64,000 nt of DNA from Arcobacter suis CECT 7833 (lineage in GTDB: Bacteria > Campylobacterota > Campylobacteria > Campylobacterales > Arcobacteraceae): positions 372,001 to 436,000 of the forward strand of contig NZ_CP032100.1 of assembly GCF_003544815.1 (NCBI RefSeq). The letters run 5' to 3'. Below the pieces are notes generated by a model. That model saw only the letters and a list, made by a program, of their open reading frames with translations, had not been told where the DNA came from and ran no database searches. Positions 1 to 64,000 of the stretch are shown here, one piece after another (the first letter of the stretch is position 1; every line of letters begins with the position of its first letter). The position numbers and the translations under genes are program-made.

Positions 1-1162
1 CTGCTGCTTCTAAAGTTGAAACAGGAAGTAATTTATGAGGTTGAGATGGACCAGCTAAAGTTCTTGTAACTGTTGATAAATCAAATTCAATAGTTCTAGC
101 ATAAGTAGCATGTTCAAAAGCGTCAGCCCATAAACCATTTGCTTTAGCATAAGCTTCTACTAATTTAACTTGTTTTGCTTCTCTACCTGTTATTTTTAAA
201 TAATCAATAGTTTTGTCATCAATAGCAAACATCGCAGCACTTGCACCATATTCAGGAGTCATATTAGAAATAGTTGCTCTATCTCCTAAATCAAGATATT
301 TGATTCCAGTTCCAAAGAATTCTAAGTATGCAGAAATAACATTGTTATCTCTTAAGTAAGAAGTCATAGAAAGTGCAATATCAGTAGCAGTTATACCTTC
401 AGATCTAACACCTACAATATTAACACCAATAATTTCTGGAACCCTCATATAAGAAGGATTTCCTAACATTACGTTTTCAGCTTCTAATCCACCAACACCA
501 ACAGCAATAACACCAAGTGCATCAACGTGAGGAGTATGTGAATCTGTACCAACTAATGTATCAGGAGATGCAATACCATCGATATTGTGAACAACTGGAG
601 ACATTTTCTCAAGGTTAATTTGGTGCATAATTCCATTACCTGGAGGAATAACGTCAACATTATTAAATGCTTCTTTAGTCCAGTTAATAAAGTGGAATCT
701 ATCTGCATTTCTTCTATCTTCAATATCTCTATTTTTTTGGAATGCATCTGGATCAAATCCACCACACTCAACTGCTAATGAGTGGTCAACTATTAATTGA
801 GTAGGAACTACTGGATTAACTTTTTGTGGATCACCACCTTCTTTAGCAACTGCTTCTCTAAGACCTGCAAGATCAACAAAAGCTGTAAGTCCAAGAATAT
901 CGTGACAGATAACTCTTGAAGGGAACCAAGGAAAATCTTTGTCGGTTCTTTTTTCAATTAATTGAATTAATGAATCTTTTAAATCAGCACTAGGGCATTT
1001 TCTAATTAAGTTTTCTGCTAATACTCTTGAAGTGTAGTTTAATTTTGCAAAAGAACCAGGAGTAATATCCTCTACAGCACTTTTAACATCATAATATTTA
1101 ACACCATCAATACCAGCAAGGTCTTTAAGATATTTTTCGTTTGTCATATTTTTTATATCCAT
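1..1162 (-). CDS. acnD: 2-methylcitrate dehydratase AcnD (Fe-S, aconitase family), partial
   Basis: N-terminal 387 residues or so of an aconitase-superfamily enzyme; the C-terminal half, including most of the Fe-S site, lies beyond the left edge. Read on the minus strand it contains VICHDILG, PTQLIVDHSLAVE, FHFINWTKEAF and PPGNGIMHQINLEKMSPVV, all typical of AcnD, the methylcitrate-specific aconitase, rather than of AcnA or AcnB. AcnD dehydrates 2-methylcitrate in propionate breakdown, normally with PrpF. It is the third gene after prpB and prpC, which fits. The start at 1162 (MDIKNMTNEK) or 1147 (MTNEKYLK) is undecided; neither has a clear ribosome binding site. A hairpin at 1178-1201 separates it from prpC. 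The identity call is from motifs I recognise, not a search. Confidence 0.88.
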   Translation of the reverse strand, partial: MDIKNMTNEKYLKDLAGIDGVKYYDVKSAVEDITPGSFAKLNYTSRVLAENLIRKCPSADLKDSLIQLIEKRTDKDFPWFPSRVICHDILGLTAFVDLAGLREAVAKEGGDPQKVNPVVPTQLIVDHSLAVECGGFDPDAFQKNRDIEDRRNADRFHFINWTKEAFNNVDVIPPGNGIMHQINLEKMSPVVHNIDGIASPDTLVGTDSHTPHVDALGVIAVGVGGLEAENVMLGNPSYMRVPEIIGVNIVGVRSEGITATDIALSMTSYLRDNNVISAYLEFFGTGIKYLDLGDRATISNMTPEYGASAAMFAIDDKTIDYLKITGREAKQVKLVEAYAKANGLWADAFEHATYARTIEFDLSTVTRTLAGPSQPHKLLPVSTLEAA

Positions 1163-1177
1163 TTAGTTTATATTTAA

Positions 1178-1201
1178 AAGGATGAGCAAAAGCTCATCCT
1201 T
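1178..1201 (-). terminator. Hairpin between prpC and acnD (attenuator or weak terminator)
   Basis: Perfect 10-bp inverted repeat (aaggatgagc / gctcatcctt) with a 4-nt loop. On the minus strand it is followed by TTAAATA rather than a full T-run, so it may only reduce read-through or protect the prpBC transcript's 3' end. It lies in the 90-nt gap between the prpC stop and the acnD start. Confidence 0.5.
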
Positions 1202-1252
1202 ATATTGTTTGCCAAAGTGGCACTAGAATATTTTATAAAGTGGTCTAAGTTC

Positions 1253-2404
1253 TTATCTTTGTTCTAAAGGAACAAATTTTAAACCTTCAGGTCCTGTGTA
1301 AGTAGCTGATGGTCTAATGATTTTTCCATCTTCTCTTTGCTCAATCACGTGTGCACCCCATCCAGTAACTCTAGCGATAATGAATATTGGAGTAAACATA
1401 TCTGTTGGAATTCCCATTTGGTTATAAGAAACAGCAGAGAACCAGTCAAGATTTGGGAACATTTTCTTTTGATCCCACATAATTGTTTCAATTCTTTCTG
1501 CAACATCATACATTAACATGTCGTTGTTTTCTTCAGATAAATCTTTAGCAACTTTTTTAATTACTACGTTTCTTGGGTCACAGATACTATAAACTGGGTG
1601 TCCAAATCCGATAATAATCTCTTTTTTTGCCATTCTTTCTTTGATATCTGCTTCTGCTTGATCAGCTGAAGAATATCTTTCTTGAATTCTAAATGCAACT
1701 TCATTAGCTCCACCGTGTTTTGGACCTCTTAAAGCTCCAATTGAACCTGTGATACAAGAATACATATCTGAATTTGTTCCAGCAATTACTCTTGAAGTAA
1801 ATGTTGAAGCATTAAATTCATGTTCTGCATAAAGAATTAAAGATACATGCATAGCTTTAACCCAAGATTCTCTTGGTTTTTCACCATGTAATAAATGTAA
1901 GAAGTGTCCACCAACAGTATCATCATCAGTTACAACATCAATTCTTTTTCCGTTGTATGCAAAGTGGTACCAGTATAATAAAATAGAAGAAAATGATCCC
2001 ATTAATCTATCAATAATATCTTGAGCTTCATTTTTTGGATGTTCTTCTTTTTCTTGATTTAAAGCTCCAAGTACTGAACAACCAGTTCTCATAACATCCA
2101 TTGGATGACAAGTTTTTGGTAATTGCTCAAGTGCTACTTTAACACCATTTGGAATATCTCTAAAAGATTTAAGTTTAGCTTTATAAGCTGCTAACTCTGC
2201 TTTATTAGGTAATTTTTCGTGTACAATTAAATATGCAATTTCTTCAAATTCAGCTTTATCAGCAAATTCTAAAATATCATATCCTCTATAGTGTAAGTCA
2301 TTTCCACTTTTACCAACTGAACATAAAGCTGTATTTCCAGCAGAAGTTCCAGAAAGTGCAACAGATTTTTTTGGTTTAAACCCCGAAGTTGTTTCAGTAC
2401 TCAT
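1253..2404 (-). CDS. prpC: 2-methylcitrate synthase
   Basis: 383-residue citrate-synthase-family protein. Active-site surroundings are visible: HGGANEVAF and GFGHPVYS carry the catalytic histidines, and [14 protein letters not shown] the region before the catalytic Asp. Length matches PrpC (about 375-390), shorter than the gltA-type enzyme also present at 39979-41265. It condenses propionyl-CoA with oxaloacetate in the cytoplasm. Position between prpB and acnD supports PrpC over a second citrate synthase. The start at 2404 has a good Shine-Dalgarno (AAGGGGAA). The gap to prpB upstream is only 54 nt, so the genes are probably co-transcribed. Confidence 0.92.
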
Positions 2405-2458
2405 ATTTTCCCCTTAGTTTAAGTATAATTTTGTTTTATATTGGTGAGATAAAGCTAA

Positions 2459-3343
2459 TTACTTAGCTTTACCTTTTGAAAATAATTCATCCATTTTTTG
2501 CTCATAAGCATGGTAATTTAACATATCGTATAATTCCATTCTTGTTTGCATTGTATCAAGAACACCTTCTTGAGTACCTTTGTCTTTTAATTCTTGATAA
2601 ACAGCAAGTGCAGCTTTATTCATTGCTCTAAATGCTGATAATGGGTAAAGAACCATATCAATTCCAACAGAAGCTAATTCTTCAGTTGTGAACATTGGAG
2701 TTGCTCCAAATTCAGTAATGTTCGCTAAAACAGGAACACTCATTTGATCTGTAAATTCTTTGTATTCTTTTAAAGTATGAACAGCTTCTGCAAAAATAGC
2801 GTCAGCTCCAGCTTCAACATAAGCTTTTGCTCTGTCGATTGCAGCTTGTTGACCTTCAGATGCATGAGCATCAGTTCTAGCAATAATATAGAAATCTGGG
2901 TCTAATTGCATTTTAGCATCAACAGCAGCTCTGATTCTATCACACATTTCTTCTGTAGATACTAACTCTTTATTTGGTCTGTGTCCACATCTTTTTGCTG
3001 CAACTTGATCTTCAATATGCATACCAGCTGCACCTGATCTGATAAATTCTTTAACAGTTCTAGCAACATTAAACGCATGTCCCCAACCAGTATCAGCATC
3101 AACGATTAATGGAGTATCACAAATAGAAGTAATTCTTCTAACATCAATACATACATCTTCAATCATTGTCATACCTAAGTCTGGTAAACCGTAAGAAGCA
3201 TTAGCAATACCTCCACCTGATAAGTAGATTGCTTTATGTCCTACTTTTGTTGCTTGTAATGCTTGGTAAGCATTAATAGTTCCTACGATTTGTAAAGGAG
3301 ACTCTTCTTTTAAAGCTTCTCTAAATTTTTTTCCTGCGCTCAT
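2459..3343 (-). CDS. prpB: 2-methylisocitrate lyase
   Basis: Isocitrate lyase/PEP mutase superfamily enzyme that splits 2-methylisocitrate into pyruvate and succinate. The signature KRCGH loop with the catalytic Cys is visible ([13 protein letters not shown]), as are DADTGWG and ARTDA metal/substrate segments. 294 residues from the chosen start, normal for PrpB. An ATG six bases earlier (3349) overlaps the ribosome binding site AAAGGA; the ATG at 3343 (MSAGKKFRE) has the site at proper spacing, so I prefer it. First gene of the prpB-prpC-acnD unit, divergent from the regulator-like gene at 3519. Confidence 0.93.
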
Positions 3344-3450
3344 ACACATCCTTTAAATTTAACTTGAATGTCATTATACATGATTTATATATTTGAGCGA
3401 TGTATGATTTTTGAAAGATAAATCACAATTTATTTTATAAATAGAGCTAA

Positions 3451-3490
3451 TTGTACAATATTTGGTTTTTTGTTAAGAAATGGTACAATA
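3451..3490. promoter_or_regulatory. Repeated TKGTACAATA elements between prpB and the HTH gene
   Basis: Two copies of the decamer ttgtacaata / tggtacaata start 30 bases apart (3451 and 3481) in the divergent intergenic region. The first contains the 8-bp palindrome ttgtacaa. The second overlaps a plausible -10 (tacaat) for the gene at 3519. They could be operator sites for the adjacent HTH protein; this is inference. Confidence 0.35.
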
Positions 3491-3518
3491 ATATAAATAT
3501 TACATTTAAGGTGTTGTT

Positions 3519-4496
3519 ATGAATTATAAAAATTCAATAGAAAAATTCATAGAAATTTTCAAAAGATCGAACTTAAGTATTTCAAAATTTGCAGTTTTGA
3601 TAAATAAGGATAGAAGAACGGTTACATCGTGGATTGATAAGGTAACAGATATTGAACCAAACAAAGAAATTAAAGATAAAATTTGCCAAACATTTAGGTA
3701 TCCTGATTATATTTGGGAAGATGGTTGTAATGGAGAAGAGTTCTTAAAATCAATAACTCAAATACCTCAAAAAGAAGTAAGAATTATAGATGAAGATTAT
3801 CAAGGAAGATTAAAATATATATTAGAACAAGAACAAAATAGAAGATTTGTTATTCAAGCTCAATTTCCAGGACCCATGTATAGGGATTCTGCTGTACAAA
3901 AAGTGTACAAAACTACTAATAGTGCTGATATAGAAGAATTAAAACAAGCAAGAATAGATCAGATGTTAAGATATGACTATGACACAACAGAATGGTATTC
4001 AATAAAATCGGTCTTATCTTTTTGTTTTGCAATTATTGGAAACTTTTATACAAAAGAAGAGAAGATAAAAATATTAGAGTTAATTTATGAATTATTTAAC
4101 AATAACTATAATAAAAAACTTTTCTTATTTGACTCTTTCTCAAGAAAAGTATATGGGATGGAAACAACATATATTTCAATAAATGTAAAACAAAAAATTC
4201 TATTTTTTAAATCACCAATTGAATCAGTTTTTATAGAAATCAGAAATAAATCATTGGTTGAAAGAATGCATAAATATTATAGTTCACCAATTGAAGCACC
4301 TTCTCATGTAAACTTTTTAGAATCTGTAAAAATCATAAAAATTTTACAAGATGCTTTAAAATATAATAATGATATAAAACAAGCTTACGAGATGATAAAT
4401 AGAGAAACAAACTATGGAGAACTTTTTTATAATAATCTAAGTATAGATTTACAAAAAGAGGTAACTGCTCCAAAACCAGGACAAAGAAGAAATTAG
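3519..4496 (+). CDS. HTH-domain protein of unknown family, possible prp regulator
   Basis: 325 residues. Residues about 8-60 look like an XRE/phage-repressor type helix-turn-helix (SNLSISKFAVLINKDRRTVT then WIDKV), with the second helix KDRRTVTSWID as recognition helix. The rest (about 75-325) is charged and predicted largely helical, with no domain I recognise. It is not the sigma54-dependent PrpR, the usual proteobacterial regulator. Divergent orientation next to prpB suggests, but does not prove, control of the methylcitrate genes. It is followed after 8 nt by a 2-hydroxyacid dehydrogenase, whose ribosome site (AGGAG) overlaps its stop, so the two are co-transcribed. Confidence 0.75.
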   Translation: MNYKNSIEKFIEIFKRSNLSISKFAVLINKDRRTVTSWIDKVTDIEPNKEIKDKICQTFRYPDYIWEDGCNGEEFLKSITQIPQKEVRIIDEDYQGRLKYILEQEQNRRFVIQAQFPGPMYRDSAVQKVYKTTNSADIEELKQARIDQMLRYDYDTTEWYSIKSVLSFCFAIIGNFYTKEEKIKILELIYELFNNNYNKKLFLFDSFSRKVYGMETTYISINVKQKILFFKSPIESVFIEIRNKSLVERMHKYYSSPIEAPSHVNFLESVKIIKILQDALKYNNDIKQAYEMINRETNYGELFYNNLSIDLQKEVTAPKPGQRRN

Positions 4497-4504
4497 GAGA
4501 AAAT

Positions 4505-5431
4505 ATGAAAATAGTTATTTTAGATAGAGCAACTTTAGGATTTGATATTGATATGAGTATTTTTGAGACTTTAGGAGAAGTTGAATCTTTTGATGTAACA
4601 AATGAAACTCAAACTATAAATAGAGTAAAAAATGCAGATATAGTAATCACAAATAAAGTAGTGATTTCAAAAGAAGTTATGGATAATTCAAATCTGAAAC
4701 TTATTTGTATAAGTGCAACTGGAACAAATAATGTGGATTTAGAATATGCAAAACAAAAAAATATTCAAGTAAAAAATGTAGCTGGATATTCAAGTTCAAG
4801 TGTAGTTCAATTAGCATTTTCAATGATTTTTCAGATTGTTCAAAAACTTGATTATTATAAAAAATATGTGGATGAAGGAAATTGGCAAAAATCGCAAATT
4901 TTTACACATATAGATAAACCATTTTTTGAGCTTGATAGTAAAAAAGTTGGAATTATTGGACTTGGTGATATTGGAAGAAATTTTGCAAAAAAAGCAAAAG
5001 CTTTTGATTGTGAGGTGATGTATTATTCAACAAGTGGAAAAAATCCTAATAGTGAATATAAACAAGTTAGTTTAGATGAGTTATTAAAAACTTGCGATAT
5101 TATCTCTATACATTGTCCATTAAATGAAAATACAAAAGATTTGTTAAATTATGAAAATATGAAAAATATGAAAAATGGTGCAATTTTATTAAACCTTGGT
5201 CGAGGTGGAATTATAAATGAAGCAGATTTAGCAAAAATTATAGATGAAAAAGAAATTTATTGTGGAATTGATGTTGTTGCTGTTGAGCCAATTTTAGAAG
5301 ATAATCCACTTTTAAAAGTGAAAAATAAACAAAGACTTTTATTAACTCCACATATTGGTTGGGCAAGTATCGAAGCTAGAACTAGACTTGTGAAAATGGT
5401 GGCTGAAAATATAAAAGAGTTTTTAAAATAG
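4505..5431 (+). CDS. NAD-dependent D-2-hydroxyacid dehydrogenase
   Basis: 308 residues of the D-isomer-specific 2-hydroxyacid dehydrogenase family (formate dehydrogenase/SerA/HprA fold). The nucleotide-binding motif VGIIGLGDIGR is at about 148-158, the catalytic Arg lies in NLGRGGIINEADL, and the His in TPHIGWAS near the C terminus. It lacks the ACT domain of full SerA, so glycerate/hydroxypyruvate reductase-like or broad 2-oxoacid reduction is more likely. It follows the HTH gene in a probable two-gene unit. Substrate cannot be set from sequence. Its stop codon lies inside the hairpin at 5425-5452. Confidence 0.85.
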   Translation: MKIVILDRATLGFDIDMSIFETLGEVESFDVTNETQTINRVKNADIVITNKVVISKEVMDNSNLKLICISATGTNNVDLEYAKQKNIQVKNVAGYSSSSVVQLAFSMIFQIVQKLDYYKKYVDEGNWQKSQIFTHIDKPFFELDSKKVGIIGLGDIGRNFAKKAKAFDCEVMYYSTSGKNPNSEYKQVSLDELLKTCDIISIHCPLNENTKDLLNYENMKNMKNGAILLNLGRGGIINEADLAKIIDEKEIYCGIDVVAVEPILEDNPLLKVKNKQRLLLTPHIGWASIEARTRLVKMVAENIKEFLK

Positions 5432-5452
5432 CAAAATTATTTTTGCTATTTT
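5425..5452. terminator. Bidirectional intrinsic terminator
   Basis: Perfect 12-bp inverted repeat (aaaatagcaaaa / ttttgctatttt) with a 4-nt loop. It contains the stop codon of the plus-strand dehydrogenase and reaches the stop of the convergent minus-strand gene ending at 5451. A/T tracts inside the stem serve both directions. Confidence 0.7.
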
Positions 5453-6110
5453 AGTGTTTAAAAACTCTTCTTTTTTTTATCTTTTTTAATTTTATATATT
5501 TTTTCATTAAGTAAGTTATATCAATAATGTTATTTCTAAATTCTGTAAGTCTAGTTTTATGAAAATCTTGTTGAATAGAAGTGAATGCTGAAAAATATTC
5601 TTTTTTTATAATTTCATCTATCCCATAATAATAATTTAATTTCAATTTGTAAATATATAAAAAACTTAATACTTCTTTTTTATTATTTAAATCTATATTC
5701 CATATTAAGAACATATTATTTTTTAGTTCTATAAAATATAAATTCTTTTTATTTTTTCTTAAATTATCAAAGGGAATCATTAAATCTTCAATTTTAAATA
5801 TAACATAATTCGATTTATTTGAAGAGTGAATATTAATTTTTAAATGATCAATTTGAGAATCATCAATTAATAATCTTTCAATCCCTATAAATAAATCAAT
5901 TAATGGTTTTTTTATATATCTAGGATTTTTATTATTTTCAAGTAATATTTGATATTTATCTTCTATAAACCAATCAATTTTAAAATAAATTGGTCCAGTG
6001 AGAAGATATTTTGTATTTTTTAATAGTTTTTTGATTTTTTTATCAAGATAATTTATCTTATCACTATTAGTACTTTCAATTATTTTATCTATGTTAATTT
6101 TGAATTTCAT
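5451..6110 (-). CDS. Degenerate RusA-like protein, last gene of channel/nuclease operon
   Basis: 219 residues, very rich in Lys, Asn and Ile. Residues 39-47 (GPIYFKIDW) and 68-93 (starting KKPLIDLF, then LLIDDSQIDHLKI) resemble the core of the RusA Holliday-junction resolvase family. Aligning K68-P69 with the family's KP places N62 and R64 where the catalytic Asp-x-Asp should be, so both Asp are lost; the Lys (K68) and the acidic pair D83-D84 remain. It looks like a paralogue of the preceding gene, which has the opposite pattern. ATGA overlap with that gene implies translational coupling. It may be a catalytically dead partner. The family call is from pattern recognition and could be wrong. 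Confidence 0.5.
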   Translation of the reverse strand: MKFKINIDKIIESTNSDKINYLDKKIKKLLKNTKYLLTGPIYFKIDWFIEDKYQILLENNKNPRYIKKPLIDLFIGIERLLIDDSQIDHLKINIHSSNKSNYVIFKIEDLMIPFDNLRKNKKNLYFIELKNNMFLIWNIDLNNKKEVLSFLYIYKLKLNYYYGIDEIIKKEYFSAFTSIQQDFHKTRLTEFRNNIIDITYLMKKYIKLKKIKKRRVFKH

Positions 6111-6814
6111 TTAATTAAATTCTTTTCAATTAACTCTGTATATCTTATTGTTTGATTCTTAAAATCTTTTATTTTACTTAAATGAAATGTTTTATTAGAC
6201 ATAAAATTTTTTGTGTAGTAGTTATAAGGGTTCTTTTGTTTAAAAAGAATTAAATCTTTTATATCTTTTTGGTTCAGAACATTTGAAAAAGAAGTTACTA
6301 ATCCTTTTTCAAATTCTAAAAAAATATTTTCATTATCTTTTTTTAATACATTTTGAATATCAAAATAAATGTAAAATACTATAGGATGAACAATATTATA
6401 TTCGGTAGATTCATTTTTAGAAATCCAATAGATATTAATTTTTTTAATTTGACATTCATCAATAATTAATCCATCTTTTCCTTGTAAAGGTTCAATTATT
6501 GGGTTAATTAAATTGTCTAAATCAGCAATTTTGTCTGTATATGTTTTTTCATACTCGGATATATAAAAAACTATTTGAAGATTTACTTCTCCTATTATAA
6601 TCCAATCAAATTTTTTAAGTTCATTTTTGATTTTCTGTTTGAATAATTCTTTTTTTGATTTTTTTGATTGTACACTTATTAATTGGTCATATTCCAATTC
6701 AAAAGAAATTTCACAATTTTTATGAATAGGATTTTCTCCAAAAGGTGATGAATATTCTAATGAATGGTCAAGCTCATTATAATAGTAAGATAGATTTGAG
6801 CTAAATTGTTTCAT
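6107..6814 (-). CDS. RusA-like nuclease family protein (probable)
   Basis: 235 residues. The central part matches the layout of RusA-type endonucleases: GEVNLQIVFYI at 75-85, then DLDNLINPI starting at D98 and LIIDECQIKKI at 116-126. D98, D100 and D119 line up with the essential acidic residues of E. coli RusA (D70, D72, D91). The Lys that follows in RusA (K76) is replaced by N104. The N-terminal 50 and C-terminal 90 residues are extra to the 120-residue RusA core and unrecognised. It lies 24 nt after a 44-residue gene and overlaps the next gene by 4 nt. If active it would cut branched or structured DNA; role here unknown. Confidence 0.58.
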   Translation of the reverse strand: MKQFSSNLSYYYNELDHSLEYSSPFGENPIHKNCEISFELEYDQLISVQSKKSKKELFKQKIKNELKKFDWIIIGEVNLQIVFYISEYEKTYTDKIADLDNLINPIIEPLQGKDGLIIDECQIKKINIYWISKNESTEYNIVHPIVFYIYFDIQNVLKKDNENIFLEFEKGLVTSFSNVLNQKDIKDLILFKQKNPYNYYTKNFMSNKTFHLSKIKDFKNQTIRYTELIEKNLIK

Positions 6815-6838
6815 AATTTAGAAATATATATTTCAAAT

Positions 6839-6973
6839 TTATTTCCCAAAAAAGAATTTCTTAATTTTTCTAAAGAAAGAAAATCTACTTTTCTTCTTTA
6901 GTTTTTCACTTACATCAGCTCTTAAAGCTTCAAGTTTTTTAGGTGTATAAAGAGTTTCTTTTAATATTTCCAT
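6839..6973 (-). CDS. 44-residue basic peptide coupled to the OmpA-like gene
   Basis: Short reading frame starting MEILKETLYTPKKL and ending in an aromatic/basic stretch (FSFFRKIKKFFFGK), which could form an amphipathic membrane-binding helix. Its ATG overlaps the TAA of the upstream gene by one base (TAATG) and is preceded by GGAGAAAAAG, so translation is well supported. It has no homologue I recognise. It sits between the channel pair and the RusA-like genes and may link or anchor them; that role is inference. Confidence 0.68.
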   Translation of the reverse strand: MEILKETLYTPKKLEALRADVSEKLKKKSRFSFFRKIKKFFFGK

Positions 6974-7980
6974 TACTCTTTTTCTCCTAAATAATTTTGA
7001 AGTTCTTTTACTGCTTCTTCATTTTTGATAATAAATTTAATTTCAATTCTTCTTGAATTATCTTTATCTTCAACTCCATCTTTATAAATTAAATCAGAAG
7101 ATGATTTTCCACTTGAACTTACATATTTATTTAATAAATCTTTGTTTATATTGTTTGATTCATATAAAAACTGCATAACTTCCAAAGCTCTTTGTTGTGA
7201 AAGTTGTAAATTACTCAAATACGAACCGTCACTATTTGTATGCCCTTCAATAGTGATTCCATGGATATATTTTCTAATTTCTTTATCTTCAAGTAGAGTT
7301 GTAATATAGTTTTTTAGTATTCCATTTAACTCTTTTTTTGATTCTTCTTTTAGTTTATATGCACCTTGGTCAAATAAAATATTTGAAGAGAATTTTATAG
7401 CTCCACTTTTTTCATCTATATTTATAGATTTTCCTAATTTTTCTTTTAATTTTGTAATAACATTTAGTTTTATTCCAGTTAAAGTTTTGATTTTTGCTTT
7501 TGTGATATCAAACTCTTCAACGGTTTTTTGGTGAGCTTTTTCTTGTTCTAAAAGTTTATTTAATAAAACTGTAAGTTCACTATCTTTTAAAGTTATCTGG
7601 TTTTGTCTATTTTCAAGTTCAGTTGTTTGTTCTTTATCTTTTAATTCATAACCCAATAAAACATCTTTTAGTTTTTGAAGTTCTTCATTATTTAGATTAA
7701 TAGTTTCATTTGATTTTGATAATTGAGTTGATAATTCTGATTTTTCAGCTTCAAGATTTTTTATTAAAGTATTTAATTTATTTAAAACTTCATTTTTATT
7801 TATTAACTCTTCTTGACTTTGATTTAAAGCTTGTTTTTCTTTTTCTAAGTTATTTTGCGAATAAACATATTTTATTACAATAGCTCCAAGAACTAAAATA
7901 AATACAAAAAGTAAACCTGCCATCAAATCTGCATAAGAAATCCAGAAGTTTTCTTCGTTTTTTTGTTCGTTATTGTACAT
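6973..7980 (-). CDS. MotB/ZorB-like membrane protein with OmpA peptidoglycan-binding domain
   Basis: 335 residues. One N-terminal transmembrane helix (about 12-36) begins WISYADLMAGL, with Asp18 in the place of the proton-carrying Asp of MotB, ExbD and ZorB. Residues about 42-165 form a long coiled coil. The C-terminal OmpA/MotB domain (about 190-335) has EGHTNSDG at 245-252, LSQQRA at 260-265 and NSRRIEI at 308-314, the peptidoglycan-binding residues. It would be the wall-anchored stator half of an ion-driven channel with the MotA-like protein encoded 6 nt upstream. ZorB of Zorya has the same plan, but without so long a periplasmic coiled coil. It is coupled to the 44-residue gene by TAATG. 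Confidence 0.85.
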   Translation of the reverse strand: MYNNEQKNEENFWISYADLMAGLLFVFILVLGAIVIKYVYSQNNLEKEKQALNQSQEELINKNEVLNKLNTLIKNLEAEKSELSTQLSKSNETINLNNEELQKLKDVLLGYELKDKEQTTELENRQNQITLKDSELTVLLNKLLEQEKAHQKTVEEFDITKAKIKTLTGIKLNVITKLKEKLGKSINIDEKSGAIKFSSNILFDQGAYKLKEESKKELNGILKNYITTLLEDKEIRKYIHGITIEGHTNSDGSYLSNLQLSQQRALEVMQFLYESNNINKDLLNKYVSSSGKSSSDLIYKDGVEDKDNSRRIEIKFIIKNEEAVKELQNYLGEKE

Positions 7981-7986
7981 TTTTAT

Positions 7987-9210
7987 CTACTTTGATAGTT
8001 CTTTAAATTCTGTTAAATCTTCTATTATTTTTACTGTTTGTTGGTCTATTGATTCTAGGGAAGTTTGTAGTTTATCTGCAAATTTAGTATCATATTCATC
8101 TAAACCTTGTTTAAATTTCCACTCGATTTTTTCCATATCACTTTTCATTGTTTCAATACTTTTTACAATATTTGAATAAATTGCTTTTAGATTATCTGAA
8201 CTTAAATTGTCTAAATGACCATTTAATTTCCCAATGCTATTATTTAAAAGTTGAGCACTAAGAGTATAAGAATCTTTTGATTGTTCAAAACTTTTGATTG
8301 TTGTACTCATATTTAAAGTCATATCTTTTAACATTGTTGATAATTTTTCATTATTATCAATATTTTCACTAATTTTTGTTGATAAAATTAACTCTTTTTT
8401 TAGAATTTCATCAAGAATTTCAACTCTTTTTTCTATTAAAAGATTGATATTATCCATCATATTACTTGAAGTTAATTTTTCAAATACTTCTGACATTTTA
8501 GAGAAATTATCAAGATTACTTTTTATATGAATTGATTCAATATCAATTTTTGTCCAAAAAAATGATTTAGTTGATTCTTTGATTAAAAAAGCATCATGTT
8601 CAAATCTACTCATTCCGATTTTTTCAAAAAAAGTCCACCAAATTGATAAAAATATTCCATAAATTGAAACATAAAATGCAGTTCCAACTCCACCTAAAAG
8701 TGATGAAATTTCTTGTTCAAGTGCAGTTGTAGTTCCAGTTGAAAAATCCGGCATACTAAGTGCAATTGATATGAAAGTTCCTAAAATACCAAGTGTTGGG
8801 AAAATTCCTGAAGCTATTGAAGAAAAGTTTGTATTTCTTAGATTACTTGTATAGTCTTTTAAAAAATCATCAAAACTTCCATTTGCTTTTGTTGAATTGT
8901 CGATTGTTAATAAATTATTATCAACATACTCTTTTAAAGAAAAAAACATCGCTGTATATTGAGTTTTAAATTTGCATGAAACATAATAGGCATTGTGTTT
9001 TACAAAAAATAAATAAATAAAATAAATAAATCCTATTAAAATTACACTGTGAATTTCTACAGTTAAAGGTAATTTTCCTAAATAACATAAAATTATTACT
9101 ACAAATAAGGCACTAGGAATTGTAAGTAAAATAAATATTCTAGATATAGGTTTGCAAGTTGTTTGATATTTTATTGAACTTAAGTCAATTAAATTGTCGT
9201 TTGATAACAT
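7987..9210 (-). CDS. MotA/TolQ/ExbB (ZorA-like) proton-channel protein
   Basis: 407 residues. Four transmembrane helices at about 25-45, 53-71, 132-153 and 170-194. The last two form the MotA/ExbB core, with FPTLGILGTFISIAL and LLGGVGTAFYVSIYGIFLS. Residues 200-407 are a long, helical, probably cytoplasmic tail. ZorA of the Zorya defence systems has this arrangement of channel plus tail, though its tail is longer. Flagellar MotA and TolQ/ExbB lack the long C-terminal tail, and no mot, tol or exbD genes are adjacent. First gene of the five-gene operon ending at 5451. The ZorA relation is inferred. Confidence 0.82.
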   Translation of the reverse strand: MLSNDNLIDLSSIKYQTTCKPISRIFILLTIPSALFVVIILCYLGKLPLTVEIHSVILIGFIYFIYLFFVKHNAYYVSCKFKTQYTAMFFSLKEYVDNNLLTIDNSTKANGSFDDFLKDYTSNLRNTNFSSIASGIFPTLGILGTFISIALSMPDFSTGTTTALEQEISSLLGGVGTAFYVSIYGIFLSIWWTFFEKIGMSRFEHDAFLIKESTKSFFWTKIDIESIHIKSNLDNFSKMSEVFEKLTSSNMMDNINLLIEKRVEILDEILKKELILSTKISENIDNNEKLSTMLKDMTLNMSTTIKSFEQSKDSYTLSAQLLNNSIGKLNGHLDNLSSDNLKAIYSNIVKSIETMKSDMEKIEWKFKQGLDEYDTKFADKLQTSLESIDQQTVKIIEDLTEFKELSK

Positions 9211-9380
9211 AAATATTCCTTATGATAACGGTTATAAATTAATCTGAAAGTTTAGCATATTTATTATTTTTTAATATAAAAATTTGATTATTCTATTCAA
9301 TAATAGAAATTATTTTGTGAGTTTATAAGAATTAAAAGGTAAAATAACGAAACGACACTAATAGGGAATAAGATAAAATC

Positions 9381-10673
9381 ATGATAAAAAAAGTTTTACC
9401 TTTATTATTTATGCTTAGTAATATTTCAGTTCTTTACGCTTCACTGGAAAAATATACAATTTCAGTTTGTATAACTTCAAGTCTTGAAAATGCACTAATA
9501 TGTAAATATAAAGTTTTAGCAGAAGATGTAAAATCAGATGTTTTTATAGTAAAAGAAAATGGAAAATATTTAACAAATATTGGTATTTTTACTGATGAAA
9601 ATAGTGCAAAATATGCTATAAAAATAGCACCTTCTTATGTAAAAAAACAAAAGCCATTTGTAAAAGAAATATCAAATGAAGTAATAATATTAAAATCTAA
9701 AAATGAACAAGTTATTGATTTAACTCTTCCCGTAGAAGAGATTGTTATGAATAATGAAACAGCAAAAAATAAAACAAAAAAAGATGAAAAATTAATAGAT
9801 TTGGTTTCAACTACTCCAAAAGCAGAAGAGTTGACACTAGTACAATCATATCCTTTTGATGAAGGACAAAAACTTAACGGTGAACCTGTTAAAAAATGGA
9901 AAAAACCAGTTGTTTATACAAAAGAAGAGTTAGAATATATTGAAGAATTAAAAAAAATAAGTATGGAAGAGTTTGATAAAGCTGATGAAGAAAAACAACA
10001 AAAACCTATTCCTTCAAAAATCGATAAACCAAAAGAAATAGTTCAAGTGGTAGAACAACCAGTAAAGGTTGAAAAACTTGTTGATAATATTGAAAAAGTA
10101 CAAAGAGAATATAAGTATGAAAAAGTAGAAAAAATTCAGAAAATAGAACAACCTAAAATAAAAAAAGAAAATGAAATAAAACCTCTTTCAAATGTTTCTG
10201 ATTATGAAGAGATTTTAATAGAAGTTGATTCTGTAAATAATTTTATGAGTGTAAAAGCAAAAGTAGATAATCAAATAAAAGATATAAAAACATATAAGGT
10301 GTCAACTGGAAAAGATGACGTTAAAAAACCTTTTGGTGCTGGAAAAGTCTCTAAAATATCACTAAATCCAGTTTGGTATCCAACTGCTGATACAATAAAA
10401 AGTTTCAAAAAAAGAGGAATAAATCTTCCTTCAGTTGTTCCTCCTGGAAATAAATACAACTATATGGGCGCTGCAAAAATAAATCTTACCCATGAAGTTG
10501 ATGGAAAAAATACATTTAGAATTCACGGAACTTTAAATGAAAAAACAATAGGAACAAATGAATCAGCAGGATGTATTAGAATGAAAAATGGTGATGTTGT
10601 TCAATTGGCAACTTTATTAAATCAATTTTCAGATTTAAAAAGTCTGAATGATGTAAAAGTTATTTTGAAGTAA
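9381..10673 (+). CDS. L,D-transpeptidase with N-terminal SPOR-like region
   Basis: 430 residues with a signal peptide (MIKKVLPLLFMLSNISVLYA). Residues about 25-95 resemble a SPOR fold (ISVCITSSLENALICKYK, NIGIFTDENSAKYAI), which binds denuded glycan in other proteins. A Lys/Glu-rich linker follows (about 110-275). The C-terminal YkuD catalytic domain has His382 (FRIHGT) and the catalytic Cys398 in SAGCIRM. It would form 3-3 crosslinks or attach partners to peptidoglycan in the periplasm; helical-cell-shape peptidoglycan enzymes of Campylobacterota include such proteins. It is divergent from the channel operon with 170 nt between. Exact reaction is uncertain. Confidence 0.85.
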   Translation: MIKKVLPLLFMLSNISVLYASLEKYTISVCITSSLENALICKYKVLAEDVKSDVFIVKENGKYLTNIGIFTDENSAKYAIKIAPSYVKKQKPFVKEISNEVIILKSKNEQVIDLTLPVEEIVMNNETAKNKTKKDEKLIDLVSTTPKAEELTLVQSYPFDEGQKLNGEPVKKWKKPVVYTKEELEYIEELKKISMEEFDKADEEKQQKPIPSKIDKPKEIVQVVEQPVKVEKLVDNIEKVQREYKYEKVEKIQKIEQPKIKKENEIKPLSNVSDYEEILIEVDSVNNFMSVKAKVDNQIKDIKTYKVSTGKDDVKKPFGAGKVSKISLNPVWYPTADTIKSFKKRGINLPSVVPPGNKYNYMGAAKINLTHEVDGKNTFRIHGTLNEKTIGTNESAGCIRMKNGDVVQLATLLNQFSDLKSLNDVKVILK

Positions 10674-10694
10674 AAATAAAAATAAAGAGAAGTT

Positions 10695-11261
10695 ATGAAT
10701 AACCCAAGAGAAAAGTTACTAGAAGTCGCTTTTAATGAGATTTATCAAAATGGATATACAGCAACTTCAATAGATAAAATTTTAAAACAAGCTTCAATGA
10801 ACAAAGGTTCTATGTATCATTTTTTTAAGTCAAAAAAAGAGTTAGGATTAGCTGTTGTAACTGAAAAAATCAATTCTTACATAGAAGATAAATATTCAGT
10901 TTTACTAAAATATGAAAAAAATATTTGTGAAGAATTATTGAAACTTATAAAAAATAGAGATAATTTTGATTTTACTTGTGGATGCAAACTAAATAATCTT
11001 ATGCAAGAATTATCTCCTATTGATGAAGATTTTAAAGTAGCTTTAGAAAAAGTATATATTAGATTTGAAAATATTATTGAAGAAGTTTTAAATAAAGCTA
11101 TAAAAAATGGCGAAATAAAACACAATGATACAAAAGCTTTATCTATGTTTGTAGTAGCTTCAATAGAAGGATGTTTAGGAACTGCAAAAAAATCACAAGA
11201 TGGAAATTATTTTCAAACTTGTATTTCTCAATTAGAACTATTTTTAAACTCTCTTAAATAA
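10695..11261 (+). CDS. TetR family transcriptional regulator
   Basis: 188 residues. The N-terminal TetR helix-turn-helix is clear (YQNGYTATSIDKILKQA then MNKGSMYHFFKSKKEL), with the usual GSMYHFF recognition helix. The C-terminal ligand domain has a Cys pair (FTCGCKL) as in regulators of the YcdC/TetR_C group that respond to electrophiles, though the ligand is unknown. It reads toward the operon at 11354-13148 and two palindromes suited to a TetR dimer lie between (11283-11300 and 11319-11334), so it probably represses that operon. It starts 21 nt after the transpeptidase gene with AGAGAAG as ribosome site. Confidence 0.9.
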   Translation: MNNPREKLLEVAFNEIYQNGYTATSIDKILKQASMNKGSMYHFFKSKKELGLAVVTEKINSYIEDKYSVLLKYEKNICEELLKLIKNRDNFDFTCGCKLNNLMQELSPIDEDFKVALEKVYIRFENIIEEVLNKAIKNGEIKHNDTKALSMFVVASIEGCLGTAKKSQDGNYFQTCISQLELFLNSLK

Positions 11262-11282
11262 ATCAAAACTTTCTTTTTCAAT

Positions 11283-11300
11283 CTTGACTAATCAGTCAAG
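11283..11300. promoter_or_regulatory. Putative TetR operator 1
   Basis: Inverted repeat CTTGACT-aatc-AGTCAAG. The half-site TTGACT recurs in the second palindrome 36 bases on, and both lie just upstream of the operon start at 11354. Confidence 0.65.
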
Positions 11301-11318
11301 ATTTCGCTATAGTTCTAC

Positions 11319-11334
11319 TTGACTAATTAGTCAA
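11319..11334. promoter_or_regulatory. Putative TetR operator 2
   Basis: Perfect 16-bp palindrome TTGACTAATTAGTCAA, same half-site as operator 1. It may also supply the TTGACT -35 element of the promoter, so bound repressor would block RNA polymerase. Confidence 0.68.
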
Positions 11335-11353
11335 TAAAATTAAAGGATTTAAA

Positions 11354-11740
11354 ATGCCTTATATAAATGTAAAACTAAATGTTAAAGAAAGTGACGAGGT
11401 AAGGGAAAAGATTGCTGATATTGTATTGGAAAATACAACAACTATTTTAAATAAAAAAGCAGATGTAACTTCTGTTTTAGTTGAGTTTGTTCCCCAAAAT
11501 ACTTGGAGTGTTGGTGGAAAAAATTATGTTACTTTTTATTTGGATATAAAAATCACAAAAGGTACAAATACAAAAGAACAAAAAGCAAACTATATAAAAA
11601 AGTGTTATAAAGATTTCCAAGAATTATTAGGAGAAATAACTCCAGCTAGTTATATTGTAATAGACGAAGTTGATGGAGATTCTTGGGGATTTGAGGGATT
11701 AACACAAGAATATAGATATATACAAAGTAAAATATTGTGA
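11354..11740 (+). CDS. Tautomerase (4-oxalocrotonate tautomerase superfamily) protein
   Basis: 128 residues starting M-P-Y-I-N-V; Pro2, exposed after Met removal, is the general base of this superfamily. The length suggests a long-form member (fused or extended beta-alpha-beta unit, MSAD/MIF-like size) rather than the 60-residue 4-OT. GDSWGFEGLTQEYR near the C terminus is not a motif I can assign. Ribosome site AAAGGA lies ahead of the ATG. First gene of the TetR-controlled operon; its TGA overlaps the GTG start of the permease (GTGA). Substrate unknown. Confidence 0.75.
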   Translation: MPYINVKLNVKESDEVREKIADIVLENTTTILNKKADVTSVLVEFVPQNTWSVGGKNYVTFYLDIKITKGTNTKEQKANYIKKCYKDFQELLGEITPASYIVIDEVDGDSWGFEGLTQEYRYIQSKIL

Positions 11741-12609
11741 GTTGGTATATTCAAAAATCTATTTTACCTTTTGGTTTTATATTTTTATATGGAAGTGGAT
11801 TTATTTTTGCTCAATATGGTTTGGTTCATTCATCTCCAATGATTTTTTTGACAATTCGGTTTTTTATTACTTTTTTGATTTTACTTTTGATTACATATAT
11901 TTTGAAAGCTTCTTTTCCTAAAACAAAAAAAGAGTTTTTTCAAATAGCAATTGCTGGAAGTTTAACGGTTGGAGTTTTTTCGATAGGTGGATTTTTATCT
12001 ATAAGTTATGGAATAGCAGGGGCAACGAATGCTTTGATTATTGCACTTCAACCAATAATAGTTACTTTTTTAGCTTTAAAGTTTTTAGATGAAAAAATAA
12101 ATAAAAGAGTTTGGTTAGGATTAATTATTGGATTTATTGGAGTTGGTTTTGTTGTCTTTTCAAAATTTGATAATTCTAGTTCTTCTTTTATTGGTTTATT
12201 TTGGTCAATAATTTCATTATTGGGATTAAGTTTTGGAAGTTTATATCAAAAAAAATATTGTACAAATATGAATCTTTTTTCAGGTGGAGCAATACAAACT
12301 TTTAGTTCAACGATTTTAGTTTTGCCTTTTTTATTTTTTGAAGATATTAAAATAGATTGGAATATAGAGTTTTTTATTGCTTTATTTTATATGGCAATTG
12401 GAGTAAGTATAGGAGCTTTATCGTTATTGTATATCATGATAAAAAATGGCGAAGTTTCAAAGGTATCTTCTATTTTTTATTTAGTTCCCGTAAGTGCAGC
12501 GATTGTTTCATATTTTTTATTAGGTGAAACAATGGATTGGAGTGTTTTAATAGGAATTATTACGGTAATTATAGGAATAACATTAATCAATAAAAAGGAG
12601 AAAAAATGA
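11737..12609 (+). CDS. DMT-superfamily (EamA) permease
   Basis: 290 residues with about ten predicted transmembrane helices in two EamA repeats (about 8-140 and 148-285). The repeat ends GATNALIIALQPIIVTFLAL and YLVPVSAAIVSYFLLGE are typical of drug/metabolite transporters, as is the C-terminal Lys run. It starts with GTG overlapping the previous stop and its own TGA overlaps the next ATG, so the three operon genes are translationally coupled. Likely exports the compound that relieves the TetR repressor; this is inference from context. Confidence 0.88.
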   Translation: MSWYIQKSILPFGFIFLYGSGFIFAQYGLVHSSPMIFLTIRFFITFLILLLITYILKASFPKTKKEFFQIAIAGSLTVGVFSIGGFLSISYGIAGATNALIIALQPIIVTFLALKFLDEKINKRVWLGLIIGFIGVGFVVFSKFDNSSSSFIGLFWSIISLLGLSFGSLYQKKYCTNMNLFSGGAIQTFSSTILVLPFLFFEDIKIDWNIEFFIALFYMAIGVSIGALSLLYIMIKNGEVSKVSSIFYLVPVSAAIVSYFLLGETMDWSVLIGIITVIIGITLINKKEKK

Positions 12610-13148
12610 GTAAAGCATTAATTATTATAGATATTCAAAATGATTATTTCCAAGGTGGAAATTGTGAATTGGTAAATCCAATGGAAGCTAGTTTAAAAGC
12701 TAAAGAGTTGTTGGAATATTTTAGAAAAAATTCTATGCCAATATTTCATATTCAACATATAAATCTAAGAGAAGGTGCAAAATATTTTTTGTCAAATACA
12801 AAAGGTGTGCAAATACATGAAAATGTAAAACCACTTGAAAATGAAATCATCATAGAAAAAAACTTTCCAAATAGTTTTTTAAAAACAAAGCTAGAAAATG
12901 AATTAAAAAAACAAAATATAAAAGAGTTAGTAATCTGCGGAATGATGAGTCATATGTGTATAGACTCAACCACAAGAGCAGCCTTTGATTTAGGATATGT
13001 TTGTACAGTTGTGCATGATGCTTGTACAACAAAAGATTTAGAATTTTTAGGAAAAAAAGTAAAAGCAAATGAAGTTCATAACTCTTTTATGTCTGCACTT
13101 GGGAGTGTTTTTACGAAGCTTATGAAAGTTGAAGATATTTTGAAATAA
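12606..13148 (+). CDS. Isochorismatase-family cysteine hydrolase
   Basis: 180 residues of the isochorismatase-like fold. The catalytic triad is visible: Asp9 (IIIDIQNDY), Lys85 (IIEKNFPNSF) and Cys118 (MMSHMCIDSTTRAA). The Cys places it with amidase-type hydrolases (nicotinamidase, N-carbamoyl hydrolases, streptothricin hydrolase) rather than true isochorismatases, which lack it. Last gene of the operon with the tautomerase and permease, overlapping the permease stop by 4 nt. Together the set looks like detoxification and export of a small organic compound. Confidence 0.87.
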   Translation: MSKALIIIDIQNDYFQGGNCELVNPMEASLKAKELLEYFRKNSMPIFHIQHINLREGAKYFLSNTKGVQIHENVKPLENEIIIEKNFPNSFLKTKLENELKKQNIKELVICGMMSHMCIDSTTRAAFDLGYVCTVVHDACTTKDLEFLGKKVKANEVHNSFMSALGSVFTKLMKVEDILK

Positions 13149-13226
13149 TAGATTTATATAAATAAACCTTCCTTTTGTCCTTTTGGAGACTTTTTTAACC
13201 TAAATAACAGTTTAATTTAAGAATTC

Positions 13227-13249
13227 CTTAAATAAGTGCTTTATTTAAG
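13227..13249. repeat. Inverted repeat upstream of the BON gene
   Basis: 9-bp inverted repeat CTTAAATAA / TTATTTAAG with a 5-nt loop, in the 164-nt gap between the hydrolase and the BON gene. It could end the upstream transcript or be an operator; there is no T-tract that decides. Confidence 0.35.
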
Positions 13250-13312
13250 CTTCCTTTTAACATTAATAGGACTACAATGAATTGTCTTATGATAGACACA
13301 AAGGAAAGAATT

Positions 13313-13882
13313 ATGAAACAAGGTAAATTTTTAAAAGCAGCAATCGTTGCTACCATTTTAATCGTAAATACAGTTCCTCTTCTTGCAACAGAAGTCTCAG
13401 ATACAACAAAATCGAAATCTACTATTGGAGAAAAGATTGATGATACTGTTATTACTACACAAGTAAAAATGGCATTAATGAAAGATTCTTCAACAGCTAC
13501 TTTAGGAGCAGATGTTACAACTACAAATGGTGTCGTACTTCTTCAAGGTACTGTTCAAGATAATTCAGAAAGAGATATGACTACAAAAGTTGGGGCATCT
13601 GTTCAAGGAGTTAAAAGTGTTCAAAATGAGATGAAAGTAATTACTGAGCAAACAAGCACAGTAGGGGAAAGACTTGAAGATACAGCTATTACAACAAAAG
13701 TAAAAATGGCATTAACTTTACATGCTTCAACAGGGGCTTTACGAACTACTGTTACTACTACGGATTCTGTAGTTACTGTAGGTGGAAAAGCTAAAAATAA
13801 AGCTGAAAAAGAACTTGTAAGTAAAATTGTTGAAGATGTTAAAGGTGTTAGAAAAGTTATTAATAATATGACAGTTGAATAA
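13313..13882 (+). CDS. Periplasmic protein with two BON domains
   Basis: 189 residues from the chosen start, with a signal peptide (MKQGKFLKAAIVATILIVNT, cleavage near LLATEV). Two BON repeats at about 45-110 and 118-187 (DDTVITTQVKMALMKD; EDTAITTKVKMALTLH) each end in the VKGVxxVxN-like pattern, as in OsmY. BON proteins bind membranes or phospholipid and are commonly induced by osmotic or envelope stress. An in-frame ATG at 13277 has no ribosome site, whereas AAAGGAAAG precedes 13313. It is followed after 4 nt by the DUF5670 gene. Confidence 0.88.
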   Translation: MKQGKFLKAAIVATILIVNTVPLLATEVSDTTKSKSTIGEKIDDTVITTQVKMALMKDSSTATLGADVTTTNGVVLLQGTVQDNSERDMTTKVGASVQGVKSVQNEMKVITEQTSTVGERLEDTAITTKVKMALTLHASTGALRTTVTTTDSVVTVGGKAKNKAEKELVSKIVEDVKGVRKVINNMTVE

Positions 13883-13886
13883 TAAT

Positions 13887-14033
13887 ATGTTGTGGGCAGT
13901 ATCATTACTCATAATTTTATGGGTACTAGGGATAGTTAGTAATTATACATTGGGTGGATTTATCCATATCTTATTGGTAATTGCAATTGTCATTGTACTA
14001 ATCAGAGTGATTCAAGGTCGACGTGTAGTTTAA
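13887..14033 (+). CDS. Small lmo0937/DUF5670-family membrane protein
   Basis: 48-residue protein too short for routine ORF calling. Two hydrophobic helices flank YTLGGFIHILLVIA and it ends VIQGRR-VV, matching my memory of the lmo0937 family of tiny membrane proteins. These often sit beside BON/OsmY-like and general-stress genes, as here. It starts 4 nt after the BON stop without its own ribosome site, so it is probably coupled. Its stop codon lies inside the terminator hairpin. Confidence 0.82.
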   Translation: MLWAVSLLIILWVLGIVSNYTLGGFIHILLVIAIVIVLIRVIQGRRVV

Positions 14034-14047
14034 ACTACACGTTTTTA
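14021..14047 (+). terminator. Rho-independent terminator of the BON-DUF5670 unit
   Basis: Perfect 22-bp palindrome acgtgtagttt/aaactacacgt followed by TTTTTAT. The stem includes the stop codon of the DUF5670 gene. Confidence 0.82.
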
Positions 14048-14072
14048 TACATAGATAATCAAAAAAGGATTT

Positions 14073-14348
14073 ATGATGAATGATCAAGAATTATATCAAC
14101 AACAAAAACAAGCGCAATTAGATAAGTATGAAGTAAATTTAAGCGAACTAAAAAATTTAACTTCTGAATTTGATGCGGATGCCAATAGAAAACTTGATAA
14201 AAAAATAAAAAGTGTAGAGTTAAAGATAGAAGAAGCAAAAACAAAATTAAAAGCATTTTGTAAAGCTAGAAAAGAAGAATTAGAAGCTGAAAAAAAAGCT
14301 ATTGATGAAACTTTTATTGCAATAAATACTCATTTAGCAATGAGCTAG
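14073..14348 (+). CDS. Small coiled-coil protein
   Basis: 91 residues, nearly all charged and helical, with heptad spacing across most of its length (KYEVNLSELKNL, KKIKSVELKIEEAKTKLKAF). It has one Cys and no membrane segment. The ribosome site AAAAAAGGA precedes tandem ATG codons (14073 and 14076). It follows the stress-type group but is separated by a terminator. It resembles small coiled-coil proteins often found near BON and CsbD-like genes; no specific function is assigned. Confidence 0.72.
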   Translation: MMNDQELYQQQKQAQLDKYEVNLSELKNLTSEFDADANRKLDKKIKSVELKIEEAKTKLKAFCKARKEELEAEKKAIDETFIAINTHLAMS

Positions 14349-14381
14349 TGTTCCTAAAATGAAACGAAACAATAATTCTAT

Positions 14382-14406
14382 TTGAGGGTATTTATTTTAC
14401 CCTCAA
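14382..14406. terminator. Hairpin after the coiled-coil gene
   Basis: 9-bp inverted repeat TTGAGGGTA / TACCCTCAA with a 7-nt loop, 34 nt after the stop at 14348 in the gap before the convergent lipoprotein gene. There is no strong T-run, so it is only a weak terminator candidate. The rest of 14349-14515 shows nothing else I can name. Confidence 0.45.
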
Positions 14407-14515
14407 TATTAACTACGAGTTTTGCAAGACAGAAAAGATAAAACAATAAGTGAAAGAACCTAAAGGGCTTCGAAGCCATTGGTCATATTCTCAAGAGTTT
14501 AAAAAATATATATAT

Positions 14516-14998
14516 TTAATCACTAAAAGTAAAAGACATTCCTTTTCCTGTATGACAATTACCAAAAATTTCTCCTTTTGTAAAATCAGTTTTTTTGTCA
14601 TATTCAAGGTATACAGTAAGTCCAGAAATTTTATCATCACGAAGTGATTTTGAATCATTAAAAAGCCATACTTCCTCAATAATGTTACCTGTAGGATTAT
14701 TTGTATGTTGTACTATGTAAGCTTCTATAAATTGTTCTTTGCCATAGCCACATTTTTTTTCAATATCTGCATATAGCATATTAATATATCTTTCATTTAA
14801 GATACTTTTCCCTTTTACTCCTGCCCAGTTTTCAATATATCTTACTCCTTTTTTATCAGGGAAAGAGTTGTCTTTTATCATTCTAACGGGTGCTTTTGCC
14901 TTAATAAGGCTCTCATTCCATGTTGTAGATGGATTTTGATTTGCACATCCAGTAAGTAAAGTAATTAAAGCAGTACCAACTAATACTTTGTATTTCAT
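14516..14998 (-). CDS. Predicted lipoprotein, unknown function
   Basis: 160 residues. The lipobox ITLLTGC follows a short signal peptide (MKYKVLVGTAL), so the mature protein begins at a lipidated Cys at about residue 18. No domain recognised; the body has scattered aromatic residues and one further Cys pair (KKCGYG, GNCHTG). A GTG start at 15010 would overlap the ribosome site GTGGAG, so the ATG at 14998 is preferred. Monocistronic between convergent and divergent neighbours. Confidence 0.75.
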   Translation of the reverse strand: MKYKVLVGTALITLLTGCANQNPSTTWNESLIKAKAPVRMIKDNSFPDKKGVRYIENWAGVKGKSILNERYINMLYADIEKKCGYGKEQFIEAYIVQHTNNPTGNIIEEVWLFNDSKSLRDDKISGLTVYLEYDKKTDFTKGEIFGNCHTGKGMSFTFSD

Positions 14999-15166
14999 AT
15001 TATTCTCCACAAATTTATATTCTAATTATTCTTAAAAATAACTAATCAATCATACATTTTATATTAAATAGACTTAAAATAATAATATAATCATTGATTT
15101 AAATATGGATTATCATGTAATATTAATTAGGATAAAATAACCTTTTACTCTCACCTTATTCAAACT

Positions 15167-17287
15167 ATGTTACCATCCCAAATGAATAAAAAATACCAAA
15201 TACTAAAAGATATTTTCGGACACGATGCTTTTCGTTCTTTCCAAGAAGAAGTTGTTGATTGCATTCTTAACAAACAAGATGTTTTGACAATTTTGCCAAC
15301 TGGTGGTGGAAAATCACTTTGTTATCAACTTCCAACACTTCTTGTGAATGGAACTACTGTTGTAATCTCTCCTCTTATTGCACTTATGCAAGACCAAATA
15401 AAAGCACTTAATGATTTGAATATTAGTGCTGAAATGATAAGTTCAGCTACTTCAAATGATGAAAATAGTTTCAGCCTTCAAAAGCTTTTAAATGGTGAGT
15501 TAAAATTTATTTATGTAGCACCTGAAAGATTCACTTCAAATGAGTTTGTTTCAGTTTTACAACGAATAAATATAAACTATTTTGTAATAGATGAAGCTCA
15601 CTGTGTTTCGGCTTGGGGTCATGAGTTTAGGGCTGAATATAGAAATCTTGATAGATTAAAAAGATTTTTTCCAAATACTGCAATTTGCGCATTTACAGCA
15701 ACTGCTACAAAAAAAGTTGAAGCTGATATATCTCAAAGTCTGAATTTACAAAATCCAAAACATTTTCGTGCAAAAACTGTAAGAGATAATCTTGATATAA
15801 AAGTAGAACCTCGAATCTCAAATGGGAAAACACAGATATTAAATTTCCTAAAAACTCACAAAGGTTTATGTGGAATCATCTACACTTTTACAAGAAAAGA
15901 AGCAGAATCAACAGCCGAGTTCCTAAGTGAAAGTGGATATAGCGCAAAAGCCTATCATGCGGGACTTAGCAATGATAGAAAAAATGAAGTTTTTAATGAT
16001 TTCGTATATGAAAAAATAGATATTGTTGTGGCAACCATCGCTTTTGGAATGGGAATTGATAAATCAAATATTCGTTTTGTAATTCATACGAGTTTGCCTA
16101 AAACCCTTGAAAATTACTATCAAGAAATAGGGAGAGCTGGTCGTGATGGCGAAATGTCTTATGTTTATATGCTTTATTCAAAATCTGATGAGGTAAAAAG
16201 AAAAATCCAAATCGAAGAAGCTATTGATGATGGTTATAAACAAACTGGGCTTGATAAATTGGAGTTTATGTATAGATATTGTGTAAGCAATAATTGCCGT
16301 CATAAAATGATTGCAGGATATTTTGAAGATGAGATTGAAGCTTGTAAAACTTTGTGTGATAACTGTACCAAAGGTGAAGTGGAACAGGTTGATGTGAGTG
16401 TTGATGCTCAAAAACTTTTAAGTGCCATTTATAGAAGTGAACAAAGATTTGGATTAAATCATATTATTGATATTTTAAGAGGTTCAAAAAATCAAAAACT
16501 TTTAGAGTTTGGACATGATAAATTAAGTGTTTATAATTTGGGTGCGGATAAAAGTAAAAATGAGTGGATAGCAATTGCCGATAAACTAATCGATATTCAA
16601 GCTTTGATTTTAGGGGAATTTCGAGTTTTAAAAATTTCAAATTTAGGATTAGAGATTTTAAAAGGTAAAGAAAAACTTTTAATTGATAGTGATAAATTAG
16701 GAATTGCTTCAAAAATTCAAGAAGAAGAAACGGAACTTAGTTTTGATGAATTAGTTTATGAAAGATTTAGAACTTTACGAAGAGAAATTGCCCTTGAAAG
16801 CGAAGTTCCAGCTTACGTGATATTTGGGGATAAAACTTTAAAAGAGTTTGCAAATAAACTACCAACTTCAAAAGATGAAATGTTAAATATAAATGGCGTT
16901 GGTCTTGTAAAATATGAAAAATATGGAGAAACTTTTTTGAATTTATCTAAAGAGATAAAAGAAGAATTCAAAGAAAAACTAGAAAATAAAGAGCCACTAA
17001 AAAAACTCACAAAAACATATTTAGAAACTTTTGATTTGATTCAAGAGGGCAAAAGTGTAGAAGAAATATCTCAAATTAGAGATTTAGGATTAACTTCAGT
17101 TCTTAGTCATATTTCGGTTTTGACTGAACATGAGAAGATTTCAAAAGAGAAAAAAGATGAACTTTTAAAACCTTTGGAAGTTCCAGAAAATATAAAAAAC
17201 TGGATAGAAGAGGGCTTAAAACTTGATAGTTTTAAAGAATTAAGACAACATTTATATTTGTATGAATATTTAAAAAAAGAGTTATAA
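15167..17287 (+). CDS. recQ: ATP-dependent DNA helicase RecQ
   Basis: 706 residues. Walker A TGGGKS at 45-50, DEAH box at 142-145 in VIDEAHCVSAWGHEFR, helicase C domain with the arginine-finger motif YYQEIGRAGRDG, then the RecQ zinc site (CRHKMIAGYF and CKTLCDNC), the winged-helix RQC region, and one HRDC domain at about 525-600 (LRREIALESEVPAYVIF). The tail has a further RpoC/LexA-like HTH segment (TKTYLETFDLIQEGKSVEEI) seen in many RecQ proteins. Length is a little above E. coli RecQ (about 610). Acts in 3'-5' DNA unwinding in recombination and repair. Start 15167 or 15182; neither has a clear ribosome site. Confidence 0.95.
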   Translation: MLPSQMNKKYQILKDIFGHDAFRSFQEEVVDCILNKQDVLTILPTGGGKSLCYQLPTLLVNGTTVVISPLIALMQDQIKALNDLNISAEMISSATSNDENSFSLQKLLNGELKFIYVAPERFTSNEFVSVLQRININYFVIDEAHCVSAWGHEFRAEYRNLDRLKRFFPNTAICAFTATATKKVEADISQSLNLQNPKHFRAKTVRDNLDIKVEPRISNGKTQILNFLKTHKGLCGIIYTFTRKEAESTAEFLSESGYSAKAYHAGLSNDRKNEVFNDFVYEKIDIVVATIAFGMGIDKSNIRFVIHTSLPKTLENYYQEIGRAGRDGEMSYVYMLYSKSDEVKRKIQIEEAIDDGYKQTGLDKLEFMYRYCVSNNCRHKMIAGYFEDEIEACKTLCDNCTKGEVEQVDVSVDAQKLLSAIYRSEQRFGLNHIIDILRGSKNQKLLEFGHDKLSVYNLGADKSKNEWIAIADKLIDIQALILGEFRVLKISNLGLEILKGKEKLLIDSDKLGIASKIQEEETELSFDELVYERFRTLRREIALESEVPAYVIFGDKTLKEFANKLPTSKDEMLNINGVGLVKYEKYGETFLNLSKEIKEEFKEKLENKEPLKKLTKTYLETFDLIQEGKSVEEISQIRDLGLTSVLSHISVLTEHEKISKEKKDELLKPLEVPENIKNWIEEGLKLDSFKELRQHLYLYEYLKKEL

Positions 17288-17291
17288 CTTT

Positions 17292-17855
17292 TTATTCATC
17301 ACTAAACCATCTTCTATTGTAATCTTTTAAAGATTCAGGATAATATCTATGTTTTGGGATATTATTTACAACAACGGCAATTATTAATAAAATAAAAGCT
17401 CCTGTTGTAACAGGAACTAAAACATATAAAAAACCTAATTCATGTATTTGATTGCTTCCAATAACTGCAATTAAAGCAGTTGCCCCACCAGGCGGATGTA
17501 AAGTTAGGGTTAATTGCATAAAAAATATTGAAGTGGCAACTGCAAATGCTGAACAAAACAGAATATTTCCATAAAAAATTTTGTAAGAAATAACTCCGAC
17601 AATTGCAGATATTATATGCCCACCAATAAGATTTCTAGGTTGTGCTAAAGGAGAATTTACAGCTCCATAAACTAGCACAGCACTCGCTCCAAAAGAACCA
17701 ATAACCAAAGTTAAATCTGTATCTTCTAAAATATCACTATGAAAATATGAAATTGCAAGTATTCCTAAAAATGAGCCAATCCACGACCAAAAAAGATTTG
17801 ATTTTTCTAAAGGTTCAGAGTTTATTTTTTTGAATTGTTTTAAAAATGTTTTCAT
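17292..17855 (-). CDS. HPP-family integral membrane protein
   Basis: 187 residues with about five transmembrane helices. The family signature HPPGGATAL is present, preceded by QLTLT. The early PLAQPRNLIGGHIIS segment is also typical. Members have been linked to nitrite transport in cyanobacteria and plants; in this organism the substrate is unknown. Convergent with recQ with only a few bases between stops. Nothing next to it is nitrogen-related, though nrfHA lies elsewhere in this window. Confidence 0.85.
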   Translation of the reverse strand: MKTFLKQFKKINSEPLEKSNLFWSWIGSFLGILAISYFHSDILEDTDLTLVIGSFGASAVLVYGAVNSPLAQPRNLIGGHIISAIVGVISYKIFYGNILFCSAFAVATSIFFMQLTLTLHPPGGATALIAVIGSNQIHELGFLYVLVPVTTGAFILLIIAVVVNNIPKHRYYPESLKDYNRRWFSDE

Positions 17856-17992
17856 ATCTCATATTATCAAAGAATATTTCTTAAATAAATGATTTGAATC
17901 AAGTTATAAAACAAAAATCAGCAATAAATTAACTAAATTTCTATAATATACACAAATAAATAATAAAATAAAACTCAAGGTAAAATAATCTA

Positions 17993-20179
17993 GTGAAACA
18001 AGAAAAAAATTTCATTTTTGATAAAATAAAGTGTAATATCCTTATAGTAGATGATTCCAAAACAATTAATAATGTTTTAACTAAAAAATTTAAAACCAAT
18101 GGATATACAACTTTTAATGCTTATACTTTATTCGAAGCTAGAGAAATAATCAAACAAAATGAAATTCACTATTTGATTTTGGATATAAATCTTCCTGATG
18201 GAAAAGGTTATGATTTATTGGATGATTTAAAAAATAATTCAATAAAGGTTTTTATATTAACAAGTCAAAAAGATGAAGAAAAAAGAGAATTTTCATTTAA
18301 AAAAGGAATTATTGACTTTATTATAAAAGATAGTATTTTGTTCCAAAAAATAGAACAAATAATAGAAATGATTGAGAAATTAGAAAAAAATAAAAATGAA
18401 ACAATTTTAATAATAGATGATTCAGTTGTAATTCAACAGCAACTAAAAGATTTATTTGAAAATAGAAATTATGATGTTTTACTTGCACCAGATGAAAATA
18501 AAGCACTTGATTTAATAGTCTCAAAACAACCTGATTTGATACTTTTAGATGTTCAACTAAAAAATACAAATGGAATACTTTTTTTACAAAAATATCAAGA
18601 ACTTATAATTACAGAATTTAAAATACCAGTTATTATAATAAGTGGAACTATTGATATTTTGATTACAAGAGATAGTTATAAAGCAGGTGCTGTTGATGTT
18701 ATAAAAAAACCTTTTTTGATTGAAGAGATGAATTTAAAAATTGATTTATGGATAGATTATAAAAGAAAACAAAAAGAGTTAAACCGTTCAACTCAACTTT
18801 TAAATGAATACAAAAATGCAGTTGATGAAAGGTCTATTGTTTCAAAAACAAATGACAAAGGAATAATAACTTATGTTAATGAAAAATTCTGCAATATTAG
18901 TGGATATTCAAAAGAAGAGTTAATTGGTAAAAATCATAATATTGTAAGACATGAAGATACAAAAGATGAGCTTTATCAAGGACTTTGGGAAACTATTCGT
19001 CATCAAAAAAAGAGTTGGACAGGGCAAATTAAAAACAAAAAAAAAGATGGAACATATTATTGGGTAGATACTTTAATAAAACCTATTTTAGATAAAAATG
19101 GAAATATAGAAGAGTTTATCGCCCTAAAAAATGATGTTACAGAACAAGAAGATGTAAAAGAGTATTTTAAAATAAAACTAAAAGGTTCTCAAAAGAATTT
19201 AAATTATTCTATTAAATTATCAAAAGAATATGAAAAAGCTATTGATTCAAGCAATATTTTATTAAGAACAAATTTAGACAAAAAAATAAATTATGTAAAT
19301 GATAAATTTATACAATTAACTAAATTCTCAAAAGATGAACTTATTGGCGCTGATTATAGAATTTTTAAACATTCAGAGATAAAAGACAAAATTTTTGAAG
19401 ATTTTGATTCTTTATTGGATTCAAAAAATATATTTCATCAAATTTTAAAAAATAAATCAAAAGATAATGAGACTTATTGGATTAATATAACTATTATTCC
19501 AATCAAAAATGATAAAGAAATCATCATTGAATATATGTGGATTATAAATGATTTAACAGAACTTTTTAATCTAAATGAAGAGATTCAAAGTACACAAAAA
19601 GAGATTATTTATAAAATGGGTGAAATTGGAGAAACAAGAAGTAAAGAAACAGGAAACCATGTAAAAAGAGTTGCTGAATATTCAGGATTATTAGCAATTT
19701 TATGTGGGCTTGATGAAAAAGAGGTAAATATTCTTTTAGTTGCTTCACCAATGCATGATATTGGAAAAGTTGGTATTTCTGATTCTATTTTGAAAAAACC
19801 TGGAAAACTAACAGTTGAAGAGTTTGATATTATGAAAGAACACTCAATGATTGGATATAACATTTTAAAAGATTCAAAAAGAGATATTTTAAAAGCAGCA
19901 GCAATTGTAGCAAAAGAACACCATGAAAAATATGATGGAAGTGGTTATCCTTGTGGTTTAAAAGGTGAAGAGATTCATATTTATGGAAGAATTACTGCCT
20001 TAGCTGATGTTTTTGATGCTTTAGGAAGTGAAAGATGTTATAAAGAAGTTTGGGAAGATGAAAAAATATTTCAACTTTTCAAAGAGGAGAAAGGAAAACA
20101 TTTTGACCCAAAACTTATTGATTTGTTTTTTGATAATCTTGATAAGTTTCTACAAATAAGGGAAAGATATAAGGATTGA
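17993..20179 (+). CDS. REC-REC-PAS-PAS-HD-GYP protein (c-di-GMP phosphodiesterase-like)
   Basis: 728 residues, GTG start. Two receiver domains: first at about 14-125 (acidic D20, D21, phospho-acceptor D64, K112) and second at about 136-252 (D142, D143, D186, K239). Two PAS domains follow at about 272-385 (ITYVNEKFCNISGYSKEELIG) and 413-525 (NYVNDKFIQLTKFSKDELIG). The C-terminal HD-GYP domain spans about 540-720, with H588-D589 in MHDIGKVG, the HHEKYDGSGYP signature and RITALADVFDAL, so the c-di-GMP hydrolysis residues are present. No histidine kinase is adjacent, so it is an orphan integrating two phosphorylation inputs. The second PAS lacks an evident cofactor ligand. Confidence 0.92.
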   Translation: MKQEKNFIFDKIKCNILIVDDSKTINNVLTKKFKTNGYTTFNAYTLFEAREIIKQNEIHYLILDINLPDGKGYDLLDDLKNNSIKVFILTSQKDEEKREFSFKKGIIDFIIKDSILFQKIEQIIEMIEKLEKNKNETILIIDDSVVIQQQLKDLFENRNYDVLLAPDENKALDLIVSKQPDLILLDVQLKNTNGILFLQKYQELIITEFKIPVIIISGTIDILITRDSYKAGAVDVIKKPFLIEEMNLKIDLWIDYKRKQKELNRSTQLLNEYKNAVDERSIVSKTNDKGIITYVNEKFCNISGYSKEELIGKNHNIVRHEDTKDELYQGLWETIRHQKKSWTGQIKNKKKDGTYYWVDTLIKPILDKNGNIEEFIALKNDVTEQEDVKEYFKIKLKGSQKNLNYSIKLSKEYEKAIDSSNILLRTNLDKKINYVNDKFIQLTKFSKDELIGADYRIFKHSEIKDKIFEDFDSLLDSKNIFHQILKNKSKDNETYWINITIIPIKNDKEIIIEYMWIINDLTELFNLNEEIQSTQKEIIYKMGEIGETRSKETGNHVKRVAEYSGLLAILCGLDEKEVNILLVASPMHDIGKVGISDSILKKPGKLTVEEFDIMKEHSMIGYNILKDSKRDILKAAAIVAKEHHEKYDGSGYPCGLKGEEIHIYGRITALADVFDALGSERCYKEVWEDEKIFQLFKEEKGKHFDPKLIDLFFDNLDKFLQIRERYKD

Positions 20180-20181
20180 TA

Positions 20182-20212
20182 ATTTTATAAGAAGAAAATC
20201 TTCCTATAAAAT
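20182..20212 (-). terminator. Terminator of the glycosyltransferase gene
   Basis: 14-bp inverted repeat (attttataagaaga / tcttcctataaaat) with a 3-nt loop. The single mismatch is A.C on the plus strand but a G.U pair on minus-strand RNA, so the stem is better for the minus-strand gene, whose stop lies inside it. Confidence 0.65.
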
Positions 20213-21316
20213 ATTTAATTGGTGAGATAAATCAGCCGCAATTCTTTCGTAGTTTCTAACAGCCAATAATCTTTCTTGACCTTTTAATCCAACTTGTGTA
20301 ACTTCGTCTTTTGATAAAGAGATAATATATTCAAGTTTTTTCTGAATTGATTCTTTATCAAAAGCTGTAAACCAAGCACTAGCATTATCTTCAAAAATCG
20401 AAGCATTATTTTCATTGTCACTCATAATACAAGGAACGGCACTTGAGTAGTAATCAAGCACTTTCATAGGAGTTGAACTATTAAATAAAGCAATATCTGG
20501 AAGAGGAGATAATCCAACATCAGCAAGTGCAATTAGTTCTAATAACTCTTTTCTTGTTTTTGCATCGTAAATCTCAATATTATCTTTTAGATTTGGAAAA
20601 TCAATTAATAAATGGTCTAAAAATTCTGGGTCTTTTGTAGAAATCATTAGTTTGAAATTTGAATTATGAATATCACTAAAAGCTTCTAAAATAGTTTCAA
20701 ATTCTCTTAATTTATCTAAAGTTCCCGCATAAAAGAATCTTTTTTCATTTCCTTCATGTTGAATATTTTCATGTAAAACTTCAGGGTCAATAGCCGATGG
20801 AATTACGAAAGTTCTTGTTTTTACATCTTTGAAATAATCATTTTTCATTTGAAATGAAGTTGGAAGGAAAATATCACATTCGTTTATTAAACTCACTTCA
20901 CTATATGTTTGTATTTTATTGCTTATTACATCTAAAATTGATTTTTTATTGTTTGCTAAGTCAGTTTCAAGTTTTGCAATTCTTTTAGGGAAAGATAATC
21001 TAAATCCAACTTTGAAGTTATATTTTGCTTTTTGTTTTAATATCTCTTTTAATAAATCAGTATTATTTCTAACAACTACAAACTGATATTCACTTAAGTT
21101 TATTCCATGTTTTTCTAATTCTTCTAAAATATGATGTTTTGATTTTTCAGGAATAATTATTCTTCCATCTTCTTTTATCTCTATTTCTGATTTCTCTTTA
21201 GAAAAAAATGTTGTATTTATATCAAAATGTTTTGTTAAATATTTTTGAAATAAAGGCCCTATAAAACTGTGATCTGCATATTCATCTTGGTCTGTAATAT
21301 ATAAAAACTTACTCAT
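20204..21316 (-). CDS. Glycosyltransferase family protein (GT-B, group 1-like)
   Basis: 370 residues with a GT-B layout. The N-terminal domain starts KFLYITDQDEYADHSFIGPL. The C-terminal half has RFFYAGTLDKLREFETILEA and LLELIALADVGLSPLPD, typical of group 1 transferases, then STPMKVLDYYSSAVP containing the sugar-nucleotide region and a relaxed EX7E-type motif. No transmembrane segment. There is no neighbouring LPS or capsule cluster, so the acceptor is unknown. It starts with AGGAG upstream of ATG at 21316. Confidence 0.78.
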   Translation of the reverse strand: MSKFLYITDQDEYADHSFIGPLFQKYLTKHFDINTTFFSKEKSEIEIKEDGRIIIPEKSKHHILEELEKHGINLSEYQFVVVRNNTDLLKEILKQKAKYNFKVGFRLSFPKRIAKLETDLANNKKSILDVISNKIQTYSEVSLINECDIFLPTSFQMKNDYFKDVKTRTFVIPSAIDPEVLHENIQHEGNEKRFFYAGTLDKLREFETILEAFSDIHNSNFKLMISTKDPEFLDHLLIDFPNLKDNIEIYDAKTRKELLELIALADVGLSPLPDIALFNSSTPMKVLDYYSSAVPCIMSDNENNASIFEDNASAWFTAFDKESIQKKLEYIISLSKDEVTQVGLKGQERLLAVRNYERIAADLSHQLNIL

Positions 21317-21393
21317 ATTAACTCCTTGAAATTCTTTGAAAGATTATATCATTTAAAAGTTGCAACAAAAAAGCATTTTAGTTATTTTTATAG

Positions 21394-21885
21394 TTAATAA
21401 AGTTTTCCAAGTAAATCAACATGGGTTAAATAAACTCGCAAATCAAACTCAACTTGATGATAAGAGGGCATTACAAAAGTGCAAAGATTATAAAAAGCTT
21501 TATCATGCTCTCTTTCTTTAAAGTGGGCAAGTTCATGAACAACAATCATTTGTAGAAATTCTTCGGGCATATTTTTAAAAACTGAGGCAACTCTGATTTC
21601 ATTTTTTGATTTTAGTTTTCCACCTTGAACCCTTGAAACTATCGAGTGCATTCCAAGTGCATTGCTAATTACATTTATTTTTCCATCATACATTACTTTT
21701 GAAACTTGATATTTTTTGAAATATTCGTTTTTGAAATCCATCACATAAGAGTATAAAGCTTTATCATTTGTAAAGCTGTGAGCGTTTGGATATTTTGTTT
21801 TTATATATGATGATAGTTTTTCTTTTTCAATTAAAACTTTGATTTTATCTTGTAAATCTTTTGGGTAGTGGCTTATGTATTTCAT
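21394..21885 (-). CDS. YgjP-like (M48/DUF45) metallopeptidase
   Basis: 163 residues, cytoplasmic. The zinc motif HELAH is at 117-121 in MIVVHELAHFKEREH with a third His at 127, as in the YgjP/WLM-type zincin family. The upstream SRVQGGKLKSKNEIRVAS stretch, a usual family element, is present. Substrate unknown. It is alone between the glycosyltransferase and an unknown gene, read in the same direction but with gaps on both sides. Confidence 0.82.
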   Translation of the reverse strand: MKYISHYPKDLQDKIKVLIEKEKLSSYIKTKYPNAHSFTNDKALYSYVMDFKNEYFKKYQVSKVMYDGKINVISNALGMHSIVSRVQGGKLKSKNEIRVASVFKNMPEEFLQMIVVHELAHFKEREHDKAFYNLCTFVMPSYHQVEFDLRVYLTHVDLLGKLY

Positions 21886-21921
21886 GGGCGGATTATAACT
21901 TATTGTGTTGTAATGCTTCCT

Positions 21922-22638
21922 TTAGCTCAATATCTCCAATGGATTTGGTCTATTATTTCTCATAATTTGGGCAACTTTATCTTCTCTTTCTTTTTTTATA
22001 GAGTTGTAATTTTCTAAAATATCTTCATACCAAGATAATATTTCTTTATAAGTTTTACTTGCTAATTCAGTTGGACTTTCATCTAAAGATATTTTAAAAT
22101 CTCTAATTTTATCTTTTAAATATTTTTCCATATCCTTTTCTTTTATTTGTACAAAATCAGAATTTTTAGGAATCCAAGAAAAAAAAGATTGCAAAGAAAT
22201 TGCACACATAAAACGCAAAGTCTCTTTATCATCTAAAGTTTTTAATTTTTCAAAAATCGCTTTATTAAAATCTTCATTATCACTTATCAAAGAAGTTGCA
22301 ATAAAACTACTAACTACATCATCAAAACGAATATGTGAAGCATCGTAAATTTTGCCGTTTTCATCTTCTTCTATTATGAGATTTTTTAGTTCTTTTATTT
22401 CCTCATAAGAAAGAGATAATATCTCTTCTTTAGTGATATATCTATCTTCAATTATTGAAAAAACTTTGTTTTGTTCTTTTTCATTAAAAGAAACTCCTAC
22501 TTTAGATACAAGTTTATCAAAATTATCTCTTTTTATTAAATCAACACTTGATGTACCTGACAGCTCTTTTTGAATTAAATTATCAACATTTAATGATGAA
22601 ATTAGAATATTATCTGTATCCATGTTACTTTCTTTCAT
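21922..22638 (-). CDS. Conserved-looking hypothetical acidic protein
   Basis: 238 residues, helical and acidic, without membrane segments or motifs I recognise. Segments such as DKETLRFMCAISLQSFFSW and KTYKEILSWYEDILENY look like packed helices. It lies downstream of the dynamin-like pair on the same strand, 160 nt beyond their terminator. The first ATG (22638) sits in the loop, and a second ATG (22623) in the arm, of a 12-bp hairpin; the second would start MDTDNILISS. Neither has a strong ribosome site. Confidence 0.65.
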   Translation of the reverse strand: MKESNMDTDNILISSLNVDNLIQKELSGTSSVDLIKRDNFDKLVSKVGVSFNEKEQNKVFSIIEDRYITKEEILSLSYEEIKELKNLIIEEDENGKIYDASHIRFDDVVSSFIATSLISDNEDFNKAIFEKLKTLDDKETLRFMCAISLQSFFSWIPKNSDFVQIKEKDMEKYLKDKIRDFKISLDESPTELASKTYKEILSWYEDILENYNSIKKEREDKVAQIMRNNRPNPLEILS

Positions 22639-22664
22639 TTAGATTAGTGAATAGAAAGTAACAT
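22622..22664. repeat. 12-bp inverted repeat around a translation start
   Basis: Arms atgttactttct (22622-22633) and agaaagtaacat (22653-22664) are perfect complements around a 19-nt loop. The candidate start codons of the gene ending at 21922 lie in the loop and in the near arm. On the plus strand the repeat is followed by TTTTTTAT, but no plus-strand gene ends here. Confidence 0.55.
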
Positions 22665-22789
22665 TTTTTATCTTATAACCAATTTAATTATATATATTTG
22701 AAAAATTGAATATTATATTTCAACAACAGAGATTAATACAATTAATTTCTTTAATAAAGTTATTGAACTTGCTGCTTGAGGAAGAAAAA

Positions 22790-22809
22790 GAAGAGATTTA
22801 AATCTCTTC
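22790..22809 (-). terminator. Terminator of the dynamin-like gene pair
   Basis: 20-bp perfect palindrome gaagagattt/aaatctcttc containing the stop codon of the second dynamin-like gene, followed on the minus strand by TTTTTCTTCC. Confidence 0.75.
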
Positions 22810-24825
22810 CTTGATTTTTTCTAAATCATTAATTTTTTCTAAATATTGCTCTTTTCTTGATTTTACAAAATTTATTCTATCTTCGTTTATTTCTAAATAT
22901 TGCTCTTTTGAGTATTTTACAATTTTAAATAAGTAATTTCTTTTTGAAGTTAAAAAATCTTCGATTTTTTCAAATCCAAAATTTGCTTTTAGTTTTGCCA
23001 CAATTTCATCTTCTCTTGGATGTGAAATAGAAAATTTAGATGGCTCTTTTTTATATAATTCTTCTGATTCTAAAATTTGTTGTTCAAAGTGAGCAATAGT
23101 TGCTTGTGTTGTTTGAATATATGAATATGATAATGCTCCATTAAAATATGCAAACTTTTTTCTAATAGCTGAAATATTTTCTAAAATTGCTGTATGGTAT
23201 GTTTTTAAAACATTTTCATAAACTTTTGCTGCAAAGTGTCTAGTGTTTGAGAACTCTAAATCAGAACCGATTTCCCTTTGTTTTCTAATAAGTTCATAAG
23301 GTTCTTGCCATTTTGTAACTTCATTTTTGATGATATTATAAGCATCTCTAAATGCTTCATCTGTATCAAGTTCAATGTTTTTTAGAAGTTTAATTGATCT
23401 TTTAAACATTTTATCAATAGTTTGGTCATCATAAAAAAGTTTTTTATAAATACTATCTGAATCAATCCAATAGGTTTCATAATCATATTTTTCAATTTTT
23501 GAACCTATAAAACTTTTTGTCTCTTCGAATCTTGTTGCAGTTTTCTTTTTGATACCTTTGTAAGTTTCATGGGCAATTTTTTCCATAATAGTTTCTAATG
23601 AATTATAAATATTAAATAACTCTTTTGAATATTTTTTATAAATATTTTCAAAATGCTCAAGAACAGAATTTTCACAACCTTTTAAAACTTCGATTAAAGC
23701 ATCATAGATTTTTGTGATTGTTTCATACTCTTTGACTAAAATATCACAAATTCCTCTTAAATCTTTTTTAATGGCAAATTCTTTAGATTCAGCGGCTTGT
23801 GGTCTAATTGTATTTTCAATAAACTCTAAAACTTCATTAATATTAGATTCTTTTAAAAGCTTCATATCTCCTGACATATCTTTTGAGTTAATTTCTTCAA
23901 TTTTTTTATGGAATGCTCCAAATGAATCTTTGAAGAAGTCTAATGAATCAATACCAATATTGTTATTTAACTCTTTTTTGAACTCTTTTGTAATTGCTTC
24001 AAATTCATCATCAAGTAAAACTCTTTTTTGATGCGCTCTTGATTCAAGTGCCATTCTTGCAGAAATTGGAGTAACTTGAGCAAAATATTTTCCAAATTTT
24101 TCTTTTACATAATTTGTAGTAGTTTCAACTTGATCAGGAGTTAATTTATCCTTTTGATTTAAAACGCACAAAGACTTATTTTTAAAGTGTTGCATATATT
24201 CATCAAGAACTTCTGCTTCTGAAAGTTTTCCTGCATTATCAATAAGAGTTAGCCAAATAATCCCTCCAACATCCCTTAAAACTTTCCTTGTAGTATCCGT
24301 ATCGCTTTGAGATTGTGAGTTCAATCCTGGTGTATCAACAAAAGAAATATCTTTTAAAATATCCATTGGCGCATAAAGTGTAAGATATTTTATATCTTGC
24401 ATTTCATTTTCTCTTTGGTCTGTAAAATCAGCAATTGATTCTATTGGAGCAAATTCTTGAGCACCTGAATAATAAGTGATTTTTAGTTTGTATTCTTCCC
24501 CATAATTTATAAAATTTACTTTAGATGTAACTGGTGTAATTCCCGTTGGTAAAATATTTCTTGCAAGTAGAGCATTTAAAAAAGTAGATTTTCCAGAGCT
24601 AAATTGTCCTGTAATTGCAATTTCCATTGGATATCTTGCTCGTCTAATTTGTTTATTTAAAATACCAATAAGTTGATTTGATGGTAAAAATTTTTCATCA
24701 AGTAATTTTGTTTGAACTTTTTTTATGTCTCCAACTAAACCATCTTCATAAACAATTTCTTGTAAAGAATAAGTTTCTTTATACTCATTTACAAAACTTT
24801 TTAGGATATTTAGATTTGCACTCAT
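22798..24825 (-). CDS. Dynamin-like GTPase, second of a tandem pair
   Basis: 675 residues. GTPase domain at about 60-330: P-loop GQFSSGKST at 73-81, G2 Thr in GITPVTS, G3 DTPGLNS at 164-170, G4 NQKD at 223-226. The rest is long helical, with heptad stretches suited to a dynamin stalk. Such side-by-side pairs form hetero-oligomers that tether or remodel membranes (Campylobacter jejuni DLP1/DLP2). It overlaps the upstream gene by TAATG, so the two subunits are co-translated. Followed directly by a terminator. Confidence 0.9.
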   Translation of the reverse strand: MSANLNILKSFVNEYKETYSLQEIVYEDGLVGDIKKVQTKLLDEKFLPSNQLIGILNKQIRRARYPMEIAITGQFSSGKSTFLNALLARNILPTGITPVTSKVNFINYGEEYKLKITYYSGAQEFAPIESIADFTDQRENEMQDIKYLTLYAPMDILKDISFVDTPGLNSQSQSDTDTTRKVLRDVGGIIWLTLIDNAGKLSEAEVLDEYMQHFKNKSLCVLNQKDKLTPDQVETTTNYVKEKFGKYFAQVTPISARMALESRAHQKRVLLDDEFEAITKEFKKELNNNIGIDSLDFFKDSFGAFHKKIEEINSKDMSGDMKLLKESNINEVLEFIENTIRPQAAESKEFAIKKDLRGICDILVKEYETITKIYDALIEVLKGCENSVLEHFENIYKKYSKELFNIYNSLETIMEKIAHETYKGIKKKTATRFEETKSFIGSKIEKYDYETYWIDSDSIYKKLFYDDQTIDKMFKRSIKLLKNIELDTDEAFRDAYNIIKNEVTKWQEPYELIRKQREIGSDLEFSNTRHFAAKVYENVLKTYHTAILENISAIRKKFAYFNGALSYSYIQTTQATIAHFEQQILESEELYKKEPSKFSISHPREDEIVAKLKANFGFEKIEDFLTSKRNYLFKIVKYSKEQYLEINEDRINFVKSRKEQYLEKINDLEKIKEEI

Positions 24826-27179
24826 TAGTATAATCCTTTTATTGTTATTGAAATATTTTCAAGTTTTTTAATATTTTTATGAATATCAATTGATAATTGG
24901 GCTCTATTTTTATCATTTTCTTCAAATGAATTAATTTGATTTTGAAGAACTTCTTCGTCATTTTTAAGTTTTTGTTCAAATGTTTTTAATGGAGCATTTA
25001 AAGTTGTAAAAAATGATTCAATTAAAAGATTACTTACTTTTTTTGCTTTTGATTTAATATCTTCTTCAATTGAAGTAAATTGATTTTTAATAAGTAATTC
25101 CATTTCCCTATCTAATTCATTTAGTTTTGAATCTTTCGCTTTTGAGACAGCATCAATAATTAAAGAAACCAAAACTTCATTATTTGATGTTAAAAATCCT
25201 GATTTAAAATCATCTTGGAAAAATCCTCTAGCATCAAAATTTTCATTTTTATGACCAATTGTAAAACCTAAATCATGATATTTTTGCTCGCATTGTTCCC
25301 CAATAGTTTGTGATTTTTTGATAAATTTATATCTATAATCTCTGATTACATCGATAATTCCATCTTTTATTGCAGTTTCAACAATAACTTTTATTCTAGA
25401 ATTTTCAGGTCTTTTTTTAGTTTTTTCAAAAGAGTATCGAACATCTCCCACAACTCTTTGTTTTATAACCGTTTGTAAATCTATAAGTTCACTTTGTAAA
25501 AAAGTTTCTAGGGATTTTATATACTCTTTTGAGTCATTTTTATAATAATTTATATCTTCATTCATTGCTTGAAAGATTCTTGTATTAACACTTTTTCTTT
25601 TATTGAAATCTAAAAGTTCTTTTTCTAATTCATCTTTAGATTTTGAAAGAAGTCTTAATTCATAGTTATAAAAAGAGTTTTGTTTTTCAATTATTCTTTG
25701 TAATTGGTTTTTTGATGATTGAATTACTAATTCACCTTTTTGTGAGTTTGAACCAAAAAGTGTTTCAGTTAAATATTGTTCAATCTCTAAAATACCAGTT
25801 TGTTCAAGTGTATAACCAGCATTTATTGCTTCTTGTTCTCTTCCAGTTCTATGTAGTAGTGCCATTCTTCCAGAAATTGGGATGAACTTGATAGTTTTTA
25901 AAATATAATCAAGCTGAGAATCTTTGTTTTGAGCACGTAATTGTTTTTCAATAGATGTTTTTGTATATTTAATAACTTCCTCAAGTTGCTCTTTTGAAAC
26001 TGTATCAGCTCTTGTTATAACAATTAAAAGTTTTGAGATATTTTGGTAAAGTAGGGCATCAATAATAAACTCAACATCTTTTAAAGTAGCACTTTGAGAT
26101 ACATTCATAAGATGTAACATCATATCACATTGACTAATATACTCTTTTGTAATCTCTTCCCTTTGTATAACTGGGTCGTCAAGGCCTGGAGTATCAACGA
26201 TTTCAATACCATCAGATAAAAAATCTAGTTTAGAGCCAAGTTCCACATATTTTACCAAGTTACATTTTTTACCACTTGCTTCTGCTGATGTGTAAGAAGA
26301 TAAATCGTTAATATCAACTTCATCAAATCTAGAAATTGGTTTAATATAATTTTTTAATTCATCTCCAAAGATTTTATTTGTTTCATTTACAAAATCTCGC
26401 ATTGATTCTAATTGTTCAGCTGATTTTTTTATTCTATCCCACTCTTGTTGATTCCAGTAAAATACTTTTGCATTATCAGTAGGATTATGTTTTACGATTG
26501 TTAAGTTTGCAGTTTCAGGAACAACAGCACTTCCTAAGATTTCTCTTCCCATTAAGGCATTTAACATTGTAGATTTACCAGCATTCATAACACCTGTAAT
26601 TCCAATTGAGAATTTTTGCGTATCTAAATAATTTTTTGTAGCTTTTATTTCATTTGAGATCTCTTCATTTGTAATATCAGTTTGAAGTTCTGATATTAAT
26701 TCTTCAATAGTAGATTTTAACTCTTTGAATGATGATTTTTCAAGTTCTATATCAACTTTATTACTAGAAGTTATAGTTTCTTCATCTACAATATCTAACT
26801 CTTTATAATCAAATAAAGATATTAATTTATCGTAATTTTCACCATTGATTATATTTTCACTTTTTAAATATTCAAAAGAAGAATGTAAAACAGAAATATT
26901 TTGTTTTGATTTATTTGATAATATTGATTTCACAATATTGTATTGTAAATGATTCAATTCATTTATATTTGAAGGACTTTTTATTTTTAATTGTTGGCAT
27001 AAAGTTTTAAATGAAGTTAATGGCAAATATTTATCATAATTTTTTCTTGTTGCACTAATAATTAAAGCATAAATTGTAAATATTTCTTCATTTACTGTAG
27101 TTTCAATCGGTTCTAAATCTAAATTTTGTTCAAAAGTTATACCGTGATACAGTAAAAAATAATCATTTGCTAAACTCAT
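24825..27179 (-). CDS. Dynamin-like GTPase, first of a tandem pair
   Basis: 784 residues from the chosen start MSLANDYF, which has a GGGGA ribosome site; an upstream in-frame ATG at 27215 lies inside a hairpin and is rejected. About 160 N-terminal residues precede the GTPase domain. P-loop GVMNAGKST at about 196-204, G3 DTPGLDD, G4 TRAD. The C-terminal 450 residues are helical, with a region (FTIGHKNENFDARGFFQDDF) that may carry the membrane paddle. The larger partner of the pair; a role in membrane or division maintenance is known for related pairs but not shown here. Confidence 0.9.
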   Translation of the reverse strand: MSLANDYFLLYHGITFEQNLDLEPIETTVNEEIFTIYALIISATRKNYDKYLPLTSFKTLCQQLKIKSPSNINELNHLQYNIVKSILSNKSKQNISVLHSSFEYLKSENIINGENYDKLISLFDYKELDIVDEETITSSNKVDIELEKSSFKELKSTIEELISELQTDITNEEISNEIKATKNYLDTQKFSIGITGVMNAGKSTMLNALMGREILGSAVVPETANLTIVKHNPTDNAKVFYWNQQEWDRIKKSAEQLESMRDFVNETNKIFGDELKNYIKPISRFDEVDINDLSSYTSAEASGKKCNLVKYVELGSKLDFLSDGIEIVDTPGLDDPVIQREEITKEYISQCDMMLHLMNVSQSATLKDVEFIIDALLYQNISKLLIVITRADTVSKEQLEEVIKYTKTSIEKQLRAQNKDSQLDYILKTIKFIPISGRMALLHRTGREQEAINAGYTLEQTGILEIEQYLTETLFGSNSQKGELVIQSSKNQLQRIIEKQNSFYNYELRLLSKSKDELEKELLDFNKRKSVNTRIFQAMNEDINYYKNDSKEYIKSLETFLQSELIDLQTVIKQRVVGDVRYSFEKTKKRPENSRIKVIVETAIKDGIIDVIRDYRYKFIKKSQTIGEQCEQKYHDLGFTIGHKNENFDARGFFQDDFKSGFLTSNNEVLVSLIIDAVSKAKDSKLNELDREMELLIKNQFTSIEEDIKSKAKKVSNLLIESFFTTLNAPLKTFEQKLKNDEEVLQNQINSFEENDKNRAQLSIDIHKNIKKLENISITIKGLY

Positions 27180-27194
27180 TTTAATTCCCCTAAA

Positions 27195-27238
27195 ATATAA
27201 AAAGTTAAATATCACTACTGATATTTAACTTTTTATAT
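27195..27238 (-). terminator. 20-bp perfect hairpin between frdB and the dynamin-like genes
   Basis: Arms at 27195-27214 and 27219-27238 are perfect complements around a 4-nt loop (ctac), with T-tracts inside and after the 3' arm on the minus strand. It ends a few bases before the ribosome site of the dynamin-like gene. It may terminate frd transcription or be a stable 5' structure in the dynamin mRNA. Confidence 0.65.
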
Positions 27239-27246
27239 TTTTATTA

Positions 27247-27267
27247 ACGAAGGAAAAAATCCTTCGT
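27247..27267 (-). terminator. Hairpin immediately after frdB
   Basis: 8-bp inverted repeat acgaagga / tccttcgt with a 5-nt loop, 5 nt beyond the frdB stop codon. With the larger hairpin downstream it makes a tandem terminator. Confidence 0.6.
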
Positions 27268-27272
27268 AATAA

Positions 27273-28004
27273 TTATCTTAGTGCTACTAATTTTCTTCTT
27301 AAGTAAGCAATTTTATTTTGTAATGGTAAATGTTTTGGACAATGGTCTTCACAAGCCATTAATGACATACAACCAAAAATTCCATCATCATCACCAATTA
27401 ATTCATAGAAATCTTCAGCTGTTCTTTTATCATGTGGGTCAACTTCAAATCTTGCAACTCTGTTTAATCCAACAGGTCCAACGAAGTTAGGTCTCATTAA
27501 TGCAGTTCCACAAGAAGCTACACAAATTCCACACTCAATACATCTGTCTAATTCAAATGTTTCATTTGCTACATCTGGATCGATTCTATCTTCTAATTTA
27601 GAAATATCTACTTCGTGATCATTATGAATCCATGATTCAACTCTTTTAGACATTCCATCCATCCATTTACCTGTATTTACAGATAAATCTTTAATTAATT
27701 CAAATGCTGGCATAGGCATTAATTGTAATTTTCCAGTTGGATAATTAGCAATTAAAGTTCTACAAGCAAGAGTTGGTTTACCATTAACAACCATACCACA
27801 AGAACCACAAATTCCAGCACGACAAACGAAGTCAAAAGATAAATCTGCATCCATTTCTTCTCTAATTTTCATTAAAGCAATAAATAAAGTCATCCCTGGA
27901 GTTTCTTCTAAATGATAATCCACGAAATGAGGTTTTGAAACCTTAGATCTTGGATTGAATTTTAAAACTGATATTGTTATATCTCTACCTTTTTCAATAC
28001 TCAT
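27273..28004 (-). CDS. frdB: Fumarate reductase iron-sulfur subunit
   Basis: 243 residues. [2Fe-2S] ligands C61, C66, C69, C81 ([10 protein letters not shown]). [4Fe-4S] and [3Fe-4S] ligands lie in [11 protein letters not shown] (C155, C158, C161, C165) and [12 protein letters not shown] (C212, C218, C222). It passes electrons from the cytochrome b subunit FrdC to the FAD of FrdA on the cytoplasmic side of the inner membrane. It overlaps frdA by one base (TAATG). Same size as the Wolinella enzyme. Confidence 0.96.
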
Positions 28005-29989
28005 TATAAATCTCCTGCTCTTTCGTTTTTCTCTCTATAATTCATAGGTAAATCAAATGGCATTAATGCATGTTGAATTTCATGTCTATCTTTACCTTCT
28101 GCTTGTAATTTTTCAGTCATTTCATCAACTTCTAATTGTCTTTTTTCAGATAATTCATGTTCTATAATCATACCTTTAGCACCATAACCTCTAAATGCTG
28201 GTGGTAATTCCATAGTCATAATATCTAATGCTTCATAAGAAATTGTTGGAAGAGTTTGATTTTCATCTGGCCAAGAAGTTAATGTTCTATTTAACCAATT
28301 TGCATCATCTCTTTTTAAATAATCTTCTCTATAGTGAGCCCCTCTTGATTCAGTTCTCTCTAATGCACCTTTAGCAACACAAAGTGCTACTTTTAACATT
28401 CTAGGAACTCTATATGCTTCTTCAAGTTCTGGATTACCAACTCTTTCTTTTGATTTAACATTAATTTGTTTTGTTTTTTTCAATAATTCTTCTAATTCAT
28501 CAACAGCAGCTTTTAAGTTTTCACCATCCCTGAAGATTCCAACTTTTTGATCCATTAAGTTTTGCATTGTATTTTTAATTCTGAAAATATCTTCAGTTCC
28601 ATTATAAGTTAAAATTTCATTTAAATAAGCATCTTGTTTATCTAAGAATTTTTGAACTGTAGATGTTGGAATTGTTACATCATTTGATAAACAATAATCA
28701 GCAAAATAGTTACCAATAATCATCCCTGCAACAACTGTTTCAGAAACAGAGTTTCCTCCAAGTCTATTAAATCCATGCATATCCCAACAAGAAGCTTCAC
28801 CACAAGCAAATAAACCATTTAAGTTCTGTGATTCACCAGTTGGTTTAGTTCTAATTCCACCCATAGAATAATGTTGCATAGGAAGAACTGGCGCCCATCC
28901 TTTTTTACCTTCATCAGCTGGATCAATTCCATTAAAAATTTGACAAATTTCTTGAACGTCTCTTAGATTTTTTTCAATATGCTCTCTACCTAAAATAGAA
29001 ATATCTAACCATACATGGTATCCATAAGGTGAAGGTACACCTTTACCATTTCTGATATGTTCAATCATTCTTCTAGAAACAACGTCTCTTGAAGCTAGTT
29101 CTTTTTTCTCAGGTTCATAATCTGGCATAAATCTGTGACCATCAACGTCTCTTAAAATTCCACCATCTCCTCTACAACCTTCAGTTAATAAAATCCCTGA
29201 TGGTACGATTGGTGTTGGGTGAAACTGAACAGCTTCCATATTTCCTAAAGTTGCAATTCCAGTTTCAAGAGCGATAGCAGCTCCAATACCTTCACAAATT
29301 ACAGCATTTGTAGTTTGTTTAAATACTCTTCCATATCCACCCGTTGCGATACATGTACCTTTTGCAACATAAGCTTCTAATTCACCAGTAATTAAATCTC
29401 TTACGATTGCTCCATAACATCTACCATTTTCATGAATAATTGATAAAGCTTCTTTTCTATCTCTAATATCAACATTGTGTCTTAATGCTTCGTTTGCAAC
29501 ACCAAATAACATAGTGTGCCCAGTTGCATCTGCTGTATAACAAGTTCTCCATTTTTTAGTTCCACCAAAGTCTCTTGATGTAATTAATCCATGTCTATCT
29601 GCATCTTCTGTAATAGTTGTTTTTTTAGCATTGATAACAGCTTCTCTTGAACCTTCTTTAACTCTTGACCAAGGAACACCCCAAGATGCTAATTCTCTAA
29701 TTGCTTTTGGAGCAGTATGTACGAACATTCTTGCAACAATTTGATCACATCCCCAGTCAGAACCTTTTACAGTATCCGCAAAGTGTAAATCTTCATTATC
29801 TCCATCAGACATTTTAGAGTTACCTAAAGATGCTTGCATACCACCTTGAGCAGCGGCAGAGTGTGATCTTTTAACAGGAACTAAAGATAAAACGATTGTA
29901 TTTAAACCTTTTTTTTGTGCAGCAACAGCAGCTCTCAAACCTGCTAATCCTCCACCGATTACTAATGCATCACAGTAATTAATTTTCAT
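28004..29989 (-). CDS. frdA: Fumarate reductase flavoprotein subunit
   Basis: 661 residues. N-terminal FAD fold [14 protein letters not shown], covalent-flavin His in [12 protein letters not shown], and active-site segments [21 protein letters not shown] and HYSMGGI are present. The C-terminal helical domain has [14 protein letters not shown]. Length fits menaquinol:fumarate reductases of Campylobacterota (about 656-663). With frdC upstream and frdB downstream it forms the QFR complex that terminates anaerobic respiration and can serve as the succinate dehydrogenase in related species. Confidence 0.96.
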
Positions 29990-30789
29990 TATGCAATTCC
30001 TCCAACACTTTTATTTGTAATATTAAATTCCATTACTTTCGCAGTTGGAGTATATTTTTGTCCAACAGTTCCATTTGCAGCATTTTCCATACCAATTTTC
30101 ATATAAGCAGCTAATGAAGCAAATCCTAATACTAAGAAGAATACTGTTAATGCCCATTTTACTTTTTTAAGTGCTTTTCTTGTAGCTTTTGGATTTTCAC
30201 CATCAAACCATCCCCATTTAACACAGAGTCTATATAGACCAATAGTTCCATGGAATTCAACTGCTAATAATAAGAAAATATATAAAGGCCACATCCACTC
30301 AGACCAAATTCTATCAGCACTTTCGTAAGGACCAATATCAGCTGAATTTGTCATAATAATATATAGGTGAATAGAACCCATGAAGAACATTGCAAAACCA
30401 GTAAAAGCTTGAATAAACCAAAGTTTTGTGTCATCATGATTCATACTTTTTGCATGAGCTTTCATAACTTGATATTGTTTAAAGTTACCAGGTAATTTTC
30501 TCATACCCAGAGCTGCATGTACTATAAAAATTACAAATATTACTGCTGCAACTATTGTAACTAATAATGGATTTCCACCCTCAAAAATAAAACTTCCTTC
30601 TAAAAGTTTTGTAACTGTGTACATAAAATCTTTAGATATTAATATTGACGATACTAATAACATATGTGCCCACATAAATAAAGCTAAGAATCCACCTGTA
30701 AAACTTTGAATAAAATCAAGTTTTGCAGGTAATCTACTCTTTCTTCCTTCTTCTGTTTTCCCCAAATAACCTTCTATTAGGTCACTCAT
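29989..30789 (-). CDS. frdC: Fumarate reductase dihaem cytochrome b subunit
   Basis: 266 residues with five transmembrane helices, the Wolinella-type single membrane subunit carrying two haems b. Probable haem ligands are His in [26 protein letters not shown] and [12 protein letters not shown]; the Glu two before the last His corresponds to the E-pathway Glu described for Wolinella FrdC. It oxidises menaquinol. First gene of frdCAB, start at 30789 with AAAGGA. A terminator at 30913-30932 separates it from the nuo operon upstream. Confidence 0.94.
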
Positions 30790-30912
30790 TTGCTATCCTT
30801 TCTGCGATTTAGATTTTTTTGAATAATAGTGAAATAATATCTTAAATCTACTTCAAATATCTTTATCATTTTATGAAAAAGAATGTTAAAAAAAAGAAAA
30901 AATTAGCTAAAT

Positions 30913-30932
30913 AAACCCCTATTAAGGGGTTT
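30913..30932 (-). terminator. Terminator at the end of the nuo operon
   Basis: 8-bp inverted repeat aaacccct / aggggttt with a 4-nt loop, 68 nt after the nuoN stop on the minus strand. T-rich flanks occur on both sides. The remainder of 30790-30999 must hold the frd promoter, but I could not single out a convincing one. Confidence 0.7.
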
Positions 30933-30999
30933 TTATTGAGAAGAGTTTTGTTGAAAAAATTAATTAATAAGAAAGAAGAATGTTACTTATTAACACAGT

Positions 31000-32520
31000 C
31001 TATTTTATAAACAGTGATTGAACTGCAAATTGAGTTAAATTTATGATTTCATCAATATTCATTGCAGGAATAAAAAATACAATAGCCGAACCAATTCCAC
31101 CTAAAACTGTAAGAATAGCAACAAAAGCTATGGCATAAGTTGAGACTCTTTTATCATTAAATTCTTCACTTATACAAGCTTCATTTGGAGAATAAAAATA
31201 CATCATTGCTATTAGTTTAAAATAGTAATAAACAGAAACAATAGTTGCAAAAATTGCAACTATTGTAAGTCCAATGTAACCTGCATTTATAGCTTCTGTA
31301 AATACATATAATTTACCTATAAATCCTATAGTTGATGGAATCCCAGCTAGTGAAAATAAAAATATAGTCATCATAGCTGCTAAAAAAGGTCTTTGTTTTG
31401 CTAAACCTTTAAAATCATCATAAGTTACTTTTACATTTGTTTCAGAAATAATATGTGAAGCTAATCCAAAAGCCCCAAGTGCAGATAATAAATAAGCTAT
31501 TAAATAAAACATTGTGGCATATGCAGAATCAATATTTATTATTTGACCATCTTTATAACTTAAAGCAATAAATGCTAAAAGTACATATCCTGTATGAACA
31601 ATAGAAGATGCAGCTAACATTCTTTTTATGATTTGTTGAGTAATTGCTAACCAAGTTCCAAATATCAAAGTTAAAACAATTATTATAGTAATAATTCCAT
31701 CCCAAAAATCTATAATAGGAGAAATATAACTTAGTATAGTTCTTAAAAAGAATGAAAAAATTGCAATCTTAAAAGTTGATGCCATATATGCTGTAATAAC
31801 CATTGGCGCACCTCGATAAACATCAAGAACCCAAGATTGAAATGGAAAAGCTGCAATTTTAAATAGAAATGTAAATAATATAAGAGTTAATCCAATATAT
31901 ACAAGTATCATTTCATCTGGATTTGCATTTAGAATAAATGTTGAAATATTAGCTAGATTTGTACTTGCAGTTGCTCCATAAATTAGAACAACTCCTAATA
32001 AATAAAATGCACCAATAAATGAACCAAGAACTAAATATTTAAAAATTGCTTCAACTCTTTTTGAATCTTCTGTATTGTATCCAACCATGATATAAACAGA
32101 AAAAGAAGCAATTTCTAAAGCAATATATGCTGTAATTAATTCATTTGCATGGGCTAAAATCATCATTCCGAATAGAGCAAATAATAAAATTGAAAAAAAT
32201 TCACCTTTAAAATAACTTCTATGTTGAAAATAATGTTCACCAATTAATAAAGTTAATAAAGTTCCTGTAATTAATAAAATATTAAAAAAGTTAGAAAAAG
32301 TATCAAAAGTTAAAACATTATTAAATAAACTCTCATAAGGTTGTATAGAGTAAGAGTTATTTATATTACTTAATGAAAAACCCAAAGCAATAATTAAAAA
32401 GAACGAAGAAACAACAATAAAGTTTTTTACAGTAAATTTTTCATACATACTCATAAACATAAGCGCTAAAGCACCTGCTAATATGGTTATTGTTGGAATT
32501 AAATAGAAAAATTCACTCAT
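31000..32520 (-). CDS. nuoN: NADH-quinone oxidoreductase subunit N
   Basis: 506 residues and about 14 transmembrane helices of the Mrp-antiporter type. [20 protein letters not shown] holds the conserved helix with the discontinuous TM region, and [17 protein letters not shown] is the second family motif. Proton-pumping membrane-arm subunit of complex I. Last gene of the nuo operon, overlapping nuoM by 4 nt. Confidence 0.94.
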
Positions 32521-34004
32521 TTTGTTGCTCCTATTTGTAAAATATCATTTAGGTAATAAGTAACAGTTGGTTCAAATTTATTAATAAAAATTTCTGGATA
32601 AAATCCCATTAAAAACACTAAAATTATCCAAGGAGCTAATCCTATGATTTCTTTTATTTTTAAATCTCTCATTACTAATTCAGTAGAACCTTCTGGTCTA
32701 TTTTGTAAAATTGCTCTTTGAAACATCCATAACATATAAGTAGCTCCAATAATAACTGTTAAAGCTGCAACATATCCTAAAGTATGATTAAATTCATATA
32801 TTCCAAAAATTATTAAAAGTTCAGAAACAAAACCATTAGTTCCAGGAAGTCCAACATTTGCAAATAACATTACTGCAAAAATAAATGTGAAAATCGGTGC
32901 TTTTTTAGCAATTCCACCTAAATCTTTTATTGTTTTAAATCCAGTTTGTTCGTGAACTAAACCAATAAGTAAAAATAGAGCTCCAGTTGCTATTGCGTGA
33001 GCAATTATTAAATATAAAGCTCCATTTATTCCATAAGAATTTAATGAAAAAATTCCAGCAGAAATGAAACTTAAATGTGATGCTGATGAATATGCAAACA
33101 TTCTTTTAATATCATCTTGCATAAGTGCAGCAATTCCAAAATAGATTAATCCAAATAATCCAATAGCTACAAACCAAGTTGAAAATTCAACATAAATATC
33201 TGGGAATATTGGAATCATAAATCTAACGATTGCATAAACTCCAAGTTTTGCCATAATTGATGAAAGTAAAAAAACTGCACCAGTTGGAGCATTTTTGTAT
33301 GTTTCCATAATCCAAGTATGAAGTGGAAAAATAGGAATTTTAATTGCAAATGCTGCTAAAAATGCTAAAAATAACCAAACTTTTATATCATAAGGAATAG
33401 TAGTTATTTGCATTAAATTATCATATGCAAATGACCATTCTCCAAATTGATTAAAGTAAGCAACACCTAAATATAAAATAGCAACAAACATTAGCAATGA
33501 ACCAGCCATTGTATAAACAGTAACTTTAATAGTAGTAAATACTTTGTCTCCAAAACCATAAGAACCAATCATTAGAAAAACAGGTAATAGCATAACTTCC
33601 CAAAAGAAGTAAAAAAGTACGATATCTAAAGATAATAAAGTTCCTGTAACTCCTGTTTGAACTAAAAGCATATTTATCCAATAGCCTTTAGTTTTTCCTT
33701 CCCATAATAATAGATATGAAGTAGGTATTAAAATAGCAATCATCATTAAAATTGTAAGTGAAAAACCATCTAATCCAATATAATAATTTATACCATAAGT
33801 TTCAATCCAAGGAACATTTGTTACAAATTGCATTCCAGCACTTGGAACAAATTCAATGTATATTTTTAAAACTAAAGCAAGAATTACAGTTGTAGTTAAA
33901 AAAGCTATATTTCTAATAGTATTTACATCTCTAGTTGTAAGCATTAACCCAAGAGCAACAACGCCAGGTAAAAATATAATAAATGAAAGAATATCTGAAC
34001 TCAT
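32517..34004 (-). CDS. nuoM: NADH-quinone oxidoreductase subunit M
   Basis: 495 residues, antiporter-like subunit. [17 protein letters not shown] carries the conserved membrane Glu and [20 protein letters not shown] the Lys/His helix region. Also [16 protein letters not shown] near the C-terminal broken helix. Pumps protons in the complex I membrane arm. One base separates it from nuoL upstream; it overlaps nuoN downstream by 4 nt. Confidence 0.95.
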
Positions 34005-34005
34005 A

Positions 34006-35892
34006 CTATAATCCTAAAGTGATATATAAGTAGATAAATACACAAGTCATACCAATTAGCATGAATGCAGCATAAAATCTAACATTTGCATTTTGTATCA
34101 TGGCAACTTTTTTACCAATATTTACAAAACCAATTGACGAATTCATAATAAAGGCATCTATTATTTTTTCATCTACAACTTTATCTATAAAAGTTGATAC
34201 TTTTTTTGTTGATTGAACAAATAAAATATTATAGATTTCATCAATATAAAATTTATTTCCAATTAATCCTGTTTCATCTTCTGGTTTATGAACATCAAAA
34301 TTTGCATATTTTGAATAAGCTGCCATAATTCCAGTTGCTGCTACGATTATAGATAAAGCCATCAATACATATTCTGTTAAATGATCCATGTGAATATGTT
34401 TAGAATTTAACTGACTAAGCCAAGTATCAACAAAATGATTTCCTCCAAAAATTGCAGGAAGATTTAAAAACCCAGCTCCAATAGCTCCAATAGCTAAAAT
34501 TAAAAGAGGAAAAGTAATTGTTTTTGAAGTATAAACATAATTTTCATCGTGATGATTTGGTGCTACAAAAACAATAAAATACATTCTAAACATATAAAAT
34601 GCTGTTAAAAATGCTGTAAACATTGCAATTCCCCAAATCAGATATTGCCCTTCTTGAAATGCAGCTGCTAAAATTGCATCTTTTGAAAAGAATCCAGAAA
34701 ATGGAGGAATCCCTGAAATGGCAATAACACCTATTAAAAAAGTAGTTCCAATAATAGGTAAGGTTGCTCTATGTTGGGCAATTTTAAAAATATTTTGTTC
34801 ATGATGAATTGCCATAATTACACCACCAGCTCCCATGAATAACATTGCTTTAAAAAATGCGTGTGTAAATACATGGAAAAGTCCAGTTGAATAAAAACCT
34901 AAACCAACAGCAATAAACATATAACCTAATTGACTCATAGTTGAATAAGCAAGGATTTTTTTAATATCAGTTTGACGTGTAGCTATAATTGCAGCAAGTA
35001 AAGCTGAAAATGCTCCGATATAAGCTATAAATAATCCAATTTCTTCAATTCCACTATATAAAAAGTGAAATCTTGCAACCATATAAATACCTGCTGTTAC
35101 CATTGTTGCTGCATGAATTAAAGCTGAAATTGGAGTAGGACCTGCCATCGCATCAGGAAGCCAAACATAAAGTGGAATTTGAGCTGATTTTCCCATTGCT
35201 CCTACAAAAAGTAAAATTCCTGAAAGAATTAATAACTCATTTGAAGCATTAGCTAAATTTGCTTCAATAGATGAAAATGATAAATCAACTTCTCCTAAAG
35301 CAAAAAATAGTGTTACGACTCCCAGTAAAAATCCAAAATCTCCAACTCTATTTACAATAAAAGCTTTATTTGCTGCTATTACATTTTCAGCTTTTCCATA
35401 ATAAAACTTAATTAAAAGGTATGAACAAACTCCAACACCTTCCCAACCTATGAATAAAATTATTGGATTATCTGCAAGAACTAATATTAACATTGAAGCT
35501 AAGAACAGATTGAAATAGGCAAAGAATTTACCAAATCCACTATCACCTTTCATATAACCAATGGCATAAATATGAATTAACCAACCAACAAAAGTTACAA
35601 ACATTGACATAAATATCGAAAGATTATCACCTAAAAAAGCCATTTCAATATTTAATTTATCAACATTTAACCAAGTAAAAAGTTGTTGTTTGAATATGAT
35701 ATTTTCATCATTCATTCTTAAGAATAAACAAAGAGTAATCAAAAAAGAAATAAAAGGAGTAATTGTTCCAATTAGTGAAAAATAAATATCAGATACTTTA
35801 CTTTTCTTGATATGATAAAAATAGAGTAAACCATTTATTATTGCACCCAACAAAGGAGCTAAAATAATCCATACTAATAGTGAAGTATTCAT
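34006..35892 (-). CDS. nuoL: NADH-quinone oxidoreductase subunit L
   Basis: 628 residues with about 16 helices. FIGWEGVGVCSYLLIKFYY, MGKSAQIPLYVWLPDAMAGP, and ALIHAATMVTAGIYMVAR are classical NuoL segments. The C-terminal amphipathic lateral helix region follows GNKFYIDEIYNILFVQS. Most distal proton pump of complex I. Overlaps nuoK by 4 nt. Confidence 0.96.
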   Translation of the reverse strand: MNTSLLVWIILAPLLGAIINGLLYFYHIKKSKVSDIYFSLIGTITPFISFLITLCLFLRMNDENIIFKQQLFTWLNVDKLNIEMAFLGDNLSIFMSMFVTFVGWLIHIYAIGYMKGDSGFGKFFAYFNLFLASMLILVLADNPIILFIGWEGVGVCSYLLIKFYYGKAENVIAANKAFIVNRVGDFGFLLGVVTLFFALGEVDLSFSSIEANLANASNELLILSGILLFVGAMGKSAQIPLYVWLPDAMAGPTPISALIHAATMVTAGIYMVARFHFLYSGIEEIGLFIAYIGAFSALLAAIIATRQTDIKKILAYSTMSQLGYMFIAVGLGFYSTGLFHVFTHAFFKAMLFMGAGGVIMAIHHEQNIFKIAQHRATLPIIGTTFLIGVIAISGIPPFSGFFSKDAILAAAFQEGQYLIWGIAMFTAFLTAFYMFRMYFIVFVAPNHHDENYVYTSKTITFPLLILAIGAIGAGFLNLPAIFGGNHFVDTWLSQLNSKHIHMDHLTEYVLMALSIIVAATGIMAAYSKYANFDVHKPEDETGLIGNKFYIDEIYNILFVQSTKKVSTFIDKVVDEKIIDAFIMNSSIGFVNIGKKVAMIQNANVRFYAAFMLIGMTCVFIYLYITLGL

Positions 35893-36203
35893 GATTTTTC
35901 CCCTTGAGTAAGAGTTGTAAAAATATCTGTATCTAAAGATTTTCTTGATCGGTATAATAAAATTATTACAGATAAAAATATTGCAGCTTCAGCAGCAGCT
36001 ATTGAAATTACCATTATTGTAATAACTTGCGGATCCATATTAAAATGGTATCTTGCAAAGGTAACTAAAAATAGATTTACACCATTTAACATCAACTCAA
36101 TTGACATATAAATAACAAAGATATTTCTTCTTGCAATTACTCCAATTACGCCAATAGAGAATAACATCATTGAAACAAATGCATAAGATGTTAATGAAAT
36201 CAT
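35889..36203 (-). CDS. nuoK: NADH-quinone oxidoreductase subunit K
   Basis: 104 residues and three transmembrane helices; IYMSIELMLNGVNLF contains the conserved membrane Glu, and a second Glu lies in AAAEAAIFLSVIILLYR. Small membrane-arm subunit in the E-channel region of complex I. Overlaps its neighbours nuoJ and nuoL by 4 nt each. Confidence 0.95.
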   Translation of the reverse strand: MISLTSYAFVSMMLFSIGVIGVIARRNIFVIYMSIELMLNGVNLFLVTFARYHFNMDPQVITIMVISIAAAEAAIFLSVIILLYRSRKSLDTDIFTTLTQGEKS

Positions 36204-36727
36204 AATTGTTTTCCTTTGTTATTAAGTTTTGATTTTCTTTTTTTTGCAAGTACAACTGAACCAATAAGCGCAATTAAAAGTAAAATAGAAATTAATTCAA
36301 AAGCTATAAACCAATTATTATAAAGTTCTATCCCTATTGGTTTTATATCTCCAAAATTTGTATCACTAATATTTAAATCTTTTTGTGGAAGTTTTGAAAC
36401 AGCTTTTAATACAAGTACATTTAAAGGAATCATTATAAATGCACCAATAACAATTAGTTTATATTTATTTGGTTCTTGTGGTAAATCCTCTTCTTTTATA
36501 TTTAAAAACATTAAAATAAATAAAATCAAAGTCATAATAGCCCCAGCATAAACAATAATCTGAACTAAAAATAGAAAAGTTGCATTTAATAAAGCAAACA
36601 TTCCAGCAACACTTAACATTGTAATTAAAATTCCTAAAGCACTATACATAGGATTTTTATATACAATCATAGCAATTGCACCGCTAATTGCTAAAAATGC
36701 TAAAGCAATAAAAACTAAATCAGCCAT
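36200..36727 (-). CDS. nuoJ: NADH-quinone oxidoreductase subunit J
   Basis: 175 residues and five helices. MYSALGILITMLSVAGMFA followed by VQIIVYAGAIMTLILFILMF contains the conserved Tyr of the third helix. Complex I membrane-arm subunit whose third helix rearranges during turnover. It overlaps nuoI by 8 nt and nuoK by 4 nt. Confidence 0.94.
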   Translation of the reverse strand: MADLVFIALAFLAISGAIAMIVYKNPMYSALGILITMLSVAGMFALLNATFLFLVQIIVYAGAIMTLILFILMFLNIKEEDLPQEPNKYKLIVIGAFIMIPLNVLVLKAVSKLPQKDLNISDTNFGDIKPIGIELYNNWFIAFELISILLLIALIGSVVLAKKRKSKLNNKGKQL

Positions 36728-37226
36728 TGTTTAAATCCTTTGATCTTTCATTTGCCATTAAAGCTTTTTTGTTTAAAACAAAATCTTCTCTTTTACTAGC
36801 TGTAAATGAAAAAATCCCTGTATCCATTCTAATTGCATCACATGGACAAGCTTCAACACAATATCCACAAAATACACATTCTAATAAATCTATTTTGAAT
36901 TCTTTAGGTCTTTTTTCATCATGCTCATCAAATCTTTCTTCGGCTTCAATAAAAATACATTCAGCAGGACAAGCTGTTGCACACATAAAACATGCAACAC
37001 ATTTCTCACTTCCATCTTCATGTTTTGTGAGTCTATGCACACCTCTATATCTTTCATTCAAATCAGTTGGTTGAACTTCTGGATAAGATACAGTTTTTAA
37101 ATTATCAATATCTTTTAAGTTTTTCATGAAATGTCTAAAAGTTGTTTTCATTCCTCCTGCAATTGCTGGAAGATATAATTTGTCTTTAAATGATTTACCG
37201 TATCTTGGTACTACTTTTATTCCCAT
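36720..37226 (-). CDS. nuoI: NADH-quinone oxidoreductase subunit I
   Basis: 168 residues with two 4Fe-4S ferredoxin motifs: CVACFMCATACP and CVFCGYCVEACP, the ligands of clusters N6a and N6b. The N terminus (GMKTTFRHFMKNL) is the short membrane-associated segment. Carries electrons from NuoG to NuoB. Between nuoH and nuoJ as usual. Confidence 0.95.
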   Translation of the reverse strand: MGIKVVPRYGKSFKDKLYLPAIAGGMKTTFRHFMKNLKDIDNLKTVSYPEVQPTDLNERYRGVHRLTKHEDGSEKCVACFMCATACPAECIFIEAEERFDEHDEKRPKEFKIDLLECVFCGYCVEACPCDAIRMDTGIFSFTASKREDFVLNKKALMANERSKDLNNG

Positions 37227-37227
37227 T

Positions 37228-38511
37228 TTAACTTCCTCTTACTACAACAATAATTGCTGTTATTACAATATTTAAAAGAGCCAATGGAATTAATACTTTC
37301 CACCCTAACATTTGTAATTGGTCATATCTAAATCTTAATACTGTCCATCTAACCCAAATATAAACAAATGCCATCATAAAAAATTTAATTAAAAAAGTCC
37401 CAATTTGAATTACAGCAGTTGCTATATTAACACCATTTGTTCCTAGTCCTGTTATTAAAAAAGAGATTAATACAGCCATAATAAAAATAGCTAAAGACCA
37501 AAATATAAAAGTTAAAATTTTTGTCTCTTTTTGTCTTGATTTATCTGAACCTACTGTTTTATTATTCTTTTTCATCCATTTTGTAAGTATAAATATTTTT
37601 ATTGGAAGAAGTAGTATAATTGCTAGAATTACATAATTTATATTACTTTGAATAGCTTGAGTATCTAACCAAGGAATTTGATAACCACCGAAAAACAGAG
37701 TTACAATTATTGCACTAGAAGCACTCATAGCTGAATATTCACCAACTTGAAATAAACCAAATCTCATTGCACTATATTCAGTATGATAACCAGCAACTAA
37801 TTCTGATTCTCCTTCTGCTAAGTCAAAAGGTGCTCTATTTGTTTCTGCAAAGGCACAAATAATAAAAATTATAGCTGCAAGTGGTTGTATAAATATACCC
37901 CACATTGGAATCACACCTAAATAAGTTCCAGCTTGAGCATTTACAATATCTGTTAAATGAATTGAACCATAAGATAAAAGCATTGATATTATGGCTAAAC
38001 CCATCGCTGCTTCATAAGATATAACTTGAGCAGATGCTCTAATTGAACCTAAAAGTCCATATTTACTTCCAGAAGAGTAACCTCCAAGAATAATTCCATA
38101 AACAGATAATCCTGCAAAGGCTAAAAACCACATTATTCCCAATTCATTTGGGATTGCTTGCATTATATTTTCTTTTCCATCAATTACTAAAACATCAGCA
38201 TAAGGAATAGCTGCAAAAGTTAAAAAAGAACACATAAATACAATAGCTGGAGCAATTGTAAAGAAAAATTTGTATTTAATATGTGAAGGAGTGAAATCTT
38301 CTTTAAATACAAGTTTTAGCATATCTGCAAAACTTTGTATTACGCCACCTAATCTAAATGGTCCAATATGACATCTATTTGGTCCACTTCTGTCTTGCAT
38401 AAAAGCAGATATTCTTCTTTCCCACCATACAAAAACCGGAGTTAGTCCAACTGCTAGAATAACAGCTATAACTATATTTGCAATTATGATGATTATAGAT
38501 GAAGTACTCAT
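37228..38511 (-). CDS. nuoH: NADH-quinone oxidoreductase subunit H, with a long insertion
   Basis: 427 residues, against about 320-335 usual. The core is normal: WWERRISAFMQDRSGPNR, quinone-cavity loop NRAPFDLAEGESELVAG and YHTEYSAMRFGLF. The extra length lies at about 305-370 and includes a hydrophilic loop MKKNNKTVGSDKSRQKETK and an added hydrophobic helix. Forms the quinone chamber with NuoB and NuoD. Its start overlaps the nuoG stop by 4 nt. The insertion's purpose is unknown. Confidence 0.94.
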   Translation of the reverse strand: MSTSSIIIIIANIVIAVILAVGLTPVFVWWERRISAFMQDRSGPNRCHIGPFRLGGVIQSFADMLKLVFKEDFTPSHIKYKFFFTIAPAIVFMCSFLTFAAIPYADVLVIDGKENIMQAIPNELGIMWFLAFAGLSVYGIILGGYSSGSKYGLLGSIRASAQVISYEAAMGLAIISMLLSYGSIHLTDIVNAQAGTYLGVIPMWGIFIQPLAAIIFIICAFAETNRAPFDLAEGESELVAGYHTEYSAMRFGLFQVGEYSAMSASSAIIVTLFFGGYQIPWLDTQAIQSNINYVILAIILLLPIKIFILTKWMKKNNKTVGSDKSRQKETKILTFIFWSLAIFIMAVLISFLITGLGTNGVNIATAVIQIGTFLIKFFMMAFVYIWVRWTVLRFRYDQLQMLGWKVLIPLALLNIVITAIIVVVRGS

Positions 38512-39944
38512 AGAGTTCCTTTTTCAATCATAGATTTTAAATCTTCTATTATTGTTGTTATAGTTTTCATTGGATTATTTTTATTCATTTTTGAAATAAC
38601 TTTTTGTTTAAATCCATCATTATTTATATAAGTTCCTGATTTTTCATAAAATGAAGCTACTGGAATTGCAATATTTGAATGGTTTATAGTTTCACAATTA
38701 TGACTAAATAAAGATATTACTTTTTTATTTTCTAATAGATTTAGGTTTTTATCAAAATAATTATTTTCTACAATAAATACTAATGAAGCATTATTCAAAG
38801 CAGTTTCAAAATATTCTTTTGTTTCATCTATTTCCAATTGTTTAAATGATGCTCTGTTCGTCGTTTTATCATTTGTTCTTAAATAATCATCTCCAAAATC
38901 TTTATCTATCGTATTTGGAGAGTATCCTGAAATTTGAACATTTAATTTTGAAGTTAAATTTTTTACATTTAACATCTCTTCATATGAAAGATTTGCACTT
39001 AATACAAATAAAATATTTTTATTTGTTGTAAGTTCTTTAAAAACATTTGTAATAGTTGTATTAACACTTGTTGGATTCTTATCAATTAAAGGATTTTCAA
39101 ATCTATTTTCACTTTCGTTTGTATAAGATAATCTTCCTTCATCACACATAAACCAACCATTGATAGCTTTATTAACTCTAGGTCTAAATCTGAATATTTG
39201 GTCATCTTTATATTTTTCTTTTCTATGATCAACATAAATATTACAACCTTTTGAACAACCATTACAAATTGCATCAAAAGTTTCTAAAAACCAAACTCTT
39301 TGTTTGAATCTAAAATCTTTGTTAGTTAAAGCTCCAACTGGACAAATATCAATAACATTCATAGCATAAGGATTATTTAGTGGTCGACCTGGAAATGTTC
39401 CAATAACTGAATGGTCAGCTCTACTAATAACTCCTAATTCATGAGTTTTAGTAATATTTGCACAAAATCTTACGCATCTCGTACAAAGTACACATCTTTC
39501 TTGATCAAGCATTACATTTGAACCTAAGTCGATTCTTTTTCTTGCATGATTTTTATTTTCAAGATTTACTCTCGAGTCATAAAATCCTGATTCCATGTAA
39601 TAATCTTGAAGTTTACATTCTCCTGCTTGATCACAAGTAGGACAATCAATTGGATGATTAATAAGTTCTAGTTCTAAAATATCTCGTCTAACTTTTTCGA
39701 TATTTTCACCTTTAGTTCTTACAACCATTCCATCTTTCACAGGAGTGTCACAGGCGATTTGAGGTCTTTTTTGACCTTCAATCTCAACCATACACATTCT
39801 ACAATTTCCATCTTTACCAAGTGCTTGGTGATAACAAAAATGAGGAATATGTATATTTTCATCCAATAATTTATCAATCAACAAGCTACCCTTAGCAGCT
39901 TGCATTTGTGCTCCATTGACTGTTATATTAATCATTTCACCCAT
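38508..39944 (-). CDS. nuoG: NADH-quinone oxidoreductase subunit G, short form
   Basis: 478 residues, about half the usual NuoG length. The N-terminal part is complete: [2Fe-2S] N1b ligands in HFCYHQALGKDGNCRMCMVE plus the later Cys in IACDTP, N3 ligands in HPIDCPTCDQAGECKLQ, N4 ligands in CVLCTRCVRFC with the later CPVGALTN, and the further CNGCSKGCNIYVDHRKE site. After about residue 250 only a short remnant of the molybdopterin-oxidoreductase-like domain remains (about 260-478). Reading frame is open with no sign of frameshift, so shortening looks genuine. Links NuoEF to NuoI. It starts 34 nt after gltA. Confidence 0.9.
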   Translation of the reverse strand: MGEMINITVNGAQMQAAKGSLLIDKLLDENIHIPHFCYHQALGKDGNCRMCMVEIEGQKRPQIACDTPVKDGMVVRTKGENIEKVRRDILELELINHPIDCPTCDQAGECKLQDYYMESGFYDSRVNLENKNHARKRIDLGSNVMLDQERCVLCTRCVRFCANITKTHELGVISRADHSVIGTFPGRPLNNPYAMNVIDICPVGALTNKDFRFKQRVWFLETFDAICNGCSKGCNIYVDHRKEKYKDDQIFRFRPRVNKAINGWFMCDEGRLSYTNESENRFENPLIDKNPTSVNTTITNVFKELTTNKNILFVLSANLSYEEMLNVKNLTSKLNVQISGYSPNTIDKDFGDDYLRTNDKTTNRASFKQLEIDETKEYFETALNNASLVFIVENNYFDKNLNLLENKKVISLFSHNCETINHSNIAIPVASFYEKSGTYINNDGFKQKVISKMNKNNPMKTITTIIEDLKSMIEKGTL

Positions 39945-39978
39945 AAATTGTCCCCTTACACTAAAGTTAATATTTTTC

Positions 39979-41265
39979 TTAGTTACCTGTATATAATTGT
40001 CTTGGTCTTGCTATTTTGTGTTTAGGATCTTGTTTTAATTCTGACCATTGCGCTAACCATCCTGGAGTTCTACCAATAACGAAGATTGGAGTAAACATTT
40101 CAACAGGAATTTTAAGTGCAGTTAAAATTACACCTGAATAGAAGTCAATATTTGGATATAAACCTCTTTCTTTAAAGTAATCATCACTTAATGCAGCTTG
40201 TTCAACAGCATGAGCAATATCTAATAATTTAGAATCAAGTTTTAACTCTTCTTTTAATTTATCTTGTAAACCTTTTAATGTTTCAGCTCTTGGATCTCTA
40301 TTTTTATAAACTCTGTGACCGAATCCCATTAATCTAAATGGATCATTTTTATCTTTTGCTTTTGCAATATAAGTTGGTACATTTTTAACATCACCAATTA
40401 ATCTTAGTTGATCCATAACTTTTTCATTTGCTCCACCGTGAGCTGATCCCCAAAGTGCAGAAATACCAGAAGCAATTGCAACATAAGGGTGAGCTTCTGT
40501 TGAACCTACGTTTCTTACAGTTGTTGTAGAAGCATTTTGTTCATGGTCAGCATGTAAAGTTAAAATTGCATCTAATGCATCGATTTCAACTTGTTTTATT
40601 TCATCATTTTGTCCATTTCCTAAATATTTCATTCTTCCACCTGGATATGCTCTTAACATATATAAGAAGTTTTCAGTGAAATATCTATTTACATCTGGAT
40701 AAATAAGTGGTGTACCAATTGAATTTCTATAAGCCATTGCAGCAATTACTGGCATTTTAGCTAAAATTCTTCTTCTCATCATTTTGAAAGCATCTTCATC
40801 TTCTAAATGTAAATGATCTTTATAAAATGCAGCAAGAGCCATTGTTGCAGCTCCCATTGTAGCCATTGGGTGAGCACCATCTGGTAAAGCGTCAAATAAT
40901 CTAATAATTCCTTCATTTAAAAATGATCTATGTCTGATTTCTAAATCAAAGTTTTTTGAAGCCTCAGGAGTTGGAAGTTTTCCTCTCATTAATAAATAAG
41001 AAACATCTAAGAAAGAGTGTTTTCCTGCAAGATCTGTAATATCATAACCTCTATATCTTAATTCAGAATTTTCACCATCAATAAATGTGATTTTTGATTC
41101 GCAAGAAGCAGTTGAAGTATAACCTGGGTCATAAGTAAACATTCCAGAATCTTTATAGAATGTAGAAATATCTACAACGCTAGGTCCTCTTGTACCATCA
41201 ATAATATTATATTCATATGATTTGCCATTTCTGTTATCAGTTAATGTCATTGTATTTTTTGTCAT
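39979..41265 (-). CDS. gltA: Citrate synthase (type II), inside the nuo operon
   Basis: 428 residues. Catalytic regions GSAHGGANEKVMDQL and MGFGHRVYKNRDPRAETLK hold the two active-site His, and FYSGVILTALKIPVEMF the Asp region. The N-terminal beta domain (TLTDNRNGKSYEYNIIDGT) marks the Gram-negative hexameric, NADH-sensitive type. It makes citrate from acetyl-CoA and oxaloacetate. It is inserted between nuoF and nuoG with 24- and 34-nt gaps on the same strand, so TCA-cycle entry and NADH oxidation appear to be co-transcribed. Confidence 0.95.
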   Translation of the reverse strand: MTKNTMTLTDNRNGKSYEYNIIDGTRGPSVVDISTFYKDSGMFTYDPGYTSTASCESKITFIDGENSELRYRGYDITDLAGKHSFLDVSYLLMRGKLPTPEASKNFDLEIRHRSFLNEGIIRLFDALPDGAHPMATMGAATMALAAFYKDHLHLEDEDAFKMMRRRILAKMPVIAAMAYRNSIGTPLIYPDVNRYFTENFLYMLRAYPGGRMKYLGNGQNDEIKQVEIDALDAILTLHADHEQNASTTTVRNVGSTEAHPYVAIASGISALWGSAHGGANEKVMDQLRLIGDVKNVPTYIAKAKDKNDPFRLMGFGHRVYKNRDPRAETLKGLQDKLKEELKLDSKLLDIAHAVEQAALSDDYFKERGLYPNIDFYSGVILTALKIPVEMFTPIFVIGRTPGWLAQWSELKQDPKHKIARPRQLYTGN

Positions 41266-41289
41266 AATTTCTCCTGTTATTTAGTTAAT

Positions 41290-42540
41290 TTAGTTTTTAA
41301 AATATATATTAAATTCGTGAGGGAATTTTTTTACAATACTCTCAATTATATCTTTCACTGCTGGTGCAAAAACACAAACAGTTTTTCCATTCATAGTGTT
41401 ACACACATCAAGTATTGTATTTAAATCCTCTTTTGAACCATCACCCTTTAAGATTTTTTTCAAAATCTTATCTATCCAGCCGGTACCCTCTCTACAAGGT
41501 GTACATTGACCGCAAGACTCATGGTGATAGAACTCTATCAAATTTTTAGCTACATCAACCATAGATGTATCTTCATCAATAACTATCATTCCTCCTGTAC
41601 CTAAAGTTGAACCAATATCCCACATAGATTCATAATCTAATACTGCTTTTTGAACTTCATCAGCAGTTAAGATTGGACAAGATGAACCTCCAGGGATAAT
41701 TGCTTTTAATTTTTTTCCTTCAATCATTCCTCCACCTACTTGGTTTAGAAAATCAATCATTTTATTTCCATAAGCCATTTCATAAACACCTGGATTTTTT
41801 ACAGCTCCTGAAATTGCAAATAGCATAGTTCCTGGGGATTTTTCTGTTCCATATTTTGTATAACCAATTGCTCCATTTTCAACAATATTTGGTACAGATG
41901 CTATTGTCTCTACATTATTAACAGTTGCTGGATTATCGAAAAACCATTCACATTCTTTTCCTGCAGGTTTTAGTCTTGGATGACCTCTTTTACCTTCTAA
42001 AGATTCAATTAATGCAGATTTTTCTCCACAAATATAAGCTCCACCACCTCTATGAACTGTAATATCAAGTTTAAAATCATACTTATCCATGATTTTATCA
42101 CCAATAATTTTCTTTTCGTAGGCTTCTTTTATCGCTTCATTTAATCTATCAATAAAAAATTTGTATTCACCTCTTATATAAATATAAGCATGATGGGCAT
42201 TTATTGCATAACAAGTACAAATAATTCCTTCAATTAAAAGATGTGGGTCATATTGAAAAATTTGTCTATCTTTGAAAGTTCCTGGTTCTGATTCATCTCC
42301 ATTTACTATTAGAAAAGCAGGTCTTGGGTCATTTTTAGGCATTAATTCCCATTTTGGTCCACATGCCGCTCCACCACCACCTTTTCCTCTTAGACCTGAC
42401 TTTGTAACTTCTTTTATAACATTATCAGGAGTCATAGTAAAAAGTTTATCTATTGAAGAGTATCTTCCATTTACAAGGGCAACTTCTAATTTATGAGAAT
42501 TTGGAATGTCAAAATTTTTGCTTACAATTTTTGTTATCAT
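41290..42540 (-). CDS. nuoF: NADH-quinone oxidoreductase subunit F
   Basis: 416 residues from the ATG at 42540, which has AAGGAG at good spacing and overlaps the nuoE TGA (ATGA); a GTG at 42549 is too near the ribosome site. NADH-binding loop LRGKGGGGAACGPKW, FMN region NGDESEPGTFKDRQI and N3 cluster motif CGQCTPCREGTGW are complete. So this complex I can take electrons from NADH, unlike the NuoEF-less complexes of Campylobacter and Helicobacter. Followed by gltA. Confidence 0.95.
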   Translation of the reverse strand: MITKIVSKNFDIPNSHKLEVALVNGRYSSIDKLFTMTPDNVIKEVTKSGLRGKGGGGAACGPKWELMPKNDPRPAFLIVNGDESEPGTFKDRQIFQYDPHLLIEGIICTCYAINAHHAYIYIRGEYKFFIDRLNEAIKEAYEKKIIGDKIMDKYDFKLDITVHRGGGAYICGEKSALIESLEGKRGHPRLKPAGKECEWFFDNPATVNNVETIASVPNIVENGAIGYTKYGTEKSPGTMLFAISGAVKNPGVYEMAYGNKMIDFLNQVGGGMIEGKKLKAIIPGGSSCPILTADEVQKAVLDYESMWDIGSTLGTGGMIVIDEDTSMVDVAKNLIEFYHHESCGQCTPCREGTGWIDKILKKILKGDGSKEDLNTILDVCNTMNGKTVCVFAPAVKDIIESIVKKFPHEFNIYFKN

Positions 42541-43016
42541 TTTTTGCACTCCTTGATTAATTCATCAACTTTTTCTATAGTTAATTTTTCATGGTATTCA
42601 CCATTTAAAGCAAACATCGGAGCTCCACCACAAGCTCCCATACATTCAACTTCGCTTAAATGAAATAATCCATCAGCACTTGTTTGCCCAGCTTCAATTC
42701 CAATAGTTTCTTTTATATAGTTTTTGATTTTTTGTGAACCGCATAACATACATGAAAGAGTTTTACAAAGTTCAATATGATGTTTTCCTATTGGTTTTAA
42801 ATTAAACATAGTATAAAAAGTTGCAACTTCATAAACTTGAATAGGAGTTTTTCCTAATTTTTCAGCCACATAAATCATAGCTTCAGGACTTACCCAACCA
42901 ATTTGCTCTTGAACTAACCATAAAGCTGGTAGCATACAAGAGTCTATTTTTGGGTATTTTGATACATATTCTTGAAATTTAATTTCATTTTCAGCAGTAT
43001 ATTTAAAAGTACTCAT
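42537..43016 (-). CDS. nuoE: NADH-quinone oxidoreductase subunit E
   Basis: 159 residues, thioredoxin-like [2Fe-2S] protein (cluster N1a). Ligands lie in ELCKTLSCMLCG and EVECMGACGGAP. The helical N-terminal part includes SCMLPALWLVQEQIGWVS. Partner of NuoF in the NADH dehydrogenase module. TAATG overlap with nuoCD upstream and ATGA overlap with nuoF downstream. Confidence 0.94.
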   Translation of the reverse strand: MSTFKYTAENEIKFQEYVSKYPKIDSCMLPALWLVQEQIGWVSPEAMIYVAEKLGKTPIQVYEVATFYTMFNLKPIGKHHIELCKTLSCMLCGSQKIKNYIKETIGIEAGQTSADGLFHLSEVECMGACGGAPMFALNGEYHEKLTIEKVDELIKECKK

Positions 43017-44650
43017 TATCTATCAAACTCCCCTGCAATAAAATTCATACTAGCCATTGTAACAACAGCATCTGCCAACATTCCACCTTCAACAATTTTT
43101 GAAAATGCTGCAAGGGAATAAAAACATGGAGGTCTACATTTAACTTTATAAGGTTTCCCACTTCCATCACTAACAATAAAGAATCCTAATTCTCCATTTG
43201 CTGCTTCAGTTGATGAATAATATTCACCTTTTGGAACTTTGATACCTTCAAAAGTAAGTTTAAATTGGTTCATTAAACCTTCAATGTTTCCATAAACATC
43301 TTTTTTACTAGGTAACAAAATTCCAGGTGCATTTACATTTATTGCACCACTTGGAAGTTCTTTCATTGCTTGTCTAATAATTTTAATTGATTGTCTCATT
43401 TCTTCAAATCTACACATCATTCGATCATAAACATCACCATGACTTCCTATTACTATGTCAAAATCAAAATTCTCATAACCATAATAAGGTTTGTCTTTTC
43501 TCAAATCATGGGCAATACCAGTAGCTCTTAAATTTGGACCTGTTATTCCATGTTGTAAAGCAAAATCAGCTTTTATAACTCCCACATCCTGAGTTCTATC
43601 AAGAAAGATTTTGTTATGAGCTATTAAAGATAAAGCATCATCAATCGCTATTTCTGTTTCTTTTAGAACATTTGCTAAATCTTCATCAAATCCTTTATAC
43701 AAATCAAATTCTAAACCACCAATTCTTGTATAAGTATTTGTAAGTCTTGCCCCTGTTAATTTTGATAATAAATCATAAGCCATATCTCTTGGTGCAAATA
43801 GATACCAAAAGTTTGTAAGTCCACCTAAATCTACCATATTTGCTGCATTACAAACTAAATGATCAATAATTCTGCTTAATTCACCAATAATTATTCTAAT
43901 CATTTTAGCTCGTGCAGTAATATCGATATTTAACATCTCTTCAACAGCTTTTGAATAACCAATATTATTTAAAATGGCACTACAGTAATTCAATCTATCT
44001 GTATAAGGAATAACTTGAGAATAAGTATGATTTTCGCAAGCTTTTTCAAATCCTCTATGTAAATAACCAATTTCTGTTACACAAGCAGTAATTGTTTCAC
44101 CTTCCATTGCAACAAAATTTCTTATTGTTCCATGTGAAGCTGGATGAGATGGTCCAACATTTAGAAGCATTAAATCATCTATATCTTCAGGTGTATAACC
44201 TTTTTGCTTTAATAAAGGATTCATCTCATCCATTAAATCTTCAGTATGAGTACAAATTTGTCCTTTTGTAATTTCATAATCTTTTCTTAAAGGATGACCT
44301 ACAAACTGATGATGGTTTAATACTCTTTTTAAATTTGGATGACCTTTAAATCTTATTCCATATTGGTCATAAGCTTCTCTTTCTGCCCAATTTGCAGCAC
44401 TATATAAATAACAAAGAGAATCAACTTCTAAAGTATTATCATCTATATAAGTTTTTATAGAAATTTGATTTTTAAATGAAGCATCTCTTAATATATAAAC
44501 TACAGCAAATCTTGATGGTGTAATATCTGGAAATTTTAAATAATCAATTATTGTTATGTCTAATAAAATAGTATAATCTTTTTCATTCTTTAGTTTAGAA
44601 ATAGTAGATTTAATATCTTTAGAATCAATTAATAAATCACATTTAAGCAT
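43016..44650 (-). CDS. nuoCD: NADH-quinone oxidoreductase fused subunit C/D
   Basis: 544 residues. NuoC part (about 1-135) has [20 protein letters not shown] and the HPLRKDY end; NuoD part begins near [17 protein letters not shown] and contains [28 protein letters not shown] and the C-terminal [12 protein letters not shown]. The fusion is known from gammaproteobacteria; in many Campylobacterota the two are separate genes. NuoD His/Tyr quinone-site residues are in GPSHPASHG and PYTDRLNY. Slightly shorter than E. coli NuoCD (about 596-600) because NuoC is short. Confidence 0.95.
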
Positions 44651-45158
44651 CTAAAATTCCTTTATACTCTTTGATTCTATCTTTAATAATTGATTCATCA
44701 TTTGCTTTTTCTTGAATTCTCATAATAGCATCAAGAACTGCTTCTGGTCTTGGAGGACAACCTGCAATATATTCATCAACAGGAATAATTTCATCTATTC
44801 CTTGTAAAGTTGTATAGTTATCATAAAATCCGCCAGAACAGGCACATGCTCCCATAGAAATAACCCATTTAGGTTCACACATTTGTTCATATATTTTTTT
44901 CAAAATAGGTGCTTGTTTATATGAAATTGTTCCAGCAACAATTAGTAAATCAGCTTGTCTGGGAGAAAATCTTACAACTTCTGCTCCAAATCTTGATAGG
45001 TCATATCTTGAGCCAGCAACTGCCATAAATTCAATTCCACAACAGGCTGTTCCAAAAACCATTGGCCATAAAGAATATGATCTTCCCCAATTAATAGCAT
45101 GGTCAAGTCTAGTTGTAACTATAGAATCCCCAAGTTTTGATTCAACTCCTAATCCCAT
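44643..45158 (-). CDS. nuoB: NADH-quinone oxidoreductase subunit B
   Basis: 171 residues. N2 cluster ligands are visible in [11 protein letters not shown] (adjacent Cys pair), [14 protein letters not shown] and [23 protein letters not shown] and [11 protein letters not shown] are standard. Terminal iron-sulfur subunit next to the quinone site. Overlaps nuoA by 10 nt and nuoCD by 8 nt. Confidence 0.96.
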
Positions 45159-45511
45159 GATAGTGCCTTTTTCTTGTAAAGATAAATTAGTCCAGCGAAT
45201 AACAATCCCATAAATATAAACATTTTAAAAAGTCCAAAATAACCTAACTCTAAAATATTTATAGCCCAAGGAAACATAAAAATTATTTCCACATCAAATA
45301 ATAAGAAGGAAATAGCAACCAAATAAAACTTCACTGAAAATCGGATATTAGTTGTTCCAATTGGACTTGTAACTCCACTTTCATATACACTATTTTTCAT
45401 TTCTGAATTTTCATTTTTTGGACCAATAAACCTAGTAAGAACAAATACTGCAACAAGTATAAGTCCTATGGTCACAAAAATAACAGAGGCTAGAATTAAT
45501 TCAGTTGACAT
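45149..45511 (-). CDS. nuoA: NADH-quinone oxidoreductase subunit A
   Basis: 120 residues and three transmembrane helices. [10 protein letters not shown] and [21 protein letters not shown] with the conserved Asp/Glu pair identify NuoA. First gene of the operon. Strong ribosome site GGGGG precedes the ATG, and a promoter lies at 45566-45593. Confidence 0.95.
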
Positions 45512-45565
45512 TTTTCCCCCTATTTATTTAATTTTATTAAATGATTGTACACAAATTTATAATAC

Positions 45566-45593
45566 ATTATAAAGTTTTTCAGATATTTGTAAA
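45566..45593 (-). promoter_or_regulatory. Probable sigma70 promoter of the nuo operon
   Basis: On the minus strand: -35 TTTACA (45593-45588), 16-nt spacer, -10 TATAAT (45571-45566). The predicted start of transcription is about 50 nt before nuoA. Read from consensus only. Confidence 0.5.
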
Positions 45594-45641
45594 CATTAAT
45601 CTATATAGTGAGAAAAAATGTAATACTTTGCTATTTTTTTG

Positions 45642-46817
45642 CTACTGAAACTCTTTAGATAACTGATTTAATGCTATCTCTAGGGCATTTTTACTAAGTG
45701 CTACATTTAGTCTAAAATATTTATTTCCATTGCTACCAAAAGAAACACCATCATTTAGAGCAATTTTTGATTTTGTTAATAATATGTTTTTAATTTCATT
45801 ATGAGAAAGATTATATTTTGAAAAATCAAGCCATACAAGGTATGTTGCTTCGGGAATTTTAAAATCTATTTTTATACTGTTTTTTTCAAAATAATTTTTT
45901 GTAAAATTCATATTTGATAAAAGATATTTTTTCAACTCTTCTACAAAAATAGCTCCATTATCATAAGCTGTTTTTGTTGCGATATATCCGAAAAAGTTTA
46001 TTGATTGGATTTCTCTCTTTTGGGCTATTTTTTTAAATTTATTTAATAAATCTTGATTTTTACTTATTGCATAAGCACTATTTAGACCTGCAATATTAAA
46101 AGTTTTTCCAGCACTATTTAAAGTAATTGTTTGATTTGCAATCTTTTGTGAAATAGATGCAAGCGGAGTGAATTTTTTGAATGTAATGTCCGAGTGAATT
46201 TCATCTGAAACAATTATAATGTTGTGTTTGATACAAATGTTTGCGAGTTTTTCAAGTTCATCTTTACTCCAAACTCGACCAACTGGATTGTGTGGAGAAC
46301 ATAAAGCTAGGATTTTTGTTTTAGAAGTTATCTTTTTTTCTAAATCATCTAAATCCATAGTGTAATAACCATTTTCATCTTTTTTTAGTTCATTTACAAC
46401 TACTTTTCTATTATTTGCATTTACACATTTAAAAAGTGGAGGATAAATTGGAGTTTGAACTATTACTTCATCATTTTCTTCACTAAAGGCTTCAATACAA
46501 GCACTATAAGCTGGAACTACACCATTTATCATATAAATGTCTTCTTTATTTATTTGCCAATTATGTTGTGTATTTTGCCAATTAATTATTGATTGATAAA
46601 TCTCATCACTATCAATGCTATAACCGTAAAGTGAATTTTTGGCTGCGTTTATTATGGCATCATTTATAAAACTTGGAGTTTTAAAATCCATGTCTGCAAC
46701 CCAAAGTGGATTTAAGTCCTCATATCCAAAATATTTTTTTAAACCATCATATTTTGCACAATTAGTATTTTTTCTATTTATTTCTTCATCAAAATTGTAT
46801 TCAATATTATTAAGCAT
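45642..46817 (-). CDS. PatB/MalY-type aminotransferase, probable cystathionine beta-lyase
   Basis: 391 residues of the fold-type I PLP family. The Schiff-base Lys lies in NSAGKTFNIAGLNSAY, a PatB/MalY hallmark, and the N-terminal PLWVADMDFKTP is also characteristic. SPHNPVGRVWSKDEL and VSDEIHSDI contribute PLP contacts. Likely activity is C-S lyase (cystathionine to homocysteine) in methionine synthesis. The ATG at 46817 has GGGG eight bases upstream; a TTG at 46823 is too close. Divergent from the UbiD-like gene with about 90 nt between. Confidence 0.87.
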   Translation of the reverse strand: MLNNIEYNFDEEINRKNTNCAKYDGLKKYFGYEDLNPLWVADMDFKTPSFINDAIINAAKNSLYGYSIDSDEIYQSIINWQNTQHNWQINKEDIYMINGVVPAYSACIEAFSEENDEVIVQTPIYPPLFKCVNANNRKVVVNELKKDENGYYTMDLDDLEKKITSKTKILALCSPHNPVGRVWSKDELEKLANICIKHNIIIVSDEIHSDITFKKFTPLASISQKIANQTITLNSAGKTFNIAGLNSAYAISKNQDLLNKFKKIAQKREIQSINFFGYIATKTAYDNGAIFVEELKKYLLSNMNFTKNYFEKNSIKIDFKIPEATYLVWLDFSKYNLSHNEIKNILLTKSKIALNDGVSFGSNGNKYFRLNVALSKNALEIALNQLSKEFQ

Positions 46818-46909
46818 ATTCAAAACCCCTATTATAAACTATTTTTTATTGATAAAATGATATAAGATTTATACTAATTACCTCATTAGAGGTATAATTT
46901 GAGGGAAAA

Positions 46910-48721
46910 ATGAAAGAAGCAATTGAACTATTAAAAAAACATGATTTACTAAAAATTATTGATGATGAACTTGATATTTATTTAGAAATCCCGCATATTG
47001 CCTATATTGAAGTTAAAACAGAAAATTCTAAGGCGATTTTATTTACAAATCCAGTTGATAGAAAAAACAATAAAAAATTCGATATTCCAGTACTTATGAA
47101 TGTATTCTGTAATGAAAAAGCAGTTGAACTTTTTATTGGTGATGGGGATAAAATAGGGCGAGAAATAGAGTCATTATTAAAAATGAAACCGCCAACAACT
47201 TTTAGTGAAAAACTTTCAACTTTTGGAAAACTTTTTGCACTTAAAAACACAATTCCAAAAAAATTAAAAGGAAAAGGCGAGTGTCAACAAATCATAAAAC
47301 TTGGTAGCGATGCAAAACTTTCTGATTTACCAATTCTTACAACTTGGGAGCAAGATGGTGGTCCATTTATTACTATGGGGCAAGTTTATACAACTTCTTT
47401 AAATGGAGAGCTAAAAAATCTTGGAATGTACAGACTTCAAGTTTACGAAGATAATACTTTAGGACTTCACTGGCAAATTCATAAAGACTCAAATCACTTT
47501 TTCCATGAGTATAAAAAAGCTGGTAAAAAAATGCCAGTAAGTATTGGAATTGGAGGAGACCCAATGTATATTTGGTGTGGACAAGCGCCTCTACCAATTG
47601 GTATTTTTGAACTTATGCTTTATGGTTTTGTAAAAAATAAAAATGCTGAGCTTGTAAAATCAATTACAAATGATATTTATGTTCCAAAAGATAATGACTT
47701 TATTATTGAAGGTTTTGTTGATCCTTCAAAAATAAGAATTGAAGGACCTTTTGGAGATCATACTGGATATTACACACTTGAAGAAGAGTATCCTTTTATG
47801 GAAATTACTGCAATTACAAGTAAAGCTAAACCTACATTTTTAGCAACGGTTGTTGGAAAACCACCTTTAGAAGATAAATATATGGGACATGCAACGGAGA
47901 GAATATTTTTACCACTTTTAAAAACAACTGCTCCTGATTTAATTGATTATTATATGCCTGAAAATGGGGTTTTTCACAATCTTATTATGGCAAAAATCAA
48001 AACTTTATATCCAGGTCACGCAAGCCAGATGATGCACGCATTTTGGGGTGTTGGACAAATGAGTTTTGTTAAACATGCTATTTTTGTAAATGAAGATGCA
48101 CCAGATTTAACAAATCATCAAGAGGTTATAAAACACATTTTAAATAGATTAAATGTTGAAGATATGTTAATCTCAAAAGGTGTTGTTGATGCCCTTGACC
48201 ATTCAAGTCCAAAATTTGCAGTTGGTGGAAAACTAGGACTTGATTGTACGGGTGATGAAATAGAAGAGTTGGGAATTACACTTTTAGATGATGAGGTTTT
48301 ATTGTCTAAAATGCAAAATATTTCAAGTGAAATAAAAGCTTTAAAACAATATTTTCTTGATACAAAAAATCCAATAACAGTAATTAGTGTAGAAAAAACA
48401 AGAAATCAAAAATATCTATTTGAAGAGTTAAAACCACTTTTTGAATATATTAAAATTTTAATTATTGTAGATGATGCTAAGAATGATGTAACAAATGAAT
48501 ATATGCTTGTTTGGAGAGTTTGTAATAATATAGATTCAAATAGAGATTTATTTATTGATGGTCACACTATGTGTTTAGATGCAACTGATAAAAATGCTCA
48601 TGATAATTTCAAACGAAGATGGCCTGATGACGTGGATTGTACAAAAGAGGTAATTGAGTCTTTAAGAAAGCGAAAAATTATTGATGTAAGTGATGAATTT
48701 ATAAAAAAATTCTATTTATAA
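46910..48721 (+). CDS. UbiD-family prenylated-FMN decarboxylase
   Basis: 603 residues, longer than E. coli UbiD (about 497). Catalytic Glu-Arg-Glu region is visible in KIRIEGPFGDHTGYYTLEEEYP, and PTFLATVVGKPPLEDKYMGHATE is typical. The last 110 residues hold an extra domain (KYLFEELKPLFEYIKILIIV). In ubiquinone-less Campylobacterota such proteins are assigned to the futalosine menaquinone pathway (decarboxylation of the naphthoate intermediate); that role is likely here, as Frd and Nrf need menaquinone. No ubiX/mqn neighbour is present. Confidence 0.87.
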   Translation: MKEAIELLKKHDLLKIIDDELDIYLEIPHIAYIEVKTENSKAILFTNPVDRKNNKKFDIPVLMNVFCNEKAVELFIGDGDKIGREIESLLKMKPPTTFSEKLSTFGKLFALKNTIPKKLKGKGECQQIIKLGSDAKLSDLPILTTWEQDGGPFITMGQVYTTSLNGELKNLGMYRLQVYEDNTLGLHWQIHKDSNHFFHEYKKAGKKMPVSIGIGGDPMYIWCGQAPLPIGIFELMLYGFVKNKNAELVKSITNDIYVPKDNDFIIEGFVDPSKIRIEGPFGDHTGYYTLEEEYPFMEITAITSKAKPTFLATVVGKPPLEDKYMGHATERIFLPLLKTTAPDLIDYYMPENGVFHNLIMAKIKTLYPGHASQMMHAFWGVGQMSFVKHAIFVNEDAPDLTNHQEVIKHILNRLNVEDMLISKGVVDALDHSSPKFAVGGKLGLDCTGDEIEELGITLLDDEVLLSKMQNISSEIKALKQYFLDTKNPITVISVEKTRNQKYLFEELKPLFEYIKILIIVDDAKNDVTNEYMLVWRVCNNIDSNRDLFIDGHTMCLDATDKNAHDNFKRRWPDDVDCTKEVIESLRKRKIIDVSDEFIKKFYL

Positions 48722-48723
48722 AA

Positions 48724-48747
48724 AAGAGGAGAATTCCTCTTCTTTTT
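48724..48747. terminator. Bidirectional terminator between ubiD-like and thrE-like genes
   Basis: Inverted repeat aagagga / tcctctt with a 4-nt loop, flanked by A-run before and CTTTTTT after, between two convergent genes. Confidence 0.75.
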
Positions 48748-49217
48748 TAAATAACAGGTCGATTTAATCTCATAAAATAAAGTGATGGTAAAGCAAGACC
48801 AAAACTAATAGCCCCCAAAATTGATACCGCTTTTAATCCATTTTCAATAAATATTTCTATTAATTCAGGTGTTACTCCATGGCTATTCATATCAACTAAA
48901 GAAATCATTGCAGAAAATGCAAAAGTTCCTGGAATCATAGGAATAATAGATGCAACTGTATAAACAGGTCTTGGAATTAAATATTTTCTTGACCAATATA
49001 AAGCAATAATTCCTATAAAAGTTGAAGCTATAAATGTAGAAATTTCAATGCCAAGCCCTAAATGTAAAAAGATAGTTCTAGTTATATAAGTAATTGCCCC
49101 ACCAAATGCACAATAAATTAAAGTATGTTTTGGAACATTAAAAACCATAGCAAAACCAACAGAAGCGATACTTGCAAAGATTGCTTCAAGAATCATTTTA
49201 ATTATTAAATCAGTCAT
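48747..49217 (-). CDS. Threonine/serine exporter, small subunit (ThrE_2-type)
   Basis: 156 residues and about five transmembrane helices, matching the C-terminal half of ThrE (DUF3815/ThrE_2). AFGGAITYITRTIF and IIPMIPGTFAFSAM are typical segments. Functions with the adjacent upstream gene as a split two-part exporter. Its ATG directly follows the stop of that gene. Confidence 0.85.
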   Translation of the reverse strand: MTDLIIKMILEAIFASIASVGFAMVFNVPKHTLIYCAFGGAITYITRTIFLHLGLGIEISTFIASTFIGIIALYWSRKYLIPRPVYTVASIIPMIPGTFAFSAMISLVDMNSHGVTPELIEIFIENGLKAVSILGAISFGLALPSLYFMRLNRPVI

Positions 49218-49991
49218 TTACCAACCTTTTATATTTAAAATAGCCATTGCTATGATAATTCCAATTGATGTGGCAATTGTGAGTAAAATTCCCTCCATCC
49301 AACGACCCCAACCCATCATTAAATAACCTTTTAAAGCATCTAAAAAAGAGTTTATAAATGAAAATCCAGGGGCAAGTAATAAAACACTTGAAGCAAGGGC
49401 AATATTTGGAGTAGAACTTAACCCATTTATTTGAGAAATACTTGCGATTAGTGTTGCTGTAAAAGCAGTGACACCAAAGGTTATGATTAAAACAAATCTT
49501 TTTCTTGCTAATTCTTGTCTAACAAACATTGCAGTTGATGATGCAATTAATGTTATAAAAAATGCACTCCAATCACCACCTTGTAAATATGAAAATGAAG
49601 CACAAGCAAGTCCAACCATAAAAACAACAAGCCATCTATTATAATAGTTTGGTTCAATATCTTTTAGAGCTTTTACTAAATAGTTTACATCATATTTTTG
49701 TTTTTCTATGTTTATTACTATTTTTTGTATTTCACATACGATTGACATATTTATGGGTTTATGATGAACTCTTCTTGTTGTTGTAACACATTGGCTATCG
49801 TGAAGTGTTGTTAAAACTATTGCTGATGGAATTAAAGATATTTCAACAGAATCAATTCCTAATGCATGTCCAAGTCTTTGAGCTGTTTGTTCTATTAAAA
49901 TACTTTCTGCACCAAATTCCGACATTAAAACAGCAGATTTGATAATAGTTCTTGTGATTAGTGATTGTTTTTGGTAATTTAAGTCTTTCAT
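49218..49991 (-). CDS. Threonine/serine exporter, large subunit (ThrE/DUF1212)
   Basis: 257 residues. The N-terminal soluble part has GAESILIEQTAQRLGHALG and CVTTTRRVHHKPINM, the DUF1212 signature, followed by about five helices (LACASFSYLQGGDW on). Forms the exporter with the next gene. Substrate class (Thr/Ser or other small acids such as succinate-type YjjPB) cannot be fixed by sequence; E. coli YjjP/YjjB has the same split layout. Confidence 0.85.
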   Translation of the reverse strand: MKDLNYQKQSLITRTIIKSAVLMSEFGAESILIEQTAQRLGHALGIDSVEISLIPSAIVLTTLHDSQCVTTTRRVHHKPINMSIVCEIQKIVINIEKQKYDVNYLVKALKDIEPNYYNRWLVVFMVGLACASFSYLQGGDWSAFFITLIASSTAMFVRQELARKRFVLIITFGVTAFTATLIASISQINGLSSTPNIALASSVLLLAPGFSFINSFLDALKGYLMMGWGRWMEGILLTIATSIGIIIAMAILNIKGW

Positions 49992-50099
49992 CTTTTCTTT
50001 TTTCTTATAAATTTGTTGTCATTATATCAGATTGGTGTGTAAAATTTGTGATAATTTAAAAGAGTTTATTGGATATAATCAATACTTTAAAGGGATAAA

Positions 50100-50432
50100 T
50101 TGAAAAAACTAACAACATATTACACAAATAAAAATATACTTTTTAAAGAGATTAAACAAATAACTCCAAAAGAGTTAGATTCAAGAAAAAAAATAGATAT
50201 TTATGCAGGAACAACAGTTGATTCAAAATTTTATGCAATATTTATAGTTGATTCAAAAAGTAGATTTATAAGAAAAAATGCCGATGATTTAATGGAACTT
50301 TGTGAGAAATTATCAACATATTTAGACCATAACTTTAAGAAAAAAGAGTTATTGATAAGTAGTCCATTATGCTCAAAAGCAAAAGAGTATTTAAAACAAA
50401 ATGATTGGAGTGTTAGAGTTGATTTTATGTGA
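50100..50432 (+). CDS. Hypothetical protein upstream of coaX
   Basis: 110 residues from a TTG start with AAAGGG five bases ahead. Small, charged, no membrane segment; an alpha/beta look (FYAIFIVDSKSRFIRKNADD, KKELLISSPLCSKAKEYL). Not recognised. It overlaps the start of coaX, so the two are coupled. Its position may indicate a regulatory or accessory role, but nothing proves it. Confidence 0.6.
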   Translation: MKKLTTYYTNKNILFKEIKQITPKELDSRKKIDIYAGTTVDSKFYAIFIVDSKSRFIRKNADDLMELCEKLSTYLDHNFKKKELLISSPLCSKAKEYLKQNDWSVRVDFM

Positions 50433-51045
50433 TATTGGAAATACAACTTATCATTTTTTGATAAAAGGCAAACATAAAAAATATTTTTTAGATGAAAAAG
50501 TTCCAAAATTTGATGAGGAAATTTATTTTGTTTCTGTAAATGAAAAAGCTACTAAAAGACTACTTAAAAAAAATCCTCACGCGAAAAATATAAATAAACT
50601 TCTAACCTTTCAAACTTCATATCTAGGACTAGGAATTGATAGGGCTCTTGCTTGTTCTTTTCAAGATAATTGTGTGATTGTTGATGCTGGAAGTGCAATA
50701 ACTGTTGATGTTATGGAAGAAGGTGTTCATAAGGGTGGATTTATACTTTTGGGATTGAGAAGATTTATGAAAAGTTATCCAAAAATATCAAAAAAATTAA
50801 AGTTTGAGTTTGAAAAAGAGATAAATTTAGATAAAATACCGCTTTGCACGAAAGATGCTATACAATATGCTATGTTAAAATCTATCATTTTACCAATCAA
50901 AGAAGTAAGTTTAAATAAGAATATTATATTCACTGGTGGTGATGGAGAAGTTTTGAGTAAATATTTTGAAAATAGCACATATAAAAAAGATTTAATATTT
51001 GAGAACATGAAAAGGATTATTGATGCTAACAATTGCATTGCCTAA
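50419..51045 (+). CDS. coaX: Type III pantothenate kinase
   Basis: 208 residues if started at the TTG (ILCDIGNT directly after Met); in-frame ATG at 50401 and GTG at 50410 give longer N termini. ASKHA-type motifs: CDIGNTTYHFL (phosphate 1), LGIDRALAC (pantothenate Asp-Arg) and VDAGSAITVDVM (phosphate 2), TGGDGEVL. Catalyses the first step of CoA synthesis; type III is typical of Campylobacterota, which lack coaA. Overlaps the gene before it and hisG after it. Confidence 0.92.
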   Translation: MILCDIGNTTYHFLIKGKHKKYFLDEKVPKFDEEIYFVSVNEKATKRLLKKNPHAKNINKLLTFQTSYLGLGIDRALACSFQDNCVIVDAGSAITVDVMEEGVHKGGFILLGLRRFMKSYPKISKKLKFEFEKEINLDKIPLCTKDAIQYAMLKSIILPIKEVSLNKNIIFTGGDGEVLSKYFENSTYKKDLIFENMKRIIDANNCIA

Positions 51046-51631
51046 GGGAAGAATTGCTGAGGAAACTTTAGATAAATTTGAAAAAGCTTTTGGTGAAAAG
51101 TTTATTTTTGAAGATAGAAAATTAATACTTGAAAAAGCTGGATTTAGATTTTTAAATGTTAGAAATCAAGATGTACCAACTTATGTAATGCATGGCGCTG
51201 CTGATTTAGGTGTTGTAGGACTTGATGTTCTTGAAGAAAAAGAGTACGACTTAATCAAACTTCTTGATTTACAACTTGGAAAGTGCAAAGTCGCTTTTGG
51301 ATTAAGAAAAGGTGAAGAGTTAAATTTCAATAAAAGTAAAATCACAATTGCTACAAAACATGAAGTAATTGCAAAGAAATTTTTTGAACAAAAAGCAATG
51401 GCTGTTGAGATTATTAAACTTTATGGCTCTATTGAACTGGCACCTCTAGTTGGGCTTTGTGATTGTATTGTTGATATTGTTGAAACTGGTGAAACAATGA
51501 AACAAAACGGACTTGAAATTGGACCAACAATAATGGAAAGTTCAGCTCATCTAATAGCAAACAAAAACTCTTTTTATGCTAAAAAAGATTTAATTTTAGA
51601 CTTAAAAGAAAGAATAGAAGCACATATATAA
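51023..51631 (+). CDS. hisG: ATP phosphoribosyltransferase, short form
   Basis: 202 residues from ATG 51023 (MLTIALPKGRIAEETL), with AAAGGA ahead; a TTG three bases earlier is also possible. DVPTYVMHGAADLGVVGLD and the phosphoribosyl-pyrophosphate loop DCIVDIVETGETMKQNGL are clear. At this length it lacks the C-terminal regulatory domain, so it needs HisZ as partner; hisZ is not in the window. First step of histidine synthesis. Overlaps coaX and the methyltransferase gene (TAATG). Confidence 0.94.
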   Translation: MLTIALPKGRIAEETLDKFEKAFGEKFIFEDRKLILEKAGFRFLNVRNQDVPTYVMHGAADLGVVGLDVLEEKEYDLIKLLDLQLGKCKVAFGLRKGEELNFNKSKITIATKHEVIAKKFFEQKAMAVEIIKLYGSIELAPLVGLCDCIVDIVETGETMKQNGLEIGPTIMESSAHLIANKNSFYAKKDLILDLKERIEAHI

Positions 51632-52329
51632 TGGGATTGGATTTATACGCAAAAGTTGAGCCTTATTTAGATTTTGAAGAAGAAGTTTATATTTTACATA
51701 GAGAATTTTTACGATTTGTAATGGTAAATGAACTTGATAATATAATTGATATTGGTTGTGGTCAAGGATATTTTTTAGAGAATCTAAAAGTAAATAAAAA
51801 GAAATATTTTGGAATTGATTTAAGTGCTGAACAAATAAAAGTTTGTGAAACTAAAAATCTAAATGCAAAAGCAATAGCTTTATCTGAAGTAAAAGAAAAA
51901 TTTGATTGTGCAACTGCTATTTTTGATGTTTTAAATTACATTCCAAAAAAAGAGTTAAAACAATTTATCAAAGAAACAAATCTTGTTTTAAATCAAGGTG
52001 CTTATTTTATTTTTGATGTAAACTCACTTTTCGGATTTGAAGAAGTTGCTCAAGGATGTATTACTATTGATGTTGAAGATAAATTTATTGCTATTGATGC
52101 AAACTTTGAAAACAATAAACTTCAAACAGATATTACACTTTTTGAAAAACAAGAAAATGGAATGTTTTCAAAAGAGAGAGATTCAATAATCCAAGAGTAT
52201 CACTCAAAAGAGTTTTTAACAAAACTTCTAAAAGAGTGTGGTTTTGAAATTCAAGAGATAAAAGAGTTTAATTTACATACAGACGAACATGCTGATAAAT
52301 TAATCTTTATTTGTAAAAAAATAGCCTAA
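51631..52329 (+). CDS. Class I SAM-dependent methyltransferase
   Basis: 232 residues. Motif I IIDIGCGQGYFLENL at about 36-50, motif II acidic end YFGIDLSAEQIK, and post motif FDCATAIFDVLNYI. No target-specific domain; small-molecule methyltransferases have this layout. It overlaps hisG by one base, so it belongs to the coaX-hisG unit though no histidine-pathway role is known. Substrate unknown. Confidence 0.83.
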   Translation: MGLDLYAKVEPYLDFEEEVYILHREFLRFVMVNELDNIIDIGCGQGYFLENLKVNKKKYFGIDLSAEQIKVCETKNLNAKAIALSEVKEKFDCATAIFDVLNYIPKKELKQFIKETNLVLNQGAYFIFDVNSLFGFEEVAQGCITIDVEDKFIAIDANFENNKLQTDITLFEKQENGMFSKERDSIIQEYHSKEFLTKLLKECGFEIQEIKEFNLHTDEHADKLIFICKKIA

Positions 52330-52341
52330 TACAAAATACTC

Positions 52342-52380
52342 AAACTTTTGTGTTAGAGCAAAATGCCAACACAAAGGTTT
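52342..52380 (+). promoter_or_regulatory. Hairpin that would hide the ribosome site of the FmdE-like gene
   Basis: 13-bp inverted repeat AAACTTTTGTGTT / AACACAAAGGTTT with one G.T-type mismatch and a 13-nt loop. The 3' arm contains AAAGG, the only ribosome site for the ATG at 52386. It has no following T-run, so translation control is more likely than termination. Confidence 0.5.
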
Positions 52381-52385
52381 GACTT

Positions 52386-52994
52386 ATGATGATTTACCCA
52401 CAATTTTTTAATAAAATCCCAACAATAAAACTACAAGATGGTTTAGCCTCTTTTTTAGGTGCTTTTGAAGATGGAGTAATTGAATTTTCATATTTAGATG
52501 TTGTAAAAAGTGCAGGACATTCGTGTCCTACGGTTTTAGGAGCTTATCTTATGACGCTTAAAGGTTTAGAAGCCTTATATGAAAATGAAATTCCCAAACG
52601 TGGTGAAATTATTGTTGAGTTTAAAGAAGCCCAAAATATTGCAGTTGCGGGAGTAATTGGAAATGTGATTATGAATATCACAGGAGCAACAACTACAAAT
52701 GGATTTAAAGGACTTGCTGGAAAATTTGATAGAAACCATTTAATGAAATTTGAAAAAGATATAAATGGTGCAAGTGTTAGATTTACTAGAATAGATACTT
52801 TAAAAAGTGTAGATGTTTTTTATGATGCTTCAAGTGTAAAACCCCATGAAGATATGAATTTTTTAATGCAAAAATCTCTTCAAGGAAATGCTACAAATGA
52901 AGAAAAAAAAGAGTTTGCTAAACTTTGGCAAAAACGAGTTGAAGATATATCAAATAATATAAATGAAGTTATAAAAATAGATATAAAAGGATAA
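52386..52994 (+). CDS. FmdE-like protein
   Basis: 202 residues. The N-terminal half has SAGHSCPTVLGAYLMTLKGLEALY, which resembles the GH-x-C-P motif of FmdE-type proteins (named after a formylmethanofuran dehydrogenase subunit but widespread in non-methanogens, with metal-binding His/Cys). The C-terminal zinc finger of true FmdE is missing. A helical tail (EFAKLWQKRVEDISNNI) closes it. No molybdenum genes adjoin. Function unknown; the hairpin before it suggests regulated translation. Confidence 0.6.
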   Translation: MMIYPQFFNKIPTIKLQDGLASFLGAFEDGVIEFSYLDVVKSAGHSCPTVLGAYLMTLKGLEALYENEIPKRGEIIVEFKEAQNIAVAGVIGNVIMNITGATTTNGFKGLAGKFDRNHLMKFEKDINGASVRFTRIDTLKSVDVFYDASSVKPHEDMNFLMQKSLQGNATNEEKKEFAKLWQKRVEDISNNINEVIKIDIKG

Positions 52995-53010
52995 CTTTTA
53001 TATCTATTTT
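52974..53010. terminator. Bidirectional terminator between FmdE-like gene and trpS
   Basis: Perfect 16-bp inverted repeat (aaaatagatataaaag / cttttatatctatttt) with a 5-nt loop. It contains the FmdE-like stop codon and ends 3 nt before the trpS stop, so it can serve both convergent genes. Confidence 0.75.
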
Positions 53011-53012
53011 AT

Positions 53013-53978
53013 TTAGATTAAACCAACAGCATCTCTAATAATTTCCATTTTAGCAGCTGCAATTTTTCTAGCTTTTTGCGCTCCAAAAGCTAATATTTCT
53101 TTTACTTCTTTTTTATTGTTTAAGTAATATTCTCTTTTTTCTTCATAAGGTGCGAAATATTCATTTATTTTTTCAAGTAGAGTCATTTTAAAATGACCAT
53201 ATCCTTCACCTGGAGTTGCATATCTTTTTTGCAAATCTTTTAATTCATCTTCATTCATAAATAGTTTACATAAAGTATAGATATTACAATTTTCCCACTC
53301 TTTTGGCTCATCTAATTCTCTTGAGTCAGTAACAATTCCCATAACTTGTTTTTTTCTTTGTTTTGCACTTGTAAACATATCAATTGTATTGTTATATGAT
53401 TTAGACATTTTAGCTCCATCAGTTCCAGGAACTGTAGCTACCACTTCATCAACTCTTGATTCAGGTAAAACAAAAATCTCTTTTCCATAAGCGTGATTGA
53501 ATGAAGTTGCAATATCTCTTGTCATCTCAACGTGTTGAATTTGATCTTTTCCTACAGGCACAATATTTGAATCAAATAGTAAAATATCAGCAGCCATTAA
53601 AACAGGATATGAAAATAGACCATGACTTGCAACAATTCCACGTGCTGTTTTATCTTTGTAAGAATGAGCTCTCTCTAATAGTCCCATAGAAGTGTGATTT
53701 GATAATAACCAGTATAATTCAAGAACCTCTTTTACATCGTGTTGTACCCAAAATGTTGATTTTTCTGGGTCCATTCCAAGTGCTAAAAAGTTAATTGCTG
53801 CTTCATAAGTATTATTTTCTAAAGCCTCTTTTTCTTTCACCGATGTTAAAGCATGATATGATGCTAAAAATGCGAAAAGTTCACCTTCATTTTGTGACTC
53901 TATCATTTTTTTTACCATACCAAAATAGTTTCCTATGTGTATTGTCCCTGATGGTTGAATACCTGATAAAATTCTCAA
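53013..53978 (-). CDS. trpS: Tryptophanyl-tRNA synthetase
   Basis: 321 residues from the TTG at 53978 (reads RILSGIQPSGTIHIGNYFGM after Met), with AAGGA six bases ahead. The in-frame ATG at 54005 has no ribosome site and adds nine residues not typical of TrpS. Class I signatures HIGN and KMSKS (GTDGAKMSKSYNN) and the FWVQHDVKEVLELYWLL region are present. Cytoplasmic enzyme charging tRNA-Trp. Confidence 0.94.
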   Translation of the reverse strand: MRILSGIQPSGTIHIGNYFGMVKKMIESQNEGELFAFLASYHALTSVKEKEALENNTYEAAINFLALGMDPEKSTFWVQHDVKEVLELYWLLSNHTSMGLLERAHSYKDKTARGIVASHGLFSYPVLMAADILLFDSNIVPVGKDQIQHVEMTRDIATSFNHAYGKEIFVLPESRVDEVVATVPGTDGAKMSKSYNNTIDMFTSAKQRKKQVMGIVTDSRELDEPKEWENCNIYTLCKLFMNEDELKDLQKRYATPGEGYGHFKMTLLEKINEYFAPYEEKREYYLNNKKEVKEILAFGAQKARKIAAAKMEIIRDAVGLI

Positions 53979-54019
53979 ATCATAATCCTTATTTTTTTGG
54001 CGCATTATATCAAAAGTAA

Positions 54020-54559
54020 CTAAAAAATCAGTATTTTAAATCCAATAAGGATTAAAACAATTCCACCAAGAAGTTCAGCTTTTGTTTCGTATTTATCTCC
54101 ACCTTTTTGCCCAATATAAACACCTAAAATACTGAATAAAAAAGTTATTATTCCAATAAGAAATAAAGATAAATAAACATTTAAATCAAAAAGATGTAAA
54201 GTAAATCCAGCAGCCATAGCATCAATACTTGTAGCAATTGCTAAAGTTAATAAAATTTTATTTGATATTTTTGTTATCTCTTCTTCAACATTTTCATTTA
54301 AGGCTTCATATATCATTTTCCCACCAATGATTACTAATAAGACAAAAGCAATGATGCTATCATATCCTTGAATATACTCTTTTAGTCCAATTCCTCCAAG
54401 GTAACCAATAAATGGCATTAATGCTTGAAAAATACCAAAAAATAATCCAGCTTTTAATGCTAAGATTTTTATATCACCTTTATTTTTTATTCCAAGCCCA
54501 ATAGAAACAGCAAAGGCATCCATACTAAGCGCAAATGATAAAATTAGAACTTCTAACAT
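54020..54559 (-). CDS. mntP: Manganese efflux pump MntP family
   Basis: 179 residues and six transmembrane helices in two repeats, each with the Asp-containing motif: SMDAFAVSIGLG and TSIDAMAAGFTLH. GGKMIYEAL lies between. Exports Mn2+ across the inner membrane. It runs toward trpS; the divergent side holds the metal sensor and CDF exporter at 54726, so this stretch is a small metal-efflux locus. No mntP-type riboswitch was recognised. Confidence 0.9.
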   Translation of the reverse strand: MLEVLILSFALSMDAFAVSIGLGIKNKGDIKILALKAGLFFGIFQALMPFIGYLGGIGLKEYIQGYDSIIAFVLLVIIGGKMIYEALNENVEEEITKISNKILLTLAIATSIDAMAAGFTLHLFDLNVYLSLFLIGIITFLFSILGVYIGQKGGDKYETKAELLGGIVLILIGFKILIF

Positions 54560-54688
54560 AATTCCCCTTTTTATATAAAGGCGGGATTATAACTAAAATT
54601 AAGAAGATAAAAGCTGAAAATATAAATAGAAAATCATATAGATTTAAAATAGTCACTATCAATTTTTGTAAATATTAAGTCTATTTAA

Positions 54689-54707
54689 TATACCATATAG
54701 GGGTATA
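54689..54707. promoter_or_regulatory. Putative CsoR/RcnR-type operator
   Basis: TATACCATATAGGGGTATA: an imperfect inverted repeat with a G-tract, as at CsoR/RcnR/DmeR operators. It ends 19 nt before the sensor's start codon and abuts a TATATAA -10-like stretch, so the sensor should repress itself and the exporter. Confidence 0.6.
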
Positions 54708-54725
54708 CTATATAAAGGAATAATA

Positions 54726-55025
54726 ATGGCATATTGTTGTGATGTTGAAAGAAAAAAATTACAAAATAGAATTAGCAGAATACATGGTCAAGTACATTCA
54801 TTAAAGAATAAATTTAATGATGAAAATTTTAAATTAGAAGAAGATCCATATGAAACAATTAGACAATTAACAGCAATTAAAGGTGCTGTTAGTGGAATGA
54901 TTAGTTCTTTTATCGAACATTATGCTAAAGGTCATATGATAGAGAGTATAAGGAATGCTTCAACTTCTGAAGCAGAAGCTCAAATTGATAATTTATTAGA
55001 AATAATAAAAGTTTATGGAAAATAA
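54726..55025 (+). CDS. CsoR/RcnR-family metal-sensing repressor
   Basis: 99 residues, all-helical family (DUF156). RISRIHGQVHSLK matches the helix 1 DNA-binding face and RQLTAIKGAVSGMISSFIEHY helix 2. The usual helix-2 Cys is absent; instead there is a Cys pair at the N terminus (MAYCCDVERK) and His in FIEHYAKGHM. That argues for a Ni/Co/Zn sensor of RcnR/DmeR type, not a copper CsoR. Followed after 10 nt by a CDF exporter; DmeR-DmeF pairs have this order. Confidence 0.87.
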   Translation: MAYCCDVERKKLQNRISRIHGQVHSLKNKFNDENFKLEEDPYETIRQLTAIKGAVSGMISSFIEHYAKGHMIESIRNASTSEAEAQIDNLLEIIKVYGK

Positions 55026-55035
55026 AGGATAAAAA

Positions 55036-56091
55036 ATGGGAAATTGTAAATTTGGTTTAAATGAACATAAACCTTTTTTAGGAAATAAAGAAAAAAATCA
55101 TCATAATCACGAAACAAATAAACTTAATTTTAAACAAAACGATATGTCTTCGTATAAAGAACATAAATTTTCATTTAATAAACCTAATGAACATGAAAAG
55201 AATGAATATAGTTGTGGACATGACCATGGTACAAGTGGACATTCACATGATCATAGAGGAACAGATAAAAAAGTTTTAAAATGGGCTTTAGGTATTACTT
55301 TAATTACAATGTTTTTAGAGTTTTTTTATGGATTTTTATCAAACTCTTTGGCTTTAATTTCAGATGCAATTCATATGTTTACACACTCTTTTGCTTTGAT
55401 TATTTCTTTAGTTGCTATAATAATTGCAAGTAAAAAAGCACCAATATCTAAAACTTTTGGATTTTACAGAACTGAAGTATTAGCTGCTTTTGTAAATGGG
55501 ATTACAATTATTTTATCTATTGCTTGGATTGTTTATGAAGCAGTTGAGAGATTTTTTAATCCTCAAATAATTGATATAAAAACAGCAATGATAGTTGCAG
55601 TTATTGGGCTTGTTATAAATATCATAACAGGTGTTATTTTGATGCAAGGTGATAAAGATAATATTAATCTAAAATCAGCCTTTGTTCATATGTTAAGTGA
55701 TGCCTTATCTTCGGTTGCAATTATTATAGGTTATGTGGTTATATATTTTACTCAATGGTATTTTATAGATATTATTTTGGCAGTTATTGTGGCAATTGTT
55801 ATTTCTAAGTGGGCAATTGATATTTTGAAAAATTCTATTAATACTTTAATGGAAAGTTCACCTTTAGATATTACAGAAGTGAAAGAATTTATTGAAAGAC
55901 ATAAAGAAGTTTTAGAATTACATGATATTCATATTTGGGAAATAACTCAAGATATGTACAATATGACAGCACATGTGAAAATAAATAAAAAATCTTTAGA
56001 AAATTATGAACAACTTTTACATGAAATAAATCATCAATTAAAAGATAAATATAAGATAGTTCATACAACTTTTCAGTTTGAATGGGAATAA
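55036..56091 (+). CDS. CDF-family metal exporter (DmeF/CzcD-like)
   Basis: 351 residues. His-rich N terminus (NKEKNHHNHETN, SCGHDHGTSGHSHDHRG), six transmembrane helices from about 80 to 270, with metal-site pairs HxxxD-like ALISDAIHMFTHS and VHMLSDALSS, and a C-terminal cytoplasmic domain (about 275-351). The adjacent RcnR/DmeR-like sensor points to Co/Ni or Zn. It exports cation against proton influx. The start follows AAAGGA. Confidence 0.9.
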   Translation: MGNCKFGLNEHKPFLGNKEKNHHNHETNKLNFKQNDMSSYKEHKFSFNKPNEHEKNEYSCGHDHGTSGHSHDHRGTDKKVLKWALGITLITMFLEFFYGFLSNSLALISDAIHMFTHSFALIISLVAIIIASKKAPISKTFGFYRTEVLAAFVNGITIILSIAWIVYEAVERFFNPQIIDIKTAMIVAVIGLVINIITGVILMQGDKDNINLKSAFVHMLSDALSSVAIIIGYVVIYFTQWYFIDIILAVIVAIVISKWAIDILKNSINTLMESSPLDITEVKEFIERHKEVLELHDIHIWEITQDMYNMTAHVKINKKSLENYEQLLHEINHQLKDKYKIVHTTFQFEWE

Positions 56092-56155
56092 TTTAGCAAA
56101 AGAAAATTCTAATCTCTTTATGATACAATTCCCGAAATTTTTAAAAGGAGATAAT

Positions 56156-56362
56156 ATGGCAGCTGTAATAGTTGAAAAAGCATGTGGTTGTTTTAGAAAT
56201 TCAGATTTCGAACAAGAAACACACTTTGCTTCAATTGATGAAGCTTTAGAAAAAGCAAATGAAATGTGTATAATTATGAATGAAGATTTTTGCCACAAAC
56301 ACAGATTTAAAACAGAATATGTTGATGGTAATGTAATGATAAAAATGGAAATGAACGGATAA
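56156..56362 (+). CDS. Small Cys/His-rich hypothetical protein
   Basis: 68 residues from ATG 56156, which has AAAAGGAG at ideal spacing; an upstream in-frame ATG at 56078 has none. Sequence begins MAAVIVEKACGCFRNSDF and contains ACGC, MCIIMNEDFCHKHRF and a Met-rich end (NVMIKMEMNG). The four Cys and three His could bind a metal, possibly linked to the metal-efflux genes just upstream, but this is inference. Not recognised. Confidence 0.65.
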   Translation: MAAVIVEKACGCFRNSDFEQETHFASIDEALEKANEMCIIMNEDFCHKHRFKTEYVDGNVMIKMEMNG

Positions 56363-56437
56363 ATTTAACTTATCATCTAATCTCTTTGTAGAGTTTTTTT
56401 AGCTACAATGCACAAAAAAATAAAACAAAGAGCAAAG

Positions 56438-57679
56438 ATGATAGATATAAAACTACTACAAAAAGATTTTGATTATGTTGTAACAGCTTTACAAAAAAAA
56501 GGTGTTGATAACGAACTACTAAATAACTTAAAAATTCTTGCATCTAATACAAAACAAAAAAGACAAGAGATGGAAGATGTAACAGCTGAGCAAAATGTTC
56601 TTTCAAAAGAGTTTGGAAGATACAAAAAAGAGAACTTAGATATCACATCTTTACAAGAAAATATAAATAATCTTAAAAATAAAAAACAAGAATTAGAAGA
56701 AGAAGTTCGAGTTTTAGAAGAAGAGTTAAACTCTATCATTTTAGGTGTTCCAAATATGCCAGATGAGTCAGTTCCTGTTGGAGCTGATGAAAATGAAAAT
56801 GTTATTTTAGAAGTAGTTGGGCAAAAACCAACTTTTACTTTTACTCCAAAAGAACATTGGGATTTAGATAATAATTGGATTGATTTTGAAAGAGGTGTAA
56901 AAATCGCAAAATCAAGATTTGCAGCTTTAAGAGGTGATGGAGCAAGACTTGAGAGAGCTTTAATAAATTATATGCTTGATTTTAACAGAGAAAGAGGATT
57001 TAATGAGTGGTATGTTCCATTTATGGCAAATTCAAATACTCTTTTAGGAACTGGACAACTTCCAAAATTTGCTGATGATTTATTTAAGATTGAAGGTGAA
57101 GATTTATATCTAATTCCAACTGCTGAGGTTTCATTAACAAATCTATTTAATGATGAGATTTTAGAAGAATCAGAACTTCCAATGTTACTTACTTCTTATA
57201 CTCCTTGTTTTAGAAAAGAAGCAGGAAGTGCAGGGCGAGATACAAGAGGATTAATTAGACAACATCAATTTGATAAAGTTGAAATGGTAGCAATCACAAC
57301 TCCTGAACAATCTGTTGAGGTATTTGAAAAAATGGTATCTTGTGCATCTGATTTATTAACTTCACTTGGACTTGCTCACCAAAAAATGCAATTATGTACT
57401 GGTGATTTAGGATTTAGTGCAGCTGTTACTATTGACTTAGAAGTTTGGTTACCTGGACAAAATAAATATAGAGAAATTTCATCTATTTCAAATACAAGAG
57501 ATTTCCAAAGCAGACGAGCAAAAATCAGATATAAAGATGCAAATAAGAAAAATATTTTAACTCACACTTTAAATGGTTCATCTTTAGCTGTTGGAAGAAC
57601 TTTAGTAGCTATTATGGAAAATTATCAAAACGAAGATGGAAGTGTTAGAATTCCAGAAGTTCTTAAAAAATATATGTAA
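56438..57679 (+). CDS. serS: Seryl-tRNA synthetase
   Basis: 413 residues from ATG 56438 ([14 protein letters not shown]), the usual SerRS N terminus; the in-frame ATG at 56408 would add ten residues. A long coiled-coil arm at about 30-100 binds the tRNA. Class II motif 2 [21 protein letters not shown] and motif 3 [20 protein letters not shown], plus TAEVSLTNL, are complete. Confidence 0.95.
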
Positions 57680-57696
57680 TATAAAATAAAGCAAAT

Positions 57697-57734
57697 AAAA
57701 AAGGGAGAAGTTGGCTAACTTCTCCCTTTTTTTA
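57697..57734 (+). terminator. Strong rho-independent terminator of serS
   Basis: 15-bp inverted repeat around AAAGGGAGAAGTT / AACTTCTCCCTTT with a GGCT loop, then a T-run through 57734. Confidence 0.88.
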
Positions 57735-57981
57735 TTTAGGATTTCGAGTTTTGTAAAAATAGTTTATAAATATATAAAATAAAACTCTTTATTTTTTGGA
57801 AGGAATAAAAAAAGAAGCTTCATCTTAAAAAAAAGTTTACAAAAGTAAAAGTTTTAACTAAGGAGAGATAAGCAGATGAAACCTCTTATTTGTGAAATTA
57901 TACATACTTAAAACTTAAGAAATGCTATTTTAATGCTACGATTATAAATAAAATCTTAAATTTTTTTATTAAATTAAAAAT
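57735..57981. other. Gene-poor gap between serS and ccsBA
   Basis: Together with the serS terminator this makes about 300 nt without an established gene, between two convergent genes. The only item of note is a ten-residue reading frame at 57876-57911 (MKPLICEIIHT-like) behind AAGGAGAG; it is too short to call. No terminator for ccsBA is evident, and no tRNA or repeat was seen. Confidence 0.5.
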
Positions 57982-60900
57982 TTATAGAACTTTTCTATTT
58001 TTGAACGAAAGTAAAATCACAACAAGAATAATTACTAAAGAAATATAAACAAAATTTGGGATTTGAATAGGATCTCCAGCTGCGTATGAATGTTTCCCAC
58101 TTAAAAAATAGTTCACTCCAAAATAAGTCATAATAATACTAAAATAACTAACAACCGATAATAAACTTAATAAATAGTCATTAAACAGGCCTTTAATGTA
58201 TTTTAGATGAAGTATAATCGCATATATAATTATAGAAATTAGCGTCCAAGTCTCTTTTGGATCCCAACCCCAATATCTTCCCCATGATTCATTTGCCCAA
58301 ATTCCACCTAAAAAATTTCCAATTATTAAAAAAACAAGACCAATTAATATTGACATTTCGTTTATTCTATTTGACTCTTTTATACTTAGTAAAATTCTAA
58401 AAAAGTTTTCATTTTCATTTTTTGGATTCGCAAAAATAAATAAACAAAGAGAAATAAAACCAAGTAAACAACTAAGTGCTAAAAAACCATAACTTGCTGT
58501 TATTACACTTACATGAATTGTTAACCAATAAGATTTTAATACAGGAACTAAAGTTGTAATTTGTGGTTCCATCCAACTTAAATGGGCAACAAAAAGAGTA
58601 ATTCCTGTAAGAATTGATGTTGTTGCTAAAGCTAAATTAGATTGTTTAGAAAAAAAGATTCCTGAAAGTGTAATTGCCCAAGCAACATAAATCATTGATT
58701 CATATCCATTTGACCAAGGAGCATGACCTGAAATATACCATCTAAGAGCCAATCCTAAAGTATGAAATATAAACCCTAAAATTATAAGAGATAAAATGAT
58801 TTTGATAACTTTATTTATTTTCAAATAAGGATTGAAAATGTTTATAAAAACTAAAATTATAAGAACAAATCCCAAAATAAGATAAAAAGGAGTAAGTCTT
58901 TCAAAGATATTGAATTTATTTAAAAAAAGTTCAGATTTTATTTTTGGTTCACTTGGAATAATATTTGAAGCTAAATCTTGCTGATAAGTTTTTATATTTT
59001 CTAAAGCTAAATTTGCTTTTTCCCAATCATTTGATTTATTTGCATTTAAAAGTGAAAAATAGTAATTTTTCATTAGATTGTTTATTTCTATTGATTGTTC
59101 ATTTTGATATTGTGAAGATTCATTTAGATTTAACCATTTATTATTTAAATCATCTTTTAAAGGAAAAATTTTTAGAAAATCCCCAATAAATAAAGAATAA
59201 GAGATGTTTAATCTTTCATCAATTTTTACTAATTCTTTATCAAAATTATTTCTATCAGAGATTTTTTTTGCATTGGTATTTTCTAGGGCATTTTCTAATT
59301 TGTATTCACCATTTTTTGTATAAATATCATTAAAAGAAAAATATGATTTGTCTTTTTCAATTTCAAGTAATTTTTTTATATCTTCATCTTTAACTTTATA
59401 TATTGGAATATCTTTCCAAACTTCTGAATATAGAAACATACTTAAAAAGAATTGATTTGCATCTAAACCTTTTATTTGATTATCCCTTGATATTTTATTC
59501 ATTATTTCTATTGCCAAAGAATTTAAAGGTTTTAATCTTCCTTGATAATCTTGAATAATTAATGCTCCTAATTTTTCACTATGATTTTTATCTATATTAA
59601 AAATAAAATCTTCATTTGAAAAACTTTTTTGAGGAGAAAAAACAAAAGCCAAAACAAAAAATAAAGATAATAAACTTTTCTTTAAATAATAGCTCTCTTT
59701 TATATGTTCAAGTGTGAATGATTTTGTACTTAATTTTTTAAATCTGCTATTTTTTACAAAAAAAGTTAAAAATAAACCCGTAAAAAGCAAAAAATATCCA
59801 ATATAAGTTGGTATTTTTCCTGGGTCTTTATTTACAGAAAGAATCGTTGCACTTTCATCTGTTTTGTATGAAGATTGGAAAAATCTAAAACCTTTATAAT
59901 CTAATACATTATTCATATAAATTTTATATTCAAATGAATTATTTAAAATATTATCATAAACTTTTACTTCACTTGAATAAGCTGATGGAGCATTGGAACC
60001 TGGGTATCTTTCTAATTTAAAATCATTTAATAAAATAGAAAATGGTAAAACAAACTCTTTTGCTCCCCATTTTAACTCTATTTCTTTATTTGCTATATTC
60101 ACTTTTTTTGTGATTCCTTGATTTGAACCACCTTTTGCGTATAGTGGAATTTCAATAGATTTATTATCATAAATTAAATCTAAAATTACTGCGTTTATTT
60201 GTTGCTCTTTTTTTATTTCATGATTTGTTTCACTTACGATTTTGAACTGCGCATTTAATAGGGCATCTGAAATTTTAAATTGGGTTTGTCCGATTTTATA
60301 AATATTATTTATTTCTATTTTCTTTTTAGTATTTGCATTTATAATTAATTCTTTGTTTAAATCATTTGAGTATAAAGTTAATTGTATATTTGAACTGATA
60401 TAAAAATCTCCATTTTGTGTTTCGAAATTTACAGTTGGAGCGTTTGAATTTGTTTTTTTATTTAAAGTAAAAGTTAGATATTTTGTATTGATTTCTTTTT
60501 TATCTTCTAAGTTTATACTATTTGTTCCAATTGATTCAGAAACTAAAATATTCATCATAGTTTTTCCATTTTCGCTAGGAACAAGTTTTTCAACGGCATT
60601 TTGTACAAATCTATTAAATTTAATTATTAAAGGTTTATTTTCTAATAAAGTTTCATATTCAAAGTTTGATTGGCTAAGTGGTGTCATCATAACTTTTTTA
60701 TCATAAGTTTCACTTTGAGTTTTTATTTGAATATATTCATCAACAGAATAAACTCTATTTTCCATACTTCCTTCTGGAATTGTCATTACAGCTTCATAAC
60801 CTAAATATCTAGTCATTGCTGCACCTAAAAAAATAAGAACTAAAGAGATATGTATCATAAATAAAAAGAATTTTTCTTTTTTGTACATCTTAAACCAGAT

Positions 60901-61095
60901 AATATTAAAAGCAATTCCTATTGTTAGAATAAGCATAATTAATTCAAACCAAGTTTGATTATATATAAAAGATTTAGAACCAAGTGGACCAAAATCATTT
61001 TCAATAAATGTTGCAACTGCGCATGATAAAGCCATAAATATTAAAAATACAGTCATAACTTCAATACTAAATATAACTCTTAATAATTTTTTCAC
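57982..61095 (-). CDS. ccsBA: Fused ResB-CcsA cytochrome c biogenesis protein (NrfI/CcsBA)
   Basis: 1037 residues. The N-terminal ResB (CcsB) part has four transmembrane helices and a large periplasmic domain (about 100-440 plus 500-700), and the C-terminal CcsA part (about 730-1037) has the haem-handling WWD-type motif WGRYWGWDPKETWTL with flanking His in SGHAPWSNGYESMIY and LTLFVAHLSW. Such fusions ligate haem to CXXCH apocytochromes in Campylobacterota. It lies 52 nt after nrfA on the same strand, the position of nrfI in the Wolinella nrfHAIJ operon, whose product attaches haem to the CXXCK site of NrfA. Confidence 0.92.
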   Translation of the reverse strand: MKKLLRVIFSIEVMTVFLIFMALSCAVATFIENDFGPLGSKSFIYNQTWFELIMLILTIGIAFNIIWFKMYKKEKFFLFMIHISLVLIFLGAAMTRYLGYEAVMTIPEGSMENRVYSVDEYIQIKTQSETYDKKVMMTPLSQSNFEYETLLENKPLIIKFNRFVQNAVEKLVPSENGKTMMNILVSESIGTNSINLEDKKEINTKYLTFTLNKKTNSNAPTVNFETQNGDFYISSNIQLTLYSNDLNKELIINANTKKKIEINNIYKIGQTQFKISDALLNAQFKIVSETNHEIKKEQQINAVILDLIYDNKSIEIPLYAKGGSNQGITKKVNIANKEIELKWGAKEFVLPFSILLNDFKLERYPGSNAPSAYSSEVKVYDNILNNSFEYKIYMNNVLDYKGFRFFQSSYKTDESATILSVNKDPGKIPTYIGYFLLFTGLFLTFFVKNSRFKKLSTKSFTLEHIKESYYLKKSLLSLFFVLAFVFSPQKSFSNEDFIFNIDKNHSEKLGALIIQDYQGRLKPLNSLAIEIMNKISRDNQIKGLDANQFFLSMFLYSEVWKDIPIYKVKDEDIKKLLEIEKDKSYFSFNDIYTKNGEYKLENALENTNAKKISDRNNFDKELVKIDERLNISYSLFIGDFLKIFPLKDDLNNKWLNLNESSQYQNEQSIEINNLMKNYYFSLLNANKSNDWEKANLALENIKTYQQDLASNIIPSEPKIKSELFLNKFNIFERLTPFYLILGFVLIILVFINIFNPYLKINKVIKIILSLIILGFIFHTLGLALRWYISGHAPWSNGYESMIYVAWAITLSGIFFSKQSNLALATTSILTGITLFVAHLSWMEPQITTLVPVLKSYWLTIHVSVITASYGFLALSCLLGFISLCLFIFANPKNENENFFRILLSIKESNRINEMSILIGLVFLIIGNFLGGIWANESWGRYWGWDPKETWTLISIIIYAIILHLKYIKGLFNDYLLSLLSVVSYFSIIMTYFGVNYFLSGKHSYAAGDPIQIPNFVYISLVIILVVILLSFKNRKVL

Positions 61096-61147
61096 ATTTA
61101 CTCTTTTTAAAGATTTATTTTAAGAAGAGAAGAACTCTTCTTAAATT

Positions 61148-62638
61148 TTAGTATGAAGTTTTTGTTTCAATACCTTTTGTTGATTCAGGATTGTAAATTC
61201 CTTTTTTCTCTGCATCTTTTTTCCAATCTTGCATTAAGCCGTCTTGGAATTTCTTTTTCTCTTCAACTAATTGATTAAATGGTAATCCAATAATTTCTTG
61301 AGCTTGTTTTTTATCTGTTATATCCGGCGCTTTATAATCAGCTGCACCATGTTTAGCTAAAACTTTTGCCAAAGCAATTCTTGCATTTCCAGCTTTTTCT
61401 AAAGCTGTACCTAATGTTCTTAGTGTTTCTTCAGGAGCATGGAAAAATGCACCATGAGAAGCAACTGAATAATCCCATCTCCATTGAGCATGTCTAATAT
61501 CAGTTAAAATAGGTTTCATTTCTTCTTCTGTTGCACCAACTTCCCAAGCTTTTCCAGCTTCTAAGTGAGCAGCAGCTAATTGTTTTATAGCTTTTCCTTG
61601 TAATTCATCTTTTCTATCTTTTTTTAGTTTTACATTTTCTAATAAAGATTTTTCATCAGTTCTGTGGCAATTCATACAAGTGTTATCCATATGTTCTAAT
61701 GGATTACCAATTTTATGGTCTGTATATTTTATTCCACCTTCTTGTTTATATGGCATATGACAATCTGCACAAGATACATTGTTTTTACCATGAACTCCTG
61801 TTTTCCAAGTTTCATACTCTGGATGTTGAGCTTTAATCATTGGAGTTTTAGAAATAGGGTGAACCCAGTCACTAAATTGAATTTCGTCATAATATTTTTC
61901 CATATCATCTACATTTGTTCCTTTTTTCCATGGTAATGTAACAACAGCTGCTGTTTTACCATCTTTTAAAGGAGTTTTTTGGAAATAATATTCCACGTGA
62001 CATTGGGCACAAACCATAGATCTCATATCTTGTTGAGTTGCATTATCTAAAGTTGTTTTACTTCCTTGTGCTTTTAACCCATCATTTAAGTAATTTCTAT
62101 TAACTTGCAGTTCCATAGTTTCTGGATTATGACAATCTACACATCCAATAGGATTTATAATATCTGAACCATATTTTGCCCATTTACCTGTGTAATACTC
62201 TTCATCCCCATCTTTTTTCATTATTTTAGGAACTTCAGGAGATTTACAAGTCCAACATGCACTTGGCAATGGTCCTGTTTTATCATCAACAGGAGCTCCT
62301 GTTCTTAATGTATTTCTATTATCTTCAACAGCGTAAAAATGTCCTCTTGGAGCATTATAATCTTTTGAAAATGGATAACCTGCCCACAATACAACATATT
62401 CTGGATATTTTTTTAGCATATCTTCTATTTGATCAGAATTTTTTGTTTGTTTCCATGAATCATATTCTCTTGGATAAAATTTTCTGAACTCTTCATTTTT
62501 CGTTTCCCATCTATCTATTTTAGGAACTTCTTGTAACTGTTGTTTTTCCTCTTTTTTTTCATTTATGGAAGCCAATAATACTGACATTAAACCTATTGCG
62601 ATAATTGATATTGCAAACAAAAATTTGTATTTTCCCAT
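61148..62638 (-). CDS. nrfA: Ammonia-forming cytochrome c552 nitrite reductase
   Basis: 496 residues with an N-terminal signal/anchor (KFLFAISIIAIGLMSVLLAS). Five haem sites: CWTCK at 128-132 (Lys-ligated active site), CVDCH at 166-170, CAQCH at 210-214, CADCH at 290-294, CMNCH at 321-325. Further ligand His are in KAQHPEYETW and WDYSVASHGAFFHAPEE. Reduces nitrite to ammonium in the periplasm with six electrons supplied by NrfH. Nine bases separate it from nrfH. Confidence 0.96.
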   Translation of the reverse strand: MGKYKFLFAISIIAIGLMSVLLASINEKKEEKQQLQEVPKIDRWETKNEEFRKFYPREYDSWKQTKNSDQIEDMLKKYPEYVVLWAGYPFSKDYNAPRGHFYAVEDNRNTLRTGAPVDDKTGPLPSACWTCKSPEVPKIMKKDGDEEYYTGKWAKYGSDIINPIGCVDCHNPETMELQVNRNYLNDGLKAQGSKTTLDNATQQDMRSMVCAQCHVEYYFQKTPLKDGKTAAVVTLPWKKGTNVDDMEKYYDEIQFSDWVHPISKTPMIKAQHPEYETWKTGVHGKNNVSCADCHMPYKQEGGIKYTDHKIGNPLEHMDNTCMNCHRTDEKSLLENVKLKKDRKDELQGKAIKQLAAAHLEAGKAWEVGATEEEMKPILTDIRHAQWRWDYSVASHGAFFHAPEETLRTLGTALEKAGNARIALAKVLAKHGAADYKAPDITDKKQAQEIIGLPFNQLVEEKKKFQDGLMQDWKKDAEKKGIYNPESTKGIETKTSY

Positions 62639-62647
62639 GATAAACCT

Positions 62648-63187
62648 TTACTTTAAGTTTTCTTTGATTCCTAGATTATAAGGTGTTGAAGTCAAACTTC
62701 TAACCTTACCATGTGGCACATATTTGTGACACTCCCAACATTTACGATCATTGTCCAGACCTTTTTGTTCACTACTATGGTAATTGCTAGCATTTGATTT
62801 TAGGGTATCATTTATACTAGCGTGACATCTTATGCAATTATTTTGTACACGATTTGCACCATCTTCACTTATTTGAATATTATTCTTATAAGTGTTTAAA
62901 GTAAATGCAACTGAATGGTTCCATCCATCAATTGCTTTTGCTTTATATTTTTCAATCATATCTCCCACAGGAAGGTGGCATTCAACACATTTTGCCACAT
63001 CCTTATGTGAGCTTTTTTCCCAAGTTGCATACGCAGAATGCATTGTATGACAATTAATACAGGCCTTAGGATCGCTTGAGAGATAAGATAGCATTTGTGA
63101 TGCATATACAGTGTAAAGAAATAAGCCAGTAGCGATTAAAAGGCTGAAAATTGCCCCATAAACAACAATTTTTCCGTTTTTTTCCAT
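62648..63187 (-). CDS. nrfH: NrfH tetrahaem quinol dehydrogenase
   Basis: 179 residues of the NapC/NirT family. One N-terminal transmembrane helix (about 8-30), then CINCH at 43-47 with Met49 as the likely axial ligand, CVECH at 67-71, CIRCH at 118-122 and CWECH at 150-154. Oxidises menaquinol and passes electrons to NrfA. Ribosome site AAAGGA precedes the ATG. First gene of the operon behind an FNR-type promoter. Confidence 0.95.
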   Translation of the reverse strand: MEKNGKIVVYGAIFSLLIATGLFLYTVYASQMLSYLSSDPKACINCHTMHSAYATWEKSSHKDVAKCVECHLPVGDMIEKYKAKAIDGWNHSVAFTLNTYKNNIQISEDGANRVQNNCIRCHASINDTLKSNASNYHSSEQKGLDNDRKCWECHKYVPHGKVRSLTSTPYNLGIKENLK

Positions 63188-63213
63188 TGTATATCCTTTG
63201 AGTCACACAAGTA

Positions 63214-63255
63214 ATTATAAAGTTATTTAAAATATATTTTCTTGACCTAGATCAA
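63214..63255 (-). promoter_or_regulatory. FNR/CRP-type site and -10 of the nrf promoter
   Basis: TTGATctagGTCAA on the minus strand (63255-63242), one base off the FNR consensus TTGATnnnnATCAA, and a -10 TATAAT (63219-63214). The site's centre (63248.5) is 32 bases from the -10 centre, which places it near -41.5, as in class II FNR-dependent promoters. The nrfH start codon is about 30 nt beyond. Confidence 0.72.
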
Positions 63256-63283
63256 GGAATTGAATATTCATTCATAAATTTTA

Positions 63284-63661
63284 TTATTTTACAAAGACTT
63301 TTGTATCATAAAGTTTATTATCAATTTTTACTTCAAAATAACCTTTTGAAACATTGTAATGTTTAAAAGTTATTTCTTCACCAATATAAATTTTTTGGTT
63401 GTTATAAACTGGAATAGAATTTTCTAAATAACCTAAAGAATTTCCTATTCTTACTTCAATATTTTTATTTCTTGTTTCACCAAAAATAACTATTTTTGAA
63501 AAACAAATTCCATTATAATCTTGATCTGTGATTTTTTTATGTTGAATATTTTCGCCATTTCCATTTTCATGAAAAACTCCTATAGCATAAGATGCTTGGA
63601 TAGAAGATGAGAATGCAAGGTTTAGGTTTAAAACTAGTAAAATAAGTATAAATTTTTTCAT
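63284..63661 (-). CDS. Small periplasmic protein of unknown function
   Basis: 125 residues from ATG 63661 (MKKFILILLVLNLNLAFSSS), which gives a proper signal peptide. The mature part looks all-beta (VRIGNSLGYLENSIPVYNNQ, YIGEEITFKHYNVSKGYFEV). An upstream in-frame start at 63727 would add a non-signal N terminus and is rejected. Same strand as nrfHA but with the nrf promoter between, so not part of that operon in an obvious way. Not recognised. Confidence 0.7.
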   Translation of the reverse strand: MKKFILILLVLNLNLAFSSSIQASYAIGVFHENGNGENIQHKKITDQDYNGICFSKIVIFGETRNKNIEVRIGNSLGYLENSIPVYNNQKIYIGEEITFKHYNVSKGYFEVKIDNKLYDTKVFVK

Positions 63662-63700
63662 AAACAATTTTACTATAAAAATCAAATAATAGAGAAGAAA

Positions 63701-64000
63701 ATGAATATTCCTGCAAGTGCAAAACAAATTGAAGTTGTTAATTCAACTGTTCCTTTTTATGAAGATGAAAATTACTACTATTTTGATACAAGTTCAACAG
63801 CAGTTCCTGAACCTATGATAAATGCAGTAGCTGGCTTAGAACTTTTGAATGAAAATAAAAAGTTAATAATGATAAATCACAAAATTCCAATGGGATTATT
63901 CCCAAAAATCGAAGCTTATTTTGATTATGAAGTTGAAGAGTTAGAAGATGGAAATGTAAAAATCACGTTTTCAAAAAAAGAAAAACTTGTACCAAAATTA
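63701..64000 (+). CDS. DUF2249-like hypothetical protein, partial
   Basis: 100 codons open to the window's right edge, start MNIPASAKQIEVVN with AGAGAAG ahead. The stretch LIMINHKIPMGLFPKIEAYF then YEVEELEDGNVKITFSKKE resembles DUF2249 proteins, which share a SirA/TusA-like fold and occur near nitrogen-oxide and respiratory genes. Here the nrf locus is next door. The C terminus is missing, so length and further domains are unknown. Confidence 0.65.
   Translation, partial: MNIPASAKQIEVVNSTVPFYEDENYYYFDTSSTAVPEPMINAVAGLELLNENKKLIMINHKIPMGLFPKIEAYFDYEVEELEDGNVKITFSKKEKLVPKL

Follow-up and report, generated by a model that had tools for sequence, protein, structure and literature searches.

Two overlapping genes in the 64,000-nucleotide stretch of DNA analysed here (the window) encode homologues of RusA, each with a predicted RusA fold in its N-terminal domain, and the two proteins have lost different members of a set of conserved catalytic residues. 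The reading that we favour, though with rather less than even confidence, is that these diverged tandem RusA copies pair up into an asymmetric nuclease, a heterodimer with a single composite active site. The genome that holds the window is a single contig of 2.64 Mb, and sequence comparison places the pair as an insert in a locus that is core to the genus. The features discussed below are:

5414..5470, strand not assigned: strong hairpin past and overlapping the 3' end of the protein 2 gene (fold of 5405-5470, minus strand: -19.1 kcal/mol, z -6.45)
5423..6837, strand not assigned: accessory insert, about 1.42 kb long, separating two core genes that stand tail to tail, as judged against the empty sites of L030, L031, L032, and L035
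5451..6110, minus strand: RusA-like protein 2, 219 aa (RusA core at about residues 1-112, plus a C-terminal domain)
6107..6110, minus strand: 4-nt stop/start overlap ATGA of the protein 1 and protein 2 genes, read from the sequence
6107..6814, minus strand: RusA-like protein 1, 235 aa (RusA core at about residues 33-155, plus a C-terminal domain)
6839..6973, minus strand: 44-aa basic ORF, overlapping the ZorB-like gene at its end
6973-7980, minus strand: ZorB/MotB-like gene, a genus-conserved neighbour
7987-9210, minus strand: ZorA/MotA-like gene, a genus-conserved neighbour

The preliminary description of this DNA had reported the 4-nt overlap, and its coordinates and frames are confirmed for both genes; as read from the letters, the overlap suggests coupled expression of the two. 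The hairpin is probably a terminator, and a consensus scan of 5380-7050 returned no terminator-like sites. Among single-base shuffles of the same DNA (2000 per gene), the longest open frame never exceeded 110 codons for protein 1 or 96 for protein 2, compared with the 235 and 219 observed. The G+C content of the insert genes is 20.9 and 16.5 per cent, against 27.7 per cent for the window.

Predicted fold, catalytic positions and pattern of loss

That the two proteins are RusA-like paralogues, as the preliminary description had it, is borne out by the fold matches of both and by L002, a relative from another species of the same genus. E. coli RusA is the best PDB match to the AlphaFold model of protein 1 (VIA-align Z 11.5; 106 residues, 2.5 Å) and to that of protein 2 (Z 9.1; 101 residues, 2.4 Å), and the next unrelated PDB entries reach Z 6.2 and 5.0, respectively. 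Mean pLDDT is 74.9 for protein 1 and 76.6 for protein 2, with 168/235 and 166/219 residues at 70 or above; both models were built on alignments containing both proteins and their relatives. L002 (218 aa) passes the Pfam RusA model at 34.1 bits against a cut-off of 22.8, as do three plasmid relatives. It aligns with protein 1 at 41 per cent identity over 86 residues and with protein 2 at 25 per cent over 161 residues, the C-terminal part included.

Neither protein alone has a Pfam match up to E 1, and PF05866 has no match anywhere in the whole genome. PADLOC and NCBIfam likewise gave no match to either RusA-like protein by itself, nor did phmmer for protein 1 against PDB sequences; PHROGs gave a faint RusA match of protein 1 (E 0.0047). 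Because the family profile matches 1q8r only weakly by sequence alone (E 0.67 and 0.45), the case for RusA rests mainly on the fold match and the relatives' Pfam hits. With RusA the top PDB match of both models and L002 passing Pfam, we therefore take the assignment to be right.

The register of the catalytic positions was taken from an alignment of the family profile to the E. coli RusA chain (1q8r; RDLDNLQKAAFDAL..GFWLDDAQ). The positions correspond, and the motif region is gapless. All the residues that the preliminary description had named are present (D98, D100, N104, and D119 in protein 1; N62, R64, K68, D83, and D84 in protein 2), but its assignment of D119 to E. coli D91 was off by one: D119 and D83 align with D90, and E120 and D84 with D91. 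E. coli D70, D72, K76, D80, D90, and D91 correspond to positions 98, 100, 104, 108, 119, and 120 of protein 1, which there reads D, D, N, E, D, E (N104, E108, and E120), and to positions 62, 64, 68, 72, 83, and 84 of protein 2, which reads N, R, K, D, D, D (with N62 and R64 altered). The canonical Asp trio D70/D72/D91 is incomplete in both proteins (D, D, E in protein 1; N, R, D in protein 2), and the canonical Lys at K76 is absent from protein 1 (N104) and present in protein 2 (K68). Protein 1 keeps two essential Asp, not three, since E. coli D91 aligns with E120; given E120, E108 (at D80), and K214 in protein 1, the split is therefore cleaner than first described. A catalytic role of RusA K76 is stated in the title of Bolt 2000. 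The Asn of protein 2 at D70 amounts to the substitution D70N, which is named in the titles of RusA structures, one of them with DNA.

These six positions are invariant in 23/23 unpaired relatives, as are N101, G112, Q122, and W130 (protein 1 numbering), although 16 of the 23 rows were obtained through search patterns containing D[LI]DN or ID[DE]-x-Q. Conservation of those Asp in the eighteen genome_contigs loci is thus partly built in; the other seven rows were obtained independently of such patterns, by protein searches (L002, L026, L027, L029) or with a profile (L085, L086, L087). Left out of the residue counts were L028 (same accession as L027), L065 (at a contig end), and both fragments of L067. 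L089 stands outside the 23 rows, and its catalytic residues are intact by eye. Protein 1 has all four of N101, G112, Q122, and W130, whereas protein 2 retains the Gly and the Gln (Q86) and has Y65 and I94 in place of N101 and W130; R79 is also among its altered residues. A C-terminal Arg present in 22/23 relatives is retained in protein 2 (R187) and replaced by Lys in protein 1 (K214).

The preliminary description had called the losses complementary. They do fall on different invariant positions, but the statistics behind the pattern are weak (p 0.07-0.22). The two proteins share no loss among the 10 invariant columns (p 0.17) or among the 12 columns that are at least 95 per cent conserved (p 0.07); the 11 columns invariant among an earlier set of 20 relatives give p 0.11. 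At 85 per cent conservation or more (16 columns; p 0.22), E92 is lost in both. As a departure from chance, the apparent complementarity is suggestive only.

Each protein as a homodimer would be expected, from its residues, to be a poor enzyme, because D70N and D72R are both present in protein 2 and the catalytic Lys is missing from protein 1. Rafferty's 2003 crystal-structure paper on RusA is said to have argued that dimer formation is necessary for Mg2+ binding. In the heterodimer that we favour, the pair would be tandem, overlapping copies, much diverged, of a RusA-superfamily nuclease that carries an additional C-terminal domain. The metal-binding half (D-x-D-N) would come from protein 1, and the Lys, the acids at D80 and D91, and the C-terminal Arg from protein 2. 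A mixed dimer would then have one interface site with every conserved residue and another that is dead. Such an enzyme would nick branched or phage DNA or cut it once; it would be active only as the mixed pair and do no harm until both subunits are present. We infer the heterodimer, the composite site, the substrate, and the role in defence. The wider claim that this is the first obligately heterodimeric RusA-family nuclease, its site halves divided between subunits as a built-in nickase or two-key nuclease against mobile DNA, is possible but doubtful. The interpretation in the preliminary description is partly supported; it is plausible and rests on one genome.

It is somewhat unlikely that the pair is instead an enzyme with a pseudoenzyme partner, protein 1 keeping some catalysis and protein 2 serving as a dead subunit for DNA binding, targeting, or restraint. 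Protein 2 has lost the first two Asp outright (to N and R), while three substitutions of protein 1 (Glu for Asp at 108 and 120, Lys for Arg at 214) are conservative. Both terminal branches are very long in the family tree (1.84 and 3.61; median 0.4), a length that would also result from relaxed constraint, and protein 2 has the longest. K76 is lost from protein 1, however, and protein 2 retains the Lys, D80, D90, D91, and the C-terminal Arg, which are not obviously needed for pure binding.

Unpaired relatives and the search for a second pair

The relatives occupy twenty-three loci: L002, four plasmid records (two sharing one protein), and eighteen genome_contigs loci. They come from Bacteroidota, Pseudomonadota, Spirochaetota, Planctomycetota, Cyanobacteriota, Actinomycetota, and Verrucomicrobia, and are sparse in larger samples (3/395, 2/369, and 2/398 genomes, including the query genome each time). 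All twenty-three loci have one gene (split in L067), and every one of the 23 rows counted has its catalytic residues intact; these single-gene relatives are presumably homodimers. In L067, a Comamonas contig, the RusA-like gene (4893-5662) lies in two overlapping frames, from a frameshift or an assembly error. A search with protein 2 alone gave one weak plasmid match (E 0.05), to the same gene as found by protein 1.

Several of these relatives sit beside known defence genes. The gajA and gajB genes directly precede the RusA-like gene in L061 (2141-5711), and L063 (2141-5711) has Gabija neighbours by similarity to L061. In L027 (4932-9731), gajAB follow the RusA-like gene, and ptuB is also present. 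L065 (2-5276) carries brxHI, pglZ, and brxA, followed within a few bases by a RusA-like gene cut by the contig end. Gabija or BREX genes adjoin the relative in at least four of twenty-two loci. At E 1e-15, PADLOC matches among eighty further neighbours included PtuA, SduA, mad3, and PDC-S31 (among the 25 of 57 families listed). Five of ten further neighbours, from L051, L053, L059, L060, and L067, had no PADLOC match, nor did the second gene of L067 or one L066 protein. Pfam identified many ordinary metabolic genes among the neighbours too, and an enrichment of defence genes around the relatives is our impression. The P. aeruginosa and Paraburkholderia plasmid copies adjoin integrase genes, and L002 and L089 adjoin what read by eye as toxin-antitoxin genes. 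RusA-like genes with the FHRTR C-terminal domain beside gajAB are possibly an accessory nuclease of defence islands. The single-gene family as a whole (RusA core plus FHRTR domain, beside Gabija, Septu, or BREX in some loci) looks like an unnamed defence-associated nuclease and is worth testing as one. A phage origin was considered and rejected: tblastn of both proteins against 50,697 phage records found no match, and no relative was confirmed in viral_contigs.

The preliminary description had made its reading depend on conservation of the pair, and no second pair was found in any sample searched. A first genome_contigs scan with protein 1 alone gave no match. There was no second copy near the relatives in the twenty-three loci, twenty-two of which were rescanned at a low threshold (best E 0.09). 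Sixteen whole genomes that hold a relative gave one match in each of fifteen; the sixteenth is that of L067, whose two matches cover different parts (4-102 and 101-232) and are therefore one split gene. Nor was there a second pair in 104 family genomes (searched with protein 1), 397 phylum genomes (with a three-row profile), 398 order genomes, or two sets of 395 and 369 genomes, each drawn around a distant relative. These group sets are overlapping samples that include the query genomes, and the genome holding L002 (G001) was not among the matches of the phylum and order samples. A 22.6-bit fragment was found in G274 (L004), where the ORFs of at least 80 aa are unlike the family.

With the relatives single and their catalytic residues intact, the pair is therefore, on present evidence, a local innovation in one genome rather than a conserved two-subunit family. 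Among the literature matches listed, which were mostly titles and abstract openings with thin coverage of subscription journals, there was no description of such a pair or family.

The intact relatives also bear on whether both copies are catalytically dead and repurposed with the fold kept, as a junction-binding pair or an inhibitor of other RusA enzymes. In its favour, each protein is missing residues that all 23 unpaired relatives share, and both branches are long. We consider it unlikely, as the catalytic residues that remain are complementary, though random loss fairly often gives that too.

Divergence, constraint and the insertion site

Proteins 1 and 2 are 23 per cent identical, and sisterhood of the two copies is neither favoured nor rejected by the tree (p-AU 0.38), in which both sit on long branches; the pair would have arisen by duplication within this lineage. 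In a neutral-decay simulation (substitutions only, 19 per cent G+C), about three stops had accumulated per gene by 90 per cent identity and an average of five to six by 80 per cent, at which point frames were still free of stops in 1/300 and 0/300 runs. Because neutral decay would have left stops, both genes were probably under selection for most of their divergence, and a recent loss of constraint is possible. A duplicate decaying toward pseudogenes would account for the catalytic losses, the long branches, the very low G+C (16.5 and 20.9 per cent), and the occurrence in one genome only. We regard this as quite improbable given the intact frames, set against the stops expected in simulation, and a predicted fold largely at pLDDT 70 or above.

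The two tail-to-tail genes that flank the insert are joined directly in close relatives. The trinucleotide TTT flanks the insert on both sides (5420-5422 and 6838-6840) and occurs a single time in the empty sites (L030, L031, L032, and L035); no longer flanking repeat was seen at the edges in that comparison. The insert supplies a new, shorter end to the dehydrogenase gene, whose product is 308 aa against 313 in the same four loci; the dehydrogenase of more distant species is also 308 aa. The gene order prpC-prpB-HTH gene-D2HDH / 44-aa ORF-zorB-like-zorA-like is largely kept in twenty other genus neighbourhoods, though it varies in places and some loci are cut by contig edges. In all 19 of these loci where the site is visible, the RusA pair is missing. 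In the twentieth, L034, the contig ends at the site, and a whole-genome search of its genome (G004) with protein 1 gave no match. In a sister species (L033, 9302-11149), the same intergenic spot holds a 145-aa gene and a GGDEF-like 468-aa gene, as read from the sequence. Given this different cargo, the spot may be a small insertion site.

The 44-aa ORF next to the pair lies outside the insert and was recognised in fifteen of the twenty genus loci. Beyond it, the ZorB-like gene is present in 30/31 genus genomes. Defence-system scanners may miscall the ZorA/ZorB-like core pair as Zorya. Zorya systems consist of zorAB plus a type-specific effector module (zorCD, zorE, or other) and occur as an accessory island. 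It is scarcely credible that the RusA-like genes serve the upstream ZorA/ZorB-like genes as effectors in a Zorya-like system: the pair does lie downstream on the same strand, and the ZorB-like gene has a PADLOC ZorB1 match (E 1.7e-57), but none of six window proteins scanned matched ZorC, ZorD, or ZorE, and the ZorA- and ZorB-like genes are core and score far under their NCBIfam cut-offs (77.7 vs 400 and 38.2 vs 500). With the ZorB-like gene in nearly every genus genome and the pair missing from the nineteen other visible loci, we rejected this effector role.

Comparison with known systems

E. coli RusA, a Holliday junction resolvase (PDB 1q8r, 2h8c, 2h8e; PF05866), resembles the pair in the predicted fold of the N-terminal domain and in the D-x-D-N...K...D...DD-x-Q register. 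It consists of two identical subunits (PMC3485210); in the alignment with 1q8r, each has D70, D72, K76, and D91. Here, by contrast, there are two different proteins, each without some of those residues and both with an extra C-terminal domain. SPP1 G44P also has a RusA-like region within a larger protein and is a dimer in solution (PMC3485210), but it is a single gene with the RusA-like region C-terminal, whereas here the region is N-terminal.

The pair is also homologous to the single-gene FHRTR family (L002, L026, L027, L029, L050-L067, L085-L087, and L089), and in full-length rows the homology runs through the C-terminal domain. That family has one gene per locus, with intact catalytic residues in the 23 counted rows and, by eye, in L089, in contrast to the two genes with losses found here. 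If the heterodimer is real, the pair would be a natural dissection of the RusA active site, separating residues that act in cis from those that act across the dimer.

The Type IIT restriction endonuclease BbvCI is not known to share the fold of RusA. Like the proposed heterodimer, it has two different subunits, and disabling one site gives a strand-specific nicking enzyme (PMC6326814). Each BbvCI subunit carries its own catalytic site (PMC6326814), whereas the proposed RusA pair would have one composite site; a real heterodimer would mark a route from a symmetric resolvase to an asymmetric two-component nuclease.
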